In this document: piece by piece, positions 1-64,000 of the stretch
How the letters are laid out: each line of letters opens with the position of its first letter
How positions within the stretch are numbered: the first letter of the stretch is position 1
NCBI RefSeq assembly: GCF_003815715.1
Contig: NZ_CP033922.1
Span: 4,512,001-4,576,000, forward strand
Source: Chryseobacterium sp. G0162
Lineage (GTDB): Bacteria > Bacteroidota > Bacteroidia > Flavobacteriales > Weeksellaceae
Length of the DNA stretch: 64,000 nt
Direction of reading: 5' to 3'
The notes under the pieces: generated by a model
Databases searched by the model: none
What the model was told of the DNA's origin: nothing
What the model saw: the letters and a program-made list of their open reading frames with translations, nothing else
Translations under genes and position numbers: made by a program

Positions 1-106
1 CGCCTTCTTTAAAGATAAATTCTTTTGCCTTGTAAGTCATGTTTTCACCTCCGAATGAATAAAGCATTTTCTCATCGATATTCATACAACTTATTGTTTT
101 TTTCAT
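1..106 (-). CDS. N-terminal fragment of a possible Crp/Fnr-type regulator (runs off window)
   Basis: The minus strand is open from an ATG at 104-106 to the window edge (35 codons). The visible residues begin MKKTISCMNIDEKMLYSFGG and end in a K-E-F-I-F-K-E-G stretch. That layout (a short helix with a Leu/Gly pair, then a beta strand with I-F-x-E-G) resembles the start of the cyclic-nucleotide-binding fold in flavobacterial Crp/Fnr regulators, but the piece is too short to prove it. A second possible start is the ATG 22 codons downstream, which has a GGAGGT sequence 5 bases ahead of it, unusual in Bacteroidota. Fragment certain as an open frame, function only inferred. Confidence 0.45.
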   Translation of the reverse strand, partial: MKKTISCMNIDEKMLYSFGGENMTYKAKEFIFKEG

Positions 107-303
107 ACTTATGATTTTTCTGGAAATTAGAAAAGATTTTTAAAATACGATAAATAATTTCAATCCTTATGCCATTCATGTTTTATTGAGAAAATGTGGT
201 ATGAAATCCTTATGTATAAACCTTTAAAGATTACTGTTTTTTCAAATATTGTGAGTATTTTTGAAGTTTAAATATCCGTAACTAATTATTGATTTTAACC
301 TCT

Positions 304-1779
304 ATGATTTTAATTGTTGATGACAACCAGAATAATCTTTACTCACTTCAAAAATTACTTGAATCTAAGGGGTTCCAGGTAGAAACAGCCGGTTCCGGTG
401 AAGAAGCTCTTGGTAAGGCACTGAAAAATGATTATGCTTTAATTATTTTGGATGTTCAAATGCCTGATATGGACGGCTTTGAAGTTGCAGAAACACTTGC
501 TGATTACAGCAAAACTAAAGATGTGCCCATTATATTTTTATCCGCTGTCAATACTGATAAAAAATTTATAACACAAGGCTATGCTTCCGGTGCAAAGGAC
601 TATGTAACCAAACCATTAGACCCCGAAATTCTTTTGCTTAAAGTAAAAACGTTCTATAACCTTCAGGAACAGAATATTGCTATGAAAAAAACACAGCAGA
701 ATCTGGAACTGGAAGTGAAAGGAAGACGGGAATCCCAAGTGACCATGAAATCCCAAATTGATCACTTCCATTTAATGCTGGAATCGCTTCCTCAGATTGC
801 ATTCACCCTTAATGAAGATGGGACGGTTGATTTTGTTAATGGTAAATGGTATCAGTATTCTGATGCTGAACCGAATTTCCCTGAAACACATCCCGATGAT
901 CATGATATCAAGGAAGAATTGGAACGATGCAGAAAAAAAGGAAAAGCACTGGAATTAGAGGTCAGAATTAAAAATATCGTTTCAGGTAATTACCGTTATC
1001 ATTTACTGAGGATAACCCCGGTACATGATGAAAATCGTATTAAAAACTGGGTTGGAACATTTACTGATATTGACGATCAGAAAAAAGTAGAAAAGGAAAA
1101 AGATGAATTCTTAAGCATTGCAAGCCATGAATTAAAAACTCCTTTAACCAGTATTAAAGCATACGTTCAGTTATTGGAGAGAAAGCTTAAATTAGATAAA
1201 GACAGTCCCGAAGCAGGATTTGTTACAAAAGTTCAGGGCCAGATTGATAAGCTAAATACACTCATTACAGATCTTCTGGATGTTTCGAAAATTGAAAATG
1301 GAAAACTGAAAATTAACAGAAAACCGATAAACCTGGAAAGTGTAATCAGTAATGCGGTTGAAACCATACAACAGACTCATGATGACCGCAAAGTAGAGAT
1401 TTTGCGCCACGGAATAAAACCGGATATTTTAATTCCTTTGGATGAAATCCGTATCGAGCAAGTGCTCATTAACTTCCTGACGAACGCTATCAAATATTCC
1501 CCTAATAATAATCAGGTAATCGTTACCACTTTTGTAGATGAAGAAGCGCAGGAAGTAAGAGTTAATGTTACCGATTTTGGGATCGGAATTCCTGATTTTA
1601 AACAGGATGCGGTATTCAAAAAATTCTATCGTGTAGAAGAATCTTCACTTCAATTCCAGGGAATGGGAATCGGATTGTTTATATGCTCTGAAATCATCAA
1701 ACAACATCATGGAAACGTTGGAGTTTCCAGTATCGTAGATGAAGGCTCTACATTTTATTTTACCCTGCCATTAAATTAA
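304..1779 (+). CDS. Hybrid two-component protein: REC-PAS-histidine kinase
   Basis: A 491-residue soluble sensor kinase with an N-terminal receiver. The receiver (about 1-120) has the acidic pair D6/D7, phospho-acceptor D50 in LDVQMPDMDG and the conserved Lys103 in TKPLDP. A PAS-like domain follows (about 150-260). HisKA contains SHELKTPL with the phosphorylated His275, and the ATPase domain shows an N box (NFLTNAIKYS), a G1 box (DFGIGIPD) and a G2 box (GMGIGLF). No membrane segment is seen, so it should act in the cytoplasm, receiving phosphate at the N terminus as well as sensing through PAS. I chose the ATG at 304; a TTG at 289 would add five residues ahead of the beta-1 strand. It is first in an operon running to 7580; the next gene starts 5 bases after its stop. 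A TATTTTTG -7 box lies at 256-263. Confidence 0.93.
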   Translation: MILIVDDNQNNLYSLQKLLESKGFQVETAGSGEEALGKALKNDYALIILDVQMPDMDGFEVAETLADYSKTKDVPIIFLSAVNTDKKFITQGYASGAKDYVTKPLDPEILLLKVKTFYNLQEQNIAMKKTQQNLELEVKGRRESQVTMKSQIDHFHLMLESLPQIAFTLNEDGTVDFVNGKWYQYSDAEPNFPETHPDDHDIKEELERCRKKGKALELEVRIKNIVSGNYRYHLLRITPVHDENRIKNWVGTFTDIDDQKKVEKEKDEFLSIASHELKTPLTSIKAYVQLLERKLKLDKDSPEAGFVTKVQGQIDKLNTLITDLLDVSKIENGKLKINRKPINLESVISNAVETIQQTHDDRKVEILRHGIKPDILIPLDEIRIEQVLINFLTNAIKYSPNNNQVIVTTFVDEEAQEVRVNVTDFGIGIPDFKQDAVFKKFYRVEESSLQFQGMGIGLFICSEIIKQHHGNVGVSSIVDEGSTFYFTLPLN

Positions 1780-1784
1780 ACTTC

Positions 1785-4700
1785 ATGCCGAAAAAAATTA
1801 TACGAAATCTTCAATTTGGAATAGGTCTTTCACTTTTGATTTTAATCACCAGCTCAGTGGCTTCATACTGGAGTATCCAAAATCAAATGAATCACCGTGA
1901 GAGCCTTTCTAAAAGCAGACGTTCTGTGACAGCCGTTAAAGATATTCTGGTGGCCCTGCTGGATGCAGAAACAGGAAACAGAGGCTATCAGCTTACCGGA
2001 AGGGAAGATTTTCTGGAGCCTTACAAGCGCGGAGTACGGGAGTATTCAGAATCTTTAGTACATGCCGAGTCATTAGGAGTAGAGGATAAAAATCAACAGG
2101 AAAGGCTTGCACGATTAAAAATTGCAGTCAGTCAGGTGATGGATAATCTGAAAAATCTGGTAGAAAATAGGCGAAGAGGCATTATAATGACTCAGGAGCA
2201 GATCGTCATGGGTAAAGCTTACATGGATGAATGCCGTAAAATTGTAAAGGATTTTATACAGTATGAAGAAAGCCAGGTTGAAATCAAAAATAAAGATTTA
2301 ACGCGCTCATCAGAAACAACGGTTATTTTTATCGTTTTTTCTGCAATAGCAGCAGTAGTGGTAACTGCATTTTTCTATTTTAAAATGCGGGCAGACCTTA
2401 TCCGAAGAGATGAACTGGAAAAAATGCTACGTGATAAAGATCAGGAAATGACACGCCGCGTAAGTGCCATTCAAAAAATAGCGAATAGAGTAGCTAACGG
2501 TGATTACAGTGAGAAAGCAGTGGATAATTCGGAAGATGATCTGGGAGATCTTGTAGAATCACTCAATCATATGACGGAGTCGCTTAAAACATCTTTTGAT
2601 AAAATTAATAAAAGTGACTGGCGTCAGAAGGGCCTTGCTTTGCTCAATGAATCCCTTGTCGGAAATAAATCGGTACAGGAAGTTTCCAATAAAGCTTTAT
2701 ATCAATTAATTGAGTATGGAAACTGCATCAATGGTTCATTGTACCTTTTTGATGAAGGCATTTTAAGGCTCAATAAAGCATTTGGTCTGGAAGCCAATAT
2801 GAAAAGAACTTTTGAGCTGGGTGAAGGAATGGTAGGACAGGCCTTCATGAATGCTAAAACGCAGGTCTACAATAATCTTCATGAAGATGACTTTGTAGTA
2901 ACCTTTGCCAGCAGTACCATTAAGATCTACGGTATAATTCTAATACCGGTTTTTGCAGATGGACATGCGATAGGAGTCATTGAGTTAGGATCTACTTCTA
3001 ATTTTGATGAAGACAGAATCAACTATTTTGAAGAATGCTGCATCAATATAGGAATAGCCCTGAATGCCGCGAAAGGAAGAGAAAAAGAACAGCAGTTACT
3101 GGAAGAAACCCAGGCGCAGTCTGAAGAATTACAAGTGCAGCATTCTGAACTTGAAAACCTTAATACTGAATTGGAAGCACAGACCCAGAAACTTCAAGCC
3201 TCAGAAGAAGAGTTGAAGGTACAACAGGAAGAGCTGATGCAAGCCAACGCAGAACTGGAAGAGCGTTCAAGATTGCTGGAAGAAAAGAATCATTTAATAG
3301 CCGAGCGTAATAATGAAATTCAGAAAAAGGTAGAGGAGCTGGCACTCAGCACTAAATATAAGTCTGAATTTTTAGCCAATATGTCTCATGAATTGCGTAC
3401 ACCTCTTAATTCAATCCTTCTTTTATCGCGTTTAATGGCAGAAAATCCGGATGAAAACCTTAATGAAGATCAGGTGGAATCTGCTAAAGTTATTCAAAGT
3501 TCAGGAACCAGTTTATTAACATTAATAGATGAAATTCTTGATCTGGCAAAAATAGAATCCGGTAAAATGACCCTTGAATACCAGGAAGTAGTCGTTGAAG
3601 AAATTGTGAAAGATCTGAAAAGTCTTTTCAGTCCAGTATTTCAGGAGAAAGACCTTCCATTTCATATCCAGATAGATTCAAACGTACAGAAAGCTATTGA
3701 AAGTGATCGTCTTAGAATTGATCAGGTATTAAGAAACCTGTTGTCTAATGCTTTAAAGTTTACAACAAAAGGAAGCATTGATTTACATATCAAAAAGCAT
3801 TCTGAAAAAGATAATTTTATTATATTTTCAGTAAAAGATACTGGTGTAGGAATAGCCGAGGAGAAACAAAAAATTATCTTTGAAGCTTTCCAGCAGGCTG
3901 ATGGATCTACAAAAAGAAAATTTGGAGGTACCGGTCTGGGGCTTTCAATAAGCCGTGAAATTGCAAGACTTTTGGGAGGTGAGCTTGTTCTGAAAAGTGA
4001 ACTGAATAAAGGAAGTGAATTCAGTTTCATTATTCCTGTACATCCGGTAATTGAAATTGTTCACTCTGAAACAGATCAGGATCTGGTAGAAATCATCCGT
4101 GAAGATGTTGAAGAAATTCAAAACATTCTTGATGAAGGGGAATTGGTTCTGTTGAACAACTTGGAAATTCCTGAAGATGTGGAGGATGACAGAGAGAATA
4201 TTCAGGAAGGAGATAAGATTATTCTTATTATTGAAGATGATACCAATTTTGCAAAAGCATTATTGAAATATGCCCATTTGCAGAATTATAAGGGCGTGGT
4301 GGTTGTAAGGGGAGATTATGGTCTTTCAGCTGCTCAGAAGTATCACCCACATGCGATTTTATTGGATGTTCAACTTCCGGTAAAAGATGGATGGGAAGTA
4401 ATGGACGAATTGAAAGCCGATCCTCATGTAAGACATATCCCTGTACATATGATGTCTGCTCTGCATGTGAAAAAAGAAAGCCTTATGAAAGGGGCTGTTG
4501 ACTTTATCAATAAGCCTGTAGCTCTGGATAAAATGACTGATGTATTCAGAAAAATTGAAGAGGCATTACAAAAAGGGCCTCAAAAAGTTTTAATTGTTGA
4601 GGAAAATGCCAAACATGCCAGCGCATTATCCTATTTTCTGAGTAATTTTAATATTTCCTTATCGGTTGAAAATAATGTGGAAGACAGCGTAAAAGCACTG

Positions 4701-5387
4701 ACTTCCGATCTTGTTGATTGTGTTATTCTGGACATTGAAAGTGCCAAAGGAAATGATTATCATATCATTGAATCAATTAAAAGTTATGAGGGGCTGGAAA
4801 ATCTGCCGATCATTATTTTTACTGAGCATCATTTATCCAAAGAAGAAGAGCTTAAAATAAAACAATATGCAGATTCTATTGTTGTAAAAACAGCACATTC
4901 TTATCAGAGAATCTTGGATGAAGTAGGTTTATTCTTACATTTGGTGGAAGAAAAAAACAGTTCGGCTGAAAGTAATACAGGCAGGATGTTGGGCTCCTTA
5001 ACAGAAGTTCTGAGTGGTAAAAAAGTACTCATTACTGATGATGATGTTCGAAATATTTTTTCTTTAACCAAAGCACTGGAAAAATATAAGGTTGAAGTAA
5101 TTGTTGCCATGGACGGAAAGCATGCTCTTGAGCAAATTGACCACAATCCTGATGTAGACGTTATTTTGATGGATATGATGATGCCTGAAATGGATGGCTA
5201 TGAAACAATAAAGGAAATACGAAAAATGCCGGCATTTAAAAGACTGCCTATTATAGCTATTACGGCCAAATCAATGATTGGAGAACGTGAAAAATGTATT
5301 ACAGCAGGAGCTTCGGACTATATCTCAAAGCCTGTAGATATTGATCAGTTATTATCACTCCTTCGTGTTTGGTTGTATGAAAGTTAA
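1785..5387 (+). CDS. Large membrane hybrid histidine kinase: CHASE3-HAMP-GAF-HisKA-HATPase-REC-REC-REC
   Basis: A 1200-residue sensor. A first membrane helix (about 12-30) is followed by a CHASE3-type sensing domain with the typical ETGNRGYQLTGREDFLEPY core, a second helix (about 180-198), HAMP (to about 270), GAF (about 290-425) and a long Glu/Gln-rich coiled coil (about 430-525). HisKA carries MSHELRTPLNS with His535; HATPase has NLLSNALKF, DTGVGIAEE and GGTGLGLSIS. Three receivers follow: REC1 (about 808-930, acceptor D861 in LDVQLPVKDGW), a degenerate REC2 (about 932-1050, acidic pair replaced by EEN although LDIES keeps an Asp) and REC3 (about 1070-1195, D1130 in MDMMMPEMDG). The architecture fits a CHASE3 stress or phosphorelay kinase that can donate phosphate to the two small response regulators encoded downstream. 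It starts 5 bases after the upstream kinase gene. Confidence 0.94.
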   Translation: MPKKIIRNLQFGIGLSLLILITSSVASYWSIQNQMNHRESLSKSRRSVTAVKDILVALLDAETGNRGYQLTGREDFLEPYKRGVREYSESLVHAESLGVEDKNQQERLARLKIAVSQVMDNLKNLVENRRRGIIMTQEQIVMGKAYMDECRKIVKDFIQYEESQVEIKNKDLTRSSETTVIFIVFSAIAAVVVTAFFYFKMRADLIRRDELEKMLRDKDQEMTRRVSAIQKIANRVANGDYSEKAVDNSEDDLGDLVESLNHMTESLKTSFDKINKSDWRQKGLALLNESLVGNKSVQEVSNKALYQLIEYGNCINGSLYLFDEGILRLNKAFGLEANMKRTFELGEGMVGQAFMNAKTQVYNNLHEDDFVVTFASSTIKIYGIILIPVFADGHAIGVIELGSTSNFDEDRINYFEECCINIGIALNAAKGREKEQQLLEETQAQSEELQVQHSELENLNTELEAQTQKLQASEEELKVQQEELMQANAELEERSRLLEEKNHLIAERNNEIQKKVEELALSTKYKSEFLANMSHELRTPLNSILLLSRLMAENPDENLNEDQVESAKVIQSSGTSLLTLIDEILDLAKIESGKMTLEYQEVVVEEIVKDLKSLFSPVFQEKDLPFHIQIDSNVQKAIESDRLRIDQVLRNLLSNALKFTTKGSIDLHIKKHSEKDNFIIFSVKDTGVGIAEEKQKIIFEAFQQADGSTKRKFGGTGLGLSISREIARLLGGELVLKSELNKGSEFSFIIPVHPVIEIVHSETDQDLVEIIREDVEEIQNILDEGELVLLNNLEIPEDVEDDRENIQEGDKIILIIEDDTNFAKALLKYAHLQNYKGVVVVRGDYGLSAAQKYHPHAILLDVQLPVKDGWEVMDELKADPHVRHIPVHMMSALHVKKESLMKGAVDFINKPVALDKMTDVFRKIEEALQKGPQKVLIVEENAKHASALSYFLSNFNISLSVENNVEDSVKALTSDLVDCVILDIESAKGNDYHIIESIKSYEGLENLPIIIFTEHHLSKEEELKIKQYADSIVVKTAHSYQRILDEVGLFLHLVEEKNSSAESNTGRMLGSLTEVLSGKKVLITDDDVRNIFSLTKALEKYKVEVIVAMDGKHALEQIDHNPDVDVILMDMMMPEMDGYETIKEIRKMPAFKRLPIIAITAKSMIGEREKCITAGASDYISKPVDIDQLLSLLRVWLYES

Positions 5388-5402
5388 ACAGATAAAATTC
5401 TG

Positions 5403-5768
5403 ATGGATAAGAAAATCTTAATTGTGGATGATGACCCACGCAATATATTTGCATTGAAGCTAACCCTTAAAGCCCGTGGATATGCAGTTGAATCCTGTAC
5501 AATGGCCCAGGAAGCCCTGGAAATTCTGAAGTCCCACCCTCAGTTTTCTGTTGTTCTTATGGACATGATGATGCCGGGAATAGATGGCTATGAAGCTGTA
5601 AGAATGATAAGAAATACCCAGGAAATAAAACATATTCCGGTGATTGCTGTCACTGCACAGGCAATGCCTGAAGACCGACAGAAATGTTTGGAAGCAGGAG
5701 CTGATGAGTATGTATCGAAACCAATTGATGTGGATCTTTTAATAATGGCAATAGAAAAACTTTCATAG
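5403..5768 (+). CDS. Single-domain response regulator (REC only)
   Basis: A 121-residue receiver domain without an output domain. It shows the acidic pair in VDDDPRN, the phospho-acceptor in LMDMMMPGIDGYEA, the conserved Thr in AVTAQAM and the Lys in SKPIDV. The sequence is close to the third REC of the hybrid kinase just upstream (both share DDDxRNIFxL, MDMMMPxxDGYE and ISKP/VSKP-type ends), which suggests it arose from, or exchanges phosphate with, that receiver. CheY-like proteins of this kind relay phosphate to other partners rather than bind DNA. It begins 15 bases after the hybrid kinase gene, and its stop is followed directly by the ATG of the CheR-type gene. Confidence 0.92.
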   Translation: MDKKILIVDDDPRNIFALKLTLKARGYAVESCTMAQEALEILKSHPQFSVVLMDMMMPGIDGYEAVRMIRNTQEIKHIPVIAVTAQAMPEDRQKCLEAGADEYVSKPIDVDLLIMAIEKLS

Positions 5769-6599
5769 ATGCTGGAACCAAGTATCGTAAAAGATGAAGA
5801 AATAGAATATCTCATCAGAGATGTTTATGATATGTATGGCTATGACTTTTCCGGTTATAGCAGGGCTTCATTTAAAAGAAGGGTAAACCGTATATGCCTT
5901 TTAGACAGGTTTACCAGTTTTGCGGAGCTCAGGTATACGATTATGAATGATGCTGAGTACTTAAAACGTTTTGTAGAAGAAGTAACCGTGAATGTTACGG
6001 AAATGTTCAGAGATCCTTCATTTTTTAAAACACTGCGAGAGAAAATACTGCCTCAGTTAGGTACCTATCCCTTAATCAGAATATGGATTGCGGGGTGCTC
6101 AACTGGTGAAGAAGCGTATTCTATAGCCATTCTGCTGAAAGAAGCAGGTCTTTATAATAAATCTCTGATTTATGGTACCGATTTGAATCCTGCTGTTCTT
6201 GAAACAGCCAGAGCTGGTGTTTTTCCTTTGCAGCAGATGAAACTGTACTCTGAAAACTATATACTTTCCGGCGGAATAAAAGATTTTTCTGATTATTATA
6301 CTGCCAATTATGATAGTGTAAGGTTTGATAAAAGCTTACAGGAAAAATTGATTTTATCAACCCACAACCTGGTGTCAGATAGTTCATTTAATAGTTTTCA
6401 GTTAATTGTCTGCAGAAATGTGTTGATTTATTTTGATAGAGAACTTCAGGAAAGGGTATTCAGGCTTTTTGATAACAGCTTGGAAAATTTAGGTTTTCTA
6501 GCACTTGGAGCAAAAGAAACCCTTAGATTTTCTACTATTGACAAAAATTATCATCAGGTAGAAGACCAGAAAATCTGGAAAAAAATTGATCACCATTAA
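5769..6599 (+). CDS. CheR-type protein-glutamate methyltransferase
   Basis: A 276-residue protein with an N-terminal CheR helical region (YDFSGYSRASFKRRVNR) and the SAM-binding core at about 95-225, including IAGCSTGEEAYSIA, YGTDLNP and the late CRNVLIYFD motif. CheR enzymes methylate glutamates of signalling proteins. No chemoreceptor or flagellar gene is visible and flavobacteria lack flagella, so here it more likely modifies the sensor kinases of this operon; that is an inference from context. Its ATG abuts the TAG of the receiver gene with no spacer, suggesting translational coupling. It is followed 11 bases later by the CheB-type esterase, its natural antagonist. Confidence 0.92.
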   Translation: MLEPSIVKDEEIEYLIRDVYDMYGYDFSGYSRASFKRRVNRICLLDRFTSFAELRYTIMNDAEYLKRFVEEVTVNVTEMFRDPSFFKTLREKILPQLGTYPLIRIWIAGCSTGEEAYSIAILLKEAGLYNKSLIYGTDLNPAVLETARAGVFPLQQMKLYSENYILSGGIKDFSDYYTANYDSVRFDKSLQEKLILSTHNLVSDSSFNSFQLIVCRNVLIYFDRELQERVFRLFDNSLENLGFLALGAKETLRFSTIDKNYHQVEDQKIWKKIDHH

Positions 6600-6610
6600 T
6601 AATTGCTGCA

Positions 6611-7180
6611 ATGAAATCACAAACCAATACAGAATTAATTGTTATCGGAGGGTCGGCAGGAAGTTTACAGGTCATTATAGAGATGATCAAAAATCTGGAC
6701 AATAAGATCCCTGCTCCCATCCTGCTTGTGATACACCGTAAGGCTCAATCAGGTGATGTTTTACGCACTTTACTGCAACAGTTTACAAAAATACCTGTGA
6801 TAGAAGTTGAGGATAAAACTGAAGTTAATGATAATACAATATATATTGTTCCTGCTGATTATCATTTGCTGTTTGAGAATAATAAAAATATGTCACTAGA
6901 CAGCTCTGAAAAAATGAATTACTCCCGTCCTTCTATAGATGTCACGCTCAGGTCGGCTGCAGAAATTTACAGAGAAAATATGATTGGTATCCTTTTGTCC
7001 GGAGCCAATGCTGATGGAGTAGAAGGATTGAAGTATGTTAAAAAGTACAATGGAAAGGTTTGGATTCAGGATCCGGAAACAGCAGAAGTGGATTATATGC
7101 CAAAACATGCCATAGAAGAAATTGATTATGATTTAATTATCACGCCTAGAAGTTTAGCGAGTTGGATAAATCAATTATAA
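6611..7180 (+). CDS. CheB-type protein-glutamate methylesterase domain
   Basis: A 189-residue stand-alone CheB catalytic domain without the N-terminal receiver found in classical CheB. The catalytic Ser is in IGGSAGS, the His in LLVIHRK and the Asp in LLSGANADGVEG, giving the complete Ser-His-Asp set; the family block Y-I-V-P-A-D-Y-H is also present. It should hydrolyse methyl esters or deamidate glutamine side chains, opposing the adjacent CheR enzyme. Because it lacks its own REC, control may come from the separate CheY-like proteins encoded on either side. It sits 11 bases after the cheR-like gene and 28 before the final receiver gene. Confidence 0.91.
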   Translation: MKSQTNTELIVIGGSAGSLQVIIEMIKNLDNKIPAPILLVIHRKAQSGDVLRTLLQQFTKIPVIEVEDKTEVNDNTIYIVPADYHLLFENNKNMSLDSSEKMNYSRPSIDVTLRSAAEIYRENMIGILLSGANADGVEGLKYVKKYNGKVWIQDPETAEVDYMPKHAIEEIDYDLIITPRSLASWINQL

Positions 7181-7208
7181 ATATTCAGAATAAAATAATC
7201 TAAATAAT

Positions 7209-7580
7209 ATGAGTAAAAAGAAGATTTTAATTTTTGATGATGATACTGCTATTTTAGAAGTAATCACCATCATATTTGAAGAAAACGGATATGAGGTTAA
7301 AATATCAGAAACATCACACGATATCCTTGAGAAAGTGACAGACTATCAGCCGGATGTTATTCTGATGGATAACTGGATTCCAAAAATCGGAGGTGTGGAA
7401 GCCACAAAACTTCTCAAAAGCACCGAAGCATTTAAGCATATTCCTGTAATTTATGTTACGGCCAATAATGATATTGTTGCTTTAGCATCGGAAGCACAAG
7501 CGGATGATTATGTTTCAAAGCCTTTTAACCTTGATGATCTTGAAGAAATGGTTGCAAAACATATTAAAGAAAAGGTATAA
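7209..7580 (+). CDS. Single-domain response regulator (REC only)
   Basis: A 123-residue receiver domain: acidic cluster in IFDDDTA, acceptor Asp in ILMDNWIPKIGG, Thr in YVTANND and Lys in VSKPFNLDDLEE. The acceptor loop has NWIP where most receivers have a second hydrophobic and Met-Pro, a change also seen in other flavobacterial receivers. It lacks any output domain and is the last gene of the operon; a strong hairpin terminator starts 23 bases after its stop. Likely a phosphate relay or sink for the kinases upstream. Confidence 0.9.
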   Translation: MSKKKILIFDDDTAILEVITIIFEENGYEVKISETSHDILEKVTDYQPDVILMDNWIPKIGGVEATKLLKSTEAFKHIPVIYVTANNDIVALASEAQADDYVSKPFNLDDLEEMVAKHIKEKV

Positions 7581-7603
7581 AAAATATCAATGATTAATCC
7601 ATG

Positions 7604-7632
7604 AAATCTCTCAATGTTTTGAGAGATTTTTT
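7604..7632 (+). terminator. Rho-independent terminator of the signalling operon
   Basis: An 11-base perfect inverted repeat (7604-7614 with 7619-7629) and a run of six T at 7627-7632. It lies after the last receiver gene on the plus strand and overlaps the stop codon and last codons of the convergent minus-strand gene 7611-7916. Confidence 0.85.
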
Positions 7633-7916
7633 ATGTCCTCTATGGCTGCAGTAAGCTGGCTTTTCGTTAAAGAACAAGTGTTGATATCCTGAATTAAAGA
7701 AGCTAATAACAGGTAAAGCGATGGATTTTCCAAAACACTATCCGAAAAAGTTTTAGCTAAAATTAATTTTTTTGAGACAATATTTTGTACAACCACATAT
7801 TCATTGTTGACATTAACATCTATATTCAACTCCTTTTTAATAATTAAATTGAAGTATTCATCAATTATTTTTTTATCGCTGTTTAAATGTAATGGTTCGG
7901 TTTCTATTCGGTCCAT
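7611..7916 (-). CDS. Hypothetical protein, 101 residues
   Basis: An intact minus-strand frame starting with ATG at 7914-7916 and convergent with the signalling operon. The product is small, acidic to neutral, rich in Leu/Ile/Asn and predicted largely helical, with no signal peptide or membrane segment. I do not recognise the family. Its last codons form one arm of the operon terminator. Its position after a kinase-receiver operon might hint at a partner role, but nothing in the sequence demonstrates this. Confidence 0.65.
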   Translation of the reverse strand: MDRIETEPLHLNSDKKIIDEYFNLIIKKELNIDVNVNNEYVVVQNIVSKKLILAKTFSDSVLENPSLYLLLASLIQDINTCSLTKSQLTAAIEDIKNLSKH

Positions 7917-8178
7917 GACAACTATTTTACTTAATTATTTTTAAACAAGTTTTATGCCGTAGATAACATTTTAGGGATCCTAAATAGGGAAATTATGTTC
8001 TTTAAATTACTGCAAAACTTATACTCTTTTGTTCAATAAAGCCAGGTTGTATGTCATTTCTGTATGTCATTTTAAGTGAACTGAAAAAAAGGGCAAAATT
8101 CTACGTGTATAGCTGCTCTAAATACTGTAAATAATTATAATCTAGAATTAGGTATATTTGTAAACTATTTTAAAGAAA

Positions 8179-8859
8179 ATGGATTACAGGCTTATTAAAG
8201 ATTTTATCGACTTACTTCAGGAATTTGAAACAGAAATTCGTGTCTGTCCCGGTTTGTATCCGGAAACTATTCAAGGGGTTAAAGCATGGATTTCTGATAA
8301 GGAGAATGCCGGGAAAGAAGATCATTCTGAAGAGCCTTATTGGGAAGGGAAGGAGAATGGAAGAACACCGGAAAGTGCCATAAGTACATTGCTTGTCCAT
8401 CTTAACCGATATGCGAAAACTTACTCAAAGTCTGCCATATCAGATTCTGAATTTTCTACTCAGGAAGATTTCATTTATTTAATTAATCTGAAGGCTTTTG
8501 GAGAGATGTCCAAGATGGCTCTGATCAAGAAAAATATTCAGGATAAACCGGTAGGGATGCTTATTATTGCAAGATTGTTACGTCAGGGGCTTATTGAACA
8601 GACAGATTCTGATTTGGACAAACGCAGTAAATTAATCCGTATTTCTGAAAGAGGACTGATTATTTTAGAAAAACAAATGGAGAAAATTCGTCAGGCTACT
8701 AACATTGTTGCAGGAAATCTTAACCACAAAGAAAAGATGGATCTTATACGTATTCTTAATAAGCTAGATCGGTTTCATTATCCCATTTTTTCACGAAACA
8801 TCCATGCTGACCAGCTTATCAATACGGTGTATGATGAGTATACATTTCTACGAAACTAA
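8179..8859 (+). CDS. MarR-like winged-helix transcriptional regulator
   Basis: A 226-residue protein. The C-terminal half (about 95-200) reads as a winged-helix DNA-binding domain: a recognition-helix region with KPVGMLIIARLLRQGLIEQ, then the wing DSDLDKRSKLIRISERG, where D-K-R-S is the typical MarR wing signature, and a long dimerisation helix. The N-terminal 90 residues are an extension with an acidic, Trp-containing segment not typical of short MarR proteins. It stands alone; a TATATTTG -7 box at 8153-8160 fits a promoter just upstream of the ATG. No target gene is evident. Confidence 0.82.
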   Translation: MDYRLIKDFIDLLQEFETEIRVCPGLYPETIQGVKAWISDKENAGKEDHSEEPYWEGKENGRTPESAISTLLVHLNRYAKTYSKSAISDSEFSTQEDFIYLINLKAFGEMSKMALIKKNIQDKPVGMLIIARLLRQGLIEQTDSDLDKRSKLIRISERGLIILEKQMEKIRQATNIVAGNLNHKEKMDLIRILNKLDRFHYPIFSRNIHADQLINTVYDEYTFLRN

Positions 8860-8986
8860 TTCAGTTAGTCATACCAACTGCGGTATTGCAAAATAATCCT
8901 TAGATAATTAGAAATAGATATAGTTTTATAAAATATGGCTATTATCATGATGAGATGAGAGCTCTCGTACTATAAATGGAATATTA

Positions 8987-9340
8987 TTATAGTTCTTTTC
9001 CTTTAAGTGCGAAGAAAAGGTTTTGTATTTGATGTACATATTTTACTTCAAAAGAAATCCCGTTATTTACACAAGCGATCACTGAAAAATCACCGTTTTT
9101 ATTCCATAATTGAAACCCTTCTCGCTCAAAAGTATGGAGTGTGTCTTCACTTTCCGATATTGGTTTAAACCCTAAATGATTAATCCATCTTTTAGTTATT
9201 GGAATAGGTACATAGCAGTCTGGATCTATATCGTTAATATATATCAGATCTCCTAGGTTGTAAAGCTGATATACATATTCAATATTTTCATCTTTTTTAT
9301 CCATTATAAAATTTCCCAGTCGTAATTCGTTTGTATCCAT
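8987..9340 (-). CDS. Hypothetical protein of the MDTNELRLGN type
   Basis: A 117-residue protein. I chose the ATG at 9338-9340 because the family to which it seems to belong begins M-x-x-x-E-L-R-x-G-N; an upstream ATG would add 12 hydrophobic residues that do not fit. Small proteins with this start occur in many Bacteroidota chromosomes and phages and have no assigned function. The rest contains a Trp-Ile-Asn-His-Leu-Gly-Phe segment typical of the same group. No signal peptide is seen and no operon partner is visible. Confidence 0.72.
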   Translation of the reverse strand: MDTNELRLGNFIMDKKDENIEYVYQLYNLGDLIYINDIDPDCYVPIPITKRWINHLGFKPISESEDTLHTFEREGFQLWNKNGDFSVIACVNNGISFEVKYVHQIQNLFFALKGKEL

Positions 9341-9454
9341 AATGAGTACAAATATATAATATAGTAAATCTGTCACAGTTTTTTAATAGAAAATAAATGG
9401 AAAATGTATTTTCCGCTGTGCTATAGGTTGTTCTTTTATACCTATATAAACAAA

Positions 9455-9486
9455 TAAAGTCTACCCTGAAATTACTCAAGGCAGAC
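9455..9486 (-). terminator. Weak terminator after the astacin-like gene
   Basis: Imperfect stem (AGTCT-x-CC with GG-x-AGACT, 14-base loop) followed on the minus strand by a T-rich but interrupted tract. It lies 25 bases past the stop of the 9511-10350 gene. Confidence 0.45.
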
Positions 9487-9510
9487 TCATATATGAGATA
9501 AGTAGATTTC

Positions 9511-10350
9511 TTATTTTGGATAAACGGTTGCGATAAATTGCTTATCTGTAGGAGATAAAACAGTATTGTTACCAACAGAGAATCCATTTGTGGTCAGTGT
9601 TGAGCTGATGCTATAGTGCATAATTGATAGTTTATCGTAAGCACTATATTGTGTTTGTGACGTTGAATATTTTGCAAAAAGGTTATTATCCACCTGAGCT
9701 TGAGTCCAGTAGTTTGGAGCCCCTGCATAATAGGCATATACTTTTGGCTTATCCCATGGAATAGCAGCTAAAGGGTGCTGATGCTCATGAATCATTCCCA
9801 GAGCATGACCGAATTCATGAATGGTTGTTCTGCTAAACTCTGCATCACTTGTTGAGTCATTAAACCAACCGAAGTTCATTGTTTCTTTATTGGAAGCTAT
9901 ACTAAGAGCATCTTTTCCTATATATGAATAAGACCCTGCATTAGCGGTAAAAGTAACGCGGATCTGTGCTGTTCCACTGGTAATAAAATTGAATTTGATG
10001 TTGGCATATTGGGACCATTCATTAGCATATTGCATTACTTTATTACGAACTTTAGTGGTTCCGCCATTAAGACTTACAGTGATCACACTGCCATTCGGCC
10101 ATTTTTTACTGGTAACAACTGCTCCTTTTGAAGCTGCTCCTGGAGAATATTCCTGTCCGGGAAGATAAACATCTTTACACATATGTGTGTTTTCGAAACC
10201 TGCGGGGATATCTGCCGGGGATATAGCTTGCAGCATGGAGATTCCTGGTTCTTGTGGTTTTTTTTCTTCTATGTTGTCATTTGTAGTATTACATGATACT
10301 ATAGCCATTGAAATAAATGATCCTAATAAGATCTTCTTGTGTAATTCCAT
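9511..10350 (-). CDS. Astacin-type (M12A) zinc metallopeptidase, lipoprotein
   Basis: A 279-residue secreted protease. The N terminus is a lipoprotein signal (positive start, hydrophobic core, Cys20 in AIVSC), so the protein should be anchored in a membrane, probably facing the periplasm or outside. The catalytic site is HEFGHALGMIHEHQHP from residue 188, which is the extended HExxHxxGxxH zinc motif of astacins, followed by the Met-turn SIMHYS. It is related to the flavastacin group of secreted flavobacterial proteases. The mature part is little longer than the catalytic domain and no C-terminal sorting domain is present. It is a single gene. Confidence 0.93.
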   Translation of the reverse strand: MELHKKILLGSFISMAIVSCNTTNDNIEEKKPQEPGISMLQAISPADIPAGFENTHMCKDVYLPGQEYSPGAASKGAVVTSKKWPNGSVITVSLNGGTTKVRNKVMQYANEWSQYANIKFNFITSGTAQIRVTFTANAGSYSYIGKDALSIASNKETMNFGWFNDSTSDAEFSRTTIHEFGHALGMIHEHQHPLAAIPWDKPKVYAYYAGAPNYWTQAQVDNNLFAKYSTSQTQYSAYDKLSIMHYSISSTLTTNGFSVGNNTVLSPTDKQFIATVYPK

Positions 10351-10692
10351 AATACTGATATTTTTATGTTGGTTTGTTTTTTTACAAGTAGAAGAAATAA
10401 ATAATCCATTTTGTGTGAATTAAAACTATGATAAAAAACAAGATTCTCTCAAATTTTCTTTTGTAAATTAAAATTTTAGGATGTCTACACAGGTACTACA
10501 TTGAGCTGTGTTGCCTTTCAATAAAGGGATGTAGTTGATGTGAAATTATGCGTTTTAATTTTATAGGTTCTCGTTTTGACATCATTATTAAGTGAATTAA
10601 ACCAAATATGGGGTTATTTCGAGTGTGAAATTCTCTAAATTAATTCCGTTTTCTTGTGTTTTTGTCAAGTGAAATTGATATTTGTTAATTTA

Positions 10693-10890
10693 AGTATAAT
10701 ATTGTTTCGTCGCTGCTCACCGTCTGTTGCTCCAATACAATAAAATTCTTTCAAGGACATTCCCAACCTACAAAGCCAAAGCCTGATTTTCCAAACTGTC
10801 CTAAAAAGATCGCCGGAAAGAACAGCGATGATCCGAAAAGGAAATTATAAGTACTGAATTTGTTAATAGAATAGGAGAGAAATGATATTC
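10693..10890. repeat. Candidate dispersed repeat or decayed coding remnant
   Basis: This block is visibly richer in G+C than its surroundings and open on both strands. Plus strand: no start codon, ends at a TAA near 10850. Minus strand: 46 sense codons without ATG, ending at 10751 with FGFVGWECP. I have an impression of similar short translations in other flavobacterial intergenic regions, but cannot verify it. It could be a dispersed intergenic element or the remains of a gene. Confidence 0.35.
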
Positions 10891-10981
10891 CTCAAAGTGG
10901 ACATAATCATATTCTTAAAGATTATTTTTTGAAATAATCCTTCCATATCTCTGATACTTACAAGAATGAAAGGTATATGCA

Positions 10982-11050
10982 TAAAAAAATCCTCGAATGA
11001 CTTCGAGGATAAAAACTAATAACCATGAAAACTCAAATTAAACATGAGAA
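10982..11050 (-). ncRNA. Putative short RNA ending in an intrinsic terminator
   Basis: On the minus strand a promoter-like pair (11058-11088) is followed by about 68 bases and then a perfect 9-base stem (10989-10997 with 11002-11010) and seven T residues at 10982-10988. Between them lies a 9-codon frame (MFNLSFHGY, then TAG) ending just before the hairpin, a layout also seen in attenuator leaders. No gene follows within 600 bases downstream, so a free small RNA is as likely as a leader. The whole unit is inferred from sequence only. Confidence 0.5.
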
Positions 11051-11057
11051 TCGGGTG

Positions 11058-11088
11058 CAAATTTAAAACAAAATAAGTTATTGGGCAA
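11058..11088 (-). promoter_or_regulatory. Promoter-like pair for the short RNA
   Basis: On the minus strand: TTG (11086-11088), 20 bases, TAAATTTG (11058-11065). This matches the Bacteroidota -33/-7 arrangement. Confidence 0.5.
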
Positions 11089-11198
11089 TTGGAGTTATCA
11101 ATAAGTTATATTGTGAATTTCGTTTGCTTTTTAAGAAACTAAGTTGAAGGAGAAAAAAGAGATAGGAGAAGGAGGGAATCAAACCCAAAATGGAATTA

Positions 11199-11226
11199 GA
11201 GAACCAGGACTTGTTCTCATTTTTTG
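11199..11226 (+). terminator. Orphan terminator-like hairpin
   Basis: GAGAAC (11199-11204) pairs with GTTCTC (11213-11218), followed by A and six T. No plus-strand gene precedes it closely. Confidence 0.4.
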
Positions 11227-11451
11227 AAAAGTCTCAGGAAGAATTATCGAGCATAAATAGGGCCTGGAAGTTTTTAAAAGCTTCCAGGCTTATTGTATCA
11301 TAGTCTCAAAATGATCTAAGTGGTAAAATTCTGTGAATTCTACAGTGATGTCATCATTGGAAACGTTCGTAAACAGTTCCATGAAGAATATAAATTGATA
11401 AGATTGACTCAAAAAGATAGAGAGTCAATGAAAAATCAATTGCAAAAATTA

Positions 11452-11811
11452 TTAATTAAGATTATAGTTTGTAATCACCAGGCTCAATATAAAATGTACA
11501 TAATTCTGATCCGTTTCCTGTCTGTTAATCAGCTTGTTTTTATATTCGTAAGAATTTAATGCCTGTGTTAATTTCTGATAAGTCTCAAAATTGTCATCTT
11601 TAATTTTCACTCTTATATTGCCATCTTTCCTGTTAATGAGTTGATTATCTAAGGTTCTTACTTTAAATAAAACGTTAGATAATTTCGGACGGAAATTCAT
11701 TGCCCCGATATATCTTTCAACAATATTGATTTTGAATGTATCAAATATGATGTTGTGAAAAACAATTTTAGAGTTAGGCTCCTGAGTATTGAGCTCGAGC
11801 TTATAATTCAT
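11452..11811 (-). CDS. Hypothetical protein, 119 residues
   Basis: An ATG-started minus-strand frame with no signal peptide. It alternates short hydrophobic strands and charged turns (for example K-V-R-T-L and N-I-R-V-K-I-K-D-D-N), and could be a small beta-rich domain. I do not recognise it. A competing plus-strand frame of 79 codons overlaps its 3' end but starts at GTG and becomes low-complexity, so the minus-strand reading is preferred. No neighbours within 300 bases. Confidence 0.55.
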   Translation of the reverse strand: MNYKLELNTQEPNSKIVFHNIIFDTFKINIVERYIGAMNFRPKLSNVLFKVRTLDNQLINRKDGNIRVKIKDDNFETYQKLTQALNSYEYKNKLINRQETDQNYVHFILSLVITNYNLN

Positions 11812-12136
11812 TATAATTTAAATTTTAGTAAAAATTAGGCTTAATTATACCAATAATAAAGCCTTGTTAATAGATCATTCCCATAATCAGAATAACACAT
11901 AATCCGTTATTGGAATTAATGAGTAAAGATAAAGTATTTTATTGATAAAAAAGTATGAGAAGATTAAATATAATGGATTTATGATGACATGTTGTAGGTA
12001 ATGAAGTCGCGAAATAGGTTACTGTACGGTCATTTGAAAATTATTTTTAGGATTTAAATATTTCAACTGGAAGAAAATATTTAAATTTATAGGTCTCTAC
12101 TGCATTTCTAAAACATTCAAAAAACTAATAAAAAAG
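11812..12136. other. Intergenic, nothing recognised
   Basis: About 325 bases of AT-rich DNA between divergent genes. No terminator, repeat or clear -7 box was found. Confidence 0.5.
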
Positions 12137-13258
12137 TTGAAGAAAACATTAAGTACAATGCTTGTCATTTTAGCAGGCTTAAAATTATGTGCACAAAATA
12201 CCTATGTATTTTTTGGGTCATTTAATCATGATAAAGAAACCGAAGGAATTTACGTATATGAATTAGATACCCTCAAAGGAAAACTATCAAAAGTAACATC
12301 CGTTAAAGGGGTCTTAAATCCATCATTTCTGACATTGTCTACAGATGGGAAATATGTTTTTGCCTGTACGGAGAGTAAAACGAAAAATGCAGGAAGTGTG
12401 AGCAGTTTTGAGTTTAATCCAGAGAAAAAATCTCTTATTTTTATCAATAGCCAGAAGAGTGGTGGAGAAAATCCCGTTTATCTTACAGTTCATAAGAGCG
12501 GAAAATGGTTGATTAATGGAAATTATACCGAAGGAAGTGCTTCTGTTTATCCCATTTCAGAAAATGGATGGATACAACCGAAAGTTCAGAATTTTCAATT
12601 TTCAGAAGGAAGTGTAAATCCGGACAGACAGGATCGGGCTCATATTCATTCAACAGTTTTTTCTCCTGATTTTAAGTATGTATTTTTACCAGATCTGGGA
12701 GCCGATAAAATCAGAACCTATAAATTTGAAGCCGATAAAAAAGAACCATTGACAGAAGCTGAAAAATCTTTCACGTCAACCCCTTTAGGGAGTGGACCAA
12801 GGCATTTTACTTTTCATCCCAATGGAAAATTTGGCTATTGTATTGAAGAAATGGGTGGTGCCATAAGTGTTTACCAGTATGATAACGGAAAACTGGAACC
12901 TATTCAGAGAATCAATACCCATTCCGATCAGTTTAAAAATGACTTTGAAAGTTCAGATATTCATATTTCTCCGGATGGACGCTATCTGTATGCTTCAAAC
13001 CGAGGAAAGGAAAATAACATAGCCATATTTTCAATTTTGAATGACGGGACATTGAAAACGGTAGGGTATCAATCTACAAAAGGAAATCATCCAAGAACCT
13101 TTACGATTGACAGCACTGGAAAGTTTTTAATTGTAGCTCATCCGGTAAGCGGAACTGCCGTTGTCTTTAAGCGGAATTCAGAAACAGGATTACTGAAAAA
13201 AGTAGGCAGGAAAGTGAAATTGAACGGAGTTTCTACCGTTCAGATTAGAAAATATTAA
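12137..13258 (+). CDS. Secreted lactonase-family seven-bladed beta-propeller
   Basis: A 373-residue protein of the lactonase (YbhE/Pgl-like) family. Repeated propeller signatures are present: L-S-T-D-G-K-Y-V-F, S-P-D-F-K-Y-V-F, HPNGKFGYCIEE, SPDGRYLYASNRG and DSTGKFLIVAHP. Family members open 6-phosphogluconolactone or related sugar lactones. The start is TTG at 12137: only this start gives the basic residues of a signal peptide (KKTLSTMLVILAGLKLCAQ); the first ATG is seven codons in. The signal peptide places it outside the cytoplasm, which argues against the pentose-phosphate role and for another lactone or an unrelated propeller function. It is a single gene. Confidence 0.88.
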   Translation: MKKTLSTMLVILAGLKLCAQNTYVFFGSFNHDKETEGIYVYELDTLKGKLSKVTSVKGVLNPSFLTLSTDGKYVFACTESKTKNAGSVSSFEFNPEKKSLIFINSQKSGGENPVYLTVHKSGKWLINGNYTEGSASVYPISENGWIQPKVQNFQFSEGSVNPDRQDRAHIHSTVFSPDFKYVFLPDLGADKIRTYKFEADKKEPLTEAEKSFTSTPLGSGPRHFTFHPNGKFGYCIEEMGGAISVYQYDNGKLEPIQRINTHSDQFKNDFESSDIHISPDGRYLYASNRGKENNIAIFSILNDGTLKTVGYQSTKGNHPRTFTIDSTGKFLIVAHPVSGTAVVFKRNSETGLLKKVGRKVKLNGVSTVQIRKY

Positions 13259-13358
13259 TGCCGAATGAATTGAAATTTAAAGTAATGAATTTCAATAATG
13301 AGGAATAGATTTTGCTGTTGTAATACTAATTTTATGACGTTTAATTAACTTTTACACC

Positions 13359-13712
13359 ATGTCTGAAATTGCATTAAAAAGAGTATATGAAACTCCTTCT
13401 CCTCATGATGGCTATCGGGTTCTTGTAGACCGTTTATGGCCTCGTGGACTGACTAAAGAAGAAGCAGATATTGATGAATGGAACAAAGATCTTGCGCCTT
13501 CTTCCGAATTGAGAAAATGGTTTCATCATGATCCTGAACGATGGAAAGAATTTTCAGAAAAATATCTGAAAGAGCTCCATGAAAATAAGCCTGGAAAGGA
13601 GTTTCTGGAACAGCATAAAGGCCAGGAAAAGATCACATTGGTATATGCCGCAAAAGACGAAGAACATTGTCATCCCCTTATTTTAAAAAGTTATTTAGAA
13701 AGCCTGAAGTAA
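13359..13712 (+). CDS. DUF488 family protein
   Basis: A 117-residue cytoplasmic protein with the DUF488 hallmarks: Y-R-V-L-V-D-R-L-W-P-R-G near the N terminus, then the W-N-K-D-L-A-P-S segment and W-F-H-H-D-P-E-R-W, and a C-terminal T-L-V-Y-A-A-K-D motif. Length is normal for the family. The biochemical role is not established. It stands alone between the lactonase gene and the convergent exporter gene. Confidence 0.9.
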   Translation: MSEIALKRVYETPSPHDGYRVLVDRLWPRGLTKEEADIDEWNKDLAPSSELRKWFHHDPERWKEFSEKYLKELHENKPGKEFLEQHKGQEKITLVYAAKDEEHCHPLILKSYLESLK

Positions 13713-13714
13713 AT

Positions 13715-13819
13715 TAACGTTGCCCTATCCTGAGTGAAACGCCTCTGCCATCCTTTATAATATTTTCAAGAGCATAACTTCGAAATTCCTGTTTGAAAAA
13801 TAAAATAACAAGCAATAAA
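13715..13819. repeat. Candidate intergenic element with a coding-like minus frame
   Basis: The minus strand reads about 34 codons without ATG, ending in DGRGVSLRIGQR and TAA at 13715-13717. This reading overlaps no gene. It may be a dispersed repeat or a decayed gene end; a genome-wide copy count would decide. Confidence 0.3.
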
Positions 13820-13824
13820 TAAAA

Positions 13825-13858
13825 AAAGCAGAGATCAATTCTCTGCTTTTTCTTTTTT
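13825..13858. terminator. Bidirectional terminator between DUF488 and the MFS gene
   Basis: Nine-base perfect stem (13825-13833 with 13841-13849), T-rich on the plus strand after it and A-rich before it. It overlaps the last codons of the minus-strand exporter gene. Confidence 0.8.
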
Positions 13859-15046
13859 TACGGCCTGATTCATAATAAGAATGATTCCCAATAGAAAAAT
13901 AGCAATGATAAGGTATCGCCAGGAAAGATCCTTTTGTTCCGTTACTGTTCCACTTACGGAAATAATAAAGCTGGTGACTGAAGTGATAACATAAACCAGT
14001 CCGCCCATCAATCCGCCGGCTGTTCCTGCGTTTTTAGGAAAATACAGCATACTCGTTGTAAAAAACGAAGTAAATAAAACGCCCGAACAGATATGAATAA
14101 AAAAGGCAAAAGGAATCATTATATAAAGACTCTCTGCAAAGTAGCTGGTGGTTATTAATCCTACAATTAATATCAGTTGAAGGATAATAGGCAATAAAAT
14201 TCTCGATTTAAAATCCAAACCAAGTCTGCGTTTTCCTATAAAGCCTCCTATCATCCATGAAAATCCTAAAATCAGGGTACAATATCCAATCACTACAGGG
14301 GTAAAGTGGAATGTATTTTCAATAATGAAAGGGCCGGTAATATTGAAGAGCATCACAATAGAATAGCTTAATCCCAGTATAATGATTCCGAGCATGAAGA
14401 TTTTGTTTTTAAGCATCATGGAATACAGGCTAATATTCTCTGAAAGATCCAGTTTCTTTTTTTGCGGAAGACTTTCACCGCTGAAGAACCATTCGAACAG
14501 AAATAAAAATCCTGCATAAAAAGCAAGGAAATAAAAGTTAGCATGCCAGTTGAAAAGCTTTTCAAGATAACCGCCAAGGAAAGGAGCCAGGATAGGACCA
14601 CAAGACCAGGCAATCGTAAAGTAACTCAGATAATGTTTTACCCGTTCAGCATCATAAATATCTACAAAAATAGCACGTGTAGCTACAACAAGTACGGAAA
14701 CAGCAATCCCTTGAAGAATACGGAGTAAGCATATTAATAAAATGCTGTTGGTCATGGTAATGAAAATACTGCTCAGGATTAAAACTAATAAAGCAAGTAA
14801 TTTAGGACGATAACGACCGATGCTGTCCAGAATTGCCCCTACAAATAATTGAGAAATTCCGTAACTCAGCAGATAAGAAGTTAAAGTGATCTGTATATCT
14901 TTTTCTGAAACCATCATTTCCTTGGCCATAGAAGGGAAGGATGGCAGGTAAATATCAGTAACAAACCCCGAAAGCGGGATAGACACAAAGGCCATAATGG
15001 TTATTAATCTGATGCGTTTCTCAGATGCTTCTCTCAACATATTCAT
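13835..15046 (-). CDS. MFS multidrug exporter of the Bcr/CflA type
   Basis: A 403-residue membrane protein with about twelve hydrophobic helices. Family marks include the first-helix end PLSGFVTDIYLPSFPSMAKE (typical of Bcr/CflA drug exporters), the Q-L-F-V-G loop with a D-S-I-G-R-Y-R motif A between helices 2 and 3, and R-I-L-Q-G in helix 4. It is expected to expel drugs or small toxic molecules in exchange for protons. The ATG at 15044-15046 was kept; another Met lies two codons in. The AraC-type gene 82 bases upstream on the same strand is the likely regulator or operon partner. Confidence 0.9.
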   Translation of the reverse strand: MNMLREASEKRIRLITIMAFVSIPLSGFVTDIYLPSFPSMAKEMMVSEKDIQITLTSYLLSYGISQLFVGAILDSIGRYRPKLLALLVLILSSIFITMTNSILLICLLRILQGIAVSVLVVATRAIFVDIYDAERVKHYLSYFTIAWSCGPILAPFLGGYLEKLFNWHANFYFLAFYAGFLFLFEWFFSGESLPQKKKLDLSENISLYSMMLKNKIFMLGIIILGLSYSIVMLFNITGPFIIENTFHFTPVVIGYCTLILGFSWMIGGFIGKRRLGLDFKSRILLPIILQLILIVGLITTSYFAESLYIMIPFAFFIHICSGVLFTSFFTTSMLYFPKNAGTAGGLMGGLVYVITSVTSFIISVSGTVTEQKDLSWRYLIIAIFLLGIILIMNQAVKKEKAEN

Positions 15047-15128
15047 TCATTTTTTACCATGCAAAAATACTTCAAGAATAGAAAATTGAGTTTTAAAAGA
15101 CAAAGTAAAAATTACAAAATTCAAATAT

Positions 15129-16040
15129 TTAAAAAGAGTTCTTAAATTTTAATGGCGAAGTCTCGGCATGCTTTTTAAAGAAATTATTAAAATGGGAAGG
15201 CTGTTCAAAACCAAGAGTGTAGCCAACCTGGGCAATGTCCCAATTTGTGTATTTCAGAAGATTTTTAGATTCCTCAAATATTTTTTCTTTAATAATTTGA
15301 GTGGTCGTGAGGCTTGTAACCGATTTTACAGATGAATTCAAATGGTTGACATGTACATTCAGATGATCTGCAAAATCAGAAGCAGTTTTTAAAGCTAGAG
15401 GATAAGCTGGTGAATCCAGAGGAAACTGTTTGTTCAGGAGTTCATCAAACAATCTGTACAGTCGGACATTGGCAGGAAGCTCATTAAGACTTACATCCTC
15501 CACACGGTTTTCCAGGGCAAGGTGTAAAACAGAGGCAAGATTGCTTTTAATACCACTGCAGCGAAAAGGATAGGTAGAATGGTTTAGTTTGTACATCTGC
15601 TCAAAATATAGAGTAGCCAACTGAATCTGTTCCTCATTTAAAAATATAAACGGTTTGCTCCATTCCTTAAATAACGAAGTCTTTTTAAACAAGTTAAATT
15701 CTGAATTTACATTAAAAAATTCCTGATTGAACAAACAGGAAAACCCTTCCTGAAAATCATCTTCACATTCCCAGGTGTAAGGAATATTGGGAGATGGGAA
15801 GAAGAGTGCCGGGCGGTCAACATAGAGAGTATGAGTTCCGTAATGGGCTGTTCCTTTTCCTATGATAAAGCATATTTTGTAATAATCACGCCGGTTATAA
15901 GGGCTTTTAAAACTGCAATATTTTCTCGGAATGATGTTGAAATGGGTTTTTCCGGTCTCAAGATCTGCATCAGATATTTCGAGAATATTTCTGCGGGTAC
16001 GTTTGTAATAGTCTTTTATGGTTTCCAGTTGATCGCTCAT
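15129..16040 (-). CDS. AraC-family transcriptional regulator
   Basis: A 303-residue regulator. The N-terminal cupin-like effector domain contains YNRRDYYKICF and an RPALFFPSPNIPYTWE segment; the C-terminal region (about 200-303) has two helix-turn-helix units ending in the AraC signature I-A-Q-V-G-Y-T-L-G-F-E-Q-P-S-H-F-N-N-F-F-K-K-H. The ATG at 16038-16040 is preferred; the longer frame begins at a TTG. It lies upstream of the MFS exporter on the same strand and is clearly paralogous to the AraC regulator at 46539-47477. Confidence 0.91.
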   Translation of the reverse strand: MSDQLETIKDYYKRTRRNILEISDADLETGKTHFNIIPRKYCSFKSPYNRRDYYKICFIIGKGTAHYGTHTLYVDRPALFFPSPNIPYTWECEDDFQEGFSCLFNQEFFNVNSEFNLFKKTSLFKEWSKPFIFLNEEQIQLATLYFEQMYKLNHSTYPFRCSGIKSNLASVLHLALENRVEDVSLNELPANVRLYRLFDELLNKQFPLDSPAYPLALKTASDFADHLNVHVNHLNSSVKSVTSLTTTQIIKEKIFEESKNLLKYTNWDIAQVGYTLGFEQPSHFNNFFKKHAETSPLKFKNSF

Positions 16041-16134
16041 TTTTCCAGAATTATAAAAATCAAAGATAGGCAAATCTTTGGTTTTTAAGATTTGCCTTCA
16101 ATAGTTTTTATGAGTGGTATTGATCGAAGATCTA

Positions 16135-16647
16135 TTAATTCTTACTGATGTTCATTTTTAAAAGATAAGAAGGAAGCTGGAATGGAGCTGTTTTTGCATT
16201 TTCTTTAATAATAAAACCAGACTCTTTTAAAAATTCCAATAAAGGATCTTCTGCAAAGATGTTGGTCCAGATGATATCTGTAAAAGAGGCTGCCGCTTTG
16301 CATTTCTTCCATAGGGATTCACGAGTCTCAGTATTGTTATACTCCTGAAGAATTACAAAATGAAGCTCTGTAAGTCTTTTATCTTCAGGTGAGCCGGGAT
16401 ATCCTGAACCACTTTTTAGAATACCATATCCTACAGGTTGCTCATCTGCATATGTGATAATAAGCTGATTAGACAGGTTGTTGAGTTCATTAATCATTTT
16501 CCTTGGGTCCCAATTTTCTATATAGTGCCTGATCTCTTCTTCTGAAATAAGGTCTTTATAAGTAGTGCTTACATAAGATTTGATAATTATAAAAAGATCA
16601 TCAACACCCTCGTCTGAACCTATGGTAAATTTTGATATGATTTTCAT
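16135..16647 (-). CDS. GNAT-like N-acetyltransferase
   Basis: A 170-residue protein whose layout fits the GNAT fold: an N-terminal helical region, central strands with Q-L-I-I-T-Y-A-D-E-Q-P-V-G-Y-G-I-L-K-S, then L-T-E-L-H-F-V-I-L and the C-terminal L-L-E-F-L-K-E-S-G-F segment. The acetyl-CoA loop is weakly conserved, so the assignment is by overall shape. Divergently transcribed from the MocR-type regulator with about 115 bases between the starts, so it may be controlled by that regulator. Confidence 0.7.
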   Translation of the reverse strand: MKIISKFTIGSDEGVDDLFIIIKSYVSTTYKDLISEEEIRHYIENWDPRKMINELNNLSNQLIITYADEQPVGYGILKSGSGYPGSPEDKRLTELHFVILQEYNNTETRESLWKKCKAAASFTDIIWTNIFAEDPLLEFLKESGFIIKENAKTAPFQLPSYLLKMNISKN

Positions 16648-16711
16648 TCTTTTTTCTTCAAAATTATGAGATTAATCAATTCAGAAAGGATACAGATGGC
16701 TAAAATGTTAC

Positions 16712-16751
16712 CGGTACAGATCTTAATTTTGTAAATTTGTTCGGTACAGAT
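16712..16751 (+). promoter_or_regulatory. Direct-repeat operator around the MocR-gene promoter
   Basis: Two exact copies of CGGTACAGAT start at 16712 and 16742, exactly 30 bases apart (about three helical turns). Between them is TAAATTTG (16732-16739), a good -7 box. MocR-type regulators are known to bind direct repeats near their own promoters, so this is a likely autoregulatory site; it could also control the divergent GNAT gene. Confidence 0.65.
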
Positions 16752-16763
16752 TGCGATAAGATA

Positions 16764-18185
16764 ATGAAAACCTATAAATACGAAGCTTTTACAAGAATTA
16801 TTGAAGAACAGATCCGTCATGGAATTTTACAGAGTGGTGATAAGCTGCCATCTATCCGTGAAATAAAAGAAAGATACCATCAGAGTATAAGCTCAGTGCA
16901 AAGCGGTTTCGAATATTTAATGATTAAAGGTTTGATTGAAAGCCGCCCACGCTCAGGCTATTTTGTAGCTGAGAAAAGAGATGAGAATATTCCTGAGGCC
17001 AGAATGAAGCTTTCTCCTGTTATTCGTGATGAGGAATTTATGAAGAATATACTGCTGACTTCCAAAAGAATTTCAGAATCGAGTTCTTTCAATACAGCAA
17101 TACCTGATGATCTTTTGATTCCACAAAAACTGATTCTAAGAACCATGCAGGAAGTGATCCGGGAAAAAGGAGCTTCTCTGCTGAGATATTACCCTTCTAA
17201 TGGGCTTGAAGGACTGAGAAAACAGATCGCTAAGCAAATGGCAATATATGGCTGCAGTTTCAATTCTGATGAACTGATTATTACAGACGGTGCTTTGCAG
17301 GCGCTCACAATTGCATTAAGTTCTGTAACCAAGGCAGGTGATGTTGTTGCAGTAGATAGTCCGTGTGTATTTTCCATTTTGGAGGTTATTGCCAATCTGG
17401 ATTTGAAGGTTATTGAGATCCCTGTTCATTACCGAAGTGGCTTTGATACAGAATATTTCAGGAAAGTTTGTGCCGAAAATGAAATTCGGGCTCTTATCGT
17501 TACCCCGAATTTTCATAATCCAACCGGAATCAGGATGAGTGATGAAACCAAAAAGGATTTATTGGAAATCGCAGAAGATTATCAGGTGTGTATTATCGAA
17601 AACGATATGTATTCTGACCTTTATTTTGAGGAAAAGAGACCATCCAGTATTAAAAGTTTTGATGAAAAAGGAAGGGTAATGACCTATTCTTCATTTTCAA
17701 AGACATTGGCTCCCGGGATTCGGTTAGGCTGGCTGTGTGCCGGGCAATTTTATGCAAGAGCAGAAAGAGCAAAATTTGCCCTGGGTCGGTCAGTATCTCC
17801 TATTTATCAGGAGTTGATGCTGAGGCTTTTACAGGAGAATAGCTATGAAAGACATTTGCGATCATTTCGTAAAAAGCTCAATCAACAGGCTATTCAGTTA
17901 CTTGAAGTCCTGAGAAAATCATTTCCGGAAGGAGCCTATTTCCATAGACCTCAAGGTGGGTACAGTATTTGGGCACAAATGCCGGAAAACATGGATATGA
18001 AGAAATTTTATAAGTATTGTGAATCAAAGAATATTTTATTTACACCTGGAAGCATATTTTCCCTTAGCGATAGATACGATCATCACTTCAGAGTGGTTTT
18101 TGCAGAAAGAATAACTCCTGAAAGTCTTCATCTATTAAATAGAACGGGAATGAAAGCTTGTGAATTTATTCTAAGTGGAAACTAA
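16764..18185 (+). CDS. MocR-type regulator: GntR helix-turn-helix fused to class I aminotransferase domain
   Basis: A 473-residue fusion. Residues 1-75 form a GntR winged helix (SGDKLPSIREIKERY... then SRPRSGYFV). Residues from about 110 onward are a fold-type I PLP domain, with TDGALQAL, the TPNFHNPTGIRM motif, END-M-Y-S-D-L-Y and the PLP lysine region SSFSKTLAPGIRLGW. MocR proteins sense PLP-linked ligands and regulate transport, vitamin B6 or amino-acid genes. I chose the ATG at 16764 over a TTG nine codons earlier. The promoter carries a direct-repeat operator. Confidence 0.92.
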   Translation: MKTYKYEAFTRIIEEQIRHGILQSGDKLPSIREIKERYHQSISSVQSGFEYLMIKGLIESRPRSGYFVAEKRDENIPEARMKLSPVIRDEEFMKNILLTSKRISESSSFNTAIPDDLLIPQKLILRTMQEVIREKGASLLRYYPSNGLEGLRKQIAKQMAIYGCSFNSDELIITDGALQALTIALSSVTKAGDVVAVDSPCVFSILEVIANLDLKVIEIPVHYRSGFDTEYFRKVCAENEIRALIVTPNFHNPTGIRMSDETKKDLLEIAEDYQVCIIENDMYSDLYFEEKRPSSIKSFDEKGRVMTYSSFSKTLAPGIRLGWLCAGQFYARAERAKFALGRSVSPIYQELMLRLLQENSYERHLRSFRKKLNQQAIQLLEVLRKSFPEGAYFHRPQGGYSIWAQMPENMDMKKFYKYCESKNILFTPGSIFSLSDRYDHHFRVVFAERITPESLHLLNRTGMKACEFILSGN

Positions 18186-18243
18186 GGCGGAGACGATTTA
18201 TTAAAAGAGAAAACTATTTTTCGGGGAGATTGAGATCCATATT

Positions 18244-19728
18244 TTATTTAGTCAGATATTTGATATTCTTGTTCTTATCAACTTCTAATTGAGGAATTGT
18301 ATCCGTTGTAGGAAAAGAAAAGCCATCGATCCATTTTTCTTTCTTAAGATCAATATCTTCACCGCCTATCATATGTTTCTGAAAGAAATAAGAGATATCC
18401 TGCTCCAGATATTTCTGAACAAGGTCAAGGAAAAACTCATCCGTAAACTTTACACTCTTCTCAGTACAGGTTTTCAGAAGCTCCCGCATCAGGTCGTCTA
18501 GAGATTTTTGGTAATTGGTTTTCAACATAATTTGATTATCCAGCCAGAAGGCAAAAATAGCCCCTCGTCTATAGGGAACCTTTTCTATATTTCTACTTTT
18601 CCAGAAGTCATCTTTTATTTTGTAATTAGGAATGTTTTTTTCAGGATTCTTCCAATGGCTTTTAATGATTTCGGTGTTAAAAAGCTTTTGCCATTCCTCC
18701 ATTGAGATATCTTTTATTCTCAATCTGTTTTTGTAGGTGTAATAATCAGTAAAACCTTCACTGAACCAATAATTGAGCTCTTCGTGCTTATTTTGAATTT
18801 TATTTCCAATCCATTCATGCATTAATTCATGATGAAAAAGGTACAGGTATGAATTCTTGTTATTGAAAGGATTATTGGTTCCCTGGATCATAAATGCATT
18901 TTTAATAGCAGAACCTGTAGTACTGTATCCTTTATACAGGCTGTCTTTTTGGGAAACAGTGGGTGTCATGGTAATGGTAAAGTAATCCTGATCGTAGTCT
19001 TGCCAGAAATCCCTTTGAGATTGTACGGCTTTCTTAAGATTGGAAAATAAAAAATCATCTGTAAAACCGTTGTTCCATTCGCCCCTCAAGGCAAAATAAA
19101 TAGGTTTATCATGTACTTTAAAATTGTAAAACCTGTAATCACCACCTATAAAAAGAGAGTTATAAAAGCCGTCCCAAAGAGTTGTTTTGATTTTCTGTTT
19201 GTGAATTTGAGAGGCAAAATTATTATGAAGTTTAAACTTTTCCGGAAAATTGATCCATTCAACAGAGAATTCAAATTCTACCTCATCAGGCGTTTTCGTG
19301 AAAGAGAATGGAACCATGAAAAGATTCTTTCCTAAAACATGAAAGAACGTGTTATTGATTCTTGGGCGGTTGAATATCTTATAATTAGGATCTGTAAAAT
19401 CTTGCTTGATGTGATAAATTAGGGAAAATTCAGTTCCTTTTTTCTTTTGGATCTTAATCTTATTGCTTTCAGGGGTAATTTCAAAGGTAATATCAGGGTT
19501 TTCTTCCTTTACTATTGCCAGGTTTTTAAAAAGGTCTTTCTCGCCCCAGCTTTCATTAGCATAATAAAAGGATAAAGTATCAGACGCTTTTTTCAACTTA
19601 TAATCTACCCGTACTTTTAAACCATTCTTTGCAAGGTTTCCATCATAATAAACTTTATAGCTAATCTTGTTTTGTGAAAAGGCAAATAATGGCAATATAA
19701 GCGTTAGGAAAAATATTTTTCTGAACAT
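18244..19728 (-). CDS. Secreted M1-like metallopeptidase
   Basis: A 494-residue protein with a cleavable signal peptide ending in LFAFSQ. The gluzincin zinc site is HHELMHEWIGN (HExxH) and the third ligand is the Glu in W-F-S-E-G-F-T-D-Y-Y, 22-23 residues later, as in M1 aminopeptidases and M61 relatives. The N-terminal half is beta-rich. The family exopeptidase motif G-x-M-E-N is not evident, so the exact specificity is open. Convergent with the MocR gene; no operon partners. Confidence 0.87.
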   Translation of the reverse strand: MFRKIFFLTLILPLFAFSQNKISYKVYYDGNLAKNGLKVRVDYKLKKASDTLSFYYANESWGEKDLFKNLAIVKEENPDITFEITPESNKIKIQKKKGTEFSLIYHIKQDFTDPNYKIFNRPRINNTFFHVLGKNLFMVPFSFTKTPDEVEFEFSVEWINFPEKFKLHNNFASQIHKQKIKTTLWDGFYNSLFIGGDYRFYNFKVHDKPIYFALRGEWNNGFTDDFLFSNLKKAVQSQRDFWQDYDQDYFTITMTPTVSQKDSLYKGYSTTGSAIKNAFMIQGTNNPFNNKNSYLYLFHHELMHEWIGNKIQNKHEELNYWFSEGFTDYYTYKNRLRIKDISMEEWQKLFNTEIIKSHWKNPEKNIPNYKIKDDFWKSRNIEKVPYRRGAIFAFWLDNQIMLKTNYQKSLDDLMRELLKTCTEKSVKFTDEFFLDLVQKYLEQDISYFFQKHMIGGEDIDLKKEKWIDGFSFPTTDTIPQLEVDKNKNIKYLTK

Positions 19729-20066
19729 GGATTAAGTCGTTTTTTCCAAATTTAATATAAATATCCAAAACAGAAGACAATCCATGATGTGTTTTGAAAA
19801 AATAAGGCAAGTGCTAAACTTTTTAAATTTTGTTGTCATTATAATTAACATTTTGAAGAAAAACGAAGGAAAGAATTGTGGGAGATATTTGACTTACCAA
19901 GGATTTCAAGAGGTTTTTTATGAGAATTGAAGGTCAAAAATCGATAAAAATCGGTTCAAGGGTAGAAATATGTTAAAAATTCAGTGATTTTGCCCAAACT
20001 TTTTTCTTTGCTACTAGGCTGGAATCACCATAAAACCTATATTTGCAGCCTAAATTTTTAAATATA
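19729..20066. other. Intergenic region with the histone-H1-like gene promoter
   Basis: A TATATTTG -7 box lies at 20038-20045, 21 bases before the ATG of the downstream gene. No further feature was found in these 338 bases. Confidence 0.5.
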
Positions 20067-20243
20067 ATGAAAGAACTAATTGAAAAAATCAACGCAGAAT
20101 TTGAAGCGTTCACAACTGAGGCAAACCAACAAGCGGAAAAAGGAAACAAAGCAGCTGGTACAAGAGCTCGTAAATCAGCTTTAGAACTAAGCAAATTGTT
20201 CAAGGATTTCAGAAAAGTTTCTGTAGAAGAATCTAAGAAGTAA
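20067..20243 (+). CDS. Histone H1-like DNA-binding protein
   Basis: A 58-residue Lys-rich helical protein. It contains the family core K-G-N-K-A-A-G-T-R-A-R-K-S-A-L-E-L and ends with F-R-K-V-S-V-E-E-S-K-K. Similar Hc1-like proteins are present in most Bacteroidota and are thought to bind and organise DNA. I chose the ATG at 20067; a longer reading from a TTG would run through the -7 box. It is followed by a strong terminator. Confidence 0.92.
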   Translation: MKELIEKINAEFEAFTTEANQQAEKGNKAAGTRARKSALELSKLFKDFRKVSVEESKK

Positions 20244-20244
20244 T

Positions 20245-20421
20245 TCAACCTTTAGCCGGCTTTTGTAGCCGGTTTTTTTTTACCCATATCGCAATCAGTT
20301 TCTCAGGATTACCATGATTTCTCAAAGCGTCAAAAGTTCCGATCTTAAATGAATTTGAAAAGCCGAAAATAAATTCATGTCTATTGATTTCGTTTTTAGC
20401 CTCAAATATTAAATTTTTCAT
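20245..20421 (-). CDS. Small hypothetical protein, 58 residues, partly encoded by a terminator
   Basis: A complete ATG-to-TGA frame convergent with the histone-like gene. The product starts MKNLIFEAKNEI and has a balanced amino-acid mix (RHEFIFGFSNSF, HGNPEKLIAIW) that looks protein-coding rather than random. Its last ten codons lie inside the terminator hairpin of the opposite gene, giving a basic tail. I do not recognise it. It might be a genuine small gene or a truncated remnant whose original end was lost. Confidence 0.5.
   Translation of the reverse strand: MKNLIFEAKNEINRHEFIFGFSNSFKIGTFDALRNHGNPEKLIAIWVKKNRLQKPAKG
20255..20281 (+). terminator. Terminator of the histone-H1-like gene
   Basis: GCCGGC and GCCGG form a stem with a short loop, followed by a run of nine T. 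It ends the transcript of 20067-20243. Confidence 0.88.
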
Positions 20422-20478
20422 TGTAGAATGGTTATCATCTGTATAATTTGTATTTTAGAAATATCAATTACACAAAAT

Positions 20479-21636
20479 ATGATGAAATATTCTTATTTAC
20501 TGTTTATTCTGTTTTTTAATCTTTTTTCAGCCCAAAAGCTTCAGGTTGTAGATTCTGAAAATGGAAAACCGATTCCTAATGCAAGAATTCTTTTGCATAA
20601 TCAGATTGTTTATACTAATGAAGAGGGGCTGGCACCCGTGGATCAAAGTTCAGTAAACTTTGAAATTTCAGCATCGGGATTTCAAAAGGTGACTATTCAG
20701 GAATTTTATTCTCCGGTAAAGCTGAAAAGAGGCTATAAAAAAATTGATGAAGTAAAACTCATAAAAGCAGATCTGAAGCAGATCTTTGAAGACGTTGCCA
20801 GCCATTACAAAAAAAGATATTATAATGAACCCTCCCTTTATGATGTTACTTATAAAGAAAAAAGGATTGATAATAACCAAATCCATTTTTTAGTTATTGC
20901 AGAAACAAAATTATGGAGTAAAACTAATTTTTACAATCGTAATAAATCTTTTGATAACAACCTCCAGATGCAGCTGAATAATGTAAAATACTTTAAAGAT
21001 CTAAAATCAGACAGCATGTTTGTAAAGGGAATCAAGAAATTCTCTGATGAATATATGGGAAATTATTTCTTTAATTTTGAGTTAAACAGGGCTTTGGCCC
21101 ATGTAAAAAATAAGGCATCTAAATATTCCGGATGGATATTTTTCGAACAGGGGGATGAGCAATTCATCACATTTAACATTAAGTCAGGATTAGGAATTGA
21201 GATGGAGGGAGAATTGAAATATAATAAAGCGGATAAAGTGATTACTTATTTTGAAATTCGTTATTTACAGGATCAATATCCAATTGTTAAAAGAAGAACT
21301 GGTGAAGGGGAAGAGTTTGATTATCAATTGGGAAATGCAATACTTGTTTTTGATTTTTACAAAAATGCAGGCGTGTATGTTCCTGCTATGAGCAAGATTG
21401 AAGGCAACAAATATGTTGCTTATTATAAAGGAGTTAAACATGAACGGAAAATCAGCAGAGAACTTATTTACAATACCTTTAAGAAATCCGATGAGGGATT
21501 AACCCCTAGAGTAGATTTTAAGAAAGATATCTGGGAGAATACTTCGGTAAAGGAAAATAAAAATAATACCATTTTATTGACCACGGAAGAACAAGCTTTT
21601 GTGAACAGAAAGCTCCCTGACTTCAGATCAAAATAA
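20479..21636 (+). CDS. Secreted protein with carboxypeptidase-regulatory-like domain
   Basis: A 385-residue exported protein. The signal peptide (MMKYSYLLFILFFNLFSAQ) fixes the start at 20479 or the next ATG at 20482; the longer frame begins 17 codons earlier and lacks sense. Residues about 20-90 match a CarboxypepD_reg-like beta sandwich (V-D-S-E-N-G-K-P-I-P-N-A-R-I). The remainder is strand-rich and of unknown function, as in many Bacteroidota surface or periplasmic proteins without a TonB barrel. No clear partner genes. Confidence 0.8.
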   Translation: MMKYSYLLFILFFNLFSAQKLQVVDSENGKPIPNARILLHNQIVYTNEEGLAPVDQSSVNFEISASGFQKVTIQEFYSPVKLKRGYKKIDEVKLIKADLKQIFEDVASHYKKRYYNEPSLYDVTYKEKRIDNNQIHFLVIAETKLWSKTNFYNRNKSFDNNLQMQLNNVKYFKDLKSDSMFVKGIKKFSDEYMGNYFFNFELNRALAHVKNKASKYSGWIFFEQGDEQFITFNIKSGLGIEMEGELKYNKADKVITYFEIRYLQDQYPIVKRRTGEGEEFDYQLGNAILVFDFYKNAGVYVPAMSKIEGNKYVAYYKGVKHERKISRELIYNTFKKSDEGLTPRVDFKKDIWENTSVKENKNNTILLTTEEQAFVNRKLPDFRSK

Positions 21637-21791
21637 ACAGGAACTGTCATGTTATTAAATTAATACATTAGGGTAATATTTTCATTTTTCTTCAAAAATG
21701 GAGCTGAATGCTGATGTCTAAAGACTTTTTTACTGTAATTCCTTTATCATCTCCACAATTTCCTTTATCTTTAATGCAATCAATATACATT

Positions 21792-23363
21792 ATGAGGATA
21801 AATAGATTTTTTGCAGTACCGGCTGTCATGTTGGCTGCCCAATTTTCATGGGCTCAGGTAAAGGTAGACCCAAAAGAAAACCTTAACCCAATCATAAAAA
21901 GCATTGTAGATGAAGTGAATAACAATTCCCAGCTTGAAGGGATGGCGTATGAGCTTCTGGATGGGATAGGACCACGTCTTGTGGGAACTCCGGAAATGCT
22001 TGCTGCGAATGAGTGGAGTGCTGAAAAGCTACGCTCATGGGGAATTGATGCCAACCTTCAGCAGTTTGGAACCTGGAAAGGATGGCAGAGAGGAACTACC
22101 CATGTTGATATGGTGTTTCCAAGGACTAAATCTTTGACAGCTACTCAGCTGGCGTGGAGTCCTGCTACTAAAAAAGCAGTTGAAGCGGAGGTAATTATTC
22201 TTCCAAGAGTGTCTTCTAAGGCAGAATTTGATAAATGGCTTCCCGCTGTAAAAGGAAAGATTGTGCTGATGGCCCAATATCAGAAGATAGGACGTTCTGA
22301 TGAGCAGATCAAGGAGTTTGCAACCCCTGAACTTTATGAAAAACTTAAGGCAGAAAAAGATCAGGCAACCAAGGACTTTGCAGCTTATGTAAAGAACATT
22401 GGATATGATAATAATACTCTTCCTCAAGCATTAGAAAATGCAGGTGCGGTTGGAATTGCCATTTCAAACTGGACCGGGATTATGGGTGCAAACAGGATCT
22501 TCGGAGCCAAAACATCCAAAATTCCAATGATTGATATTGATGTGGAAGATTATGGGATGCTTTACAGAATGGCAGAGAAAGGAGCTCAGCCTAAAATTAA
22601 AATCGATGCTCAGTCGAAAGTCCTTCCCGATGCGAAAAGCTTTAATACCATCGGTATGATTAAAGGGAAAGAAAAACCGGATGAGTATGTCATTCTATCT
22701 GCTCACCTTGATTCTTGGGATGGAGCTCAGGGAGCCACAGACAACGGAACAGGTACATTGACGATGCTTGAAACCATGAGAATTCTTAAAAAATACTATC
22801 CTAATAACAAAAGGACAATTGTGATCGGACTTTGGGGAAGTGAAGAACAAGGATTGAATGGTTCAAGAGGCTTTGTAGTAGATAATCCTCAGATTATAAA
22901 AGGAACACAGGCAGCATTTAATCAGGATAATGGTACCGGACGTGTCATCAATATCAGTGGCCAGGGATTTGTGAAAGCTTATGATTATATCGGAAAGTGG
23001 CTTGATGGAGTTCCAAAAGCAGTAAGAACCCACATTAAGACTGATTTTCCCGGAATGCCTGGTGGTGGCGGATCAGACCATGCTTCATTCGTAGCAGCTG
23101 GAGTACCCGGATTTTCGCTAAGTTCCTTGAATTGGGGCTATTTTGGATATACATGGCATACGACAAAAGATACCTATGACAAAATCGTTTTTGATGAGGT
23201 GAAAAATAATGTGATCTTAACAGCAGCATTAGCTTATATGGCGTCTGAAGATCCTGAATTCACCAATAGAGAAAAAAGAGTAATGCCTAAAGATGATAAA
23301 GGAAACCTGGTACAATGGCCGGAAGTAAAAGAACCTAAAAGAAGCTCTAAAGATTATAAATAA
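21792..23363 (+). CDS. Secreted M28-family zinc peptidase
   Basis: A 524-residue exported protein. The signal peptide begins MRINRFFAVPAVMLAAQFSW and fixes the start at 21792, 28 codons inside the longest frame. A PA-like insert (about 130-270) precedes the M28 catalytic domain. Metal and catalytic residues are visible: SAHLDSWDGAQGATDNGTG (His, Asp), WGSEEQGLNGS (Glu pair), QDNGTGR (Asp) and the late W-H-T-T-K-D-T-Y-D (His). It should remove N-terminal amino acids or dipeptides from peptides in the periplasm or outside. It is a single gene followed by a terminator. Confidence 0.92.
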   Translation: MRINRFFAVPAVMLAAQFSWAQVKVDPKENLNPIIKSIVDEVNNNSQLEGMAYELLDGIGPRLVGTPEMLAANEWSAEKLRSWGIDANLQQFGTWKGWQRGTTHVDMVFPRTKSLTATQLAWSPATKKAVEAEVIILPRVSSKAEFDKWLPAVKGKIVLMAQYQKIGRSDEQIKEFATPELYEKLKAEKDQATKDFAAYVKNIGYDNNTLPQALENAGAVGIAISNWTGIMGANRIFGAKTSKIPMIDIDVEDYGMLYRMAEKGAQPKIKIDAQSKVLPDAKSFNTIGMIKGKEKPDEYVILSAHLDSWDGAQGATDNGTGTLTMLETMRILKKYYPNNKRTIVIGLWGSEEQGLNGSRGFVVDNPQIIKGTQAAFNQDNGTGRVINISGQGFVKAYDYIGKWLDGVPKAVRTHIKTDFPGMPGGGGSDHASFVAAGVPGFSLSSLNWGYFGYTWHTTKDTYDKIVFDEVKNNVILTAALAYMASEDPEFTNREKRVMPKDDKGNLVQWPEVKEPKRSSKDYK

Positions 23364-23401
23364 TAAAAGATTCTATATACATAGAATTACTTGAATGAAA
23401 G

Positions 23402-23430
23402 AGGTTGCCTGCAAAGGTGACCTTTTTTAT
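23402..23430 (+). terminator. Terminator of the M28 peptidase gene
   Basis: Eight-pair stem with two wobbles (23402-23409 with 23416-23423), followed by six T. Confidence 0.65.
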
Positions 23431-23495
23431 TGTTTCACGTCGTTCATTTTTGAAATACAATAGATATTGCCATTTTAGAGCAGATGATTTCTTTG

Positions 23496-23535
23496 TTTTG
23501 TACAATATTTTTGTTTTTTGTACATATTTTACGTG
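23496..23535 (+). promoter_or_regulatory. Near-perfect 20-base tandem repeat upstream of the effector locus
   Basis: TTTTGTACA occurs at 23496-23504 and 23516-23524, each followed by an A/T block with ATATTTT. The first copy overlaps a TATTTTTG box (23506-23513). It lies about 95 bases ahead of the LysM gene and could be a duplicated promoter or an activator site. Confidence 0.4.
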
Positions 23536-23629
23536 AAAATATGCAATAAAAAAACATGTAAATACAAAAAGATGTAAAGTGTGGATTTTTAATTTTAAAA
23601 ACTTTTTAGAATTAAAAACACACAACATT

Positions 23630-24760
23630 ATGAAAAAAAATATTTCAGATCGGAAAGATCCGATTCATACGACTGACCCTATAAACAAGCAAAATTTTTA
23701 TGTTGTAAAGTCTGGAGAGACGCTGGAAAGCATTGCTTTGGATCTTATGCTTGAAAATCCCCGGTATCTTCTGGAATATCATAATCAGCGCTGTAGTTTT
23801 CTGGATATGATTCCTGAGAACGGAAGATTAAGATGGATGCAAAAACTTTATATTCCAAGTCCGGAAGACATTCTTGAAATAAATACAATTATACAGGAAC
23901 GGGGAGAAAGTGTATATAAGTCATTTTCTAAAGGAAAAATTCCCTTCAATGCTGAGGCGGTTTCCGGAGTATATAAGGTCAGGCAAACCGAAAGTGATGA
24001 TGGAATACTGAAGAGTGAATATGCTTATTCAATCTATTGTAATTATATAAAAGAAGAGGAAAAGGGATATCGTATTCATTTTTCAATGAGTGATTTTACT
24101 AAAGATGGTGAAGAGCTGGAACAGAAGATCAACAGTCTGGCTTCAGCGTTTGTGAAAATTATTTATCCGGTAACATTCATTATAGATCGTTCTGGAAAAT
24201 TGGTAGCTGCAGAAACTCATAAAGAGATCCGGCATATAATAAATGAAATTGAAGCATTAAAAAAATATCATCAAGGCTCTTATGCATCGCGGCATATCAA
24301 TCAGATGAAAGATAAAATGGCTCACCCAAAGGTTATTTTTAGCAGTTTGAAAACTATATTACCCGTACAGTTTATTTTCAGTTCTTTTTATCAGACTCAT
24401 TATAATATACAAGGCTTTTCAGTTCCATATACAGATGAATTTTCATGGCTGGCTCCAGCTTCTCCTATCAGGATGGAAATAATCAATCAAACCTTATCAG
24501 AAGAAAAATCCGGATGTATAGAAGTAGTACAGACAGGGAAATCTGTGGATTACCGGACGGTTGAAGAATTGTACGATACGGATTGGGAATATGATGAGTT
24601 GGAAAAACCTCATTCAAAATCACTGATTGCAAGCCATTCGGCAATGTATACATTAAAGGCTGCTGATTTTTCTATACAGAAAATAAAAGCAGGGTTTCAT
24701 ATTCAGATGGCCGATTATGAGAAGTCCATGACTTTTGAGCTAGAAAAATTAGCAGGATAA
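23630..24760 (+). CDS. LysM-domain protein, first gene of the effector locus
   Basis: A 376-residue protein with no signal peptide. A LysM motif is at about residues 24-75 (F-Y-V-V-K-S-G-E-T-L-E-S-I-A, with LYIPSPEDI at its end); the rest (about 95-376) is not recognised. In contractile injection systems and type VI systems of Bacteroidota, LysM proteins often act as adaptors joining spike, tube or baseplate parts. The ATG at 23630 is preferred to an upstream start in a Phe/Leu-rich stretch. The PAAR-like gene follows 37 bases later, and the four genes run in the same direction. Confidence 0.8.
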   Translation: MKKNISDRKDPIHTTDPINKQNFYVVKSGETLESIALDLMLENPRYLLEYHNQRCSFLDMIPENGRLRWMQKLYIPSPEDILEINTIIQERGESVYKSFSKGKIPFNAEAVSGVYKVRQTESDDGILKSEYAYSIYCNYIKEEEKGYRIHFSMSDFTKDGEELEQKINSLASAFVKIIYPVTFIIDRSGKLVAAETHKEIRHIINEIEALKKYHQGSYASRHINQMKDKMAHPKVIFSSLKTILPVQFIFSSFYQTHYNIQGFSVPYTDEFSWLAPASPIRMEIINQTLSEEKSGCIEVVQTGKSVDYRTVEELYDTDWEYDELEKPHSKSLIASHSAMYTLKAADFSIQKIKAGFHIQMADYEKSMTFELEKLAG

Positions 24761-24797
24761 TTAAAAAAACACAATTGAACCCACACAACACAAAAAA

Positions 24798-25301
24798 ATG
24801 TCAGAAAATTTATCAACACACAACGGAAAGCATTTTGTCATCCAAAAAGGCAAAGCCAGCTGCAATCAGGGAGATGTGTTCCCTCAGTTTAAGGTAAATT
24901 CCCATCAAAAGCATTACTGGAACCAACAAGACATTACAGCAGATTATCTTGCGGTAACAGAAGAAGATATACACTTCAATCCTGCCGGGTCAAGTTTCGG
25001 AAAATGCAGATTAAAACCCACATCTGGCGGATATTTACCCTGTGCGTATGTCCCTGCCGGAAAATGGCAAAAGACTTATGAAAAGGTAAAGATTATGGGG
25101 AAAAGCTGCCTTTCTGAAATCTCCGAACTGATGTGCAGTACTGGAGGAATGATTACTGTGAAGGAACATGGCCAGACTTCTACTATGAACAGGCAAGGTA
25201 TAACCCTGGCTGATCCCCAAAGTTACCATCTTATTAATCCGTTTATGGATTTAAAAGAATCTCAGGCAGAACTGGAAGAACCCGATCCGATTTATGAATA
25301 A
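24798..25301 (+). CDS. DUF4280-type PAAR-like protein
   Basis: A 167-residue protein without signal peptide. It shows the pattern of DUF4280/PAAR-like proteins: an early V-I-Q-K-G-K-A-S-C-N-Q-G-D segment, several Cys (C-R-L-K-P, L-P-C-A-Y-V-P-A-G-K-W, K-S-C-L-S-E, M-C-S-T-G-G-M-I-T) and an ending after the T-G-G-x-I-x-V strand. Such proteins are thought to cap the spike of contractile injection machines and carry effectors. The position immediately before a peptidoglycan-hydrolase effector (21 bases) fits that role. I saw no sheath, tube or baseplate gene in the window, so the machine would be encoded elsewhere. Confidence 0.85.
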   Translation: MSENLSTHNGKHFVIQKGKASCNQGDVFPQFKVNSHQKHYWNQQDITADYLAVTEEDIHFNPAGSSFGKCRLKPTSGGYLPCAYVPAGKWQKTYEKVKIMGKSCLSEISELMCSTGGMITVKEHGQTSTMNRQGITLADPQSYHLINPFMDLKESQAELEEPDPIYE

Positions 25302-25322
25302 AACATTTCAAAACTAACAAGT

Positions 25323-28001
25323 ATGGCAAAATTGACTATTACAGGCAATACCCAACCTATTGTTGGAAATACGGAGGCATATTCACTTTCAGTCTTTGAT
25401 AATCTGATGTCTTCCAATTCTTTTTCTTTTCCACCCTCCAAAGTACAGTGGAATATTCATGTAAAGGATCAGAAAGGATGGCGGATCACTCATGGGAATG
25501 CCAAAGATGGAGAACATATAACCTATAAATTCACCCATAAAAGCTTAAAATACAAAGCTTTAAAAATTGAAGTGACAAGAGGGAAGGACAAAGGTGAATT
25601 GTATATAAAACCACAGCCGGCTGAAGAACCCAAAATACTCCGTGTAGATCTATTAGATATTAATTCTCAGCGGCTGCAAAAAGGAAAACTACTTCATTAT
25701 ACAGATACTTTAATTGCTAAGGCCCATTGTGTGGGAATGTTCGGACATAAAGTATCTTTTACTTTATGGGAAGACGATGCAATAGGTGAGGGGCATGATC
25801 CGGTTATTAATATGATGAACAGGATCAATCCAGTGCCTCTTGTTGGGGAAGTGGATCATGAAGGGATTGCTAAAGTCATTTTCAGGTTACCCAGCTATAC
25901 CATGGCTGTACAGATCGCTAATGCCCAGGTGGCCAGGGGAGATCAGAATGAAGGGAAAACCCATGAGTATTATGTGACGGCAGAAATGGCTTCTAAACAT
26001 ATTCTGAAGGCCAGTCCCAATGTAAATGTGGCTAATCCTACTCATGTTCCTGAACCTCCTAAAAAGCAAAAGCCCAAAGAAACACTTCCCGCTCACAGAA
26101 AACCTCCTGTGGCTCCTGAAAAGAAAGACACAAAGCCTGCTAAACCCAAACCTAAAGAGGATACTCCAAAGTTTCCACAAACTCCGGCGGCCAGGAAACA
26201 GGCCGATCCTGAAGGAAAGATCATAAGTGTGGAATTTACAGATGCTACAGGAAAGCCTTTGAAAAATGCTAAAACTGGCGATGTTGTATCTATTAAGATC
26301 AGCACCCGGAATATGAGCGGGAAAAATGTAAAGGTAAGGATCTGGGAAGAAGATTTCTCACGCTATAGCAATGATCTGGTATATGAAGTATCCGCAAAGC
26401 TGGCTTACAATACGACAAACTTTATCAATGGGGTTATCTTAACAAAAGATATGTATACCAAAAGCTACGAATGGGGTGAAGGGAACGAACGGGAATATTT
26501 TATAGAGGTTGAGCACTTGAATACCTCTGTAACCTCTCAGGTGATTCCGGTAAGCCCGGATGCTGAACCGGTGAAAGTGGAGGCTAATGATTCTCCCTCG
26601 ATTATTAAGGAACCGAAACAGGAGAAGAAAGGAAGCTGTATCTGTCAGGAACAATATAAAGACTTAGTTTGGGGAGAAAAAGTAAGTTGTGAGTTTAGGA
26701 AGAAGGTTGTCCAAATTTGTGCGGAATTATGGGGAGAAAATAGAAAAATGGAAATGGCTAATGGTCTAATGGCGGTAATGAAGGTTGAGACTAATGGAAC
26801 ATTTAAAGCACAACAATTAGAGGGTTGGAGATCAGTCAAAGATCCAAAAGAAATGACCATAAAAGACTTTTGGAAAGAAGGTGAAAGGAAATCATCTCGT
26901 GCCGTAGGCTTAATTCAATTTACTCAAGATGCATTACAAAATAATCTTAAAGAGTATAAAAGTAATCTTAAATTATCTGTGGAAGAACGTTTTGATGAGC
27001 TAAATAAATTGAAGTTACAATATGCACAAATGGGAGAGATAAAACAGCTTGATAAAATCAAAAAATATTTTGAAAGCCAAAAAAACAGTATCAAATCACC
27101 AGAGGATATTTACCTATCCGTTTTTGCGCCCATAGGAGTGGGAAAAAGTAATGATTATATATTATATCAAAAATATGATAATCCTCAAAATAATCAAGAG
27201 AAAACCAGCAATCAAAACTACCAGGCAAATAAAAGTGTAGATCAAGAAAATAATTATGATCACAAAATCCAAAGAAATGAAATATTAGGAAGGTACAAGA
27301 TTAGTTTTACACAAGGTTCAGGTAATAAACCCAAAACATTTGCTTGTGAAAACGCTCAAACTACTCCCCAAAATCCTACTCCCAAGGGCAATAAATGGCA
27401 TGATCCTGTAGACAATCCAATGTTATGTCTATATACACAGAATGGAAATTATAGACCCAGATATAATGTTTTTGGAACGGTTAGAAAAGAAAGAAGTAAT
27501 CACAATCATCAGGGAATTGATATTCTTGCTTTACCTAGTTCAAATGTTTATGCTTGTGTTGATGCCTATGTTGAATTTATCAGTGTTCAACCAGGATATG
27601 GAAATGTAATTTGTCTAAAAGTTAAAGAACCTAAGGAATTTTTACAAAGAAAAAGAGAGATTAATTTGCAATATTCAAATATGGGAGAAATAGAAATAGG
27701 GCCTGGTTTTAGTTTTGATGGTGATTTTTATTTATTTTATGCTCATTTACAAGAAATAGATAAATCTCTAAAAGTCAAACAAGAAGTTACTTGTGGAAAA
27801 ATTATTGGTAAGAATGGCACTAGCGGATACGGACAAACAAAAGACCCACATTTACACTTTGAAATTAAAAGTTCTACAAGCGGAGGGGGACTAAGCAATC
27901 GATGTCACCCTGGTATTTTTGTATACTATAAAGATGAAAATACAATGTCAGAAACAGAAAAAAACTATCAAAAAGAAGTAGCACAAAAATTTTGGGATTA
28001 A
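25323..28001 (+). CDS. Polymorphic-toxin-like effector with lysozyme-like and M23 peptidase domains
   Basis: An 892-residue protein. Residues 1-225 look like two Ig-like or beta-sandwich domains; 235-295 is a Pro/Lys-rich linker; 300-430 is another beta domain. From about residue 440 (CICQEQYKDLVWGEKVSCEF) a helical lysozyme or transglycosylase-like region follows (MEMANGLMAVMKVETNGTF, AVGLIQFTQDAL). An M23 endopeptidase domain lies at about 715-865 with HQGIDI (zinc His729 and Asp733), YAHL and DPHLHFE, the complete LytM set. Thus it should cut both glycan and peptide parts of peptidoglycan. No signal peptide: delivery by an injection machine is inferred from the DUF4280 gene upstream. Base composition drops sharply at about 26640, exactly where the toxin half begins. 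Confidence 0.88.
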   Translation: MAKLTITGNTQPIVGNTEAYSLSVFDNLMSSNSFSFPPSKVQWNIHVKDQKGWRITHGNAKDGEHITYKFTHKSLKYKALKIEVTRGKDKGELYIKPQPAEEPKILRVDLLDINSQRLQKGKLLHYTDTLIAKAHCVGMFGHKVSFTLWEDDAIGEGHDPVINMMNRINPVPLVGEVDHEGIAKVIFRLPSYTMAVQIANAQVARGDQNEGKTHEYYVTAEMASKHILKASPNVNVANPTHVPEPPKKQKPKETLPAHRKPPVAPEKKDTKPAKPKPKEDTPKFPQTPAARKQADPEGKIISVEFTDATGKPLKNAKTGDVVSIKISTRNMSGKNVKVRIWEEDFSRYSNDLVYEVSAKLAYNTTNFINGVILTKDMYTKSYEWGEGNEREYFIEVEHLNTSVTSQVIPVSPDAEPVKVEANDSPSIIKEPKQEKKGSCICQEQYKDLVWGEKVSCEFRKKVVQICAELWGENRKMEMANGLMAVMKVETNGTFKAQQLEGWRSVKDPKEMTIKDFWKEGERKSSRAVGLIQFTQDALQNNLKEYKSNLKLSVEERFDELNKLKLQYAQMGEIKQLDKIKKYFESQKNSIKSPEDIYLSVFAPIGVGKSNDYILYQKYDNPQNNQEKTSNQNYQANKSVDQENNYDHKIQRNEILGRYKISFTQGSGNKPKTFACENAQTTPQNPTPKGNKWHDPVDNPMLCLYTQNGNYRPRYNVFGTVRKERSNHNHQGIDILALPSSNVYACVDAYVEFISVQPGYGNVICLKVKEPKEFLQRKREINLQYSNMGEIEIGPGFSFDGDFYLFYAHLQEIDKSLKVKQEVTCGKIIGKNGTSGYGQTKDPHLHFEIKSSTSGGGLSNRCHPGIFVYYKDENTMSETEKNYQKEVAQKFWD

Positions 28002-28010
28002 TTAGCAATT

Positions 28011-28775
28011 ATGAAAAAGTGGATAACAATTTTAATCTTCTTCTTATTATTATCTTGCCAAGGACAGAAAAAAGAAGAGAAAAAAAATAATGAAAAGGAA
28101 ACACCAAAATCTGAAGTTTCAGATAAAATAGATAATGCAAAAAAAATAATTCAATTAATCGAAATTAATTGTAATCAAGAAAGTACCGAAGCTCCTAATT
28201 ATAATCTAAGTTGTAAAAATTTCAATGTTTCAAATATAATTCTAGAAGGAACTGATCAAAACAGATATGAACTTATAACTTTTGCTTTTAATGATATAGA
28301 GAAAGCCATAATTCGAAAAATCAATAATGAAGATTTAGAAACCTCTTCTCCAACAATTTACTTTTCGGCTACCACTAAAAATTATGTAATATTCTTTCCT
28401 ATAGATGGTGATAATCATTTTGGATGGAAACTATATCTGTATAAAAATAAAATTTTATACCCGTTAGGGCAACGGGTAATGTATTGGAAACCTAATTATG
28501 AAGAATCTAATATTAATTACTCTCATATACTAAGTGTCTATGAAACCGGAGATAGTATTTTGGTTGAAATACCAAGTAAATACATTATTAAAAATGATAA
28601 TGATTACAAAAATTATCCTAATTATTTAGATGGAAAATGCTATGACAAAGAAGATAAATCTTACTATGAATTTTCCACATCAAAAATTGAATATTACAAA
28701 ATATATAAAAATGGGCTTTTTGAAGGAGATTATAATAAAATGATTAATAATAAAATAATTGATTTGATAAAATAG
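28011..28775 (+). CDS. Lipoprotein, probable immunity protein to the upstream effector
   Basis: A 254-residue lipoprotein: MKKWITILIFFLLLSC with the lipid-carrying Cys16, then a Lys/Glu-rich tether. The remainder is Asn/Tyr/Lys-rich and unrecognised. It starts only 9 bases after the effector stop, is much more AT-rich than the LysM and DUF4280 genes, and would be anchored in the periplasm, exactly where a protector against a peptidoglycan hydrolase must act. The immunity role is inferred from position, lipid anchor and shared composition; no known immunity family was recognised. Confidence 0.75.
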   Translation: MKKWITILIFFLLLSCQGQKKEEKKNNEKETPKSEVSDKIDNAKKIIQLIEINCNQESTEAPNYNLSCKNFNVSNIILEGTDQNRYELITFAFNDIEKAIIRKINNEDLETSSPTIYFSATTKNYVIFFPIDGDNHFGWKLYLYKNKILYPLGQRVMYWKPNYEESNINYSHILSVYETGDSILVEIPSKYIIKNDNDYKNYPNYLDGKCYDKEDKSYYEFSTSKIEYYKIYKNGLFEGDYNKMINNKIIDLIK

Positions 28776-28909
28776 GATATATTATTCATACAGTTAAAAA
28801 ATATTCGGACGTAAACCCAAAGTTGTGTTAGCATTACGATTCTGGGTACATAAGTACATTAGCAATATATTGAAAAATATAAGGGTAATAATAAAAATAA
28901 AGCCATCCC

Positions 28910-29578
<669 letters not shown>

Positions 29579-29710
29579 TTAATTACGATTTTTTTAAATT
29601 TTATTAAGCAATTATTTAACCATTAAAACAGGTACAGAGAGTAAAAACTTTAAAGCGAAGCCATGCTCAACATCTTAAAAGAATTTAATGGTTGAAATAA
29701 TAGATATTGC

Positions 29711-31834
29711 TTATAAAATCATGCTTAATTGCACTCTTTTCCTTGCCTCATCCACTTCCGTTACTTTTACTCTTACATGCTGATGCAGTTTTACGACCTC
29801 ATTTACATCAGAAACAAATCCGTCTTTAAGCTGAGAAATATGAACCAAACCACTTTCTTTAATTCCAAGATCCACAAAACATCCAAAAGCGGTAATATTG
29901 TTCACGATTCCCGGTAAAATCATACCTGCTTTCAAGTCTCTGATGCTTTTTACATGAGGATCAAATTCAAATACTTTGGCAGCTTTCCTCGGATCTAAGC
30001 CTGGTTTTTCAAGCTCCTTTAAAATATCTTTGATTCCCAGAATTCCGATGTCCCCGGTAATATAATTTTCAGGTTGTATCAGGGCCACTTTTTCCTTATT
30101 GCCAATCAGTTCATCAGCTTTAATTCCCAGATCTTTAGCCATTTTTTCAACAATTCTATACGATTCAGGGTGTACCGCAGAGTTGTCCAATGGATTTTTT
30201 GAATTGGTAATTCGTACAAACGCAGCAGCCTGCTGGAAAGCTTTTTCTCCAAGTCTTGGAACTTTCTTAAGCTGTTTTCTATCTTCAAAGGCTCCGTTTT
30301 CAGCTCTGTAGTTCACAATATTTTCAGCCATTTTTTCTCCAATTCCGGAAACATAACTTAATAAAGATTTACTAGCTGTATTTAAGTTAATTCCTACAGA
30401 ATTTACACATTTCATCACGGTAGAATCCAGTTCATTTTTCAATTGAGTCTGATCTACATCATGCTGATACTGCCCAACTCCAATAGATTTTGGATCAATT
30501 TTCACCAACTCAGCCAATGGATCAGAAAGTCTTCTTCCAATAGAAACCGCCCCACGAACGGTTACATCATAGGTTGGAAACTCTTCCCTTGCAATTTTGC
30601 TGGCAGAATACACCGAGGCACCCGCTTCCGAAACTACAAAAACCTGTAAAGGCTTATCAAAAGCAATTTTCTTAATAAAAAATTCAGTTTCACGGCTTGC
30701 CGTTCCGTTTCCGATAGAAATAGCTTCAATATTATAGGCATTCACCATAGAACGGATTTTTTTCATAGCCATTCCGGATTCATTCTGAGGAGCGTGAGGG
30801 TAGAGGGTTTCATTATGAAGAAGATCTCCCTTTTCATCGATACAAACCACTTTACAGCCGCTTCTGTAACCAGGATCAATCGCCAGAATTCTTTTTTCTC
30901 CCAATGGCGGAGCCAGCAGTAACTGACTCAGATTTTCAGAGAAGATCTCAATTGCTTTTTTATCCGCTTTTTCTTTAGCTTCCTGTAATGCTTCATTGGA
31001 AATAGCAGGTTCCAGAAGTCTTTTATAGCTGTCTTTAATCGCTAGAGCAATCTGTTCAGAACTTTCATTATTAGACTTGATAATCGCTTTTTCAATAAAA
31101 TCGATGGCTTCTTCTTTATCAATCCCAACGTTGGTTTTCACAAAGCCTTCGGTCTCCGCTCTTAACATTGCTAAAAGTCTGTGAGAAGGGATTCTGCTGA
31201 GGTTTTCTTCCCATTCAAAATATTGGGAGAACTTCTGAGCATCTTCTTCCTCTTTTTTAGCCTTCACCACTTTAGAGGTAACAATAGCCTTACGTTGGAA
31301 TAAACGACGCAGGTTCTTACGAATATACATGTTTTCATTGATCCATTCTGCCATGATATCTCTGGCTCCCTGGAGCGCGTCTTCCTCAGAAGGAACTTCA
31401 TTATTCAAATATTTGGAAGCCAGAAACAATACCTCATTGTTCTTCTGGCTCATAATGATTTTAGCTAAAGGTTCCAATCCTTTTTCCTTGGCGGCATCAG
31501 CCTTGGTCTTTTTACGCTTTTTGAAAGGAAGGTATAAATCCTCCAGTTCTTGAATATCAAAGCTTTCTTCAATTTTTTGTTTCAGTTCAGGAGTTAAAGC
31601 ACCCTGTTCTTCTATAGATTTTAAAATAGATTCCTTTCTCTTCATGATCTCCTCAAATTGTTTGCTGATCTTGGCGATCTGCTCAATTTGCGTTTCATCC
31701 AGGTTTCCGGTTTTATCTTTCCGGTAACGGGAAATAAAAGGAATGGTACAGTCTTCTGCTAATAATTGTAATGTATTGTTGATGCTCTTCTCAGAAATAT
31801 CGAGATGCTTTTGTATAAATTCTACGGTCGTCAT
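29711..31834 (-). CDS. tex: Tex-family RNA-binding transcription accessory protein
   Basis: A 707-residue cytoplasmic protein. Order of domains: N-terminal helical region (1-180), YqgF/RNase H-like fold (about 310-440, with ILAIDPGYRSGCKV and I-S-I-G-N-G-T-A-S-R-E-T-E), two helix-hairpin-helix motifs (about 475-560: VSGIGEKMAENIV, VPRLGEKAFQQAA) and an S1 RNA-binding domain at the C terminus (GMILPGIVNNITAFGCFVDL to the end). It ends right after the S1 fold, shorter than E. coli Tex, which has an extra tail. It binds RNA and is linked to transcription; no operon partners. Confidence 0.95.
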   Translation of the reverse strand: MTTVEFIQKHLDISEKSINNTLQLLAEDCTIPFISRYRKDKTGNLDETQIEQIAKISKQFEEIMKRKESILKSIEEQGALTPELKQKIEESFDIQELEDLYLPFKKRKKTKADAAKEKGLEPLAKIIMSQKNNEVLFLASKYLNNEVPSEEDALQGARDIMAEWINENMYIRKNLRRLFQRKAIVTSKVVKAKKEEEDAQKFSQYFEWEENLSRIPSHRLLAMLRAETEGFVKTNVGIDKEEAIDFIEKAIIKSNNESSEQIALAIKDSYKRLLEPAISNEALQEAKEKADKKAIEIFSENLSQLLLAPPLGEKRILAIDPGYRSGCKVVCIDEKGDLLHNETLYPHAPQNESGMAMKKIRSMVNAYNIEAISIGNGTASRETEFFIKKIAFDKPLQVFVVSEAGASVYSASKIAREEFPTYDVTVRGAVSIGRRLSDPLAELVKIDPKSIGVGQYQHDVDQTQLKNELDSTVMKCVNSVGINLNTASKSLLSYVSGIGEKMAENIVNYRAENGAFEDRKQLKKVPRLGEKAFQQAAAFVRITNSKNPLDNSAVHPESYRIVEKMAKDLGIKADELIGNKEKVALIQPENYITGDIGILGIKDILKELEKPGLDPRKAAKVFEFDPHVKSIRDLKAGMILPGIVNNITAFGCFVDLGIKESGLVHISQLKDGFVSDVNEVVKLHQHVRVKVTEVDEARKRVQLSMIL

Positions 31835-31877
31835 TGTTCTGTTTTCGGAAGGCTAAAATAACGTTTTAAAACGAAAA

Positions 31878-31900
31878 AAGGCGAGTTACCCCGCCTTGAA
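31878..31900 (-). terminator. Terminator of the O-methyltransferase gene
   Basis: AAGGCG (31878-31883) pairs with CGCCTT (31892-31897), followed on the minus strand by a T run. It lies 27 bases after the stop of 31924-32589. Confidence 0.7.
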
Positions 31901-31923
31901 TAGTTTTTCCTTTGAATTAAAAT

Positions 31924-33265
<1,342 letters not shown>

Positions 33266-33424
33266 TTATACAATTGGAATACATCTGCATGAGCAAGGTA
33301 CCCCAAGCATTGGATCACATACTCCTAAGTCTTCGCAAACATACATATAACCAGCTTTGCAAAACTCAATTCCACCTTTAATTGATTTTAGATTTTCTCT
33401 TGTGACTTTTTTGAAATTTTTCAT
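33266..33424 (-). CDS. GG-leader peptide, 52 residues, seven Cys
   Basis: A small gene on the minus strand with an MKNFKKVTRENLKSIKGG leader, the double-Gly signal used by C39-type peptidase exporters. The core has Cys with the spacing C-x7-C-x5-C-x7-C-x-C-x-C plus one in addition to the leader part, ending in a C-S-C-R-C block. This differs from the island at 45433-49191 and forms a separate subtype. Function unknown; bacteriocin-like is the customary name. No transporter is near. It has its own terminator. Confidence 0.8.
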   Translation of the reverse strand: MKNFKKVTRENLKSIKGGIEFCKAGYMYVCEDLGVCDPMLGVPCSCRCIPIV

Positions 33425-33729
33425 GGTATAATTTTAATTTGTAAGTGCTAAATATATAAATTATTCTTAGTTGAGGGATTTAACATAAAAATATTTTTGG
33501 AAATATCTGGATGTATCTTTAAAACCAACAGATTTTCCTATGGACAACATAAAAATCAAAATAGGATGATGAAATAAATATTTTCAATTTTCGTTTATTT
33601 CTTACCATGTTACAATTCCTAACGTTGGTAGCGAAATTTACATTTCTTGATGTATGATAAGAGAAGACCCACAAGGTTTGTCTATTTTTGTACCCGAAAA
33701 CAATAAACTTTTTTAAACAGTTCAATAAT
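33425..33729. other. Intergenic region with the YceI-gene promoter box
   Basis: TATTTTTG at 33683-33690 is a -7 box 39 bases before the YceI start; no good -33 partner was seen. No other feature. Confidence 0.45.
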
Positions 33730-34404
33730 ATGAAAAAAATTAGCGTAATTGCATTAGTAGCAGTAGGATTGATGGCTGCATCATGTACCAATAAAGAAAA
33801 AACAGATACATCAGTAGCTACCGAGCAGGCAGTTGCTGAAAGTAAAGGTGAAGTATTAGCAGTAGACGCTGCCACTTCTGTAGTAAACTGGAAAGCTTTC
33901 CACAAAGGAGGTTTTGCTCCTCGTTGGGGAACTCTTAACGTAAAATCAGGAGATCTGAGCATTGAAGGAGGACAAGTGGTAGCTGGAAACTTCAATATTG
34001 ATATGACTTCTATTAAAGTTGATCCTGCATCAGTAACTGAAAAAGATAAAAAACCTGCGGACCTTGAAGCTCACCTTAAGAACCCTGATTTCTTTGATGT
34101 AGAGAAAAACCCAACTTCAGACTTTAAGATTACAAGTGTATCAGACCTGAAAGAAGCACCAAAAGATGCGGTAGCAGGAGCTAACAAAACAGTAAGCGGA
34201 AACCTAACATTAATGGGTAAAACAATGAATGTTACTTTTCCTGCTAAAGTAGATGTAGCAGATAATACTGCGGCTATCCAGGCTAAATTTACTGTGAACA
34301 GAACAGACTGGGGTATCAAATTCGGAACTACTGAAACCGATCCTGCAGAATGGATGATCAGCAAAGACATCGAAATTGCAATTGATGTAAAAGCAAAAAA
34401 ATAA
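33730..34404 (+). CDS. YceI-family lipoprotein
   Basis: A 224-residue lipoprotein (Cys19 in LMAASC). The mature part is a YceI lipocalin-like barrel: V-N-W-K-A-F-H-K-G-G-F-A-P-R-W-G-T, I-D-M-T-S-I, L-K-N-P-D-F-F-D-V-E-K-N-P-T-S-D-F and N-R-T-D-W-G-I-K-F, all family hallmarks. YceI proteins bind isoprenoid-like lipids. I chose the ATG at 33730, which gives a proper lipoprotein signal; 14 upstream codons are unneeded. A strong terminator follows. Confidence 0.94.
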   Translation: MKKISVIALVAVGLMAASCTNKEKTDTSVATEQAVAESKGEVLAVDAATSVVNWKAFHKGGFAPRWGTLNVKSGDLSIEGGQVVAGNFNIDMTSIKVDPASVTEKDKKPADLEAHLKNPDFFDVEKNPTSDFKITSVSDLKEAPKDAVAGANKTVSGNLTLMGKTMNVTFPAKVDVADNTAAIQAKFTVNRTDWGIKFGTTETDPAEWMISKDIEIAIDVKAKK

Positions 34405-34426
34405 GTTAATAAACTTTCTATAAATA

Positions 34427-34458
34427 AAGAGCTGCCTTGATCAAGGCAGCTCTTTTTC
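34427..34458 (+). terminator. Terminator of the YceI gene
   Basis: A perfect ten-base stem (34429-34438 with 34443-34452) with GATC in the loop, then five T. Confidence 0.9.
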
Positions 34459-34629
34459 TTTTCCCTAATGAAATGGGTTGTGTAATGGATTTTATACCCT
34501 ATTCAAATGATAAAAGTGGCCTATTACCCTTTTTTAATAGGCGATCTTTAATTTTTTTAAGATTTGATAACACCTGGACGGCATTATTTTTTCTTTCTAT
34601 ATAAAGATAACATCCAAAATCATAATATC

Positions 34630-35178
34630 ATGTCAAAAAAAATTGCAATTCTCGCTACTAACGGTTTTGAAGAAAGCGAACTCCAATCGCCTAAAGAGTA
34701 TTTGGAACAACAGGGGTGGACTGCTCATGTGGTAAGCCCTGAAGGAGGAACAATCCGATCATGGGCTGAAAAAGATTGGGGAAAAGAATACCATGTTGAC
34801 AAAACACTGGCTGAAGTGAATGCTTCTGAATACGATGCTTTGGTTTTGCCCGGTGGCGTTATCAATCCGGATCAGTTAAGAACAAATGGACAGGCATTGG
34901 CATTTGTAAGAGATTTTTTTATACAAAATAAACCTGTTGCAGCAATTTGCCACGCACCGCAGATTCTCATCAATGCAAAAGTCGTGAATGGAAGGAATAT
35001 GACTTCTGTGAAATCAATCAGTAGAGATTTAATCAATGCCGGAGCCCATTGGGAAGATCGTGAAGTTGTGGTGGATAATGGTCTGGTAACCAGTAGAACT
35101 CCAAAAGACCTTCCGGCCTTTAATGCTAAGATGGTAGAAGAGTTTAAAGAAGGAAAACATGTAGGGCAAGGTTTATAA
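34630..35178 (+). CDS. DJ-1/PfpI-family protein
   Basis: A 182-residue protein. The nucleophile elbow is AICHAPQIL with the reactive Cys, and the acid residue is in NGFEESEL near the N terminus; the G-G-V-I-N-P-D-Q segment is also typical. Members act as chaperones, deglycase-like or stress proteins; which applies here cannot be told. The ATG at 34630 starts directly at the first beta strand; the longer frame has an unlikely 22-residue lead. Confidence 0.92.
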   Translation: MSKKIAILATNGFEESELQSPKEYLEQQGWTAHVVSPEGGTIRSWAEKDWGKEYHVDKTLAEVNASEYDALVLPGGVINPDQLRTNGQALAFVRDFFIQNKPVAAICHAPQILINAKVVNGRNMTSVKSISRDLINAGAHWEDREVVVDNGLVTSRTPKDLPAFNAKMVEEFKEGKHVGQGL

Positions 35179-35204
35179 TGTCCCCAAAAAATATATGATT
35201 ATAG

Positions 35205-35232
35205 AAGGCCCGGAATTTAAAATTCCGGGCCT
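35205..35232 (+). terminator. Strong G+C-rich hairpin after the DJ-1/PfpI gene
   Basis: A perfect palindrome of two 14-base arms. It lacks a T run, so it may act as a 3' stabiliser rather than a classical terminator. Confidence 0.55.
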
Positions 35233-35308
35233 TGATGATGGATGATCTTATAAAATTTTAGATTTTTTTAGAAGATATACAGTATCTAATTAACTATGCG
35301 AGATAAAA

Positions 35309-35701
<393 letters not shown>

Positions 35702-35806
35702 TTATTCTGATAAACCGTACAAATATTACGTAGGAAAAAAGACATTAACCAGATGGCTTTCTCTATGTATAAATTAAACTTATTTTTGCAGGAAATTAAT
35801 TTTATA

Positions 35807-36058
35807 ATGATTCCTTTTCTGTTAATCACTAACCTTATTACCTTTGGCGTTTTCGGATTTGATAAACTGCAGGCCAAAAGACATCAGTGGCGGATTTCTG
35901 AGAATGTCCTTTTAGGTCTTTCATTGATAGGGATTGTAGGTGCTGCTGCAGGAATGATTATTTTCAACCATAAAGTTTCCAAAAAATCTTTTCTTGTAAA
36001 ATTTTTCATAGTGCTTTTAATTGATGTTGTATTATTGTACAGGCTAATAAGACATTGA
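35807..36058 (+). CDS. DUF1294 membrane protein
   Basis: An 83-residue membrane protein: helix 1 (MIPFLLITNLITFGVFGF), the family loop F-D-K-L-Q-A-K-R-H-Q-W-R-I-S-E, then helix 2 with L-G-L-S-L-I-G-I-V-G-A-A-A-G-M and a terminal helix. DUF1294 proteins have no firm function. The ATG at 35807 starts the first helix; the longer reading adds 18 residues that do not fit the family. It overlaps no gene and ends before a bidirectional terminator. Confidence 0.88.
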   Translation: MIPFLLITNLITFGVFGFDKLQAKRHQWRISENVLLGLSLIGIVGAAAGMIIFNHKVSKKSFLVKFFIVLLIDVVLLYRLIRH

Positions 36059-36063
36059 TTGAT

Positions 36064-36092
36064 AAAAAAACAGCCTTAATGGCTGTTTTTTT
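36064..36092. terminator. Bidirectional terminator between DUF1294 and beta-helix genes
   Basis: CAGCC-TTAAT-GGCTG (36071-36085) with seven A before and seven T after it. Confidence 0.88.
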
Positions 36093-36093
36093 A

Positions 36094-37665
36094 TTAATTG
36101 TTAATAATACCAAATGGCTTCCATGTATTCGTTCCATCAGTTGTATTGACCCACCCAATTGGCATATTAACAGAAGGACCGGTATTCAGAATAATATCAC
36201 CTCGCTTCCAGTCAGGAGAAGAAACCGAAGGAAAAGTATCTGCATAAGTTATTTTTACTTTTCCCAAATGAAGAGAATCATTCAAGTTTTGATAGTAAAC
36301 CGTTCCCAGGTTGTCATTGGTAATAAAATTACCTGTAATATTGGGACTAATGTCAGATAAGCATTTATTGTGGGTAATGGTTGTCTTTAATCCGGAATCT
36401 GCTCTGATATCATATACTTTGAAATTTTTAATCGAATTTCCCCTTACATCATCATAAAGAGATTCTTTTCCCATAATATTAACGCCAATGGAGGTGTCAT
36501 CCGGTATTGCATTGTCGTAAATTAATATATCATTGTCAATAATTTTATTTCCTCTTGTAAATGAAGAATTCTTGACGCTATTGGCTAAATAGATTCCGTA
36601 TCCGGGGTGGGAAAGTGCAATGTAATTACTGTTAATATTCCAGTTATGGCTCTCTGCTCCAATCACAATTCCAATATGTCTGCAGAAATCAATCATACTG
36701 TTGAGTACATTAACGTGAGAAGTTTTTTCAGCGTAAATTCCCTGATAAACATTAAAGATAAAAGTATCAATAATTCTCCAGCCTTCTTGTGAAGTGCCTC
36801 CGTCAAAAAAGATACCTTTACTGTCAGGTATATCTATAAGTTCTTCCTCTCCTGTTTGCTGGTTTATTACTTTGACATCTATCGAAATGCTGGTATTGTT
36901 GGAAATTTCATTGTTCACGGAATTGTTTTTGATATGCATTCCTGTCTTGCAATTACCAATTTTTATAGTCTGAATTTGGGAAGACCAAAGATAATTTGCT
37001 TCCAGTCCTGTTTGATAACCATTGATGGCAAGATCTTTTAAAATAATATCATAAGCATGAACCTTCGGTGTTCCGATTATTTTAATACCTGTAAAACTAT
37101 TAGGGGTTGTTGTGTAAAGAGTTGCATTATAAATTCCGAATCCTTCCAAAACAGTACCAGAAGCATTGATTGTAATCTCTTGCCCATTAATAACAGTCTT
37201 GTATGCGTTAATGATAATACCATGATTATTATTGGTTATAAGAAAAGGAGGTAAATCTAATTGACTTTTAGTAGAGGAACCTGTAATTTTAATGGCTTTA
37301 TTGATCTGCAAAGGCTGATAAAGCATATATCTCCTGTTATCAAGCTTCAGAACCTGTCCGGCTTCCATTTCATCAATCAGCTTTTGGATTTCAACGGAAT
37401 CATCGGTCATACCATCTCCACGAACATCTGCAATTGTAATAGAAATATCATCAGTAATAATTCTTTTATAGTATGAAACCGGACCATTGCCGTTTTTTTT
37501 AATACGGTATAGGTATTTCCCGTCAGGAACAGGAAGATCTTGTTTTTTAAAATTGGCAACTTCACCACTGAAAGAATCAATCAAACTTACAATGTTAAGA
37601 TCCAAAGCAGGATCTGAAGATGAAAAAAAAGCATCAATGGTTAAGAGATTTAAATTGTTTGTCAT
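36094..37665 (-). CDS. Right-handed beta-helix (tailspike/pectate-lyase-3-like) protein
   Basis: A 523-residue protein without signal peptide. An N-terminal region is followed at about residue 78 by ADVRGDGMTDDSVEIQKLID, the usual opening of pectate-lyase-3 or phage tailspike beta-helices, and then about 300 residues of short strand repeats rich in Asn and Ile (NVLNSMIDFCRHIGIVIGA, N-S-N-Y-I-A-L-S-H-P-G-Y-G-I-Y). The C terminus has a compact domain ending W-K-P-F-G-I-I-N-N. No signal peptide and no phage gene are near, so it might be an injected or cell-surface-binding protein, or a remnant of a mobile element. The catalytic acids cannot be assigned by eye. Confidence 0.82.
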   Translation of the reverse strand: MTNNLNLLTIDAFFSSSDPALDLNIVSLIDSFSGEVANFKKQDLPVPDGKYLYRIKKNGNGPVSYYKRIITDDISITIADVRGDGMTDDSVEIQKLIDEMEAGQVLKLDNRRYMLYQPLQINKAIKITGSSTKSQLDLPPFLITNNNHGIIINAYKTVINGQEITINASGTVLEGFGIYNATLYTTTPNSFTGIKIIGTPKVHAYDIILKDLAINGYQTGLEANYLWSSQIQTIKIGNCKTGMHIKNNSVNNEISNNTSISIDVKVINQQTGEEELIDIPDSKGIFFDGGTSQEGWRIIDTFIFNVYQGIYAEKTSHVNVLNSMIDFCRHIGIVIGAESHNWNINSNYIALSHPGYGIYLANSVKNSSFTRGNKIIDNDILIYDNAIPDDTSIGVNIMGKESLYDDVRGNSIKNFKVYDIRADSGLKTTITHNKCLSDISPNITGNFITNDNLGTVYYQNLNDSLHLGKVKITYADTFPSVSSPDWKRGDIILNTGPSVNMPIGWVNTTDGTNTWKPFGIINN

Positions 37666-37878
37666 TTTTTTTTGTTTTTGGTGATTAATAAATAGGAAAT
37701 ACTCTTGCTAGAATGTATTGAGACAAAGATAAAATAGAGTAGCGACAGAACTTGACGTGTAATATTTTATTATAGAATAGTGTAAAGAGCTAGATTTTAA
37801 GTGAGTTATGATTAAAAAATATTTTTTGAATTCAGTTTTTTCTTACATTTATCATTCAACAACAAAAACAATATAACT

Positions 37879-38085
37879 ATGAAAAATGTAAGAAAAATTA
37901 CCAGAAGTGAAATGAAAACACTGACAGGAGGAATTGCAAAAGGAATGGTGAGATGTAAGGATCCCGATACTTGTACATTGAGATGGGGATGGCCTACAGG
38001 ATCTTCAAGTAATTGTGATGAAATGTCCATTATTTGTGGAGATGCACCGGCAGTTGATCCATGTGATTCGTCTTTATGTCCATAA
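37879..38085 (+). CDS. GG-leader peptide, 68 residues, six Cys
   Basis: The leader is MKNVRKITRSEMKTLTGG, ending in the double-Gly motif. The core has six Cys spaced C-x5-C-x13-C-x6-C-x8-C-x4-C. It differs from the arrays at 45433-49191 in spacing and in having a Trp-rich middle. Single gene with its own terminator. Function unknown; the leader predicts cleavage and export by a peptidase-containing ABC transporter. Confidence 0.85.
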   Translation: MKNVRKITRSEMKTLTGGIAKGMVRCKDPDTCTLRWGWPTGSSSNCDEMSIICGDAPAVDPCDSSLCP

Positions 38086-38091
38086 CCGTTT

Positions 38092-38121
38092 AAGAGTGTT
38101 TTTTCAACACTCTTTTTTTAT
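38092..38121 (+). terminator. Terminator of the GG-leader peptide gene
   Basis: AAGAGTGTT (38092-38100) pairs with AACACTCTT (38106-38114), followed by a run of T. Confidence 0.88.
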
Positions 38122-38173
38122 ACCTCTGTAAACGTGTATTTTAAACAGAATGTTAATTATTTATCCAATAAAA

Positions 38174-38202
38174 TTGTTTTTCATTAAAAATCACTATTTT
38201 TG
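38174..38202 (+). promoter_or_regulatory. Promoter of typA
   Basis: TTG (38174-38176), 18 bases, TATTTTTG (38195-38202), a textbook Bacteroidota promoter 19 bases before the start codon. Confidence 0.75.
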
Positions 38203-38220
38203 CACTCGTAAAAATCCTAT

Positions 38221-40026
38221 ATGCAAAACATTAGAAATATTGCGATTATCGCACACGTTGACCACGGGAAAACGACTTTGGTTGACAAAATCATCCACGC
38301 AACCAACATTTTCAGAGAAAATCAGGAGAGTGGAGAATTAATTATGGATAACAATGATCTTGAAAGAGAAAGAGGGATCACCATCTTATCCAAGAATATT
38401 TCTGTTACTTATAAAGACACTAAAATTAACGTAATTGATACTCCTGGTCACGCGGATTTCGGTGGAGAAGTAGAGAGAGTATTAAAAATGGCTGACGGAG
38501 TTATCCTGTTGGTGGATGCGTTCGAAGGACCAATGCCACAAACAAGATTCGTACTTCAGAAAGCTTTAGAATTAGGATTGAGACCATTAGTGGTTATCAA
38601 TAAAGTAGATAAACCAAACTGCCGTCCGGACGAAGTTCACGACCAGGTATTTGATTTATTCTTCAACCTTGAAGCTACTGAAGAGCAATTAGATTTCCCA
38701 ACATTCTACGGTTCTTCTAAGCAAGGTTGGTTCAACACTTCATTAGAACAAACTGAAGATATTTTACCATTATTAGATGGTATCTTAGAACATGTACCAG
38801 CTCCAAAAGTAACTGAAGGGAACCTTCAGATGCAGATTACTTCTCTTGATTTCTCTTCTTTCTTAGGAAGAATTGCAATCGGAAAAGTAACAAGAGGAGA
38901 GATCAAAGAATCTCAATGGATTGGTCTTGCACAGGCAGATGGAAAAGTGTTGAAAGGTAAAGTAAAAGAACTTTACGTTTTCGAAGGATTAGGAAAGAAA
39001 AAAGTAACTGAAGTTCAAGCTGGAGATATCTGTGCTGTAGTAGGTTTCGATGCATTCCAGATCGGTGACTCTTTCGTAGATCTTGAAAATCCTGAACCAT
39101 TGGAAAGAACAGCAATTGATGAGCCTACATTGAACATGACGTTCTCTATCAACAATTCACCTTTCTTCGGTAAAGACGGTAAATATGTTACTTCTAACCA
39201 CCTAAAAGAAAGATTAACTAAAGAATTAGAGAAAAACTTAGCATTAAGAGTTCAACAAACTGATGATGCTAACACGTTCTTGGTATTCGGTAGAGGTATT
39301 CTTCACTTATCTGTTTTGATTGAAACAATGAGAAGAGAAGGATATGAAATGACAATCGGTCAGCCACAGGTTATCCTAAGAGAAATTGACGGAGTAAGCT
39401 GTGAGCCTTACGAATCTTTAGTAGTTGACGTTCCTGAAGAATACGCATCAAGAGTTATCGACTTGGCAACTCAGAGAAAAGGTGACCTTCACATTATGGA
39501 AACAAAAGGAGAAATGCAGCACATGGAATTCGAGATTCCTTCAAGAGGTTTGATCGGACTTCGTTCTCAAATGCTGACTGCTACTGCTGGGGAAGCTATC
39601 ATGGCTCACCGTTTCACAGAATATAAGCCTTTCAAAGGAGCTATTCCAGGAAGAAACAATGGGGTATTGATCAGCAAAACTACAGGTCCTGCTACAGAAT
39701 ATTCTATCGCTAAATTACAAGACAGAGGTAAGTTCTTTGTTGATCCGGGTGAGGAAATCTACACAGGGATGATCATTGGAGAGCAAAATAAACCTGGAGA
39801 TCTTGTAGTAAACATCGTAGAAGCAAAACAGTTGAACAACATGAGAGCTTCTGGAAAAGATAAAGATACAGGGGTTGCACCAAAAATCTTATTCTCTCTT
39901 GAAGAGTGTATGGAATATATCCAGGCTGACGAAGCGATCGAGGTAACTCCAAACTTCATCAGAATGAGAAAGAAAATCCTTTCTGAAGAAGAAAGAAAAA
40001 GAGTTGAAAGATCAGCGAAAGCGTAA
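38221..40026 (+). CDS. typA: Ribosome-associated GTPase TypA/BipA
   Basis: A 601-residue translational GTPase. G motifs: AHVDHGKTT, the switch I R-G-I-T, DTPGHADF and NKVD. The usual domains II, III, V and the TypA-specific C-terminal domain follow; length is normal. It binds the ribosome and supports subunit assembly, cold and stress growth. Codon use is strongly biased, as expected of a well-expressed gene. It has its own promoter and a hairpin terminator. Confidence 0.97.
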   Translation: MQNIRNIAIIAHVDHGKTTLVDKIIHATNIFRENQESGELIMDNNDLERERGITILSKNISVTYKDTKINVIDTPGHADFGGEVERVLKMADGVILLVDAFEGPMPQTRFVLQKALELGLRPLVVINKVDKPNCRPDEVHDQVFDLFFNLEATEEQLDFPTFYGSSKQGWFNTSLEQTEDILPLLDGILEHVPAPKVTEGNLQMQITSLDFSSFLGRIAIGKVTRGEIKESQWIGLAQADGKVLKGKVKELYVFEGLGKKKVTEVQAGDICAVVGFDAFQIGDSFVDLENPEPLERTAIDEPTLNMTFSINNSPFFGKDGKYVTSNHLKERLTKELEKNLALRVQQTDDANTFLVFGRGILHLSVLIETMRREGYEMTIGQPQVILREIDGVSCEPYESLVVDVPEEYASRVIDLATQRKGDLHIMETKGEMQHMEFEIPSRGLIGLRSQMLTATAGEAIMAHRFTEYKPFKGAIPGRNNGVLISKTTGPATEYSIAKLQDRGKFFVDPGEEIYTGMIIGEQNKPGDLVVNIVEAKQLNNMRASGKDKDTGVAPKILFSLEECMEYIQADEAIEVTPNFIRMRKKILSEEERKRVERSAKA

Positions 40027-40060
40027 TCATTTCGATTTACAATCAATATCATATAGAAAA

Positions 40061-40087
40061 GCCTCGAATTTTTCGAGGCTTTTTTTC
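40061..40087 (+). terminator. Terminator of typA
   Basis: GCCTCGAA (40061-40068) pairs with TTCGAGGC (40072-40079), followed by a T run. Confidence 0.9.
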
Positions 40088-40153
40088 TAAAGAATAGGAA
40101 AAAATGTTTATTTTTTCACAACAATATCCAAAGTATTAAAATTTAATTTAAAG

Positions 40154-40161
40154 TAGTTTTG
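40154..40161 (+). promoter_or_regulatory. -7 box of the GHL10 gene
   Basis: TAGTTTTG, five bases before the ATG at 40167. No clear -33 element; a near-leaderless transcript would result. Confidence 0.4.
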
Positions 40162-40166
40162 CGGCT

Positions 40167-41780
40167 ATGAAAATGAGTAAACTAAAACTTATCGTTTTAA
40201 TGGGAGTTCTAGCGTCTTACAGCATCTCATGTTCTACTCAGAACAATGTAACAAAGACCCCTCCTGTTAAAAATACAACAAAACCTAATACCAATAATAC
40301 TACCAATCAGCCAAAACCTCCTGTAGCAGTAAAGCCTACACCGGGAACTTCAACGGAAGAAACATTCAGAACCAATCTTCCTGAAATTAACAGAGAATTC
40401 CGTGGTGCTTGGATTGCCAGTGTTGCCAATATCAACTGGCCATCTAAAAACAATCTTACAGTAGAGCAACAGAAAGAAGAAGCTATCAGTATGCTGGATA
40501 TGCTGAAAGATAATAACTTTAATGCTGCTATTTTTCAGATCAGACCTTCTGCAGATGCTTTATATACAAGTAATATAGAACCTTGGTCTTACTTTTTAAC
40601 CGGAGAAACAGGATCAGCACCTTATCCAAACTATGATCCGTTATTATTCTGGATCGAAGAAGCTCACAAAAGAGGACTGGAATTACACGTTTGGTTAAAT
40701 CCTTACCGTGCCCACCACACCAATGGAGGTAACGTCAATAAAATGTCAATGGCCAACAGAATGTCTGACATTGTGGTAAGATTAAAAAATGGGATGTACT
40801 GGTTTGATCCGGCTAACCCAAAAACACAGGATCATGTATCCAATGTAGTAAAGGATATCGTAAAAAGATATGACATTGATGCCATTCATTTTGATGATTA
40901 TTTTTATCCGTATGCTACTTACAACAAAGGAGCTGATTTTCCTGACTATGCTTCATGGAATGTTTATCAAAGCAATGGCGGAACTTTATCAAGAGCAGAC
41001 TGGAGAAGAGATAACGTAAATAAATTTGTAGAACGTATCTACAAAGAAATTCATGCAGAAAAAAATAATGTAAGATTTGGAATCAGCCCATTTGGAATCT
41101 GGAAGCCGGGATATCCGGCGGGAATTGTAGGATCTTCTCAGTTTGATGAGCTGTATGCGGATGCCAAATTATGGTTAAATAAAGGCTGGGTAGACTATTT
41201 TTCTCCACAATTGTACTGGCCGATTGATTCAAAAGGGCAGGGCTTCGAAGCATTGCTAAACTGGTGGCAATCAGAAAATACAATGAAACGTCACCTATGG
41301 CCAGGTTTGAATACTGTGGAGATTAAAACGTATGATCGTCCAACAGAAATCAAGAACCAAATTGATATCTCCAGAAAGATCCTCAAAAATGATGCAGGTG
41401 AAATCCACTGGAGTATTGCAGGATTGACTAAAAATCCGGGAATGCTGCCGACCCTGAAAAATGGACCTTACAGTGAAAAAGCATTAATTCCGAAATCGCC
41501 ATGGATCAAAACCGTTCCATTGCAGACACCCACCTTATTTATTAGTGATAACGGAAGTTTTGCACAGACAAGATGGAGTACAAAAAATGCTTCAGAAGTT
41601 TTTCAGTGGGTACTTTTCAGCCAGTATGACGGAGTATGGCAAACAGAAATTTTACCATTGGATACCCTTTTTAAAGATGTTCCTAAGTTCAAAAATGGTA
41701 AAAAGTTGAATGGAGTAGCGATCAAAGCTATTGACAGATTAGGAAACGAAAGTGATTATATGGCAAAAAAAGTCAAATAA
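40167..41780 (+). CDS. GHL10-family glycoside hydrolase-like lipoprotein
   Basis: A 537-residue lipoprotein (Cys22 in SYSISC), then a Pro/Thr/Asn-rich linker to about residue 65. The catalytic-type domain (about 70-400) begins with REFRGAWIASVANINWPSK and has A-I-F-Q-I-R-P-S-A-D, W-L-N-P-Y-R-A, I-H-F-D-D-Y-F-Y-P and W-V-D-Y-F-S-P-Q, the marks of GHL10 (formerly DUF187), a TIM-barrel glycosidase-like family. A small beta domain follows. It probably acts on a polysaccharide or cell-wall glycan at the cell surface; the substrate is unknown. Confidence 0.92.
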   Translation: MKMSKLKLIVLMGVLASYSISCSTQNNVTKTPPVKNTTKPNTNNTTNQPKPPVAVKPTPGTSTEETFRTNLPEINREFRGAWIASVANINWPSKNNLTVEQQKEEAISMLDMLKDNNFNAAIFQIRPSADALYTSNIEPWSYFLTGETGSAPYPNYDPLLFWIEEAHKRGLELHVWLNPYRAHHTNGGNVNKMSMANRMSDIVVRLKNGMYWFDPANPKTQDHVSNVVKDIVKRYDIDAIHFDDYFYPYATYNKGADFPDYASWNVYQSNGGTLSRADWRRDNVNKFVERIYKEIHAEKNNVRFGISPFGIWKPGYPAGIVGSSQFDELYADAKLWLNKGWVDYFSPQLYWPIDSKGQGFEALLNWWQSENTMKRHLWPGLNTVEIKTYDRPTEIKNQIDISRKILKNDAGEIHWSIAGLTKNPGMLPTLKNGPYSEKALIPKSPWIKTVPLQTPTLFISDNGSFAQTRWSTKNASEVFQWVLFSQYDGVWQTEILPLDTLFKDVPKFKNGKKLNGVAIKAIDRLGNESDYMAKKVK

Positions 41781-42348
41781 AGAAAAACTAAAGACCATAT
41801 TGTAAAGGTCATTAAAGTTTTAATAAATATAAAAGGGTTTAACTTAAAGTTGAACCCTTTTTTTATCTTTTTATTTGAACCTTTGCACAGAGAAGATGAA
41901 TCAGTTTCAAAGCCTGGAACCAAAGCAAAAAGAGATTATTTGAAGCTTTTGTGAAGGTTGCGCTTAAATAAAAATATCCTTATCTCCAGCTTTTGGAATT
42001 GATCCGAGAAAATCTAACATTTAATTTATCTATAGCTTTTGTCATTCTGAAAGAAGCTAAACGCAACTTGTTAAATCAATCGATGGAAATCAAAGATTGT
42101 AAACACTTAAGTGAACATTCTAGGCGTAGAACTTTCCAATTCCAATAACTAAAGTGTTAAAAATCTTTTGGTTAAGAAAATTGCAAAAATTTTATGCCGT
42201 TTTATTTTAGAATAACTATAAATTATTAGCTTAAAATAAAGAAAATCAGTATGATATATCTTGGTTTGAATTGGTTTTAAGTAAATTAAAAACCTTAGCG
42301 GAATCATTTTTGCATGATTAGTTTCATAATCACCAAAATATAACATTT
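41781..42348. other. Intergenic region after the GHL10 gene
   Basis: It contains the terminator of the upstream gene and otherwise no gene. Phrases such as gtcattctgaaagaagc near 42042 resemble worn intergenic repeats of flavobacteria, an impression that needs a genome comparison. Confidence 0.4.
41833..41866 (+). terminator. Terminator of the GHL10 gene
   Basis: Eleven-position stem with one mismatch (41833-41843 with 41849-41859), followed by seven T. Confidence 0.85.
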
Positions 42349-42900
42349 ATGAATACTAACAGACTTTCCGCAAAAGTGGAAAAAGCACTTAGTGACCAGA
42401 TGAACAAAGAAATTCATGCATCACACGTTTTTCTATCGTATGGAATTTGGGCCGATGACAAAGGCTATCAGGGTATTGCTAATTTTCTTTACCGTCATTC
42501 TCAGGAAGAAAGAAACCATTCGATCAAATTCATGGAGTACATTTTAAACAGAGGCGGAAAGCCAAAAGTAGCAGCGATTCCTGCTCCTCCAGCTGATCCC
42601 AAAAGCCTTACTGCGTGTTTTGACGGGGTTTTCAAACATGAGGTAGACAATACCACCGCCATTTATAAAATCGTAGACCTTGCCATGGAAGAAAAAGACT
42701 GGGCAACATGGAATTTTATGCAGTGGTTTGTACAGGAACAGATCGAAGAAGAAACACTGGCCCAAAACTTAATTGATAAATTAAAAATTGCAGGCGGAGA
42801 CCGTGCTACAGACGAATCATTATTCACTCTGGATATGGCAATGCAGTCAGCACCGAATGATGTTCCTCTGGCTCAGGAAGCTACCGGAAATAATCCATAA
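42349..42900 (+). CDS. ftnA: Ferritin (FtnA-type, non-heme)
   Basis: A 183-residue ferritin monomer that should assemble into an iron-storing 24-mer in the cytoplasm. The ferroxidase ligands are all in place: E21, E54, H57, E98 and Q131, each four residues later than in E. coli FtnA (E17, E50, H53, E94, Q127). The C-terminal tail has extra residues typical of the Bacteroidota form. Single gene with its own terminator. Confidence 0.95.
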   Translation: MNTNRLSAKVEKALSDQMNKEIHASHVFLSYGIWADDKGYQGIANFLYRHSQEERNHSIKFMEYILNRGGKPKVAAIPAPPADPKSLTACFDGVFKHEVDNTTAIYKIVDLAMEEKDWATWNFMQWFVQEQIEEETLAQNLIDKLKIAGGDRATDESLFTLDMAMQSAPNDVPLAQEATGNNP

Positions 42901-42931
42901 AAATCATCGGTGAAGTAAAAACTGTTTGAAA

Positions 42932-42960
42932 ATCTGTCAGAATGCTGACAGATTTTTTTA
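42932..42960 (+). terminator. Terminator of the ferritin gene
   Basis: Perfect nine-base stem (42932-42940 with 42945-42953) followed by six T. Confidence 0.92.
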
Positions 42961-42984
42961 TTATGAAACTCTCTTAAAATTCAC

Positions 42985-42992
42985 TATCTTTG
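42985..42992 (+). promoter_or_regulatory. -7 box of ychF
   Basis: TATCTTTG followed by CACGC, a good -7 box; the start codon is about 98 bases further, leaving a long 5' leader with repeats. Confidence 0.55.
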
Positions 42993-43035
42993 CACGCTGA
43001 AAGTTCATAAATCAACAACTAAGGTGAAAAACATT

Positions 43036-43080
43036 GAACCTTAAACCTTGAACTTCCAACCTTAAACCTTAAACTTTGAA
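43036..43080 (+). repeat. Imperfect 7-base tandem repeats in the ychF leader
   Basis: About six units of the type (G/A)AACCTT(A) fill the leader between promoter and ATG. They are direct, not inverted. They might affect translation or be a slippage-prone array. Confidence 0.7.
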
Positions 43081-43089
43081 TTTTACAAT

Positions 43090-44181
43090 ATGAAATGTGG
43101 AATTGTAGGCCTTCCGAATGTAGGTAAATCAACACTTTTTAACTGTCTGAGCAATGCAAAAGCTCAATCAGCGAACTATCCTTTCTGTACCATTGAACCA
43201 AACCTGGGAACAGTTTCAGTACCGGACCAGAGATTGTTTGAACTGGAGAAAATCGTAAAGCCTGAAAGAGTTTTACCAGCTGTAGTTGAAATCGTTGATA
43301 TTGCCGGTCTTGTAAAAGGTGCCAGCAAAGGAGAAGGATTGGGGAACCAGTTCCTGGCAAACATCCGTGAGTGTGAGGCAATCATCCACGTCTTAAGATG
43401 TTTTGATAACGGAAATATCGTTCACGTAGAAGGTTCAGTAGATCCTTTAAGAGATAAAGAAATTATTGATATTGAGCTTCAGTTGAAAGACCTTGAAACA
43501 GTAGGAAAAGCAGTTGAAAAAGCTAAAAAATTCATCAAATCCGGTAAGAAAGAAGATATCCTTACTTACGAAACCCTTCAGAATTTACAGAAATTTCTTG
43601 AAGATGGGAAAAATGCAAGAGAATTTGCGATGGATGATTTTACAAAGTCAATCATTGCTGAAGTTCAGCTTTTAACCAATAAACCGGTACTTTACGTTTG
43701 TAATGTAGATGAAAATTCTATCAAAAACGGAAACGAATGGATTGGAAAGATCGAAGAAATGGCTAAAAATGAAGGAGCAGAAGTAGTAGTATTAGCTGCT
43801 CAGATCGAAGCTGACATCAACGAACTTGAAACTTTCGAAGAAAGAGAAATTTTCCTTGATGAGCTAGGTCTTACAGAACCGGGAGTAAACCGTTTGATCA
43901 GAAAAGCTTATGATCTTTTAAAACTTCAAACGTATTTTACAGCTGGAGTAAAAGAAGTAAGAGCTTGGACTATCGGACAAGGATGGACAGCTCCTCAGGC
44001 AGCTGGGGTAATCCACACAGACTTTGAAAAAGGATTCATTCGTGCAGAAGTTATTAAGTATAATGACTATATGACATATGGTTCAGAAGTAAAAGTAAAA
44101 GAAGCTGGAAAACTTTCTGTAGAAGGTAAAGAATATATCGTTCAGGATGGTGACATCATGCACTTTAGATTCAATGTATAA
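43090..44181 (+). CDS. ychF: Ribosome-binding ATPase YchF (OLA1 family)
   Basis: A 363-residue Obg-like ATPase: P-loop GLPNVGKST, switch DIAGLVKGASKGEGLG and the ATP-specific N-V-D-E-N in the position of the GTPase NKxD motif, then a coiled coil and a C-terminal TGS domain. YchF binds the ribosome and 26S-like partners, and is linked to oxidative stress. Normal length. It has an unusual repeat-filled leader. Confidence 0.96.
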   Translation: MKCGIVGLPNVGKSTLFNCLSNAKAQSANYPFCTIEPNLGTVSVPDQRLFELEKIVKPERVLPAVVEIVDIAGLVKGASKGEGLGNQFLANIRECEAIIHVLRCFDNGNIVHVEGSVDPLRDKEIIDIELQLKDLETVGKAVEKAKKFIKSGKKEDILTYETLQNLQKFLEDGKNAREFAMDDFTKSIIAEVQLLTNKPVLYVCNVDENSIKNGNEWIGKIEEMAKNEGAEVVVLAAQIEADINELETFEEREIFLDELGLTEPGVNRLIRKAYDLLKLQTYFTAGVKEVRAWTIGQGWTAPQAAGVIHTDFEKGFIRAEVIKYNDYMTYGSEVKVKEAGKLSVEGKEYIVQDGDIMHFRFNV

Positions 44182-44212
44182 GAAAAAATATTAAAGTTAG
44201 TTTATAAAAAAG

Positions 44213-44244
44213 CGCTTCCATAATATAATTTGGGAGCGTTTTTT
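44213..44244 (+). terminator. Terminator of ychF
   Basis: CGCTTCC (44213-44219) pairs with GGGAGCG (44232-44238) including one G-T pair, followed by six T. Confidence 0.75.
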
Positions 44245-44267
44245 GCTTTTGTGAGAAAAACTGTACT

Positions 44268-45344
44268 ATGAAAATTATTTATTTTACGATTATTGTCTTC
44301 TTTTTTTCATGTTCAAAGCCTATTGAAGATAAGTGCTTCATAGATAAGATGAATACTGAAGATGTTGTGATACAGGTTGGAGATCCCCAATCTTATACGC
44401 TAAAACAAATTCTTGCAGAAAAACCTAATTATCTAGAAATTACCAATCTTACTACATACCGGGACTTTAAAACAGACAGAGCCGAATTTCGTCTTCCAAT
44501 AGCGGAGTTTGGAGAAAAGGGTGAAACAACTGAAACTAGCAATACAGTATTTGATGAAAAGTTTTCTGATCAGTTTGTATGTTTTGCAAAACAAAAGTCT
44601 GAAAATACCTTATATGGACTTGGGATGAACGGACTTGGATACTGGTTGCTAAAAATTGAAAATAATAAACCTTCTGTCTATTTTTTAGGGCTCAGTCCAA
44701 ACCTGTATTATTTCAATAAAATTCAGCGGAATCTGATTGTTGAGGGAGATTACCTCCATATTGAAGGAAGTCTGGTGAAAATCGATAATCCTATTGATCG
44801 TGGTGGGTACAAAAACTATTCAGTGATTGAAGATGGCAAATTGTTTAAAATTAAACTGAAAGATCTAATACAGGATTCCGATCAGGATGGTTACAATGAT
44901 ATTTTTGAGAATAGTTTTGGACTCAATCCCCATGAAAAAGATACAGATGGTGATGGAATCAATGATTTTGAGGATAAGAACCCTATGTTCAGATCATCAG
45001 ATAACAAATTCACCCGTCTTTATAATCAACTGGTTTCCGATACTTTTGTAGGGGCTGAAAAGTTGGATTATGAATTTCAGGTCTATCAAACAGACTGTGA
45101 ATATTTTCATCAAATCAATCCTCCTCAAAAGGTATTATTTGTACCTGAAGACAAAAAGAAGCAAACATATTACACCAAAGTTGCTGACATTATTGAAGAA
45201 ACAATTTCTCCAATACAGAAAAATAAAAAGAACCCGAACAGTTTTTATATTTATAAAGCAGGAGCTTTCTATAAAAATGATTATTCTGCAGATTATGAAA
45301 ACGGAAAGTGGGTGCTTAAAGTGGTTGGTGGATATGTTATTTAA
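44268..45344 (+). CDS. Lipoprotein with thrombospondin-type-3 calcium repeats
   Basis: A 358-residue lipoprotein (Cys15 in FFFSC). The middle has two TSP3-like calcium-binding repeats: DSDQDGYNDIFE and DTDGDGINDFEDKNP, with Asp at the ligand positions. The flanking domains are not recognised. In Bacteroidota such repeats often join surface domains. Single gene; it faces the minus-strand peptide array end to end. Confidence 0.82.
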   Translation: MKIIYFTIIVFFFSCSKPIEDKCFIDKMNTEDVVIQVGDPQSYTLKQILAEKPNYLEITNLTTYRDFKTDRAEFRLPIAEFGEKGETTETSNTVFDEKFSDQFVCFAKQKSENTLYGLGMNGLGYWLLKIENNKPSVYFLGLSPNLYYFNKIQRNLIVEGDYLHIEGSLVKIDNPIDRGGYKNYSVIEDGKLFKIKLKDLIQDSDQDGYNDIFENSFGLNPHEKDTDGDGINDFEDKNPMFRSSDNKFTRLYNQLVSDTFVGAEKLDYEFQVYQTDCEYFHQINPPQKVLFVPEDKKKQTYYTKVADIIEETISPIQKNKKNPNSFYIYKAGAFYKNDYSADYENGKWVLKVVGGYVI

Positions 45345-45368
45345 AATAATCTGATATTTCATGTACAA

Positions 45369-45402
45369 AAAACAAAAGCACTTTCAAACAAGTGAAAGTG
45401 CT
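45369..45402 (-). terminator. Terminator of the first Cys-rich peptide array
   Basis: Ten-base perfect stem (45377-45386 with 45393-45402). On the minus strand a T-rich tract follows. It ends the transcript started at the promoter 46425-46457. Confidence 0.82.
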
Positions 45403-45432
45403 CAAATTATAAAAATAACAAAAGGTTGATGT

Positions 45433-45588
45433 TTAGTCAAATGGTGGTTCAGGTACATACCAGCACTCCCTTTCGGTGCATCCTGTTCCTGTTATCATAC
45501 ATCGGCCGGTTTTATAATCTATACAAGAGTATGATCCGCCCATAATGGTTTTTAACGCTTTCTTATCTAATTTCTTTCCTTTATTCAT
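45433..45588 (-). CDS. GG-leader Cys-rich peptide, short type, 51 residues
   Basis: Last gene of the first array. I chose the ATG at 45586-45588 by alignment with the sister leaders (MNKGKKLDKKALKTIMGG); another ATG is two codons upstream, and a much longer frame only reads the neighbouring pseudogene in the wrong frame. The core C-x7-C-x6-C-x4-C ends in Y-V-P-E-P-P-F-D, like its sister at 46003. Function unknown; likely a secreted bacteriocin-like or signalling peptide. Confidence 0.8.
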   Translation of the reverse strand: MNKGKKLDKKALKTIMGGSYSCIDYKTGRCMITGTGCTERECWYVPEPPFD

Positions 45589-45619
45589 AGTCATTGAATT
45601 GTGTGAATCGTTAATGAAA

Positions 45620-45783
45620 CTAAGGAACAATTGGATCAGGTCTGCATTCTCTTTCTCCACAGCTTTTACTTGCTGTTTTGCATTGGCCGGTAAATAGGGC
45701 AATACATCTCATTAATCCTCCCATGATCACTCGTAATTCCCTTTTACTTAGTTTTTAGGATTGTTTGAGGTTGGGTTTTCCAT
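45620..45783 (-). pseudogene. Frameshifted GG-leader Cys-rich peptide
   Basis: The ATG frame (45781-45783) begins like the sister leaders but stops after MENPTSNNPKN. Adding one A to the run of five (five T at 45752-45756 on the plus strand) restores NNPKKLSKREL, then a double-Gly and a core C-x7-C-x6-C-x4-C ending C-R-P-D-P-I-V-P at a TAG (45620-45622). Everything except that one base is intact, so the loss is recent, a sequencing slip, or a phase-variable switch. Confidence 0.85.
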
Positions 45784-45807
45784 AGTTTTCTTAAAGGATA
45801 TATGTTC

Positions 45808-45969
45808 TTATGGTTCCAATATAGGTCTGCATTGTGGTTCTGCGCATCCCAGACCGAAAGCTCTGCATTGACCAGTCATAGGGTCTATACATTGCCTTAA
45901 TCCTCCTGTAATACTTCTTAATTCTCTTTTGTTGAGTTTTTTCCCGTTGTTTAAGTTTTGACTTTTCAT
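45808..45969 (-). CDS. GG-leader Cys-rich peptide, short type, 53 residues
   Basis: Leader MKSQNLNNGKKLNKRELRSI then T-G-G; core C-x7-C-x6-C-x4-C with the ending C-R-P-I-L-E-P. Third gene of the first array, 33 bases after the preceding peptide gene and 24 before the frameshifted copy, consistent with co-transcription. Too short to appear in routine 60-residue ORF lists. Function unknown. Confidence 0.85.
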   Translation of the reverse strand: MKSQNLNNGKKLNKRELRSITGGLRQCIDPMTGQCRAFGLGCAEPQCRPILEP

Positions 45970-46002
45970 GATTATGATTTTTAAATGTTAGATTATTATC
46001 TT

Positions 46003-46161
46003 TTAAAAAGGAAAAGGAGGTTCAGGTGCATATCTGCACTCTCTTTCTGCGCATCGTATTCCGTTAGCGATGCAACGTCCCGTTTCTGGATCAAGACACA
46101 TCTGTAATCCACCTTTGATGGATTTTAATTCCTTTTTGTTCAGTTTTTTACCGTTATTCAT
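46003..46161 (-). CDS. GG-leader Cys-rich peptide, short type, 52 residues
   Basis: Leader MNNGKKLNKKELKSIKGG; core C-x7-C-x6-C-x4-C ending Y-A-P-E-P-P-F-P-F. The ATG at 46159-46161 is preferred because an upstream Met would add 19 residues not shared by sister genes. It is the second gene of the first array, 26 bases after the long-type peptide. Function unknown. Confidence 0.85.
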   Translation of the reverse strand: MNNGKKLNKKELKSIKGGLQMCLDPETGRCIANGIRCAERECRYAPEPPFPF

Positions 46162-46187
46162 AGTATTAATTTTAAGAAGTTTGATGA

Positions 46188-46394
46188 TTACTCTATAGTG
46201 ATGGGTGCTGGTCTGCATTCTTTTTGTCCGCAGACAGGTGAAATAATGGTGCAGCCGTTGGGATATGGTGACTCACAGGGTTCATAGGGAGTTGGACAAA
46301 GTACTGGTTCCATACAATTAAGAAGTCCTCCTTTAATCGTGGTAAGCTCTTTCTTATTCAGCTTTTTCCCGAATTGTGAAATTTTTTTCTTCAT
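46188..46394 (-). CDS. GG-leader Cys-rich peptide, long type, 68 residues
   Basis: First gene of the first array. Leader MKKKISQFGKKLNKKELTTI then K-G-G. The core has six Cys (C-x5-C-x6-C-x7-C-x6-C-x4-C); its last four match the short-type spacing. It is closely related to the first gene of the second array (48997-49191), sharing G-G-L-L-x-C, E-P-C and I-I/M-S-P-x-C-G-Q-K. Preceded by the shared promoter block. Function unknown. Confidence 0.87.
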   Translation of the reverse strand: MKKKISQFGKKLNKKELTTIKGGLLNCMEPVLCPTPYEPCESPYPNGCTIISPVCGQKECRPAPITIE

Positions 46395-46424
46395 GGTTCT
46401 GATTTTTAGTAGGTTAGTTTTATA

Positions 46425-46457
46425 CGAATGTAGTAAAAATATTTATTCGTAAATCAC
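46425..46457 (-). promoter_or_regulatory. Shared promoter block, first peptide array
   Basis: On the minus strand: GTGATTTAC (46449-46457), 16 bases, TACATTCG (46425-46432), 30 bases before the start codon. The same block precedes 48429-48602 and 48997-49191. Confidence 0.7.
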
Positions 46458-46510
46458 TTTCTGTAGAAAAAATGTAATAAATATTTTGTTTTTATTAAAA
46501 ATCAACTTTG

Positions 46511-46518
46511 TATATTTG
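46511..46518 (+). promoter_or_regulatory. -7 box of the AraC-type gene
   Basis: TATATTTG, 20 bases before the ATG at 46539; a TTTG lies 22 bases further upstream (46485-46488), a plausible -33 partner. Confidence 0.5.
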
Positions 46519-46538
46519 AATTTTACAACTTGTTGATT

Positions 46539-47477
46539 ATGGAGACAATAGCTCACTCTTCATTAGAGGATTTTTATAGGGAAATGACAGCCAAACTGGG
46601 GAAAAGCCTTGAGGATATTTTTCCTAAAGGTCTCCACAAAGATATTGGACATTTTAATGTATTCGATATCGCTCAAACCCTTGAAAAAGTAAGAAGCACT
46701 TCCGAAATGCCTTATAACAGGCGGAAATATTACAAAATCAGTTTGATTAGAGGAAAAAACAGAGCCGAATACGCCGATAAGACCATTACCATAGAAAAAA
46801 ATGCGTTGCTGTTTGCTACTCCTAAAGTCCCTTACCATTGGATTCCTGAAGATGGGCAGCAATCTGGAAGTTTTTGTGTATTTACTGAAGATTTTTTCAT
46901 GAAAGAAGCTTCTTATAATTCCTTGGAAACTCTGCCTATTTTTCAACCGGGAGCGGTGCCTATATTTGAAATTGAGGATGAATTGGCTGATGAAATAGAA
47001 CTTCTTTTTAAAAAAGTAAAAAAGGAAATAGATTCAGATTATCTATTTAAGTATGATTTGATCAGGAATTACGTATGGGAGCTGATTCATTATGGTCAAA
47101 AGCTGCAGCCTGCTACAAAAATTTCAGTTTCAAAAGATGCTTCTATGAGGGTGGTGTCTTTATTTATAGAATTACTGGAAAGGCAGTTTCCTATTGAATC
47201 AAGAGAACAGCGGTTACAATTGAGAGCAGCCAATGACTATGCTGAAAGATTGTCTGTGCACGTTAATTATCTCAATAAAAGACTAAAAGAAAGCACTGGA
47301 AAAACGACTACGGAATTTATCGGTGACCGTATCATTCAGGAGGCAAAAATCCTTTTAAGACAAACCCAATGGAATGTATCTGAAATTTCTTACACGCTTG
47401 GTTTTGAAGAAATAGCCCATTTTTCAAACTTTTTTAAAAGAAAAACGTCATATACTCCTTTAGAATTTCGTTCATGA
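46539..47477 (+). CDS. AraC-family transcriptional regulator within the peptide island
   Basis: A 312-residue regulator paralogous to that at 15129-16040. N-terminal cupin-like domain with YNRRKYYKISLIRGK and K-N-A-L-L-F-A-T-P-K-V-P-Y-H-W; C-terminal double helix-turn-helix with W-N-V-S-E-I-S-Y-T-L-G-F and F-S-N-F-F-K-R-K-T. The ATG at 46539 is used; the longer frame starts at a TTG. Divergent from the first peptide array (145 bases between the start codons) and 87 bases ahead of the SDR gene, so it may regulate either or both. Confidence 0.91.
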   Translation: METIAHSSLEDFYREMTAKLGKSLEDIFPKGLHKDIGHFNVFDIAQTLEKVRSTSEMPYNRRKYYKISLIRGKNRAEYADKTITIEKNALLFATPKVPYHWIPEDGQQSGSFCVFTEDFFMKEASYNSLETLPIFQPGAVPIFEIEDELADEIELLFKKVKKEIDSDYLFKYDLIRNYVWELIHYGQKLQPATKISVSKDASMRVVSLFIELLERQFPIESREQRLQLRAANDYAERLSVHVNYLNKRLKESTGKTTTEFIGDRIIQEAKILLRQTQWNVSEISYTLGFEEIAHFSNFFKRKTSYTPLEFRS

Positions 47478-47564
47478 TTTGAATTTTGCAAATTTCGGAT
47501 TGATTCAGGTAAACTCTTTCTGATGGAAATATTCCAACTTTGTATCACTAAAACAACCAAAAAT

Positions 47565-48329
47565 ATGGAAGCAAAAACAAAAATAGCATTGGTAACCGGA
47601 GGAAGTCGTGGCTTGGGTAAAAATTCAGCCCTTAAAATTGCCCAAAAAGGACTGGATGTTATCATTACGTATAGAAGCAATAAAGAAGAAGCAGAAGCTG
47701 TAGTTAATGAAATAAAAGCTTTGGGTAGAAAGGGAGCCGCATTTCAGCTGGATACAAAAGACCGTAAAAGCTTTGATGCATTTGTGAAAGAAGTTACTGA
47801 TCACTTAAAAGAGGCTACGGGAAATTCCCATATTGATTATCTTGTCAATAATGCAGGAACAGCTTTATATGCTCCGATTACAGAGGTTACGGAAGAGCAG
47901 ATGGAGGATATGCTGGATATTCATTTCAAAGGAGTATTTTTCTTAACTCAAAAATTATTGCCATTCATCAATGATGGTGGCGGGATTATTAATATCTCTT
48001 CAGGACTGGCAAGATTTGCAACACCCGGCTCATCAGTCTATGGTTCTATAAAAGCAGGAGTGGAAATGCTGACTAAATATATGGCCAAAGAATTGGGATC
48101 AAGAAAAATAAAGGCTAATGTAATTGCTCCGGGAGCTATTGAAACCGATTTCGGTGGCGGAAGAGTAAGAGACAATAAAGAAATCAATGATATGGTAGCT
48201 GGTTCTACTGCTTTAGGCAGAGTAGGACTTCCTGATGATATTGGTGGAGTAGTGGCTTTTCTTTGTACCGATGATGCTGGCTGGATCAATGGACAGAGAA
48301 TTGAAGCTTCAGGAGGAATGTTTCTTTAA
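47565..48329 (+). CDS. Short-chain dehydrogenase/reductase (SDR)
   Basis: A 254-residue SDR enzyme. Cofactor motif TGGSRGLG, N-N-A-G, catalytic Ser in NISSGL and Tyr/Lys in VYGSIKAG (YxxxK kept), then P-G-A-I-E-T-D-F. The residues after the first strand (Y-R-S-N-K) suggest NADP(H). The ATG at 47565 begins the Rossmann fold; the longer reading adds 14 residues. It follows the AraC gene, its probable regulator, and ends at a bidirectional terminator. Confidence 0.92.
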   Translation: MEAKTKIALVTGGSRGLGKNSALKIAQKGLDVIITYRSNKEEAEAVVNEIKALGRKGAAFQLDTKDRKSFDAFVKEVTDHLKEATGNSHIDYLVNNAGTALYAPITEVTEEQMEDMLDIHFKGVFFLTQKLLPFINDGGGIINISSGLARFATPGSSVYGSIKAGVEMLTKYMAKELGSRKIKANVIAPGAIETDFGGGRVRDNKEINDMVAGSTALGRVGLPDDIGGVVAFLCTDDAGWINGQRIEASGGMFL

Positions 48330-48386
48330 TAAAGAAAAAAATGATTACCTATTCACTTCTCTGAATTTTTCAAACAAGACAAATAA

Positions 48387-48416
48387 AAAACCGGTCATGC
48401 ATACCGGTTTTTTTAT
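48387..48416. terminator. Bidirectional terminator after the SDR gene and the single peptide gene
   Basis: AACCGGT and ACCGGTT pair across a seven-base loop, with A before and T after. Confidence 0.88.
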
Positions 48417-48428
48417 TTTTTTAGACTA

Positions 48429-48602
48429 CTAGTCAATCGGATCAACAGGAATGGGAAGTTGACATTCTTGTTCCTTGCATCCTGGCCCATGATAATAACA
48501 ATAGTCTCCGTAGATTTTACATCTTACTTCTCCTCCTCCTGTTATCATTTTCAGTTCTTTCTTGGCTAATTTCTTTCCTCTGTTTAAATTTTGATTGTTC
48601 AT
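48429..48602 (-). CDS. GG-leader Cys-rich peptide, short type, 57 residues (single)
   Basis: Leader MNNQNLNRGKKLAKKELKMI then T-G-G-G; core C-x6-C-x6-C-x4-C and an acidic tail ending D-P-I-D. A solitary member lying between the SDR gene and the second array, with its own copy of the shared promoter. It is too short to appear in ORF lists with a 60-residue cut-off. Function unknown. Confidence 0.85.
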   Translation of the reverse strand: MNNQNLNRGKKLAKKELKMITGGGEVRCKIYGDYCYYHGPGCKEQECQLPIPVDPID

Positions 48603-48631
48603 GGTTTGATATTTAGAGAGTTACATATTAA

Positions 48632-48663
48632 CGAATATACGGAAAACATTAATTGTAAATCCC
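48632..48663 (-). promoter_or_regulatory. Shared promoter block, single peptide gene
   Basis: GGGATTTAC (48655-48663), 15 bases, TATATTCG (48632-48639), both on the minus strand and 29 bases before the ATG. Confidence 0.7.
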
Positions 48664-48747
48664 ATTTTAGAGAAAAAAATAAGTTTTATGACTTTCTCAA
48701 ATTAATACAGATGTTGTGGTCTTGCCTGGAAATAGTAATGCAAAAAA

Positions 48748-48780
48748 ATAAAAGTCTATCTCAAACCAGGGATAGACTTT
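48748..48780 (-). terminator. Terminator of the second Cys-rich peptide array
   Basis: Ten-base stem (48751-48760 with 48771-48780) followed on the minus strand by a T-rich tract; 32 bases after the stop of 48813-48968. Confidence 0.82.
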
Positions 48781-48812
48781 CTAAATATAATTAAGAACTT
48801 TATAAATGTAGA

Positions 48813-48968
48813 TTAAAAAGGAATTTTACATTCAGGTTCAGCACAGAACTTTCCATATTGTTTACATTCTGTAAAGCCTTCCGGTCTGCAGATTCTTAAT
48901 CCGCCTTTGATGGTACTCAATTGCTTTTTGTTTAATTTTCTTCCGTTCAGTTGAATGTTGTTTTTCAT
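48813..48968 (-). CDS. GG-leader Cys-rich peptide, short type, 51 residues
   Basis: Leader MKNNIQLNGRKLNKKQLSTI then K-G-G; core C-x7-C-x6-C-x4-C ending C-K-I-P-F. The ATG at 48966-48968 is favoured by the sister leaders. Second gene of the second array, 28 bases after the long-type peptide gene. Function unknown. Confidence 0.85.
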   Translation of the reverse strand: MKNNIQLNGRKLNKKQLSTIKGGLRICRPEGFTECKQYGKFCAEPECKIPF

Positions 48969-48996
48969 AATATAGATTTTAATAAATTGGAGATTC

Positions 48997-49191
48997 TTAA
49001 GGTCTGCATATTTTTTGTCCACAATAAGGAGAAATCATGGCGCAGCCATTCTCGTCAACATTCGAATGGCAGGGCTCCATATGAGGAAGGCATATTTCCT
49101 GAGCAGGCATACAGTCCAGCAGACCTCCTGCAATGGTTTTTAATTCCTTTTTAGAAAGCTTTTTGGCTTGTAGAGAAGTTTGTTTTTTCAT
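48997..49191 (-). CDS. GG-leader Cys-rich peptide, long type, 64 residues
   Basis: Leader MKKQTSLQAKKLSKKELKTI then A-G-G. Six-Cys core C-x6-C-x6-C-x8-C-x6-C-x4-C, ending directly after C-R-P. First gene of the second array and counterpart of 46188-46394. Preceded by the shared promoter block. Function unknown. Confidence 0.87.
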   Translation of the reverse strand: MKKQTSLQAKKLSKKELKTIAGGLLDCMPAQEICLPHMEPCHSNVDENGCAMISPYCGQKICRP

Positions 49192-49219
49192 AATTCTGAT
49201 TTTTAATGAGTTAGTTATA

Positions 49220-49251
49220 CGAATATATGAAAAGTTTCAACAGTAAATCAC
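49220..49251 (-). promoter_or_regulatory. Shared promoter block, second peptide array
   Basis: GTGATTTAC (49243-49251), 15 bases, TATATTCG (49220-49227) on the minus strand, 28 bases before the ATG. Confidence 0.7.
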
Positions 49252-49348
49252 CTGTTGAAGAAAAATGTTAATAGGGTTATGTCTTGTTTAGAGTTGAAAA
49301 CTGGTTCTCTATGGATAAATAAAAAATTCAAATGGATTTTGAAAATGA

Positions 49349-50497
49349 TTATACTCTTGAAAGGTTTTCAAGTGCTTTCTCTAATGTTTCCTCTTTCTTG
49401 GCAAAACATAAACGGATCACATTTTCATTGAGTTTGTTTTTGTAAAATGATGAAAACGGAACACTTGCCACCTTATGGTTGATGGTCAGTTCACTGGCGA
49501 AATCAAAATCATTTTTATCTGAGATTTTAGAATATTTTACTGCCTGGAAATAAGTTCCTTCACAATCTAGCAACTCGAAGGATGTTCCAGCAAGTCCTTG
49601 TCTTAGGAAATCTCTTTTTTCCTGAAAGAATTGATTAAGATAAAGGTAATGTTCATCGTTTTTCATATACTCCGCTAAAGCAAGTTGAATAGGAGTGTTT
49701 ACACAAAAAACATTGAACTGATGTACTTTTCTGAACTCATCTGTTAAGGCTTTGGGAGCGGCACAATATCCTACTTTCCAGCCTGTAACATGGAAAAGCT
49801 TTCCAAATGAGGCTACAAGAAGACTTCTTTCTTTAAGTTCAGGATATTTACAGATACTTAAATGCTGTTTCCCGTCAAAAACAATATTCTCATAGACTTC
49901 ATCACTTAAAATAAGGATCGAAGTCCCTTTGACCAATTGGATCAGCGCATTGATATCTTCTTCTTTTAAGATTTTTCCTGATGGATTATTCGGATTGTTG
50001 AGAATAATCATTTTGGTTTTATCACTTACCAGACTCTTTACAGCAGTCCAGTCGATTTGATAATCAGGAGCTTTCATTTCAAATCGTTTTACAATACCTC
50101 CAAAAAGCTCTACAGTAGGTTCATAACAGTCATAAGCAGGCTCAAAAATAATCACTTCATCATCTTTCTTGATAAAAGCAGCAATAGCGGTAAAAATAGC
50201 TTGAGTTCCCCCTGCGGTCACCGTAATTTCTGAATCCGGATGATAGGTGCTTTGATGACTGTTTTCTATTTTTCTGGCTATTTCTTCCTTTAAACCAATC
50301 ATTCCTCCCAATGGAGCATATTGATTGAACCCTTTTTTTACAAAGTGATCTACATGGTTTAATAACTCGGAATCCGGCATGAAATCAGGAAATCCCTGAG
50401 AAAGATTAATTGCCTCGTTTTCATTGGCAAGCTGCGTCATTTGGCTGAAAATAGTAGTTCCTACATTGGAAAGCTTCGATAAAGGAAGTTGTATCAT
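49349..50497 (-). CDS. Class I/II aminotransferase (methionine/kynurenine aminotransferase type)
   Basis: A 382-residue PLP enzyme. NLSQGFPDF near the N terminus, N-Q-Y-A-P, TAGGTQAIF, the N-N-P-N-N-P-S-G motif, S-D-E-V-Y-E, and the PLP lysine in SFGKLFHVTGWKVGY, which is the arrangement seen in YbdL-like methionine aminotransferases and kynurenine aminotransferases. Likely transaminates methionine or aromatic amino acids. The ATG at 50495-50497 (MIQLPLSKL) is chosen over one 18 codons earlier. Confidence 0.9.
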   Translation of the reverse strand: MIQLPLSKLSNVGTTIFSQMTQLANENEAINLSQGFPDFMPDSELLNHVDHFVKKGFNQYAPLGGMIGLKEEIARKIENSHQSTYHPDSEITVTAGGTQAIFTAIAAFIKKDDEVIIFEPAYDCYEPTVELFGGIVKRFEMKAPDYQIDWTAVKSLVSDKTKMIILNNPNNPSGKILKEEDINALIQLVKGTSILILSDEVYENIVFDGKQHLSICKYPELKERSLLVASFGKLFHVTGWKVGYCAAPKALTDEFRKVHQFNVFCVNTPIQLALAEYMKNDEHYLYLNQFFQEKRDFLRQGLAGTSFELLDCEGTYFQAVKYSKISDKNDFDFASELTINHKVASVPFSSFYKNKLNENVIRLCFAKKEETLEKALENLSRV

Positions 50498-51078
50498 AAA
50501 AACAGATTTTGTTGATCCCGAATTTAATGAATTATTTAAAGCGCTGTTCATTTAAATACTTCTATTCTTATCAATGTTTCTAATGCAGTAAAAGTTACTT
50601 TTTTAGGTTATGTACTCATAGATATATGCATCAATGACGCTATTTGTGGCATTTAAATATCTGCGTAATCAGCAAAATCTGCGAGAGTTTTTTAGGTTGG
50701 AAAATGCAATGGCGCAAAGAATTAATAATAAAGATTGTTTTTAAGGCGCAAGAGGATCCAAGGTTCTCAGCAAGGAAAGCTTTCAAAATATTTTCATCAT
50801 CATATTTTATACATTAATAAAAATCATTCGTGAATTCGTGGCCATTACGGAAGTACATTTTACAGTACAGCATTTTTTCGGAGATAAAAATCTTGCACAC
50901 TACAACTGCATGAATTTAAAAGAACTTGGCGTTTTCGCGATTTTCCAACAAATCACTGTCCATTTTTATCAGAAAAAAATAATTTAAACAATTGTTTGAA
51001 AAAATAGAACTTTTGCTTTTAAATATGTTCAGTGATGCTTATATTTGTTATGCTAAAAATAATATAAAACCAATGATC
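50498..51078. other. Intergenic stretch that reads like a mosaic of worn repeats
   Basis: About 580 bases without a gene. It contains phrases such as atctgcgtaatcagcaaaat near 50659 and attcgtgaattcgtggcc near 50825, which have the look of dispersed intergenic repeats of flavobacteria. TATATTTG at 51040-51047 is a -7 box for the downstream gene. Confidence 0.4.
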
Positions 51079-51618
51079 ATGAAAATTAAGAAGATTGAGT
51101 TTCCTGCAAGATCTATTTTGTCTCAAGGAAGAGAAAAGTTTGATTATATGGATAGTTTTGAAGGTGGACTGGTAGGAAACGGGCAGAATTTCAATATTAC
51201 ACAAATAGGGAAAGCTTTTTTTACAAGTGGACCAAAATGGGGGAAGAAAATGTTTGCTATCAGGAATAAGATGGTAGGATTATTTGGTTTGAAAACAGGT
51301 GCAGAGACTGATCCGGAGAAAGATGCCGACAGCTTTACCTGTGAGGTAGGAGAGTGTATAGGTATTTTTAAGGTTCTTGATAAAACCAGCAATGAAATTA
51401 TTCTTGGTGAAGATGATAAACATCTGGATTTCAGAATTTCTCTTTTGTTTGATAAGAACCAGGGTGGACAGGATGAAAATTCTTTAACAATTTCCACTAC
51501 AGTAAAGTTCCATAACTGGCTGGGAGTATTGTACTTTTTACCAGTACGGCCGTTTCATAAGCTCATTGTTCCGGCTATGCTTAAAAATATAATAGGCAAG
51601 CTGGAAAGTGCGGCATAA
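51079..51618 (+). CDS. DUF2867 family protein
   Basis: A 179-residue protein. It shows the DUF2867 pattern of long strands with D-Y-x-D-S-F, the T-C-E-V-G-E segment, L-D-F-R-I-S-L-L and the ending F-H-N-W-L-G-V-L-Y-F-L-P-V-R-P-F-H-K-L-I-V. Function unknown. The start is the ATG at 51079 or the one at 51073; the frame extends further upstream through the promoter box and is not believable there. Single gene. Confidence 0.87.
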   Translation: MKIKKIEFPARSILSQGREKFDYMDSFEGGLVGNGQNFNITQIGKAFFTSGPKWGKKMFAIRNKMVGLFGLKTGAETDPEKDADSFTCEVGECIGIFKVLDKTSNEIILGEDDKHLDFRISLLFDKNQGGQDENSLTISTTVKFHNWLGVLYFLPVRPFHKLIVPAMLKNIIGKLESAA

Positions 51619-51627
51619 TAATTTCAG

Positions 51628-51662
51628 AGGGTAAGTGTCGGAACACAGACATTTACCCTTTT
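51628..51662 (+). terminator. Terminator of the DUF2867 gene
   Basis: A 12-pair stem with one G-T pair (51628-51639 with 51648-51659), followed by a short T run. Confidence 0.75.
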
Positions 51663-51769
51663 ATATTTCATTCAATTAAGTCTACTTTTTTGTGATGATA
51701 ATCTTGATTTCAGGAAGAATGTTGATAAAAAAATGAAGATTAAAATTCGGATAATTTTGGACAATTTCG

Positions 51770-51777
51770 TACTTTTG
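51770..51777 (+). promoter_or_regulatory. -7 box of parE
   Basis: TACTTTTG, 21 bases before the ATG at 51798; no clear -33. Confidence 0.5.
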
Positions 51778-51797
51778 TATGTTTGCTGAAATCATAT

Positions 51798-53684
51798 ATG
51801 TCACAAGAAATAAATCCAACCTACTCGGAAGATAATATCAGAACCCTCGATTGGCAGGAACATATCCGTCTGCGCCCCGGAATGTACATCGGGAAGCTCG
51901 GTGACGGGTCCTCTGCTGATGATGGTATTTACATTTTACTTAAAGAAATCCTGGATAACTCCATTGATGAGTTCAGGATGAGATCCGGTAAAAGAATTGA
52001 AATAAAACTGGATGACGGAAAGGTCACTATTCGTGACTTTGGCCGTGGAATTCCGTTGGGGAAGGTAGTAGATGCCGTTTCCAAAATGAATACCGGAGGT
52101 AAATACGACAGTAAAGCATTTAAAAAATCTGTCGGACTGAACGGGGTGGGTACAAAAGCTGTAAATGCCCTTTCAGACTATTTCAGAGTACGTTCTTTCC
52201 GTGATGGGAAAATGAAGGTGGCGGAATTCTCCCGCGGGATGATCAAAGAGAACTTTGATGAAAAAGAAACCTCGGACAGAAACGGAACCGAAATTTCATT
52301 TATTCCGGATGGAGACATCTTCCTGCATTTCAAATACAGAAAAGAGTATATCGAAAGAATGCTCCGGAATTATGCCTATCTGAATCCGGGATTGAAAATA
52401 GTATTCAACGGGGAAACCTATTTTTCTGAAAATGGTCTGAAAGACCTTTTAGAGGAAGAACTGGAAAGTGATATTCTTTATCCGATTGTTCATTTAAAAG
52501 GGGAGGATATTGAATTGGCAATTACCCATTCTGATAAATCACAAACGGAAACTTATTTTTCATTCGTTAACGGACAGAATACAACACAGGGGGGTACGCA
52601 CCTTAATGCTTTCCGTGAAGCCTATGTGAAAACGATCCGTGAGTTTTTCAATAAGAATTTTGATGCTTCCGATATTAGGAAATCAATCATTGCAGCCATT
52701 TCCATCAATGTAGAAGAACCGGTTTTCGAATCCCAGACCAAAACAAAGCTGGGATCTAATGATATGGGACCTAACGGACCTACCGTAAGGACTTTTATTA
52801 TTGATTTTCTTAAAAGTAAGCTTGATAATTTCCTACATAAAAACCCTGAAATAGCTGAGGCCATCCAAAGAAAAATTCTGATCTCTGAGAGAGAGAGAAA
52901 AGAACTTTCCGGAATCCAGAAGCTGGCAAGAGAAAGAGCTAAAAAAGTATCTCTGCATAATAAGAAACTTCGTGACTGCAGACAGCATTATAACGATCAG
53001 AAAGCTGAGAGAAAAGGAGATTCACAGATTTTTATTACCGAGGGAGATTCTGCATCAGGATCTATCACCAAATCAAGAGATGTAGAAACACAGGCGGTAT
53101 TCTCATTAAAAGGAAAGCCGCTGAACTGCTATGGATTGACGAAGAAAGTGGTGTATGAAAATGAAGAGTTTAACCTTCTTCAGGCTGCTTTGAATATTGA
53201 AGAAAGTTTGGAAGACCTGAGATACAATCAAGTAATTATTGCAACGGATGCCGATGTTGATGGAATGCACATCCGTTTGTTGATGATTACCTTCTTCCTG
53301 CAATTTTTCCCGGATCTGATTAAAAATAATCACCTTTATATCCTTCAGACCCCATTATTCAGGGTTAGAAATAAAAAAGAGACAAGATATTGTTATTCAG
53401 AAGCAGAACGGGTAAAAGCCTTGAATGAACTTGGGAAAAATCCTGAAATTACACGATTTAAAGGATTAGGGGAAATTTCTCCGGATGAATTTAAGCATTT
53501 CATCGGAAAAGATATCCGTTTAGAACCGGTAGTAATTGGAAAAGATCAGACTATAGATCAGCTACTGGAGTTTTATATGGGAAAAAATACACCAGACAGA
53601 CAAACTTTTATCCTTGAGAACTTAGTGGTGGAAGATGATTCTGATATTGATAAAAAACACATTCTTGATGAAGTAAGCAGCTAA
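51798..53684 (+). CDS. parE: DNA topoisomerase IV subunit B
   Basis: A 628-residue type IIA topoisomerase B subunit. GHKL ATPase motifs: [19 protein letters not shown] and [15 protein letters not shown]; transducer domain; Toprim motifs TEGDSASGS and [11 protein letters not shown]-terminal region ends at normal ParE length. It hydrolyses ATP to drive strand passage with ParC, decatenating daughter chromosomes. The ATG at 51798 is used (the longest frame begins five codons earlier at a TTG). Followed by a small membrane-protein gene and parC. Confidence 0.95.
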
Positions 53685-53713
53685 TACCTGATGAGCACCA
53701 TATAAGAATCACA

Positions 53714-54190
53714 ATGAGATTAAGTAACCGTAGTAAAGCATCATTTTATAACTTTATAAGCACGCTGTTGATGATGATGGTCGTGTTTGGAATTGCAGGA
53801 TTTTTAGTTAATAAATATAGATTTCATACGCTAGGCAATGAAAGCTATATGATGATAATTGTTCCCATATTGCTGTTGATTACCTTTCATCTTAACGGAC
53901 GACAGATTTTTGAATATGACAGTGACGGTGAAGCACTGCATTTTAAAAACAGGAATATCATTCCTTTTTTAAGCAAACCTCTTCACGATGAGTTTCCGAA
54001 ATATAAACTTATAAAATATGACGTAGTTCGTATTTTCTTTATCAAAAGATTATACATTACCGTCTCAAGTAAGAATAATGGTTCTACTATGTTAAAGTAC
54101 CAGATTTCTTACCTGACCAGAAAAGAAGTAAACGATTTAAAACTCTCTCTGAATAAAGTAGTAAAAGCTAATAAAGAGAAAAAAGATTAA
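53714..54190 (+). CDS. Small membrane protein encoded between parE and parC
   Basis: A 158-residue protein with two hydrophobic helices near the N terminus (about 14-34 and 45-60) and a basic cytoplasmic C-terminal half rich in beta strands, ending N-K-E-K-K-D. The family is not recognised. It starts 29 bases after parE and ends 8 bases before parC, so it is almost surely co-transcribed. Whether it has a part in chromosome segregation or is a passenger is unknown. Confidence 0.78.
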   Translation: MRLSNRSKASFYNFISTLLMMMVVFGIAGFLVNKYRFHTLGNESYMMIIVPILLLITFHLNGRQIFEYDSDGEALHFKNRNIIPFLSKPLHDEFPKYKLIKYDVVRIFFIKRLYITVSSKNNGSTMLKYQISYLTRKEVNDLKLSLNKVVKANKEKKD

Positions 54191-54198
54191 TATAACAG

Positions 54199-56790
54199 AT
54201 GACGACAGAAGAATATTCGCATGAGGGTGAAAGCTTAAAGAAAGTTTCCGGCCTTTATAAAGACTGGTTTCTGGATTATGCTTCCTATGTAATTTTGGAT
54301 AGGGCAATTCCTTCGGTGTTTGACGGGTTAAAACCGGTTCAGCGAAGAATTATGCACTCTATGCGGGAACTGGAAGATGGCCGTTACAATAAAGTGGCCA
54401 ATATCGTGGGAAATACCATGAAGTATCACCCTCACGGGGATGCATCTATTACAGATGCCATGGTGCAGGTAGGACAGAAAGAATTACTGATTGATACCCA
54501 GGGAAACTGGGGGAATATCTACACAGGAGATTCTGCTGCGGCAGCGAGGTATATTGAAGCCAGGCTGACTCCTTTTGCCCTGGAAGTAGTCTTTAATCCT
54601 AAAACTACGGAATGGACAAAATCCTATGACGGTAGAAATAATGAACCCGTTGATCTTCCTGTAAAATTTCCATTACTTCTTGCTCAAGGGGTGGAAGGAA
54701 TTGGAGTAGGACTTTCCACAAAGATTCTTCCGCATAACTTCAATGAGCTTATCAATGCATCTGTAGCTTATTTAAAAGGAAAGAAATTTGAGATTTATCC
54801 GGACTTTTTAACAGCGGGTTACCTGGATGTATCAGAATACAATGATGGTCACAGAGGCGGAAAGGTAAGAGCCAGAGCTAAAATCACCCAAACAGACAAA
54901 CACCTGTTGGTAATCTCTGAACTTCCTTATTCCAAAACAACGAGTGACCTAATCGATTCTATCCTAAAAGCCAATGAGAAAGGAAAGATCAAGATCAAGA
55001 AAATTGAAGATAACACTTCCGATAAGGTTGAGATCCTGATTCATATTCACAACGACGTATCTCCGGATAAAACGATTGATGCCCTGTATGCCTTTACAGA
55101 CTGCCAGGTAACAATCTCGCCGAATGCCTGTGTGATTGTTGGTGATAAACCAATGTTTATGAATGTTTCTGATATTCTGAAAATGAATACGGATCATACG
55201 GTATCATTGCTGAAAAAAGAACTTGAAATAGAACTTCATGAGCTTCAGGAAAGCTGGCATTTCTCTTCACTGGAAAGGATTTTCATCGAAAACAGGATCT
55301 ATCATGATATTGAAGAAGTGAAAACCTGGGAAGATGTTTTGAAAACCATCGACAAAGGATTGAAGCCTCATACCAAGCATCTTTTAAGAGCAGTGACAGA
55401 AGAAGATCTTTTAAGATTAACCGAGATCAGGATCAAGAGAATTTCGAGATTTGATTTAGATAAATTTAAAGAAAATATAGCCTCTCTTGAAGGTAAAATA
55501 GAGCAGGTAAAACATCATCTTGCCAATCTGATAGCCTATGCTATTGAGTATTATCTGAATATCCAGAAAAAATACGGAAAAGATAGACAGAGAAAAACAG
55601 AACTTAGAATCTTTGATACCATTGATGCAACCAAAGTAGCTGTTGCCAATGAGAAGTTCTATGCTAATTTTGAAGAAGGCTTTATCGGAACATCATTGAA
55701 GAAAGATCAGTATATGTTTGATTGTTCAGATATTGATGATATCATTACTTTCAGAAAAGACGGCAGCATGAAGGTGGTAAAGGTGGAAGCTAAAACATTT
55801 ATCGGAAAAGATATTCTCCACGTTGCCATATGGAAGAAAAATGACAAGCGAACTGTGTACAACATGATCTACCGTGAAGGCAGGGAAGGTCCTTATTACA
55901 TGAAACGTTTCTCTGTAACCGGGGTTACCAGAAATACAGACTATCCGTTAGCTTCAGATAAAAAAGGTTCAGAAACATTATACTTTTCAGCCAACCCGAA
56001 TGGAGAAGCAGAAACCGTTACAGTTCTTTTAAAGCCAAATCCTAGAATCAGAAAGAATAAAATGGAGATCAATTTCTCTGATCTTGCGATTAAAGGACGT
56101 GATTCTAAAGGAAACCTGGTGACCAAATATGCAGTGAAGAAGGTAGACCTTAAAGAAGAAGGCGTTTCTACACTGGCTCCAAGAAGAATCTGGTTTGATG
56201 ATACGGTAAGAAGACTGAATGCTGATGTAAGGGGTACCTTATTGGGCAGTTTCAAAGGAGATGATAAGATATTAACAATCAATACCAATGGAGAAGTAAA
56301 GCTAGTTTCTTTTGATTTAGGAAACCGTTTTGATGATGATTATCTGGTATTGGAAAAATGGAAGCCTGAGCAGCCCATTACTTGTATTTATTATGATGGT
56401 GAAAAGCAGATCTATTTTATCAAAAGATTCCTGCTGGAAAATACAGTGAATGTACAGACCTTTATGCCATCTGAACATCCGAATTCATTCATAGAGAATG
56501 TCATCGTTGCCAATGATGTAACGGCAGAAATTATTTTTGCAAAAGATAAAGGGAAAGAACGGGATCCGGAAACCATTAATATCGACGAATTTATTACCAT
56601 AAAAGGAATAAAAGCGATAGGAAATCAGTTTACGAAATTTAAGATAAAAGCCATTAATATTACAATTCCCGAACCTGTAGAAGAAGAGCCGGAAGTATAT
56701 GAAGATCCGGAACCAGCCGGGGATATGGATGAAGATGGAGGAATCATCGGAGATCTTTTCCAGGGTGAAGAAGAAAATGAAGCCGAGTAG
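54199..56790 (+). CDS. parC: DNA topoisomerase IV subunit A
   Basis: An 863-residue type IIA topoisomerase A subunit. The N-terminal winged-helix region has D-G-L-K-P-V-Q-R-R-I-M-H and K-Y-H-P-H-G-D-A-S-I; the catalytic tyrosine is Y118 in A-A-R-Y-I-E. The C-terminal domain has blades of the GyrA/ParC propeller type, and the protein ends in an acidic tail. Forms the DNA-cleaving half of topoisomerase IV with ParE. Its operon mates are parE, the small membrane protein and probably the rhomboid gene 40 bases downstream. Confidence 0.95.
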   Translation: MTTEEYSHEGESLKKVSGLYKDWFLDYASYVILDRAIPSVFDGLKPVQRRIMHSMRELEDGRYNKVANIVGNTMKYHPHGDASITDAMVQVGQKELLIDTQGNWGNIYTGDSAAAARYIEARLTPFALEVVFNPKTTEWTKSYDGRNNEPVDLPVKFPLLLAQGVEGIGVGLSTKILPHNFNELINASVAYLKGKKFEIYPDFLTAGYLDVSEYNDGHRGGKVRARAKITQTDKHLLVISELPYSKTTSDLIDSILKANEKGKIKIKKIEDNTSDKVEILIHIHNDVSPDKTIDALYAFTDCQVTISPNACVIVGDKPMFMNVSDILKMNTDHTVSLLKKELEIELHELQESWHFSSLERIFIENRIYHDIEEVKTWEDVLKTIDKGLKPHTKHLLRAVTEEDLLRLTEIRIKRISRFDLDKFKENIASLEGKIEQVKHHLANLIAYAIEYYLNIQKKYGKDRQRKTELRIFDTIDATKVAVANEKFYANFEEGFIGTSLKKDQYMFDCSDIDDIITFRKDGSMKVVKVEAKTFIGKDILHVAIWKKNDKRTVYNMIYREGREGPYYMKRFSVTGVTRNTDYPLASDKKGSETLYFSANPNGEAETVTVLLKPNPRIRKNKMEINFSDLAIKGRDSKGNLVTKYAVKKVDLKEEGVSTLAPRRIWFDDTVRRLNADVRGTLLGSFKGDDKILTINTNGEVKLVSFDLGNRFDDDYLVLEKWKPEQPITCIYYDGEKQIYFIKRFLLENTVNVQTFMPSEHPNSFIENVIVANDVTAEIIFAKDKGKERDPETINIDEFITIKGIKAIGNQFTKFKIKAINITIPEPVEEEPEVYEDPEPAGDMDEDGGIIGDLFQGEEENEAE

Positions 56791-56830
56791 GAGATACCAG
56801 CTTCTATTTAACAGTAAATAAAAACATCAG

Positions 56831-57472
56831 ATGGATATATTTGTTTTGATTATTATTGCCGTTACTTGTGTATTCAGTTACATGGGGTTCAATAATACCG
56901 TTTTATTTGAAAAATATAAATTCAATGTTGGAGCAATTACCAACCGTAAAGAATATATAAGGCTGATAAGTTCTGCATTTTTGCATGCAGATTTTATGCA
57001 CCTGTTTTTTAATATGCTTTCCCTATACTTCTTTCAGGGAGTGGTGGTTCACTTTTTTGGAAAAGTTGGATTCTTGATTATCTATTTCGGATCAATGATT
57101 CTTGGAAACCTATTTAGCTTACAGATTTACCAGAAACAGCCTTGGTATTCCGCTATCGGAGCTTCAGGAGCTGTTTCAGGAATTATTTTTGCATCCATTG
57201 CGATGGCTCCGAATGAGATCAGTGTAAACTTCTTACCGGGATGGTTATTTGGGACATTGTATTTCGGATATTCTGTTTACATGATGCTGAACCCTAAACA
57301 ATGGGACAACCTGGGACATGCTGCCCATCTTGGAGGAGCATTTTTCGGGCTTGTATATTCTATTGTATTACACCCGCAGCTGGCCATGAGTAATATTTTA
57401 TATCTCGGAGTCATGTCACTACCATTGATTTACCTGGGATACCAGATTTTTATCAGGAAGCGAATAAGATAA
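56831..57472 (+). CDS. Rhomboid intramembrane serine protease
   Basis: A 213-residue protein with about six membrane helices. The catalytic Ser is in IGASGAVSGI (GxSG) and the His in DNLGHAAHLGGAFFG; the H-A-D-F-M-H-L-F-F-N-M motif early in the protein is also family typical. It should cleave membrane-bound substrates inside the membrane. It starts 40 bases after parC on the same strand. Confidence 0.92.
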   Translation: MDIFVLIIIAVTCVFSYMGFNNTVLFEKYKFNVGAITNRKEYIRLISSAFLHADFMHLFFNMLSLYFFQGVVVHFFGKVGFLIIYFGSMILGNLFSLQIYQKQPWYSAIGASGAVSGIIFASIAMAPNEISVNFLPGWLFGTLYFGYSVYMMLNPKQWDNLGHAAHLGGAFFGLVYSIVLHPQLAMSNILYLGVMSLPLIYLGYQIFIRKRIR

Positions 57473-57502
57473 AAGCTTTTTTAATCTAAAATATCAAAAC
57501 CA

Positions 57503-58591
57503 ATGAACACATCAGAATTCAATAGTTTCATCGTGATACTTATCTATGGTTCATTGGTTTTGCTTTCTCTGCTGAACATTGCCAATCCTTTAAAGGTTAA
57601 CCGGAAAGCCAATTTCTGGTTCGGAATTTTTCTCTTTCTTTGGTCTACGTTCTGGCTGGATGAAGTTCTTTTCCTCATAACTGGCTCAGTTATAGAATTT
57701 CACTCCTTATTCCCGATCCGGATTGTACAATATCTGACTCCTGTCTTTTTTTATTTCAGCGTATTATTTCATACCAATCCCTCTTTTAGATTTAAAATAA
57801 CAGATGTAAAATTTCTGGTATTGCCAGCAGTATTTGTTGTATTTCTTGTATTGGTTAAACTGGGGTATACTCATCCTTTTGAGTTTCTAAGTATCATCCT
57901 GATCTTGGTCCAGGCATTGTTTTATACTGTTCTTTCTTATATCACCATCAGAAAACATCAGCGAAACATCCAGCAGTTTTCTTCCAATACCGAAGGAATT
58001 AATCTGAACTGGCTGGAATATATTATCTTGGTCATTCTTGCAGTGAATATTATTTATGTAGTATACAATCTGTTTTATGATCCTAAATCTTTAAATTTCT
58101 TTATCAATGCAGTATTCCTGGTGGTCATTTATTGCGTTGGGTATTATTCATTAAAACAGAAAGAGATTTATCCGTTAGAAGAAAAACAACGTGAAGAATT
58201 AATCTCTATTCAGGATGATGTTGACTCTGAAGAGGTAAAAAGGAAACTGATGCCGGATGAAGAACTCATAAGAATCAAAACGCAGCTTGAACATATGATG
58301 GAAACTAAGAAGCCCTATCTGGATAGTGATTTGAATCTCATCAAACTGGCAGATATGCTTACTGTTACTACTCATCATTTATCTTATGTTATCAATACTG
58401 GTTTTCAAAAGAATTTTTTCCAATATGTGAATGAATTCAGGGTTGAATATGCGAAACAGCTTCTTAAAGATTCCGGAAGTAAATTATCCATTCTGGGAAT
58501 CGCTTATGAGTCAGGTTTCAATTCCAAGACTTCCTTCAATACCACTTTCAAAAAAGTGACCGGGCAAACTCCTTCCGAATTCAAAAAATAA
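57503..58591 (+). CDS. Membrane-bound AraC-type transcriptional regulator
   Basis: A 362-residue protein: the N-terminal half has about six to seven hydrophobic helices (7TM-type sensor); the C-terminal part (about 260-362) is an AraC DNA-binding domain with L-I-K-L-A-D-M-L-T-V-T-T-H-H-L and S-I-L-G-I-A-Y-E-S-G-F-N-S-K-T-S-F-N-T-T-F-K-K. Such proteins sense a signal at the membrane and bind DNA from there. It is 160 bases upstream of the two SDR genes and may control them. Confidence 0.9.
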   Translation: MNTSEFNSFIVILIYGSLVLLSLLNIANPLKVNRKANFWFGIFLFLWSTFWLDEVLFLITGSVIEFHSLFPIRIVQYLTPVFFYFSVLFHTNPSFRFKITDVKFLVLPAVFVVFLVLVKLGYTHPFEFLSIILILVQALFYTVLSYITIRKHQRNIQQFSSNTEGINLNWLEYIILVILAVNIIYVVYNLFYDPKSLNFFINAVFLVVIYCVGYYSLKQKEIYPLEEKQREELISIQDDVDSEEVKRKLMPDEELIRIKTQLEHMMETKKPYLDSDLNLIKLADMLTVTTHHLSYVINTGFQKNFFQYVNEFRVEYAKQLLKDSGSKLSILGIAYESGFNSKTSFNTTFKKVTGQTPSEFKK

Positions 58592-58751
58592 GTTCCGATT
58601 TATAAACTTTTACTTTGTAAATATGTTTAATTTGTTGATTATTAGCTGTTTGATTTTGATTTATTTTTAGATTGAAAATAGGTTCGTTCAGATAATCCGG
58701 AACATTCAAAGGAGTTTTCCATGATAGCTTTGTACCGTAAAATTTAATCTT

Positions 58752-59537
58752 ATGGATACCAAAGAATCATACGCTGTGGTGACGGGAGCAAGTCAGGGAC
58801 TGGGAAAAGCCTTCGCTGAAAACCTGGCCAGAAAAAATATCAATCTTATTCTGGTAAGTCTTCCCGGTCAGAATTTAAAAGAACTTTCCCGGAATCTTGA
58901 AGAAAAGTACCCTATAAAAGCTTATTGCTATGAAGTAGACCTTTCCATTAATGAAAACGTAATGAAGCTTACAGAATGGCTTAATTCGTCTTTTAATATC
59001 CATATCCTGATTAATAATTCAGGTCTTGGAGGAACAAAGAAGTTCACTGAAGCTACACCGGATTATATCAACACCATTTTGCAGGTCAACGTAACCGCAA
59101 CTTCTCTTATTACCCATCAGCTATTACCTAATCTTTTGAAACAGCCTAAAGCATATATTTTAAATGTTTCAAGTATGGCTGCATTCTCTCCTATAGGCTT
59201 TAAGACTGTATATCCGGCCTCCAAAAGCTTTATTCATTCCTTTTCAAGAGGGCTGCATGAAGAATTAAAAGATACAAATGTTTTTGTAAGCGTTGTGAAC
59301 CCTGGTGCTATGAAAACCAATGCTGATGTCTGTAAAAGAATCGAAAAACAAGGCTTCTTTGGAAGACTGACGCTTTTAAATCCTGATAAAGTAGCGGCTC
59401 GGTGTATTCGGCAGTTATTTAAAAAAGATTCCGTAATTATGGTCAATCCAATAAGCTGGCTGATGATGAAGATTCTTCCCATATGGATTAAGCTTCCCCT
59501 GATGACTCAAGCGATAAAAAGAGAGATCGAGGCATGA
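58752..59537 (+). CDS. Short-chain dehydrogenase/reductase (classical SDR)
   Basis: A 261-residue SDR. Cofactor motif TGASQGLGKAFA, N-N-S-G, catalytic Ser in L-N-V-S-S-M-A-A and Tyr/Lys in Y-P-A-S-K. A Leu-rich, basic C terminus (M-K-I-L-P-I-W-I-K-L-P-L-M) is unusual for a soluble SDR and may contact the membrane. The gene overlaps the next by four bases (ATGA), so the two are coupled. Confidence 0.91.
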   Translation: MDTKESYAVVTGASQGLGKAFAENLARKNINLILVSLPGQNLKELSRNLEEKYPIKAYCYEVDLSINENVMKLTEWLNSSFNIHILINNSGLGGTKKFTEATPDYINTILQVNVTATSLITHQLLPNLLKQPKAYILNVSSMAAFSPIGFKTVYPASKSFIHSFSRGLHEELKDTNVFVSVVNPGAMKTNADVCKRIEKQGFFGRLTLLNPDKVAARCIRQLFKKDSVIMVNPISWLMMKILPIWIKLPLMTQAIKREIEA

Positions 59538-60517
59538 AAAAAGTTTTTGTAACCGGAGCTACCGGGCTTCTGGGAACCAATGTTATCATTAAATTATTAC
59601 AAAATGGTTATTCTGTTATTGCTCTGGTGCGCCAGAAAAGCAAATATCTGGGTGAAGAAAATGAAAACCTGAAACTGATTGAAGGTTGTATAAGCTCTGA
59701 TCTGTCATTATATCTTGCCAATGTTGACTGTATCATTCATATAGCTGCAGAAACGAATCAGAACCTGATCCGTTATGAAGAGTATAAAAAAGTAAATTAT
59801 GATATTACGGTGAATTTGTTCTCTCAGGCGGAAGCTTGTGGGGTAGAACGATTTTTGTTTGTGAGTTCGGCCAATACGATTGGATATGGAAGCCAGGAAC
59901 ATCCAGGAAATGAAGAAGAGCTTCAGAAATACCCTTTCACAGATTCTTTTTATGCACAAAGTAAACTGAATGCTGAAACTTACCTTTTGAAGAACTGTAA
60001 AAATACAAAAGTGGTCATTTTAAATCCCACCTTCATGATTGGGGCTTACGATACAAAACCAAGTTCCGGAAAGTTGATTTTTTGGGCCTGGAAAAAGAAA
60101 CTGATCTTTTACCCAAAGGGAGGGAAGAACTTTGTTCATGTAGAAGACGCAGCCAATGGCGTAATGAATGCTATGGAAAATGGAAAGAATGGCGAAAAAT
60201 ATTTATTAGCCAATGAAAATTTAAACTATAGACAGTTTTTTGAAAAAATAAATGAAGCTGCTAATCAAACCCCAATGATGATTTCTATTCCCAATCTATT
60301 ATTGAATATTTTAGGATGGGTAGGGGATATTCTGAGAAGATTAGAAATAAAAACCAACCTCTGCACTTCTAATATGAAAGCACTCCAGATTCATAACTAT
60401 TACACTAACCAAAAGTCGGTAGATGAGCTGAAAATTCAATATCAACCGATCAATAAGGCCATAGAAGATGCAATTAATTATTTTAAATCGAAAGAAAATG
60501 AAGAGTTGGTTTCATGA
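59534..60517 (+). CDS. NAD-dependent epimerase/dehydratase-like (extended SDR)
   Basis: A 327-residue protein. The N-terminal dinucleotide motif is GATGLLGTNVI; the catalytic Y-x3-K is in F-Y-A-Q-S-K-L-N-A-E, with S-S-A-N-T-I before it. Extended SDRs modify sugar nucleotides, sterols or other ketones; the substrate is not evident. The start codon overlaps the stop of the upstream SDR gene, suggesting the two enzymes act in one pathway. Confidence 0.9.
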   Translation: MKKVFVTGATGLLGTNVIIKLLQNGYSVIALVRQKSKYLGEENENLKLIEGCISSDLSLYLANVDCIIHIAAETNQNLIRYEEYKKVNYDITVNLFSQAEACGVERFLFVSSANTIGYGSQEHPGNEEELQKYPFTDSFYAQSKLNAETYLLKNCKNTKVVILNPTFMIGAYDTKPSSGKLIFWAWKKKLIFYPKGGKNFVHVEDAANGVMNAMENGKNGEKYLLANENLNYRQFFEKINEAANQTPMMISIPNLLLNILGWVGDILRRLEIKTNLCTSNMKALQIHNYYTNQKSVDELKIQYQPINKAIEDAINYFKSKENEELVS

Positions 60518-60599
60518 TATTTAAACGGAAAGCCCGTTCTCATGAAATGGATCTTTTACGATGATAATATCCTTTCATACGATTCATCCGGAAATACAA

Positions 60600-60623
60600 A
60601 AAAACCGACAAAAGCCGGTTTTT
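60600..60623. terminator. Bidirectional terminator between the epimerase and lectin genes
   Basis: AAAACCG (60601-60607) pairs with CGGTTTT (60616-60622); poly-A before and poly-T after. Confidence 0.75.
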
Positions 60624-60643
60624 AAATTTTAATATTTTGTTTC

Positions 60644-62203
60644 CTATGGATTGCTTTGTATTTTTTGAGTGATATTTTTATTGGAAACTATACAGGCTTT
60701 ACTACAATTATTAGCACTGGAAATATTAACTTGTATTAATCCCGGCATAGATCGATAGTCTTCATGATTATAAGGACTTTCAGAACCATCTCTTCCTCCG
60801 CCTTTGATGTCATATCTTATTTTGGCTACTCCTGTAAATCCGTTAGCAGGTTTAAAAGCTAATTTTCCGGTGGCTGGATAATAGGTCCATGTTCCTTCGC
60901 TATTGGTGTAGACCCCTCCGCTTATATTAGGAATAACAGCACCATTAATATCTAAAAACCGGAATGAGTTAAAATCAATATTATTATAAGAAGCTACAGG
61001 TGGATTTTGACCATTTTTTGAGGTATAAGCGGCATCATTCAGAAGGGGAGAGTAAATGGATTTTATTCCCGGACATCCTGCAAACAGATCATCAGTAACT
61101 TCAGCGGCATAAGGTCTGGTAACGCCCAGGTTTTTTAGCAGGTGTATATTTTTAGCATCTCCGGTTGAAGCTGCAAATCCAATCCTGAACGTAGAAGGAG
61201 GAGAAGTGTCCAGTGTTCTTACCTGATTATTTTGCATAGCATTCTCTGTATATTTTAAAGAGGTAGGATAATAGTAGCTATCAATAACCTTTTCTTTGAC
61301 AGCGCCGTGCTGAATCTCTACCGTGATATTATAACCACCCGCAGGATTAGGAACTAAAGTAATATAAGCCTTACGGAATCTGGCATCAGACTCATTCTGA
61401 GGAATTGAATTTCCTCCGTTTTCCATAGTAAACTTGCTAAAAGTGGAATTTTGAGTAGCAATATGCTTTCCGGTCTGAACATTTAAATATATTGAACGGT
61501 TGTTGCTTGAAGGAGAAGCGTTGGTTGCTGTACTGTAAAGCAACGGATAACCATTGTATCCGGCAGGTTCCGAAGATGAAAGATACTGATTCCCGCGTTT
61601 TCCTCTCAAAGTTACATTGTTCCGGCCATCAGCTATAGACACATCCGTAAGCCCGTTTCTTGTTCTGTCCCCTTGGCGAAATCTGGTTTTAAAATTTCCG
61701 AATTCATCGAGGCCGATTCCCAGATAAGCTCCCCTCAAACCTTCCAGATTTCCTCCTTGTCTTGAATTTCTCATTACAAAAGTATAGCCTAGTCCTCCCC
61801 CAAAGTAACCAAGATTAAGTTGGTCTTTGGGAATAGATCCATCCACTAAAAATATGGAAATTCCATCACCTCCATTGGAGCTTCCACCATAGATGACATA
61901 TTCAAATTCGAATTTAATTCCCTGATCACTGGTGAATTTTCTGTCCGCAAGTATAACACCTCCGGATATATTATTCACATTTCTGGTTAGCCTTAAACCG
62001 TCCGTTGTAAAAGTAGCATCATTCTGAATTCCGCTTGTTGTTACCTTATACGCTTCCTGAGGTTGCAGTCCCTGGGTAAAATTAACAAAATAAGGATAAC
62101 CTGTACCTTGTTGATTTTGGGCTACAATGTGCTGAGAGAAAACGAAAAAGCAAATAATAAACAGAATTTTTTGAACATATAAGATTGAAATATTTCTGTT
62201 CAT
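60644..62203 (-). CDS. Secreted L-type-lectin-like protein
   Basis: A 519-residue exported protein; signal peptide ends around HIVAQ. Residues about 35-340 resemble a legume/L-type lectin sandwich (G-G-V-I-L-A-D-R-K-F, G-G-D-G-I-S-I-F-L-V-D-G, G-G-G-L-G-Y, A-Y-L-G-I-G-L-D-E-F-G-N-F, F-R-I-G-F-A-A-S-T-G). A second domain (about 375-500) contains F-K-P-A-N-G-F-T-G-V-A-K-I-R-Y-D, a cadherin- or Ig-like surface motif. No type IX sorting tail is obvious. It is 7 bases after the second gene of the pair on the same strand and likely co-expressed. Probably binds sugars outside the cell. Confidence 0.83.
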   Translation of the reverse strand: MNRNISILYVQKILFIICFFVFSQHIVAQNQQGTGYPYFVNFTQGLQPQEAYKVTTSGIQNDATFTTDGLRLTRNVNNISGGVILADRKFTSDQGIKFEFEYVIYGGSSNGGDGISIFLVDGSIPKDQLNLGYFGGGLGYTFVMRNSRQGGNLEGLRGAYLGIGLDEFGNFKTRFRQGDRTRNGLTDVSIADGRNNVTLRGKRGNQYLSSSEPAGYNGYPLLYSTATNASPSSNNRSIYLNVQTGKHIATQNSTFSKFTMENGGNSIPQNESDARFRKAYITLVPNPAGGYNITVEIQHGAVKEKVIDSYYYPTSLKYTENAMQNNQVRTLDTSPPSTFRIGFAASTGDAKNIHLLKNLGVTRPYAAEVTDDLFAGCPGIKSIYSPLLNDAAYTSKNGQNPPVASYNNIDFNSFRFLDINGAVIPNISGGVYTNSEGTWTYYPATGKLAFKPANGFTGVAKIRYDIKGGGRDGSESPYNHEDYRSMPGLIQVNISSANNCSKACIVSNKNITQKIQSNP

Positions 62204-62210
62204 AATTCCA

Positions 62211-62786
62211 TTATTTTACAACAAAAACAATATTAATAAAAGAACAGTCTGTGGCCGCAGCTCTTACATCATAGGTCATTACTCCCGAATCAGAAATAGA
62301 AATATTTCTAAATACGTTAGGATCAGCATCTGTTACATAATAATAAAGATCTTTGCTTGACGGGAAGAAAGGAATAGAAGTCGGGGCACTAGTGCTTTTT
62401 GCTTTTGGGGTTCCAAATTGATTTTTATATAAGGTATATAGATCTTTGGTTTGAGCAGTGGCATTTTGAGAAGTATCGAAAGATACGCTGGGCATATAAA
62501 ACATTTTGACAGCATTCCCACTGATACATAGCCAATCCGGGCTGGAAGGTGTTCCGATATTCTGGCTTAGACACTTTTTATCCGTGTCATAAATGAGAAG
62601 TGAATTGGCAGGATTCGGGATAGCATCCCTTTTAGCTGTGGTAAGCCTTGGAATCAGCATTCCTTTGTTTTGGCTGTAAACCTCTAATGCTGCACTCGCA
62701 TCTGGATTTGGTGTATTTATCCCAACCTGTGCATACGCAAATGAACTCATTGTTAAAAAAACAATTGATAAGAAATAATTTTTCAT
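62211..62786 (-). CDS. Secreted protein with VGINTPNP motif
   Basis: A 191-residue exported protein: signal peptide ending in SSFAYA, then QVGINTPNPDASAALEVYS and G-M-L-I-P-R-L-T, the opening shared by many flavobacterial secreted or surface proteins of unknown function. The remainder contains strands ending S-F-I-N-I-V-F-V-V-K. First gene of a two-gene operon with the lectin-like protein. It may help display or assemble that partner. Confidence 0.85.
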   Translation of the reverse strand: MKNYFLSIVFLTMSSFAYAQVGINTPNPDASAALEVYSQNKGMLIPRLTTAKRDAIPNPANSLLIYDTDKKCLSQNIGTPSSPDWLCISGNAVKMFYMPSVSFDTSQNATAQTKDLYTLYKNQFGTPKAKSTSAPTSIPFFPSSKDLYYYVTDADPNVFRNISISDSGVMTYDVRAAATDCSFINIVFVVK

Positions 62787-63448
62787 CCTAAGTGTATTTA
62801 TTGTACGTTAATTTGTTTGTTTTTATTGTTAATAACTCTCTGTAAATGTGTTTTTATGGTTGTTTTTTTGGTCAAAGACAATGGTATTAGACTTTTCCGA
62901 TAGCTTTGGCTATATCAAAAATATATACAGCAACCCTTTTGAGTTGATATATTATCAAATAAACTTCGATTATAGAAATTCCTTGATTCCAATAAGATCA
63001 ATAACATATATCAAATACATACCTCATAGCGGAGGATGATCTTCTATTCTGCAATGGGAATTCAAAAATTAAAATGAGTTATATAGCCGTAATATGTTGA
63101 ATGGCTACTAAAAAAGTATAATTCATAACGCTTGTGTTTTGTGCAAATATATAAATAATTCATTTTAATTGCCTGTTTTATGATAATTAAATTTGTTTTG
63201 ATTTAATTTTTAAACTAAAATTTTAATTTTATATTAGAATTTTTATGTATGAAATAATTTTAATAAAATATTTTTGTACAACTTGGTATAGGGAATATGT
63301 TGATTTCCAGTGTATGATAAAAAAGAGACCCTGTAAGTAGCCTTACAGGGAATTTTATAATTTAAATAAGTATACTCAATTATTTAAAAAGGATTTTTGA
63401 CACAAATAAGAGGTGTTTATTCCTCTTTGAAGCATTATTGCCATTTCA
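62787..63448. other. Intergenic stretch, no gene
   Basis: 660 bases of AT-rich DNA. A perfect nine-base stem with a four-base loop (63331-63352) without a close T run is the only structure. A 63-codon frame at 62848 is hydrophobic and Tyr/Ile-rich and does not look coding. Confidence 0.45.
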
Positions 63449-63808
63449 TTATTTTGAAAAGTTCTCAAGCGCTTCTTCAAGTATTGAAACAAAGTTGATA
63501 AGTTGAGTCTTATTGCTTTCAAAGATAAAATCCCTCATACTTTTGCTTTCATACTTACTGAAATCTCCAACAATAGCCAATCCGATACGGTAATTGGAGA
63601 ATTTTTGTAGAATTTCTCCGGCAATTTTGGTTTTTAAATCAAAGAAGTCAGGAGTGATGTTCTTTTCGTAGAGAATTACTTTATCAAATCCCTGATAATA
63701 AATATTTCCCATAAGATCGAGTCCGTCTTCTGCAGATTGGATGATGATTGTATCAGAATTTACTTCTGCAATTTTTAGAGTTCCAACATTATGTGGTTTG
63801 ATGACCAT
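63449..63808 (-). CDS. DUF4180 family protein
   Basis: A 119-residue protein with the family blocks S-A-E-D-G-L-D-L-M-G-N-I-Y-Y-Q-G-F-D-K-V, F-F-D-L-K-T-K-I-A-G-E-I-L-Q-K-F-S-N-Y and L-A-I-V-G-D-F-S-K-Y. Its fold may be SpoIIAA-like but the function is unknown. It lies 43 bases downstream of the prmC end on the same strand, so it may share that transcript. Confidence 0.88.
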   Translation of the reverse strand: MVIKPHNVGTLKIAEVNSDTIIIQSAEDGLDLMGNIYYQGFDKVILYEKNITPDFFDLKTKIAGEILQKFSNYRIGLAIVGDFSKYESKSMRDFIFESNKTQLINFVSILEEALENFSK

Positions 63809-63851
63809 GATTTCTATACTGTATGGTTATGTTTATAAGCAATAAAATTAC

Positions 63852-64000
63852 TTATTTTCTTCCATAAATAAATCGGTCATTTTCAGATAAGTCTTTTAAT
63901 AACTGTGCATTGGAAAAGTAACTATACAATTCCAGCGTTTCAGGGCCTAACTTTTGATTGATTTCTAAAAATAAAAGACCATTATTTTTCAGATGCTCTC
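63852..64000 (-). CDS. prmC: C-terminal part of PrmC (release factor glutamine methyltransferase)
   Basis: The window edge cuts the gene; 49 codons are seen. The residues L-L-F-L-E-I-N-Q followed by L-L-K-D-L-S-E-N-D-R-F-I-Y-G-R-K at the end are the typical final strand and tail of PrmC/HemK, which methylates the GGQ glutamine of peptide release factors. The catalytic NPPY motif lies outside the window, so the call rests on the tail alone. Confidence 0.8.
   Translation of the reverse strand, partial: EHLKNNGLLFLEINQKLGPETLELYSYFSNAQLLKDLSENDRFIYGRK

Follow-up and report, generated by a model that had tools for sequence, protein, structure and literature searches.

A fixed-site island of cysteine-rich double-glycine peptides in Chryseobacterium and an unlinked VKOR-associated C39 exporter as their candidate maturation route

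Bacteroidetocins, proposed as class IIf bacteriocins (PMC6671954, PMC8546649), are the closest described counterparts of the peptides considered here. One such locus encodes, beside a Gly-Gly (GG) leader peptide carrying four cysteines, an ABC transporter of the C39 type and a thiol oxidoreductase whose deletion attenuates activity (PMC6671954). Other GG peptides of Chryseobacterium include the chryseoviridin/grasp-with-spasm graspetides (PMC8939145). The ChrA/ChrH multinuclear-iron RiPPs belong to the same genus and their precursors also contain cysteines, together with a CPACGMG motif and a linked DUF692 enzyme (PMC10214503). A literature search, with most subscription journals outside its scope, returned no earlier report recognised as concerning the island described below.

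The island lies in a 64,000-nucleotide stretch of Chryseobacterium sp. G0162 (contig NZ_CP033922.1, positions 4,512,001 to 4,576,000; hereafter the window). The original prediction placed eight genes here, all on the minus strand, seven of them intact and one frameshifted, with a shared GG leader and a C-x6-C-x4-C ending, and all coordinates were verified. The features are as follows.

49220..49251, minus strand: promoter-like element GTGATTT-N17-TATATTCG of array B
48997..49191, minus strand: long-type precursor of array B, 6 Cys, 23-residue leader and 41-residue core, with 6-Cys relatives
48813..48968, minus strand: short-type precursor of array B, 4 Cys, start at an internal ATG
48632..48663, minus strand: variant element GGGATTT...TATATTCG of the lone gene, failing the strict pattern (read from the sequence)
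48429..48602, minus strand: lone short-type precursor, 4 Cys, preceded by the variant promoter-like element at 48632
48385..48413, minus strand: terminator-like stem-loop after the lone gene, detected on both strands
47523..48329, plus strand: SDR oxidoreductase, fixed neighbour
46530..47477, plus strand: AraC-family regulator (PF12833), divergent from array A, fixed neighbour
46425..46457, minus strand: promoter-like element GTGATTT-N18-TACATTCG of array A, lying between this array and the AraC gene
46188..46394, minus strand: long-type precursor of array A, 6 Cys
46003..46161, minus strand: short-type precursor of array A, 4 Cys, start at an internal ATG (TIGR01847 above cut-off)
45808..45969, minus strand: short-type precursor of array A, 4 Cys
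about 45620-45783, minus strand: degenerate short-type gene, frame split within the leader (read from the sequence; same split in G085)
45433..45588, minus strand: final short-type precursor of array A, 4 Cys, start at an internal ATG
45376..45403, minus strand: terminator-like stem-loop after array A

For the genes at 45433, 46003 and 48813, the internal ATG was preferred over the start of the longer ORF. All seven intact peptides have a GG-type leader ahead of a small core; leader residues K, L, K, L, I, G and G and the last three cysteines are invariant among them. The core follows C-x(6-8)-C-x6-C-x4-C, to which the long type adds two cysteines, as first described. The region of the degenerate gene is identical to that of the sister genome G085 at 216 of 218 aligned bases, and its frames are split identically. 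Hence, a fault confined to this assembly does not explain the frameshift.

A long type opens each array in the window, but this does not extend to a rule, since a 6-Cys gene comes first in 31 of the 55 arrays in which 4- and 6-Cys genes occur together. The best cross-genome match lies in the same array for 238 of 240 peptides, and 229 of 230 are closer to a peptide of another genome than to any paralog of their own. Because these matches stay array by array, the two arrays represent old, separate lineages, and recent copying of one into the other is rejected. The original prediction is thus sustained for leader, scaffold, likely disulfides and the presence of a C39 exporter in the genome, while a recent array duplication is not supported.

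The peptide island is not confined to the window; it is a changing gene set at one fixed site in many Chryseobacterium species. Of the 101 loci retrieved there, 63 contain 240 related genes in all, placed between YchF and an aminotransferase and all on one strand. The anticipated conservation of Cys spacing holds in these relatives, with 238 of the 240 cores sharing the last two spacings in a C-x6-C-x4-C ending. Cores occur in 4-, 6- and 8-Cys forms, and the spacing of the 4-Cys module appears twice in seven of the nine 8-Cys cores. No core has an odd Cys count, and the search pattern accepted any count of at least three, so evenness was not imposed. The leader residues L-12, L-7, G-2 and G-1 are present in all 240 genes, under a pattern that fixed G-2 and allowed L/I/F or L/I/M/F at both L positions and G/A/S at -1. 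Orthologous cores are under purifying selection (dN/dS about 0.10 over 253 ortholog pairs, a ratio biased downward by keeping only pairs at least 60% identical). Relatives in protein databases are already named bacteriocin or bacteriocin-like, or else hypothetical; among the matches listed, every named genus is Chryseobacterium.

Conserved cysteine clusters in small secreted peptides would also suit a metallophore or metal buffer. Such metal binding is very improbable here, given that a CxxC pair occurs in just 5 of the 240 cores and that a disulfide-forming type of enzyme accompanies the exporter described below.

As judged from pattern matches, each transcription unit tends to be preceded by a promoter-like element of its own. 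This island-specific element, which includes a TAnnTThG box, precedes 83 of 123 unit-first genes (the remaining 40 fail the strict pattern) versus 1 of 117 downstream genes, and it is absent from the six gene upstreams examined in the exporter locus. A generic sigma-70 scan gave no excess over shuffles, and Rfam returned no match within the window.

The neighbourhood bears on whether the peptides could be secreted signals (pheromones) rather than toxins, with species-specific cores serving as private channels. Small GG-leader peptides whose cores vary by species would fit this role, as would the mostly neutral to acidic charge of the cores (mean -1.1, positive in 17 of 240) and the AraC-type regulator that adjoins array A; this regulator occurs in all 101 fetched loci, of which 80 were picked by AraC match. 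However, 53 of the 63 islands encode at least two peptides (up to nine genes per island), and the AraC gene is just as common in genomes lacking the peptides: it was matched in 142 of 148 genomes, and its six absences split three and three between peptide-bearing and peptide-less genomes (p 0.35). A signalling function is therefore considered unlikely. AraC as a dedicated peptide regulator is likewise unsupported, the gene being retained where peptides are missing.

No immunity gene was found among ORF families of at least 70 aa, those exclusive to peptide-bearing islands reaching at most four genomes. A flanking lipoprotein-like gene was rejected as an immunity or partner candidate, since it adjoins YchF in 21 of 63 peptide islands versus 24 of 38 loci without peptides. 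Frequent extra minus-strand ORFs in the gap between the SDR and aminotransferase genes (families of 19, 13, 7 and 6 members) are read as chance antisense frames because all overlap a 32-member membrane-protein ORF in that gap. Defence-system models gave no match for four proteins.

The window (4.51-4.58 Mb) contains no C39 exporter, in agreement with the earlier remark that no transporter is near. The genome has two such exporters at other places, 4.03 and 1.78 Mb, as the prediction of C39-dependent export had anticipated. The exporter at 1.78 Mb adjoins HlyD and a VKOR-thioredoxin fusion (Pfam VKOR and Thioredoxin_4), here labelled DsbA-like; this locus shares a contig with the island at 4.56 Mb, 2.8 Mb away. 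Across the genus, a C39 exporter is present in 145 of 148 genomes and the fusion in 138. All ten genomes without the fusion are profile-negative for the peptides, and all 106 profile-positive genomes have a fusion match (E <= 1e-60; Fisher p 1.4e-6, which overstates the association because it reflects few independent events, namely four changes on a tree that holds six of the ten fusion-less genomes). In G037 and G062, the VKOR gene contains stops or is cut, yet peptides are present. Completeness or contamination figures are poorer for these two genomes.

A single C39 hit was obtained in 20 profile-positive genomes, and the sole exporter is VKOR-linked in all ten single-C39 genomes from which both peptide island and exporter were fetched. 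The 20 exporter loci of the VKOR kind fetched from relatives all hold the fusion, C39 ABC and HlyD, and 17 encode at least one other GG/GA-leader peptide under a loose pattern. The Cys, His and Asp motifs of C39 domains, which are catalytic, are kept in 8 of 8 aligned domains. The second C39 exporter of G0162 belongs to a lanthipeptide cluster and may handle island peptides. The idea that the N-terminus of the fusion is a degenerate C39 docking domain is not supported (hhalign probability 0.3 per cent, from shallow alignments). A literature search of the scope given above found no paper on VKOR paired with such exporters.

Disulfide bonding, as first proposed, is likely because Cys counts are even and a VKOR-thioredoxin fusion adjoins the exporter. 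Thioether or heterocyclic Cys bonds could instead be installed by an unlinked radical SAM, DUF692/ChrH-type or lanthipeptide enzyme, which appears improbable. It is at odds with the even Cys count of every one of the 240 cores and with the absence from all of them of the CPACGMG ending of ChrH-type precursors (PMC10214503). The genome does encode a DUF692-family protein (its sole match, at 0.27 Mb, away from the island), a LanB/LanC set and a grasp-with-spasm pair. Moreover, the leaders weakly resemble TIGR04149 (rSAM-modified RiPP), with seven of seven peptides below the 25-bit cut-off and a best score of 17.3. Grasp-with-spasm enzymes, however, were seen in 9 of the 20 VKOR-type exporter stretches and unseen in the other 11, which have the fusion.

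Structure prediction reached an uninformative pLDDT of 56 for the long type and one of 71 for the short type (about 85 over residues 21-40). Foldseek with the short-type model returned no PDB match, and profiles against PDB sequences gave nothing better than E 0.6, such tools being weak for short chains. This lack of a significant match to any solved peptide, read with the same caution, weighs against the idea that the peptides target eukaryotes (fungi, amoebae, plant or animal hosts) instead of bacteria. Chryseobacterium occurs on plants and in soil, and many copies of disulfide-rich, defensin-sized, slightly acidic cores in such a genus would be in keeping with eukaryotic targets, to which we nevertheless assign little probability.

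We give an even chance to a model in which the island peptides are exported by the C39 protein beside the VKOR enzyme elsewhere in the genome and end up as secreted, disulfide-bridged products with a likely inhibitory effect on competing bacteria. Each peptide unit would be driven by the GTGA element, and the unlinked VKOR-linked exporter would handle the products in trans. The C39 ABC exporter is predicted to trim the leader after Gly-Gly, and the fusion would oxidise the peptides in the periplasm, forming two to four disulfides in each. An antibacterial action is likely by analogy with bacteroidetocins, which also suggests BamA as a candidate target. Points against the model are the few independent events behind the VKOR association, the damaged VKOR gene in G037 and G062, the second C39 exporter, the six exporter-locus upstreams lacking the island element, the 40 unit-first genes that miss its strict pattern, the mostly neutral to acidic cores and the failure to find an immunity gene among ORFs of at least 70 aa. 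More tentatively, and with less than even confidence, a single conserved VKOR-DsbA/C39/HlyD hub might mature and export all Cys-rich GG peptides of the cell, while fixed-site islands with their own promoter element exchange interchangeable 4-, 6- and 8-Cys antibacterial modules built on one new disulfide scaffold.

If this model is true, a large combinatorial repertoire of disulfide-scaffold peptides is spread through much of Chryseobacterium, whose members are common environmental and opportunistic bacteria. Because the maturation genes are unlinked, these peptides would escape genome mining that relies on gene clusters. The fixed site, the even-Cys rule and the promoter element allow ready recognition of the family, and the exporter would be one gene set whose deletion tests the whole peptide secretome together.

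Among known systems, class II GG-leader bacteriocins share the leader and the C39 exporter with the island, but no immunity gene was found (among ORFs of at least 70 aa) and most cores are not cationic; cationic cores are typical of that class, though not strictly so. NF047798 (leader_Chryseo, 'bacteriocin-like protein') was listed for four of the seven window peptides (best 21.3 against a cut-off of 23.5 bits), and two of seven passed the TIGR01847 bacteriocin_sig cut-off (15.7 bits); both models share the leader motif, and their matches are restricted to the leader. Unlike chryseoviridin graspetides, the island peptides have a Cys scaffold and no linked ATP-grasp or SPASM enzyme, although TIGR04192 and TIGR04193 genes adjoin this genome's VKOR-linked exporter. 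No Bd-A/Bd-B model appeared among the family-model matches of the window peptides. Bacteroidetocins, compared here by description only, have peptide, oxidoreductase, exporter and membrane protein in one four-gene locus, whereas the island, with up to nine peptide genes in three Cys forms, sits at 4.56 Mb and the oxidoreductase and C39 genes at 1.78 Mb. Nonetheless, both systems combine a GG leader, four cysteines, a Bacteroidota host, an oxidoreductase and an ABC transporter of the C39 type, and neither has an obvious immunity protein. The logic of the island thus resembles that of bacteroidetocins, by analogy, with unlinked maturation genes and slightly acidic cores as its own traits.

The peptide locus is an island at a fixed site whose content changes. 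In the window, the peptide genes and the genes beside them lie as follows.

44268-45344, convergent with array A: gene with Asp-rich repeats and no Pfam match, presumably lipoprotein-like
45433-46394, minus strand: peptide array A
46530-47477, plus strand: AraC gene
47523-48329, plus strand: SDR gene
48429-48602, minus strand: single peptide gene
48813-49191, minus strand: peptide array B

All seven intact peptide genes and the split gene of the original prediction were found at the predicted positions on the minus strand, and the split gene is broken in an identical way in a relative (G085). Alignment of the window peptides displays a basic leader in which K, L, K, L, I, G and G never vary, and a core in which the last three cysteines are common to all. 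Recognition by profile libraries extends to the leader at most. Two of the seven peptides reach the TIGR01847 cut-off, the best score against NF047798 (leader_Chryseo, 'bacteriocin-like protein') is 21.3 bits versus a cut-off of 23.5, all seven stay under the TIGR04149 cut-off, and Pfam gave no match above its cut-offs. The protein search returned 104 relatives, named for example bacteriocin, bacteriocin-like or hypothetical protein, with Chryseobacterium the only genus named among them. No fold could be assigned to the island peptides from structure prediction.

A profile built from the seven intact peptides matched 106 of 148 genus genomes (E <= 1e-6) and, at family level, 112 of 296 genomes, belonging to 2 of the 33 genera (E <= 1e-8). 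The site was fetched from 100 relatives, 20 picked through peptide matches and 80 through an AraC match; with the window, this sample covers 69 of the 106 profile-positive and 32 of the 42 profile-negative genomes. YchF, AraC and SDR genes occur in 101/101 loci and the aminotransferase in 100, the remaining stretch stopping at a contig end. A search that required a G[GAS] leader together with three or more cysteines yielded 240 island peptide genes in 63 loci, every one on the strand opposite to AraC. The 32 profile-negative loci contain none, and six of the 69 profile-positive genomes (G001, G007, G034, G060, G073 and G096) lack peptides at the site and have their match elsewhere. Constant flanks around peptides present in only 63 loci thus define a fixed-site island with changing content. 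The lipoprotein-like gene adjoins YchF in 45 of 101 loci, irrespective of peptides. The SDR-aminotransferase gap holds a conserved membrane protein of ~500 aa in 32 loci (e.g., locus L141; 20 peptide-bearing and 12 peptide-less genomes), which we take to resemble cardiolipin synthase.

In a tree built from the four flanking proteins and rooted at its midpoint, peptide presence changes 9 times, versus a mean of 31 with shuffled labels; inheritance is therefore mostly vertical, with repeated loss or gain. Among 253 ortholog pairs from a ten-genome clade, restricted to pairs at least 60% identical, leaders had a dN/dS of 0.11, cores 0.10 and the non-Cys codons of the cores 0.13, against 0.03 to 0.07 for the four flanking genes. 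Hence, the peptides are under purifying selection, yet evolve faster than their neighbours. Array duplication had been proposed at the outset. As a recent event it is contradicted, since 238 of the 240 peptides have their best match in another genome within the same array, and for 229 of 230 that match beats the own paralog; the arrays are old.

Cores carry 4 (150), 6 (81) or 8 (9) cysteines, and an odd number in 0/240, the parity expected from disulfide pairing. The ending C-x6-C-x4-C is found in 238 of 240, and the module spacing occurs twice in seven of the nine 8-Cys cores.

Upstream of unit-first genes lies a promoter-like element (GTGA-n-W-T, spacer, T-rich box). Its pattern was composed after viewing such upstream regions, so the counts are descriptive and not an independent test: 83 of 123 unit-first genes match, versus 1 of 117 downstream genes, with 0.07 expected by shuffling. 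The spacer measures 15-18 in 82 of the 83, and GTGA stands 59-64 nt ahead of the start codon in 76. Downstream genes served as one control; as others, the regions upstream of ten flanking genes of the loci gave 2/735, and peptide-less islands 2/38 versus 60/62 peptide-bearing ones. In the window, two units match strictly, and the single gene, with a GGGATTT variant, is among the 40 misses. The T-rich box is similar to the TAnnTTTG promoter box of Bacteroidetes, as given in PMC5682007. The element was absent from 14 other own-genome loci examined.

Outside the window, the same contig (C1) holds GG-leader-like matches (10 at E <= 1e-3, 45 at E <= 10), some in small arrays (e.g., 3865797-3867054, 2645604-2646401, 4167262-4167861 and 703118-703799); 12 such loci examined lack the island element. 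As separate systems for peptide modification, the genome also encodes a DUF692 (MbnB_TglH_ChrH) family protein (C1:265085-265717) and a LanB/LanC/C39 set (locus L003).

No transporter had been seen near the peptides, and indeed both C39 exporters of the genome are distant from the island. One is accompanied by LanB/LanC; the other by TIGR04192/TIGR04193 genes, HlyD and a VKOR + Thioredoxin_4 fusion ('DsbA-like' is our own label). All 20 loci of the second kind fetched from relatives contain VKOR fusion, C39 ABC and HlyD, the VKOR of G037 being broken. Nine of them showed grasp-with-spasm enzymes, and by a loose pattern 17 hold other GG/GA-leader peptides, many of these Cys-rich. In exporter loci L079, L080, L081 and L086 of relatives, the stretch between fusion and exporter holds as many as five further Cys-rich GG peptides, whose leaders are of the MKNLKK type and whose cores are different; they form another variable peptide repertoire.

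The fusion is matched in 138 of 148 genomes (E <= 1e-60; G066 and G087 at 46-47% identity). All 10 genomes without it are profile-negative; on the tree, which includes 6 of these 10, only ~4 independent changes of the fusion are seen. C39 is missing from three genomes, each profile-negative; AraC is missing from six, profile-positive and -negative mixed. Only one C39 hit was obtained in each of 20 profile-positive genomes; ten of these carry island peptides and had both loci fetched, and their exporter is VKOR-linked in 10/10. Co-occurrence and these ten genomes therefore point to the VKOR-linked locus as the candidate exporter of the island peptides. In two peptide-bearing genomes (G037:C1:4131916-4133420 and G062:C1:1647105-1648274), the fusion gene is interrupted by stops or cut, which may reflect real loss or assembly error.

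Island cores are acidic and no immunity genes were found among ORFs of 70 aa or more at the islands, which disfavours a membrane-active class II bacteriocin. Given these points against and the bacteroidetocin precedent in favour, antibacterial action is our best guess and not a result. PMC6671954 describes bacteroidetocins as GG-leader peptides with four cysteines and a C39-type ABC transporter, for which no immunity protein is obvious and whose activity is attenuated on loss of a thiol oxidoreductase; according to PMC8546649, they act on BamA. Bacteroidetocins share a one-locus arrangement that the island peptides lack, and the comparison is by description, not sequence, so the latter are not classed among them. 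Alike in outline, bacteroidetocins are nonetheless the nearest worked-out precedent.
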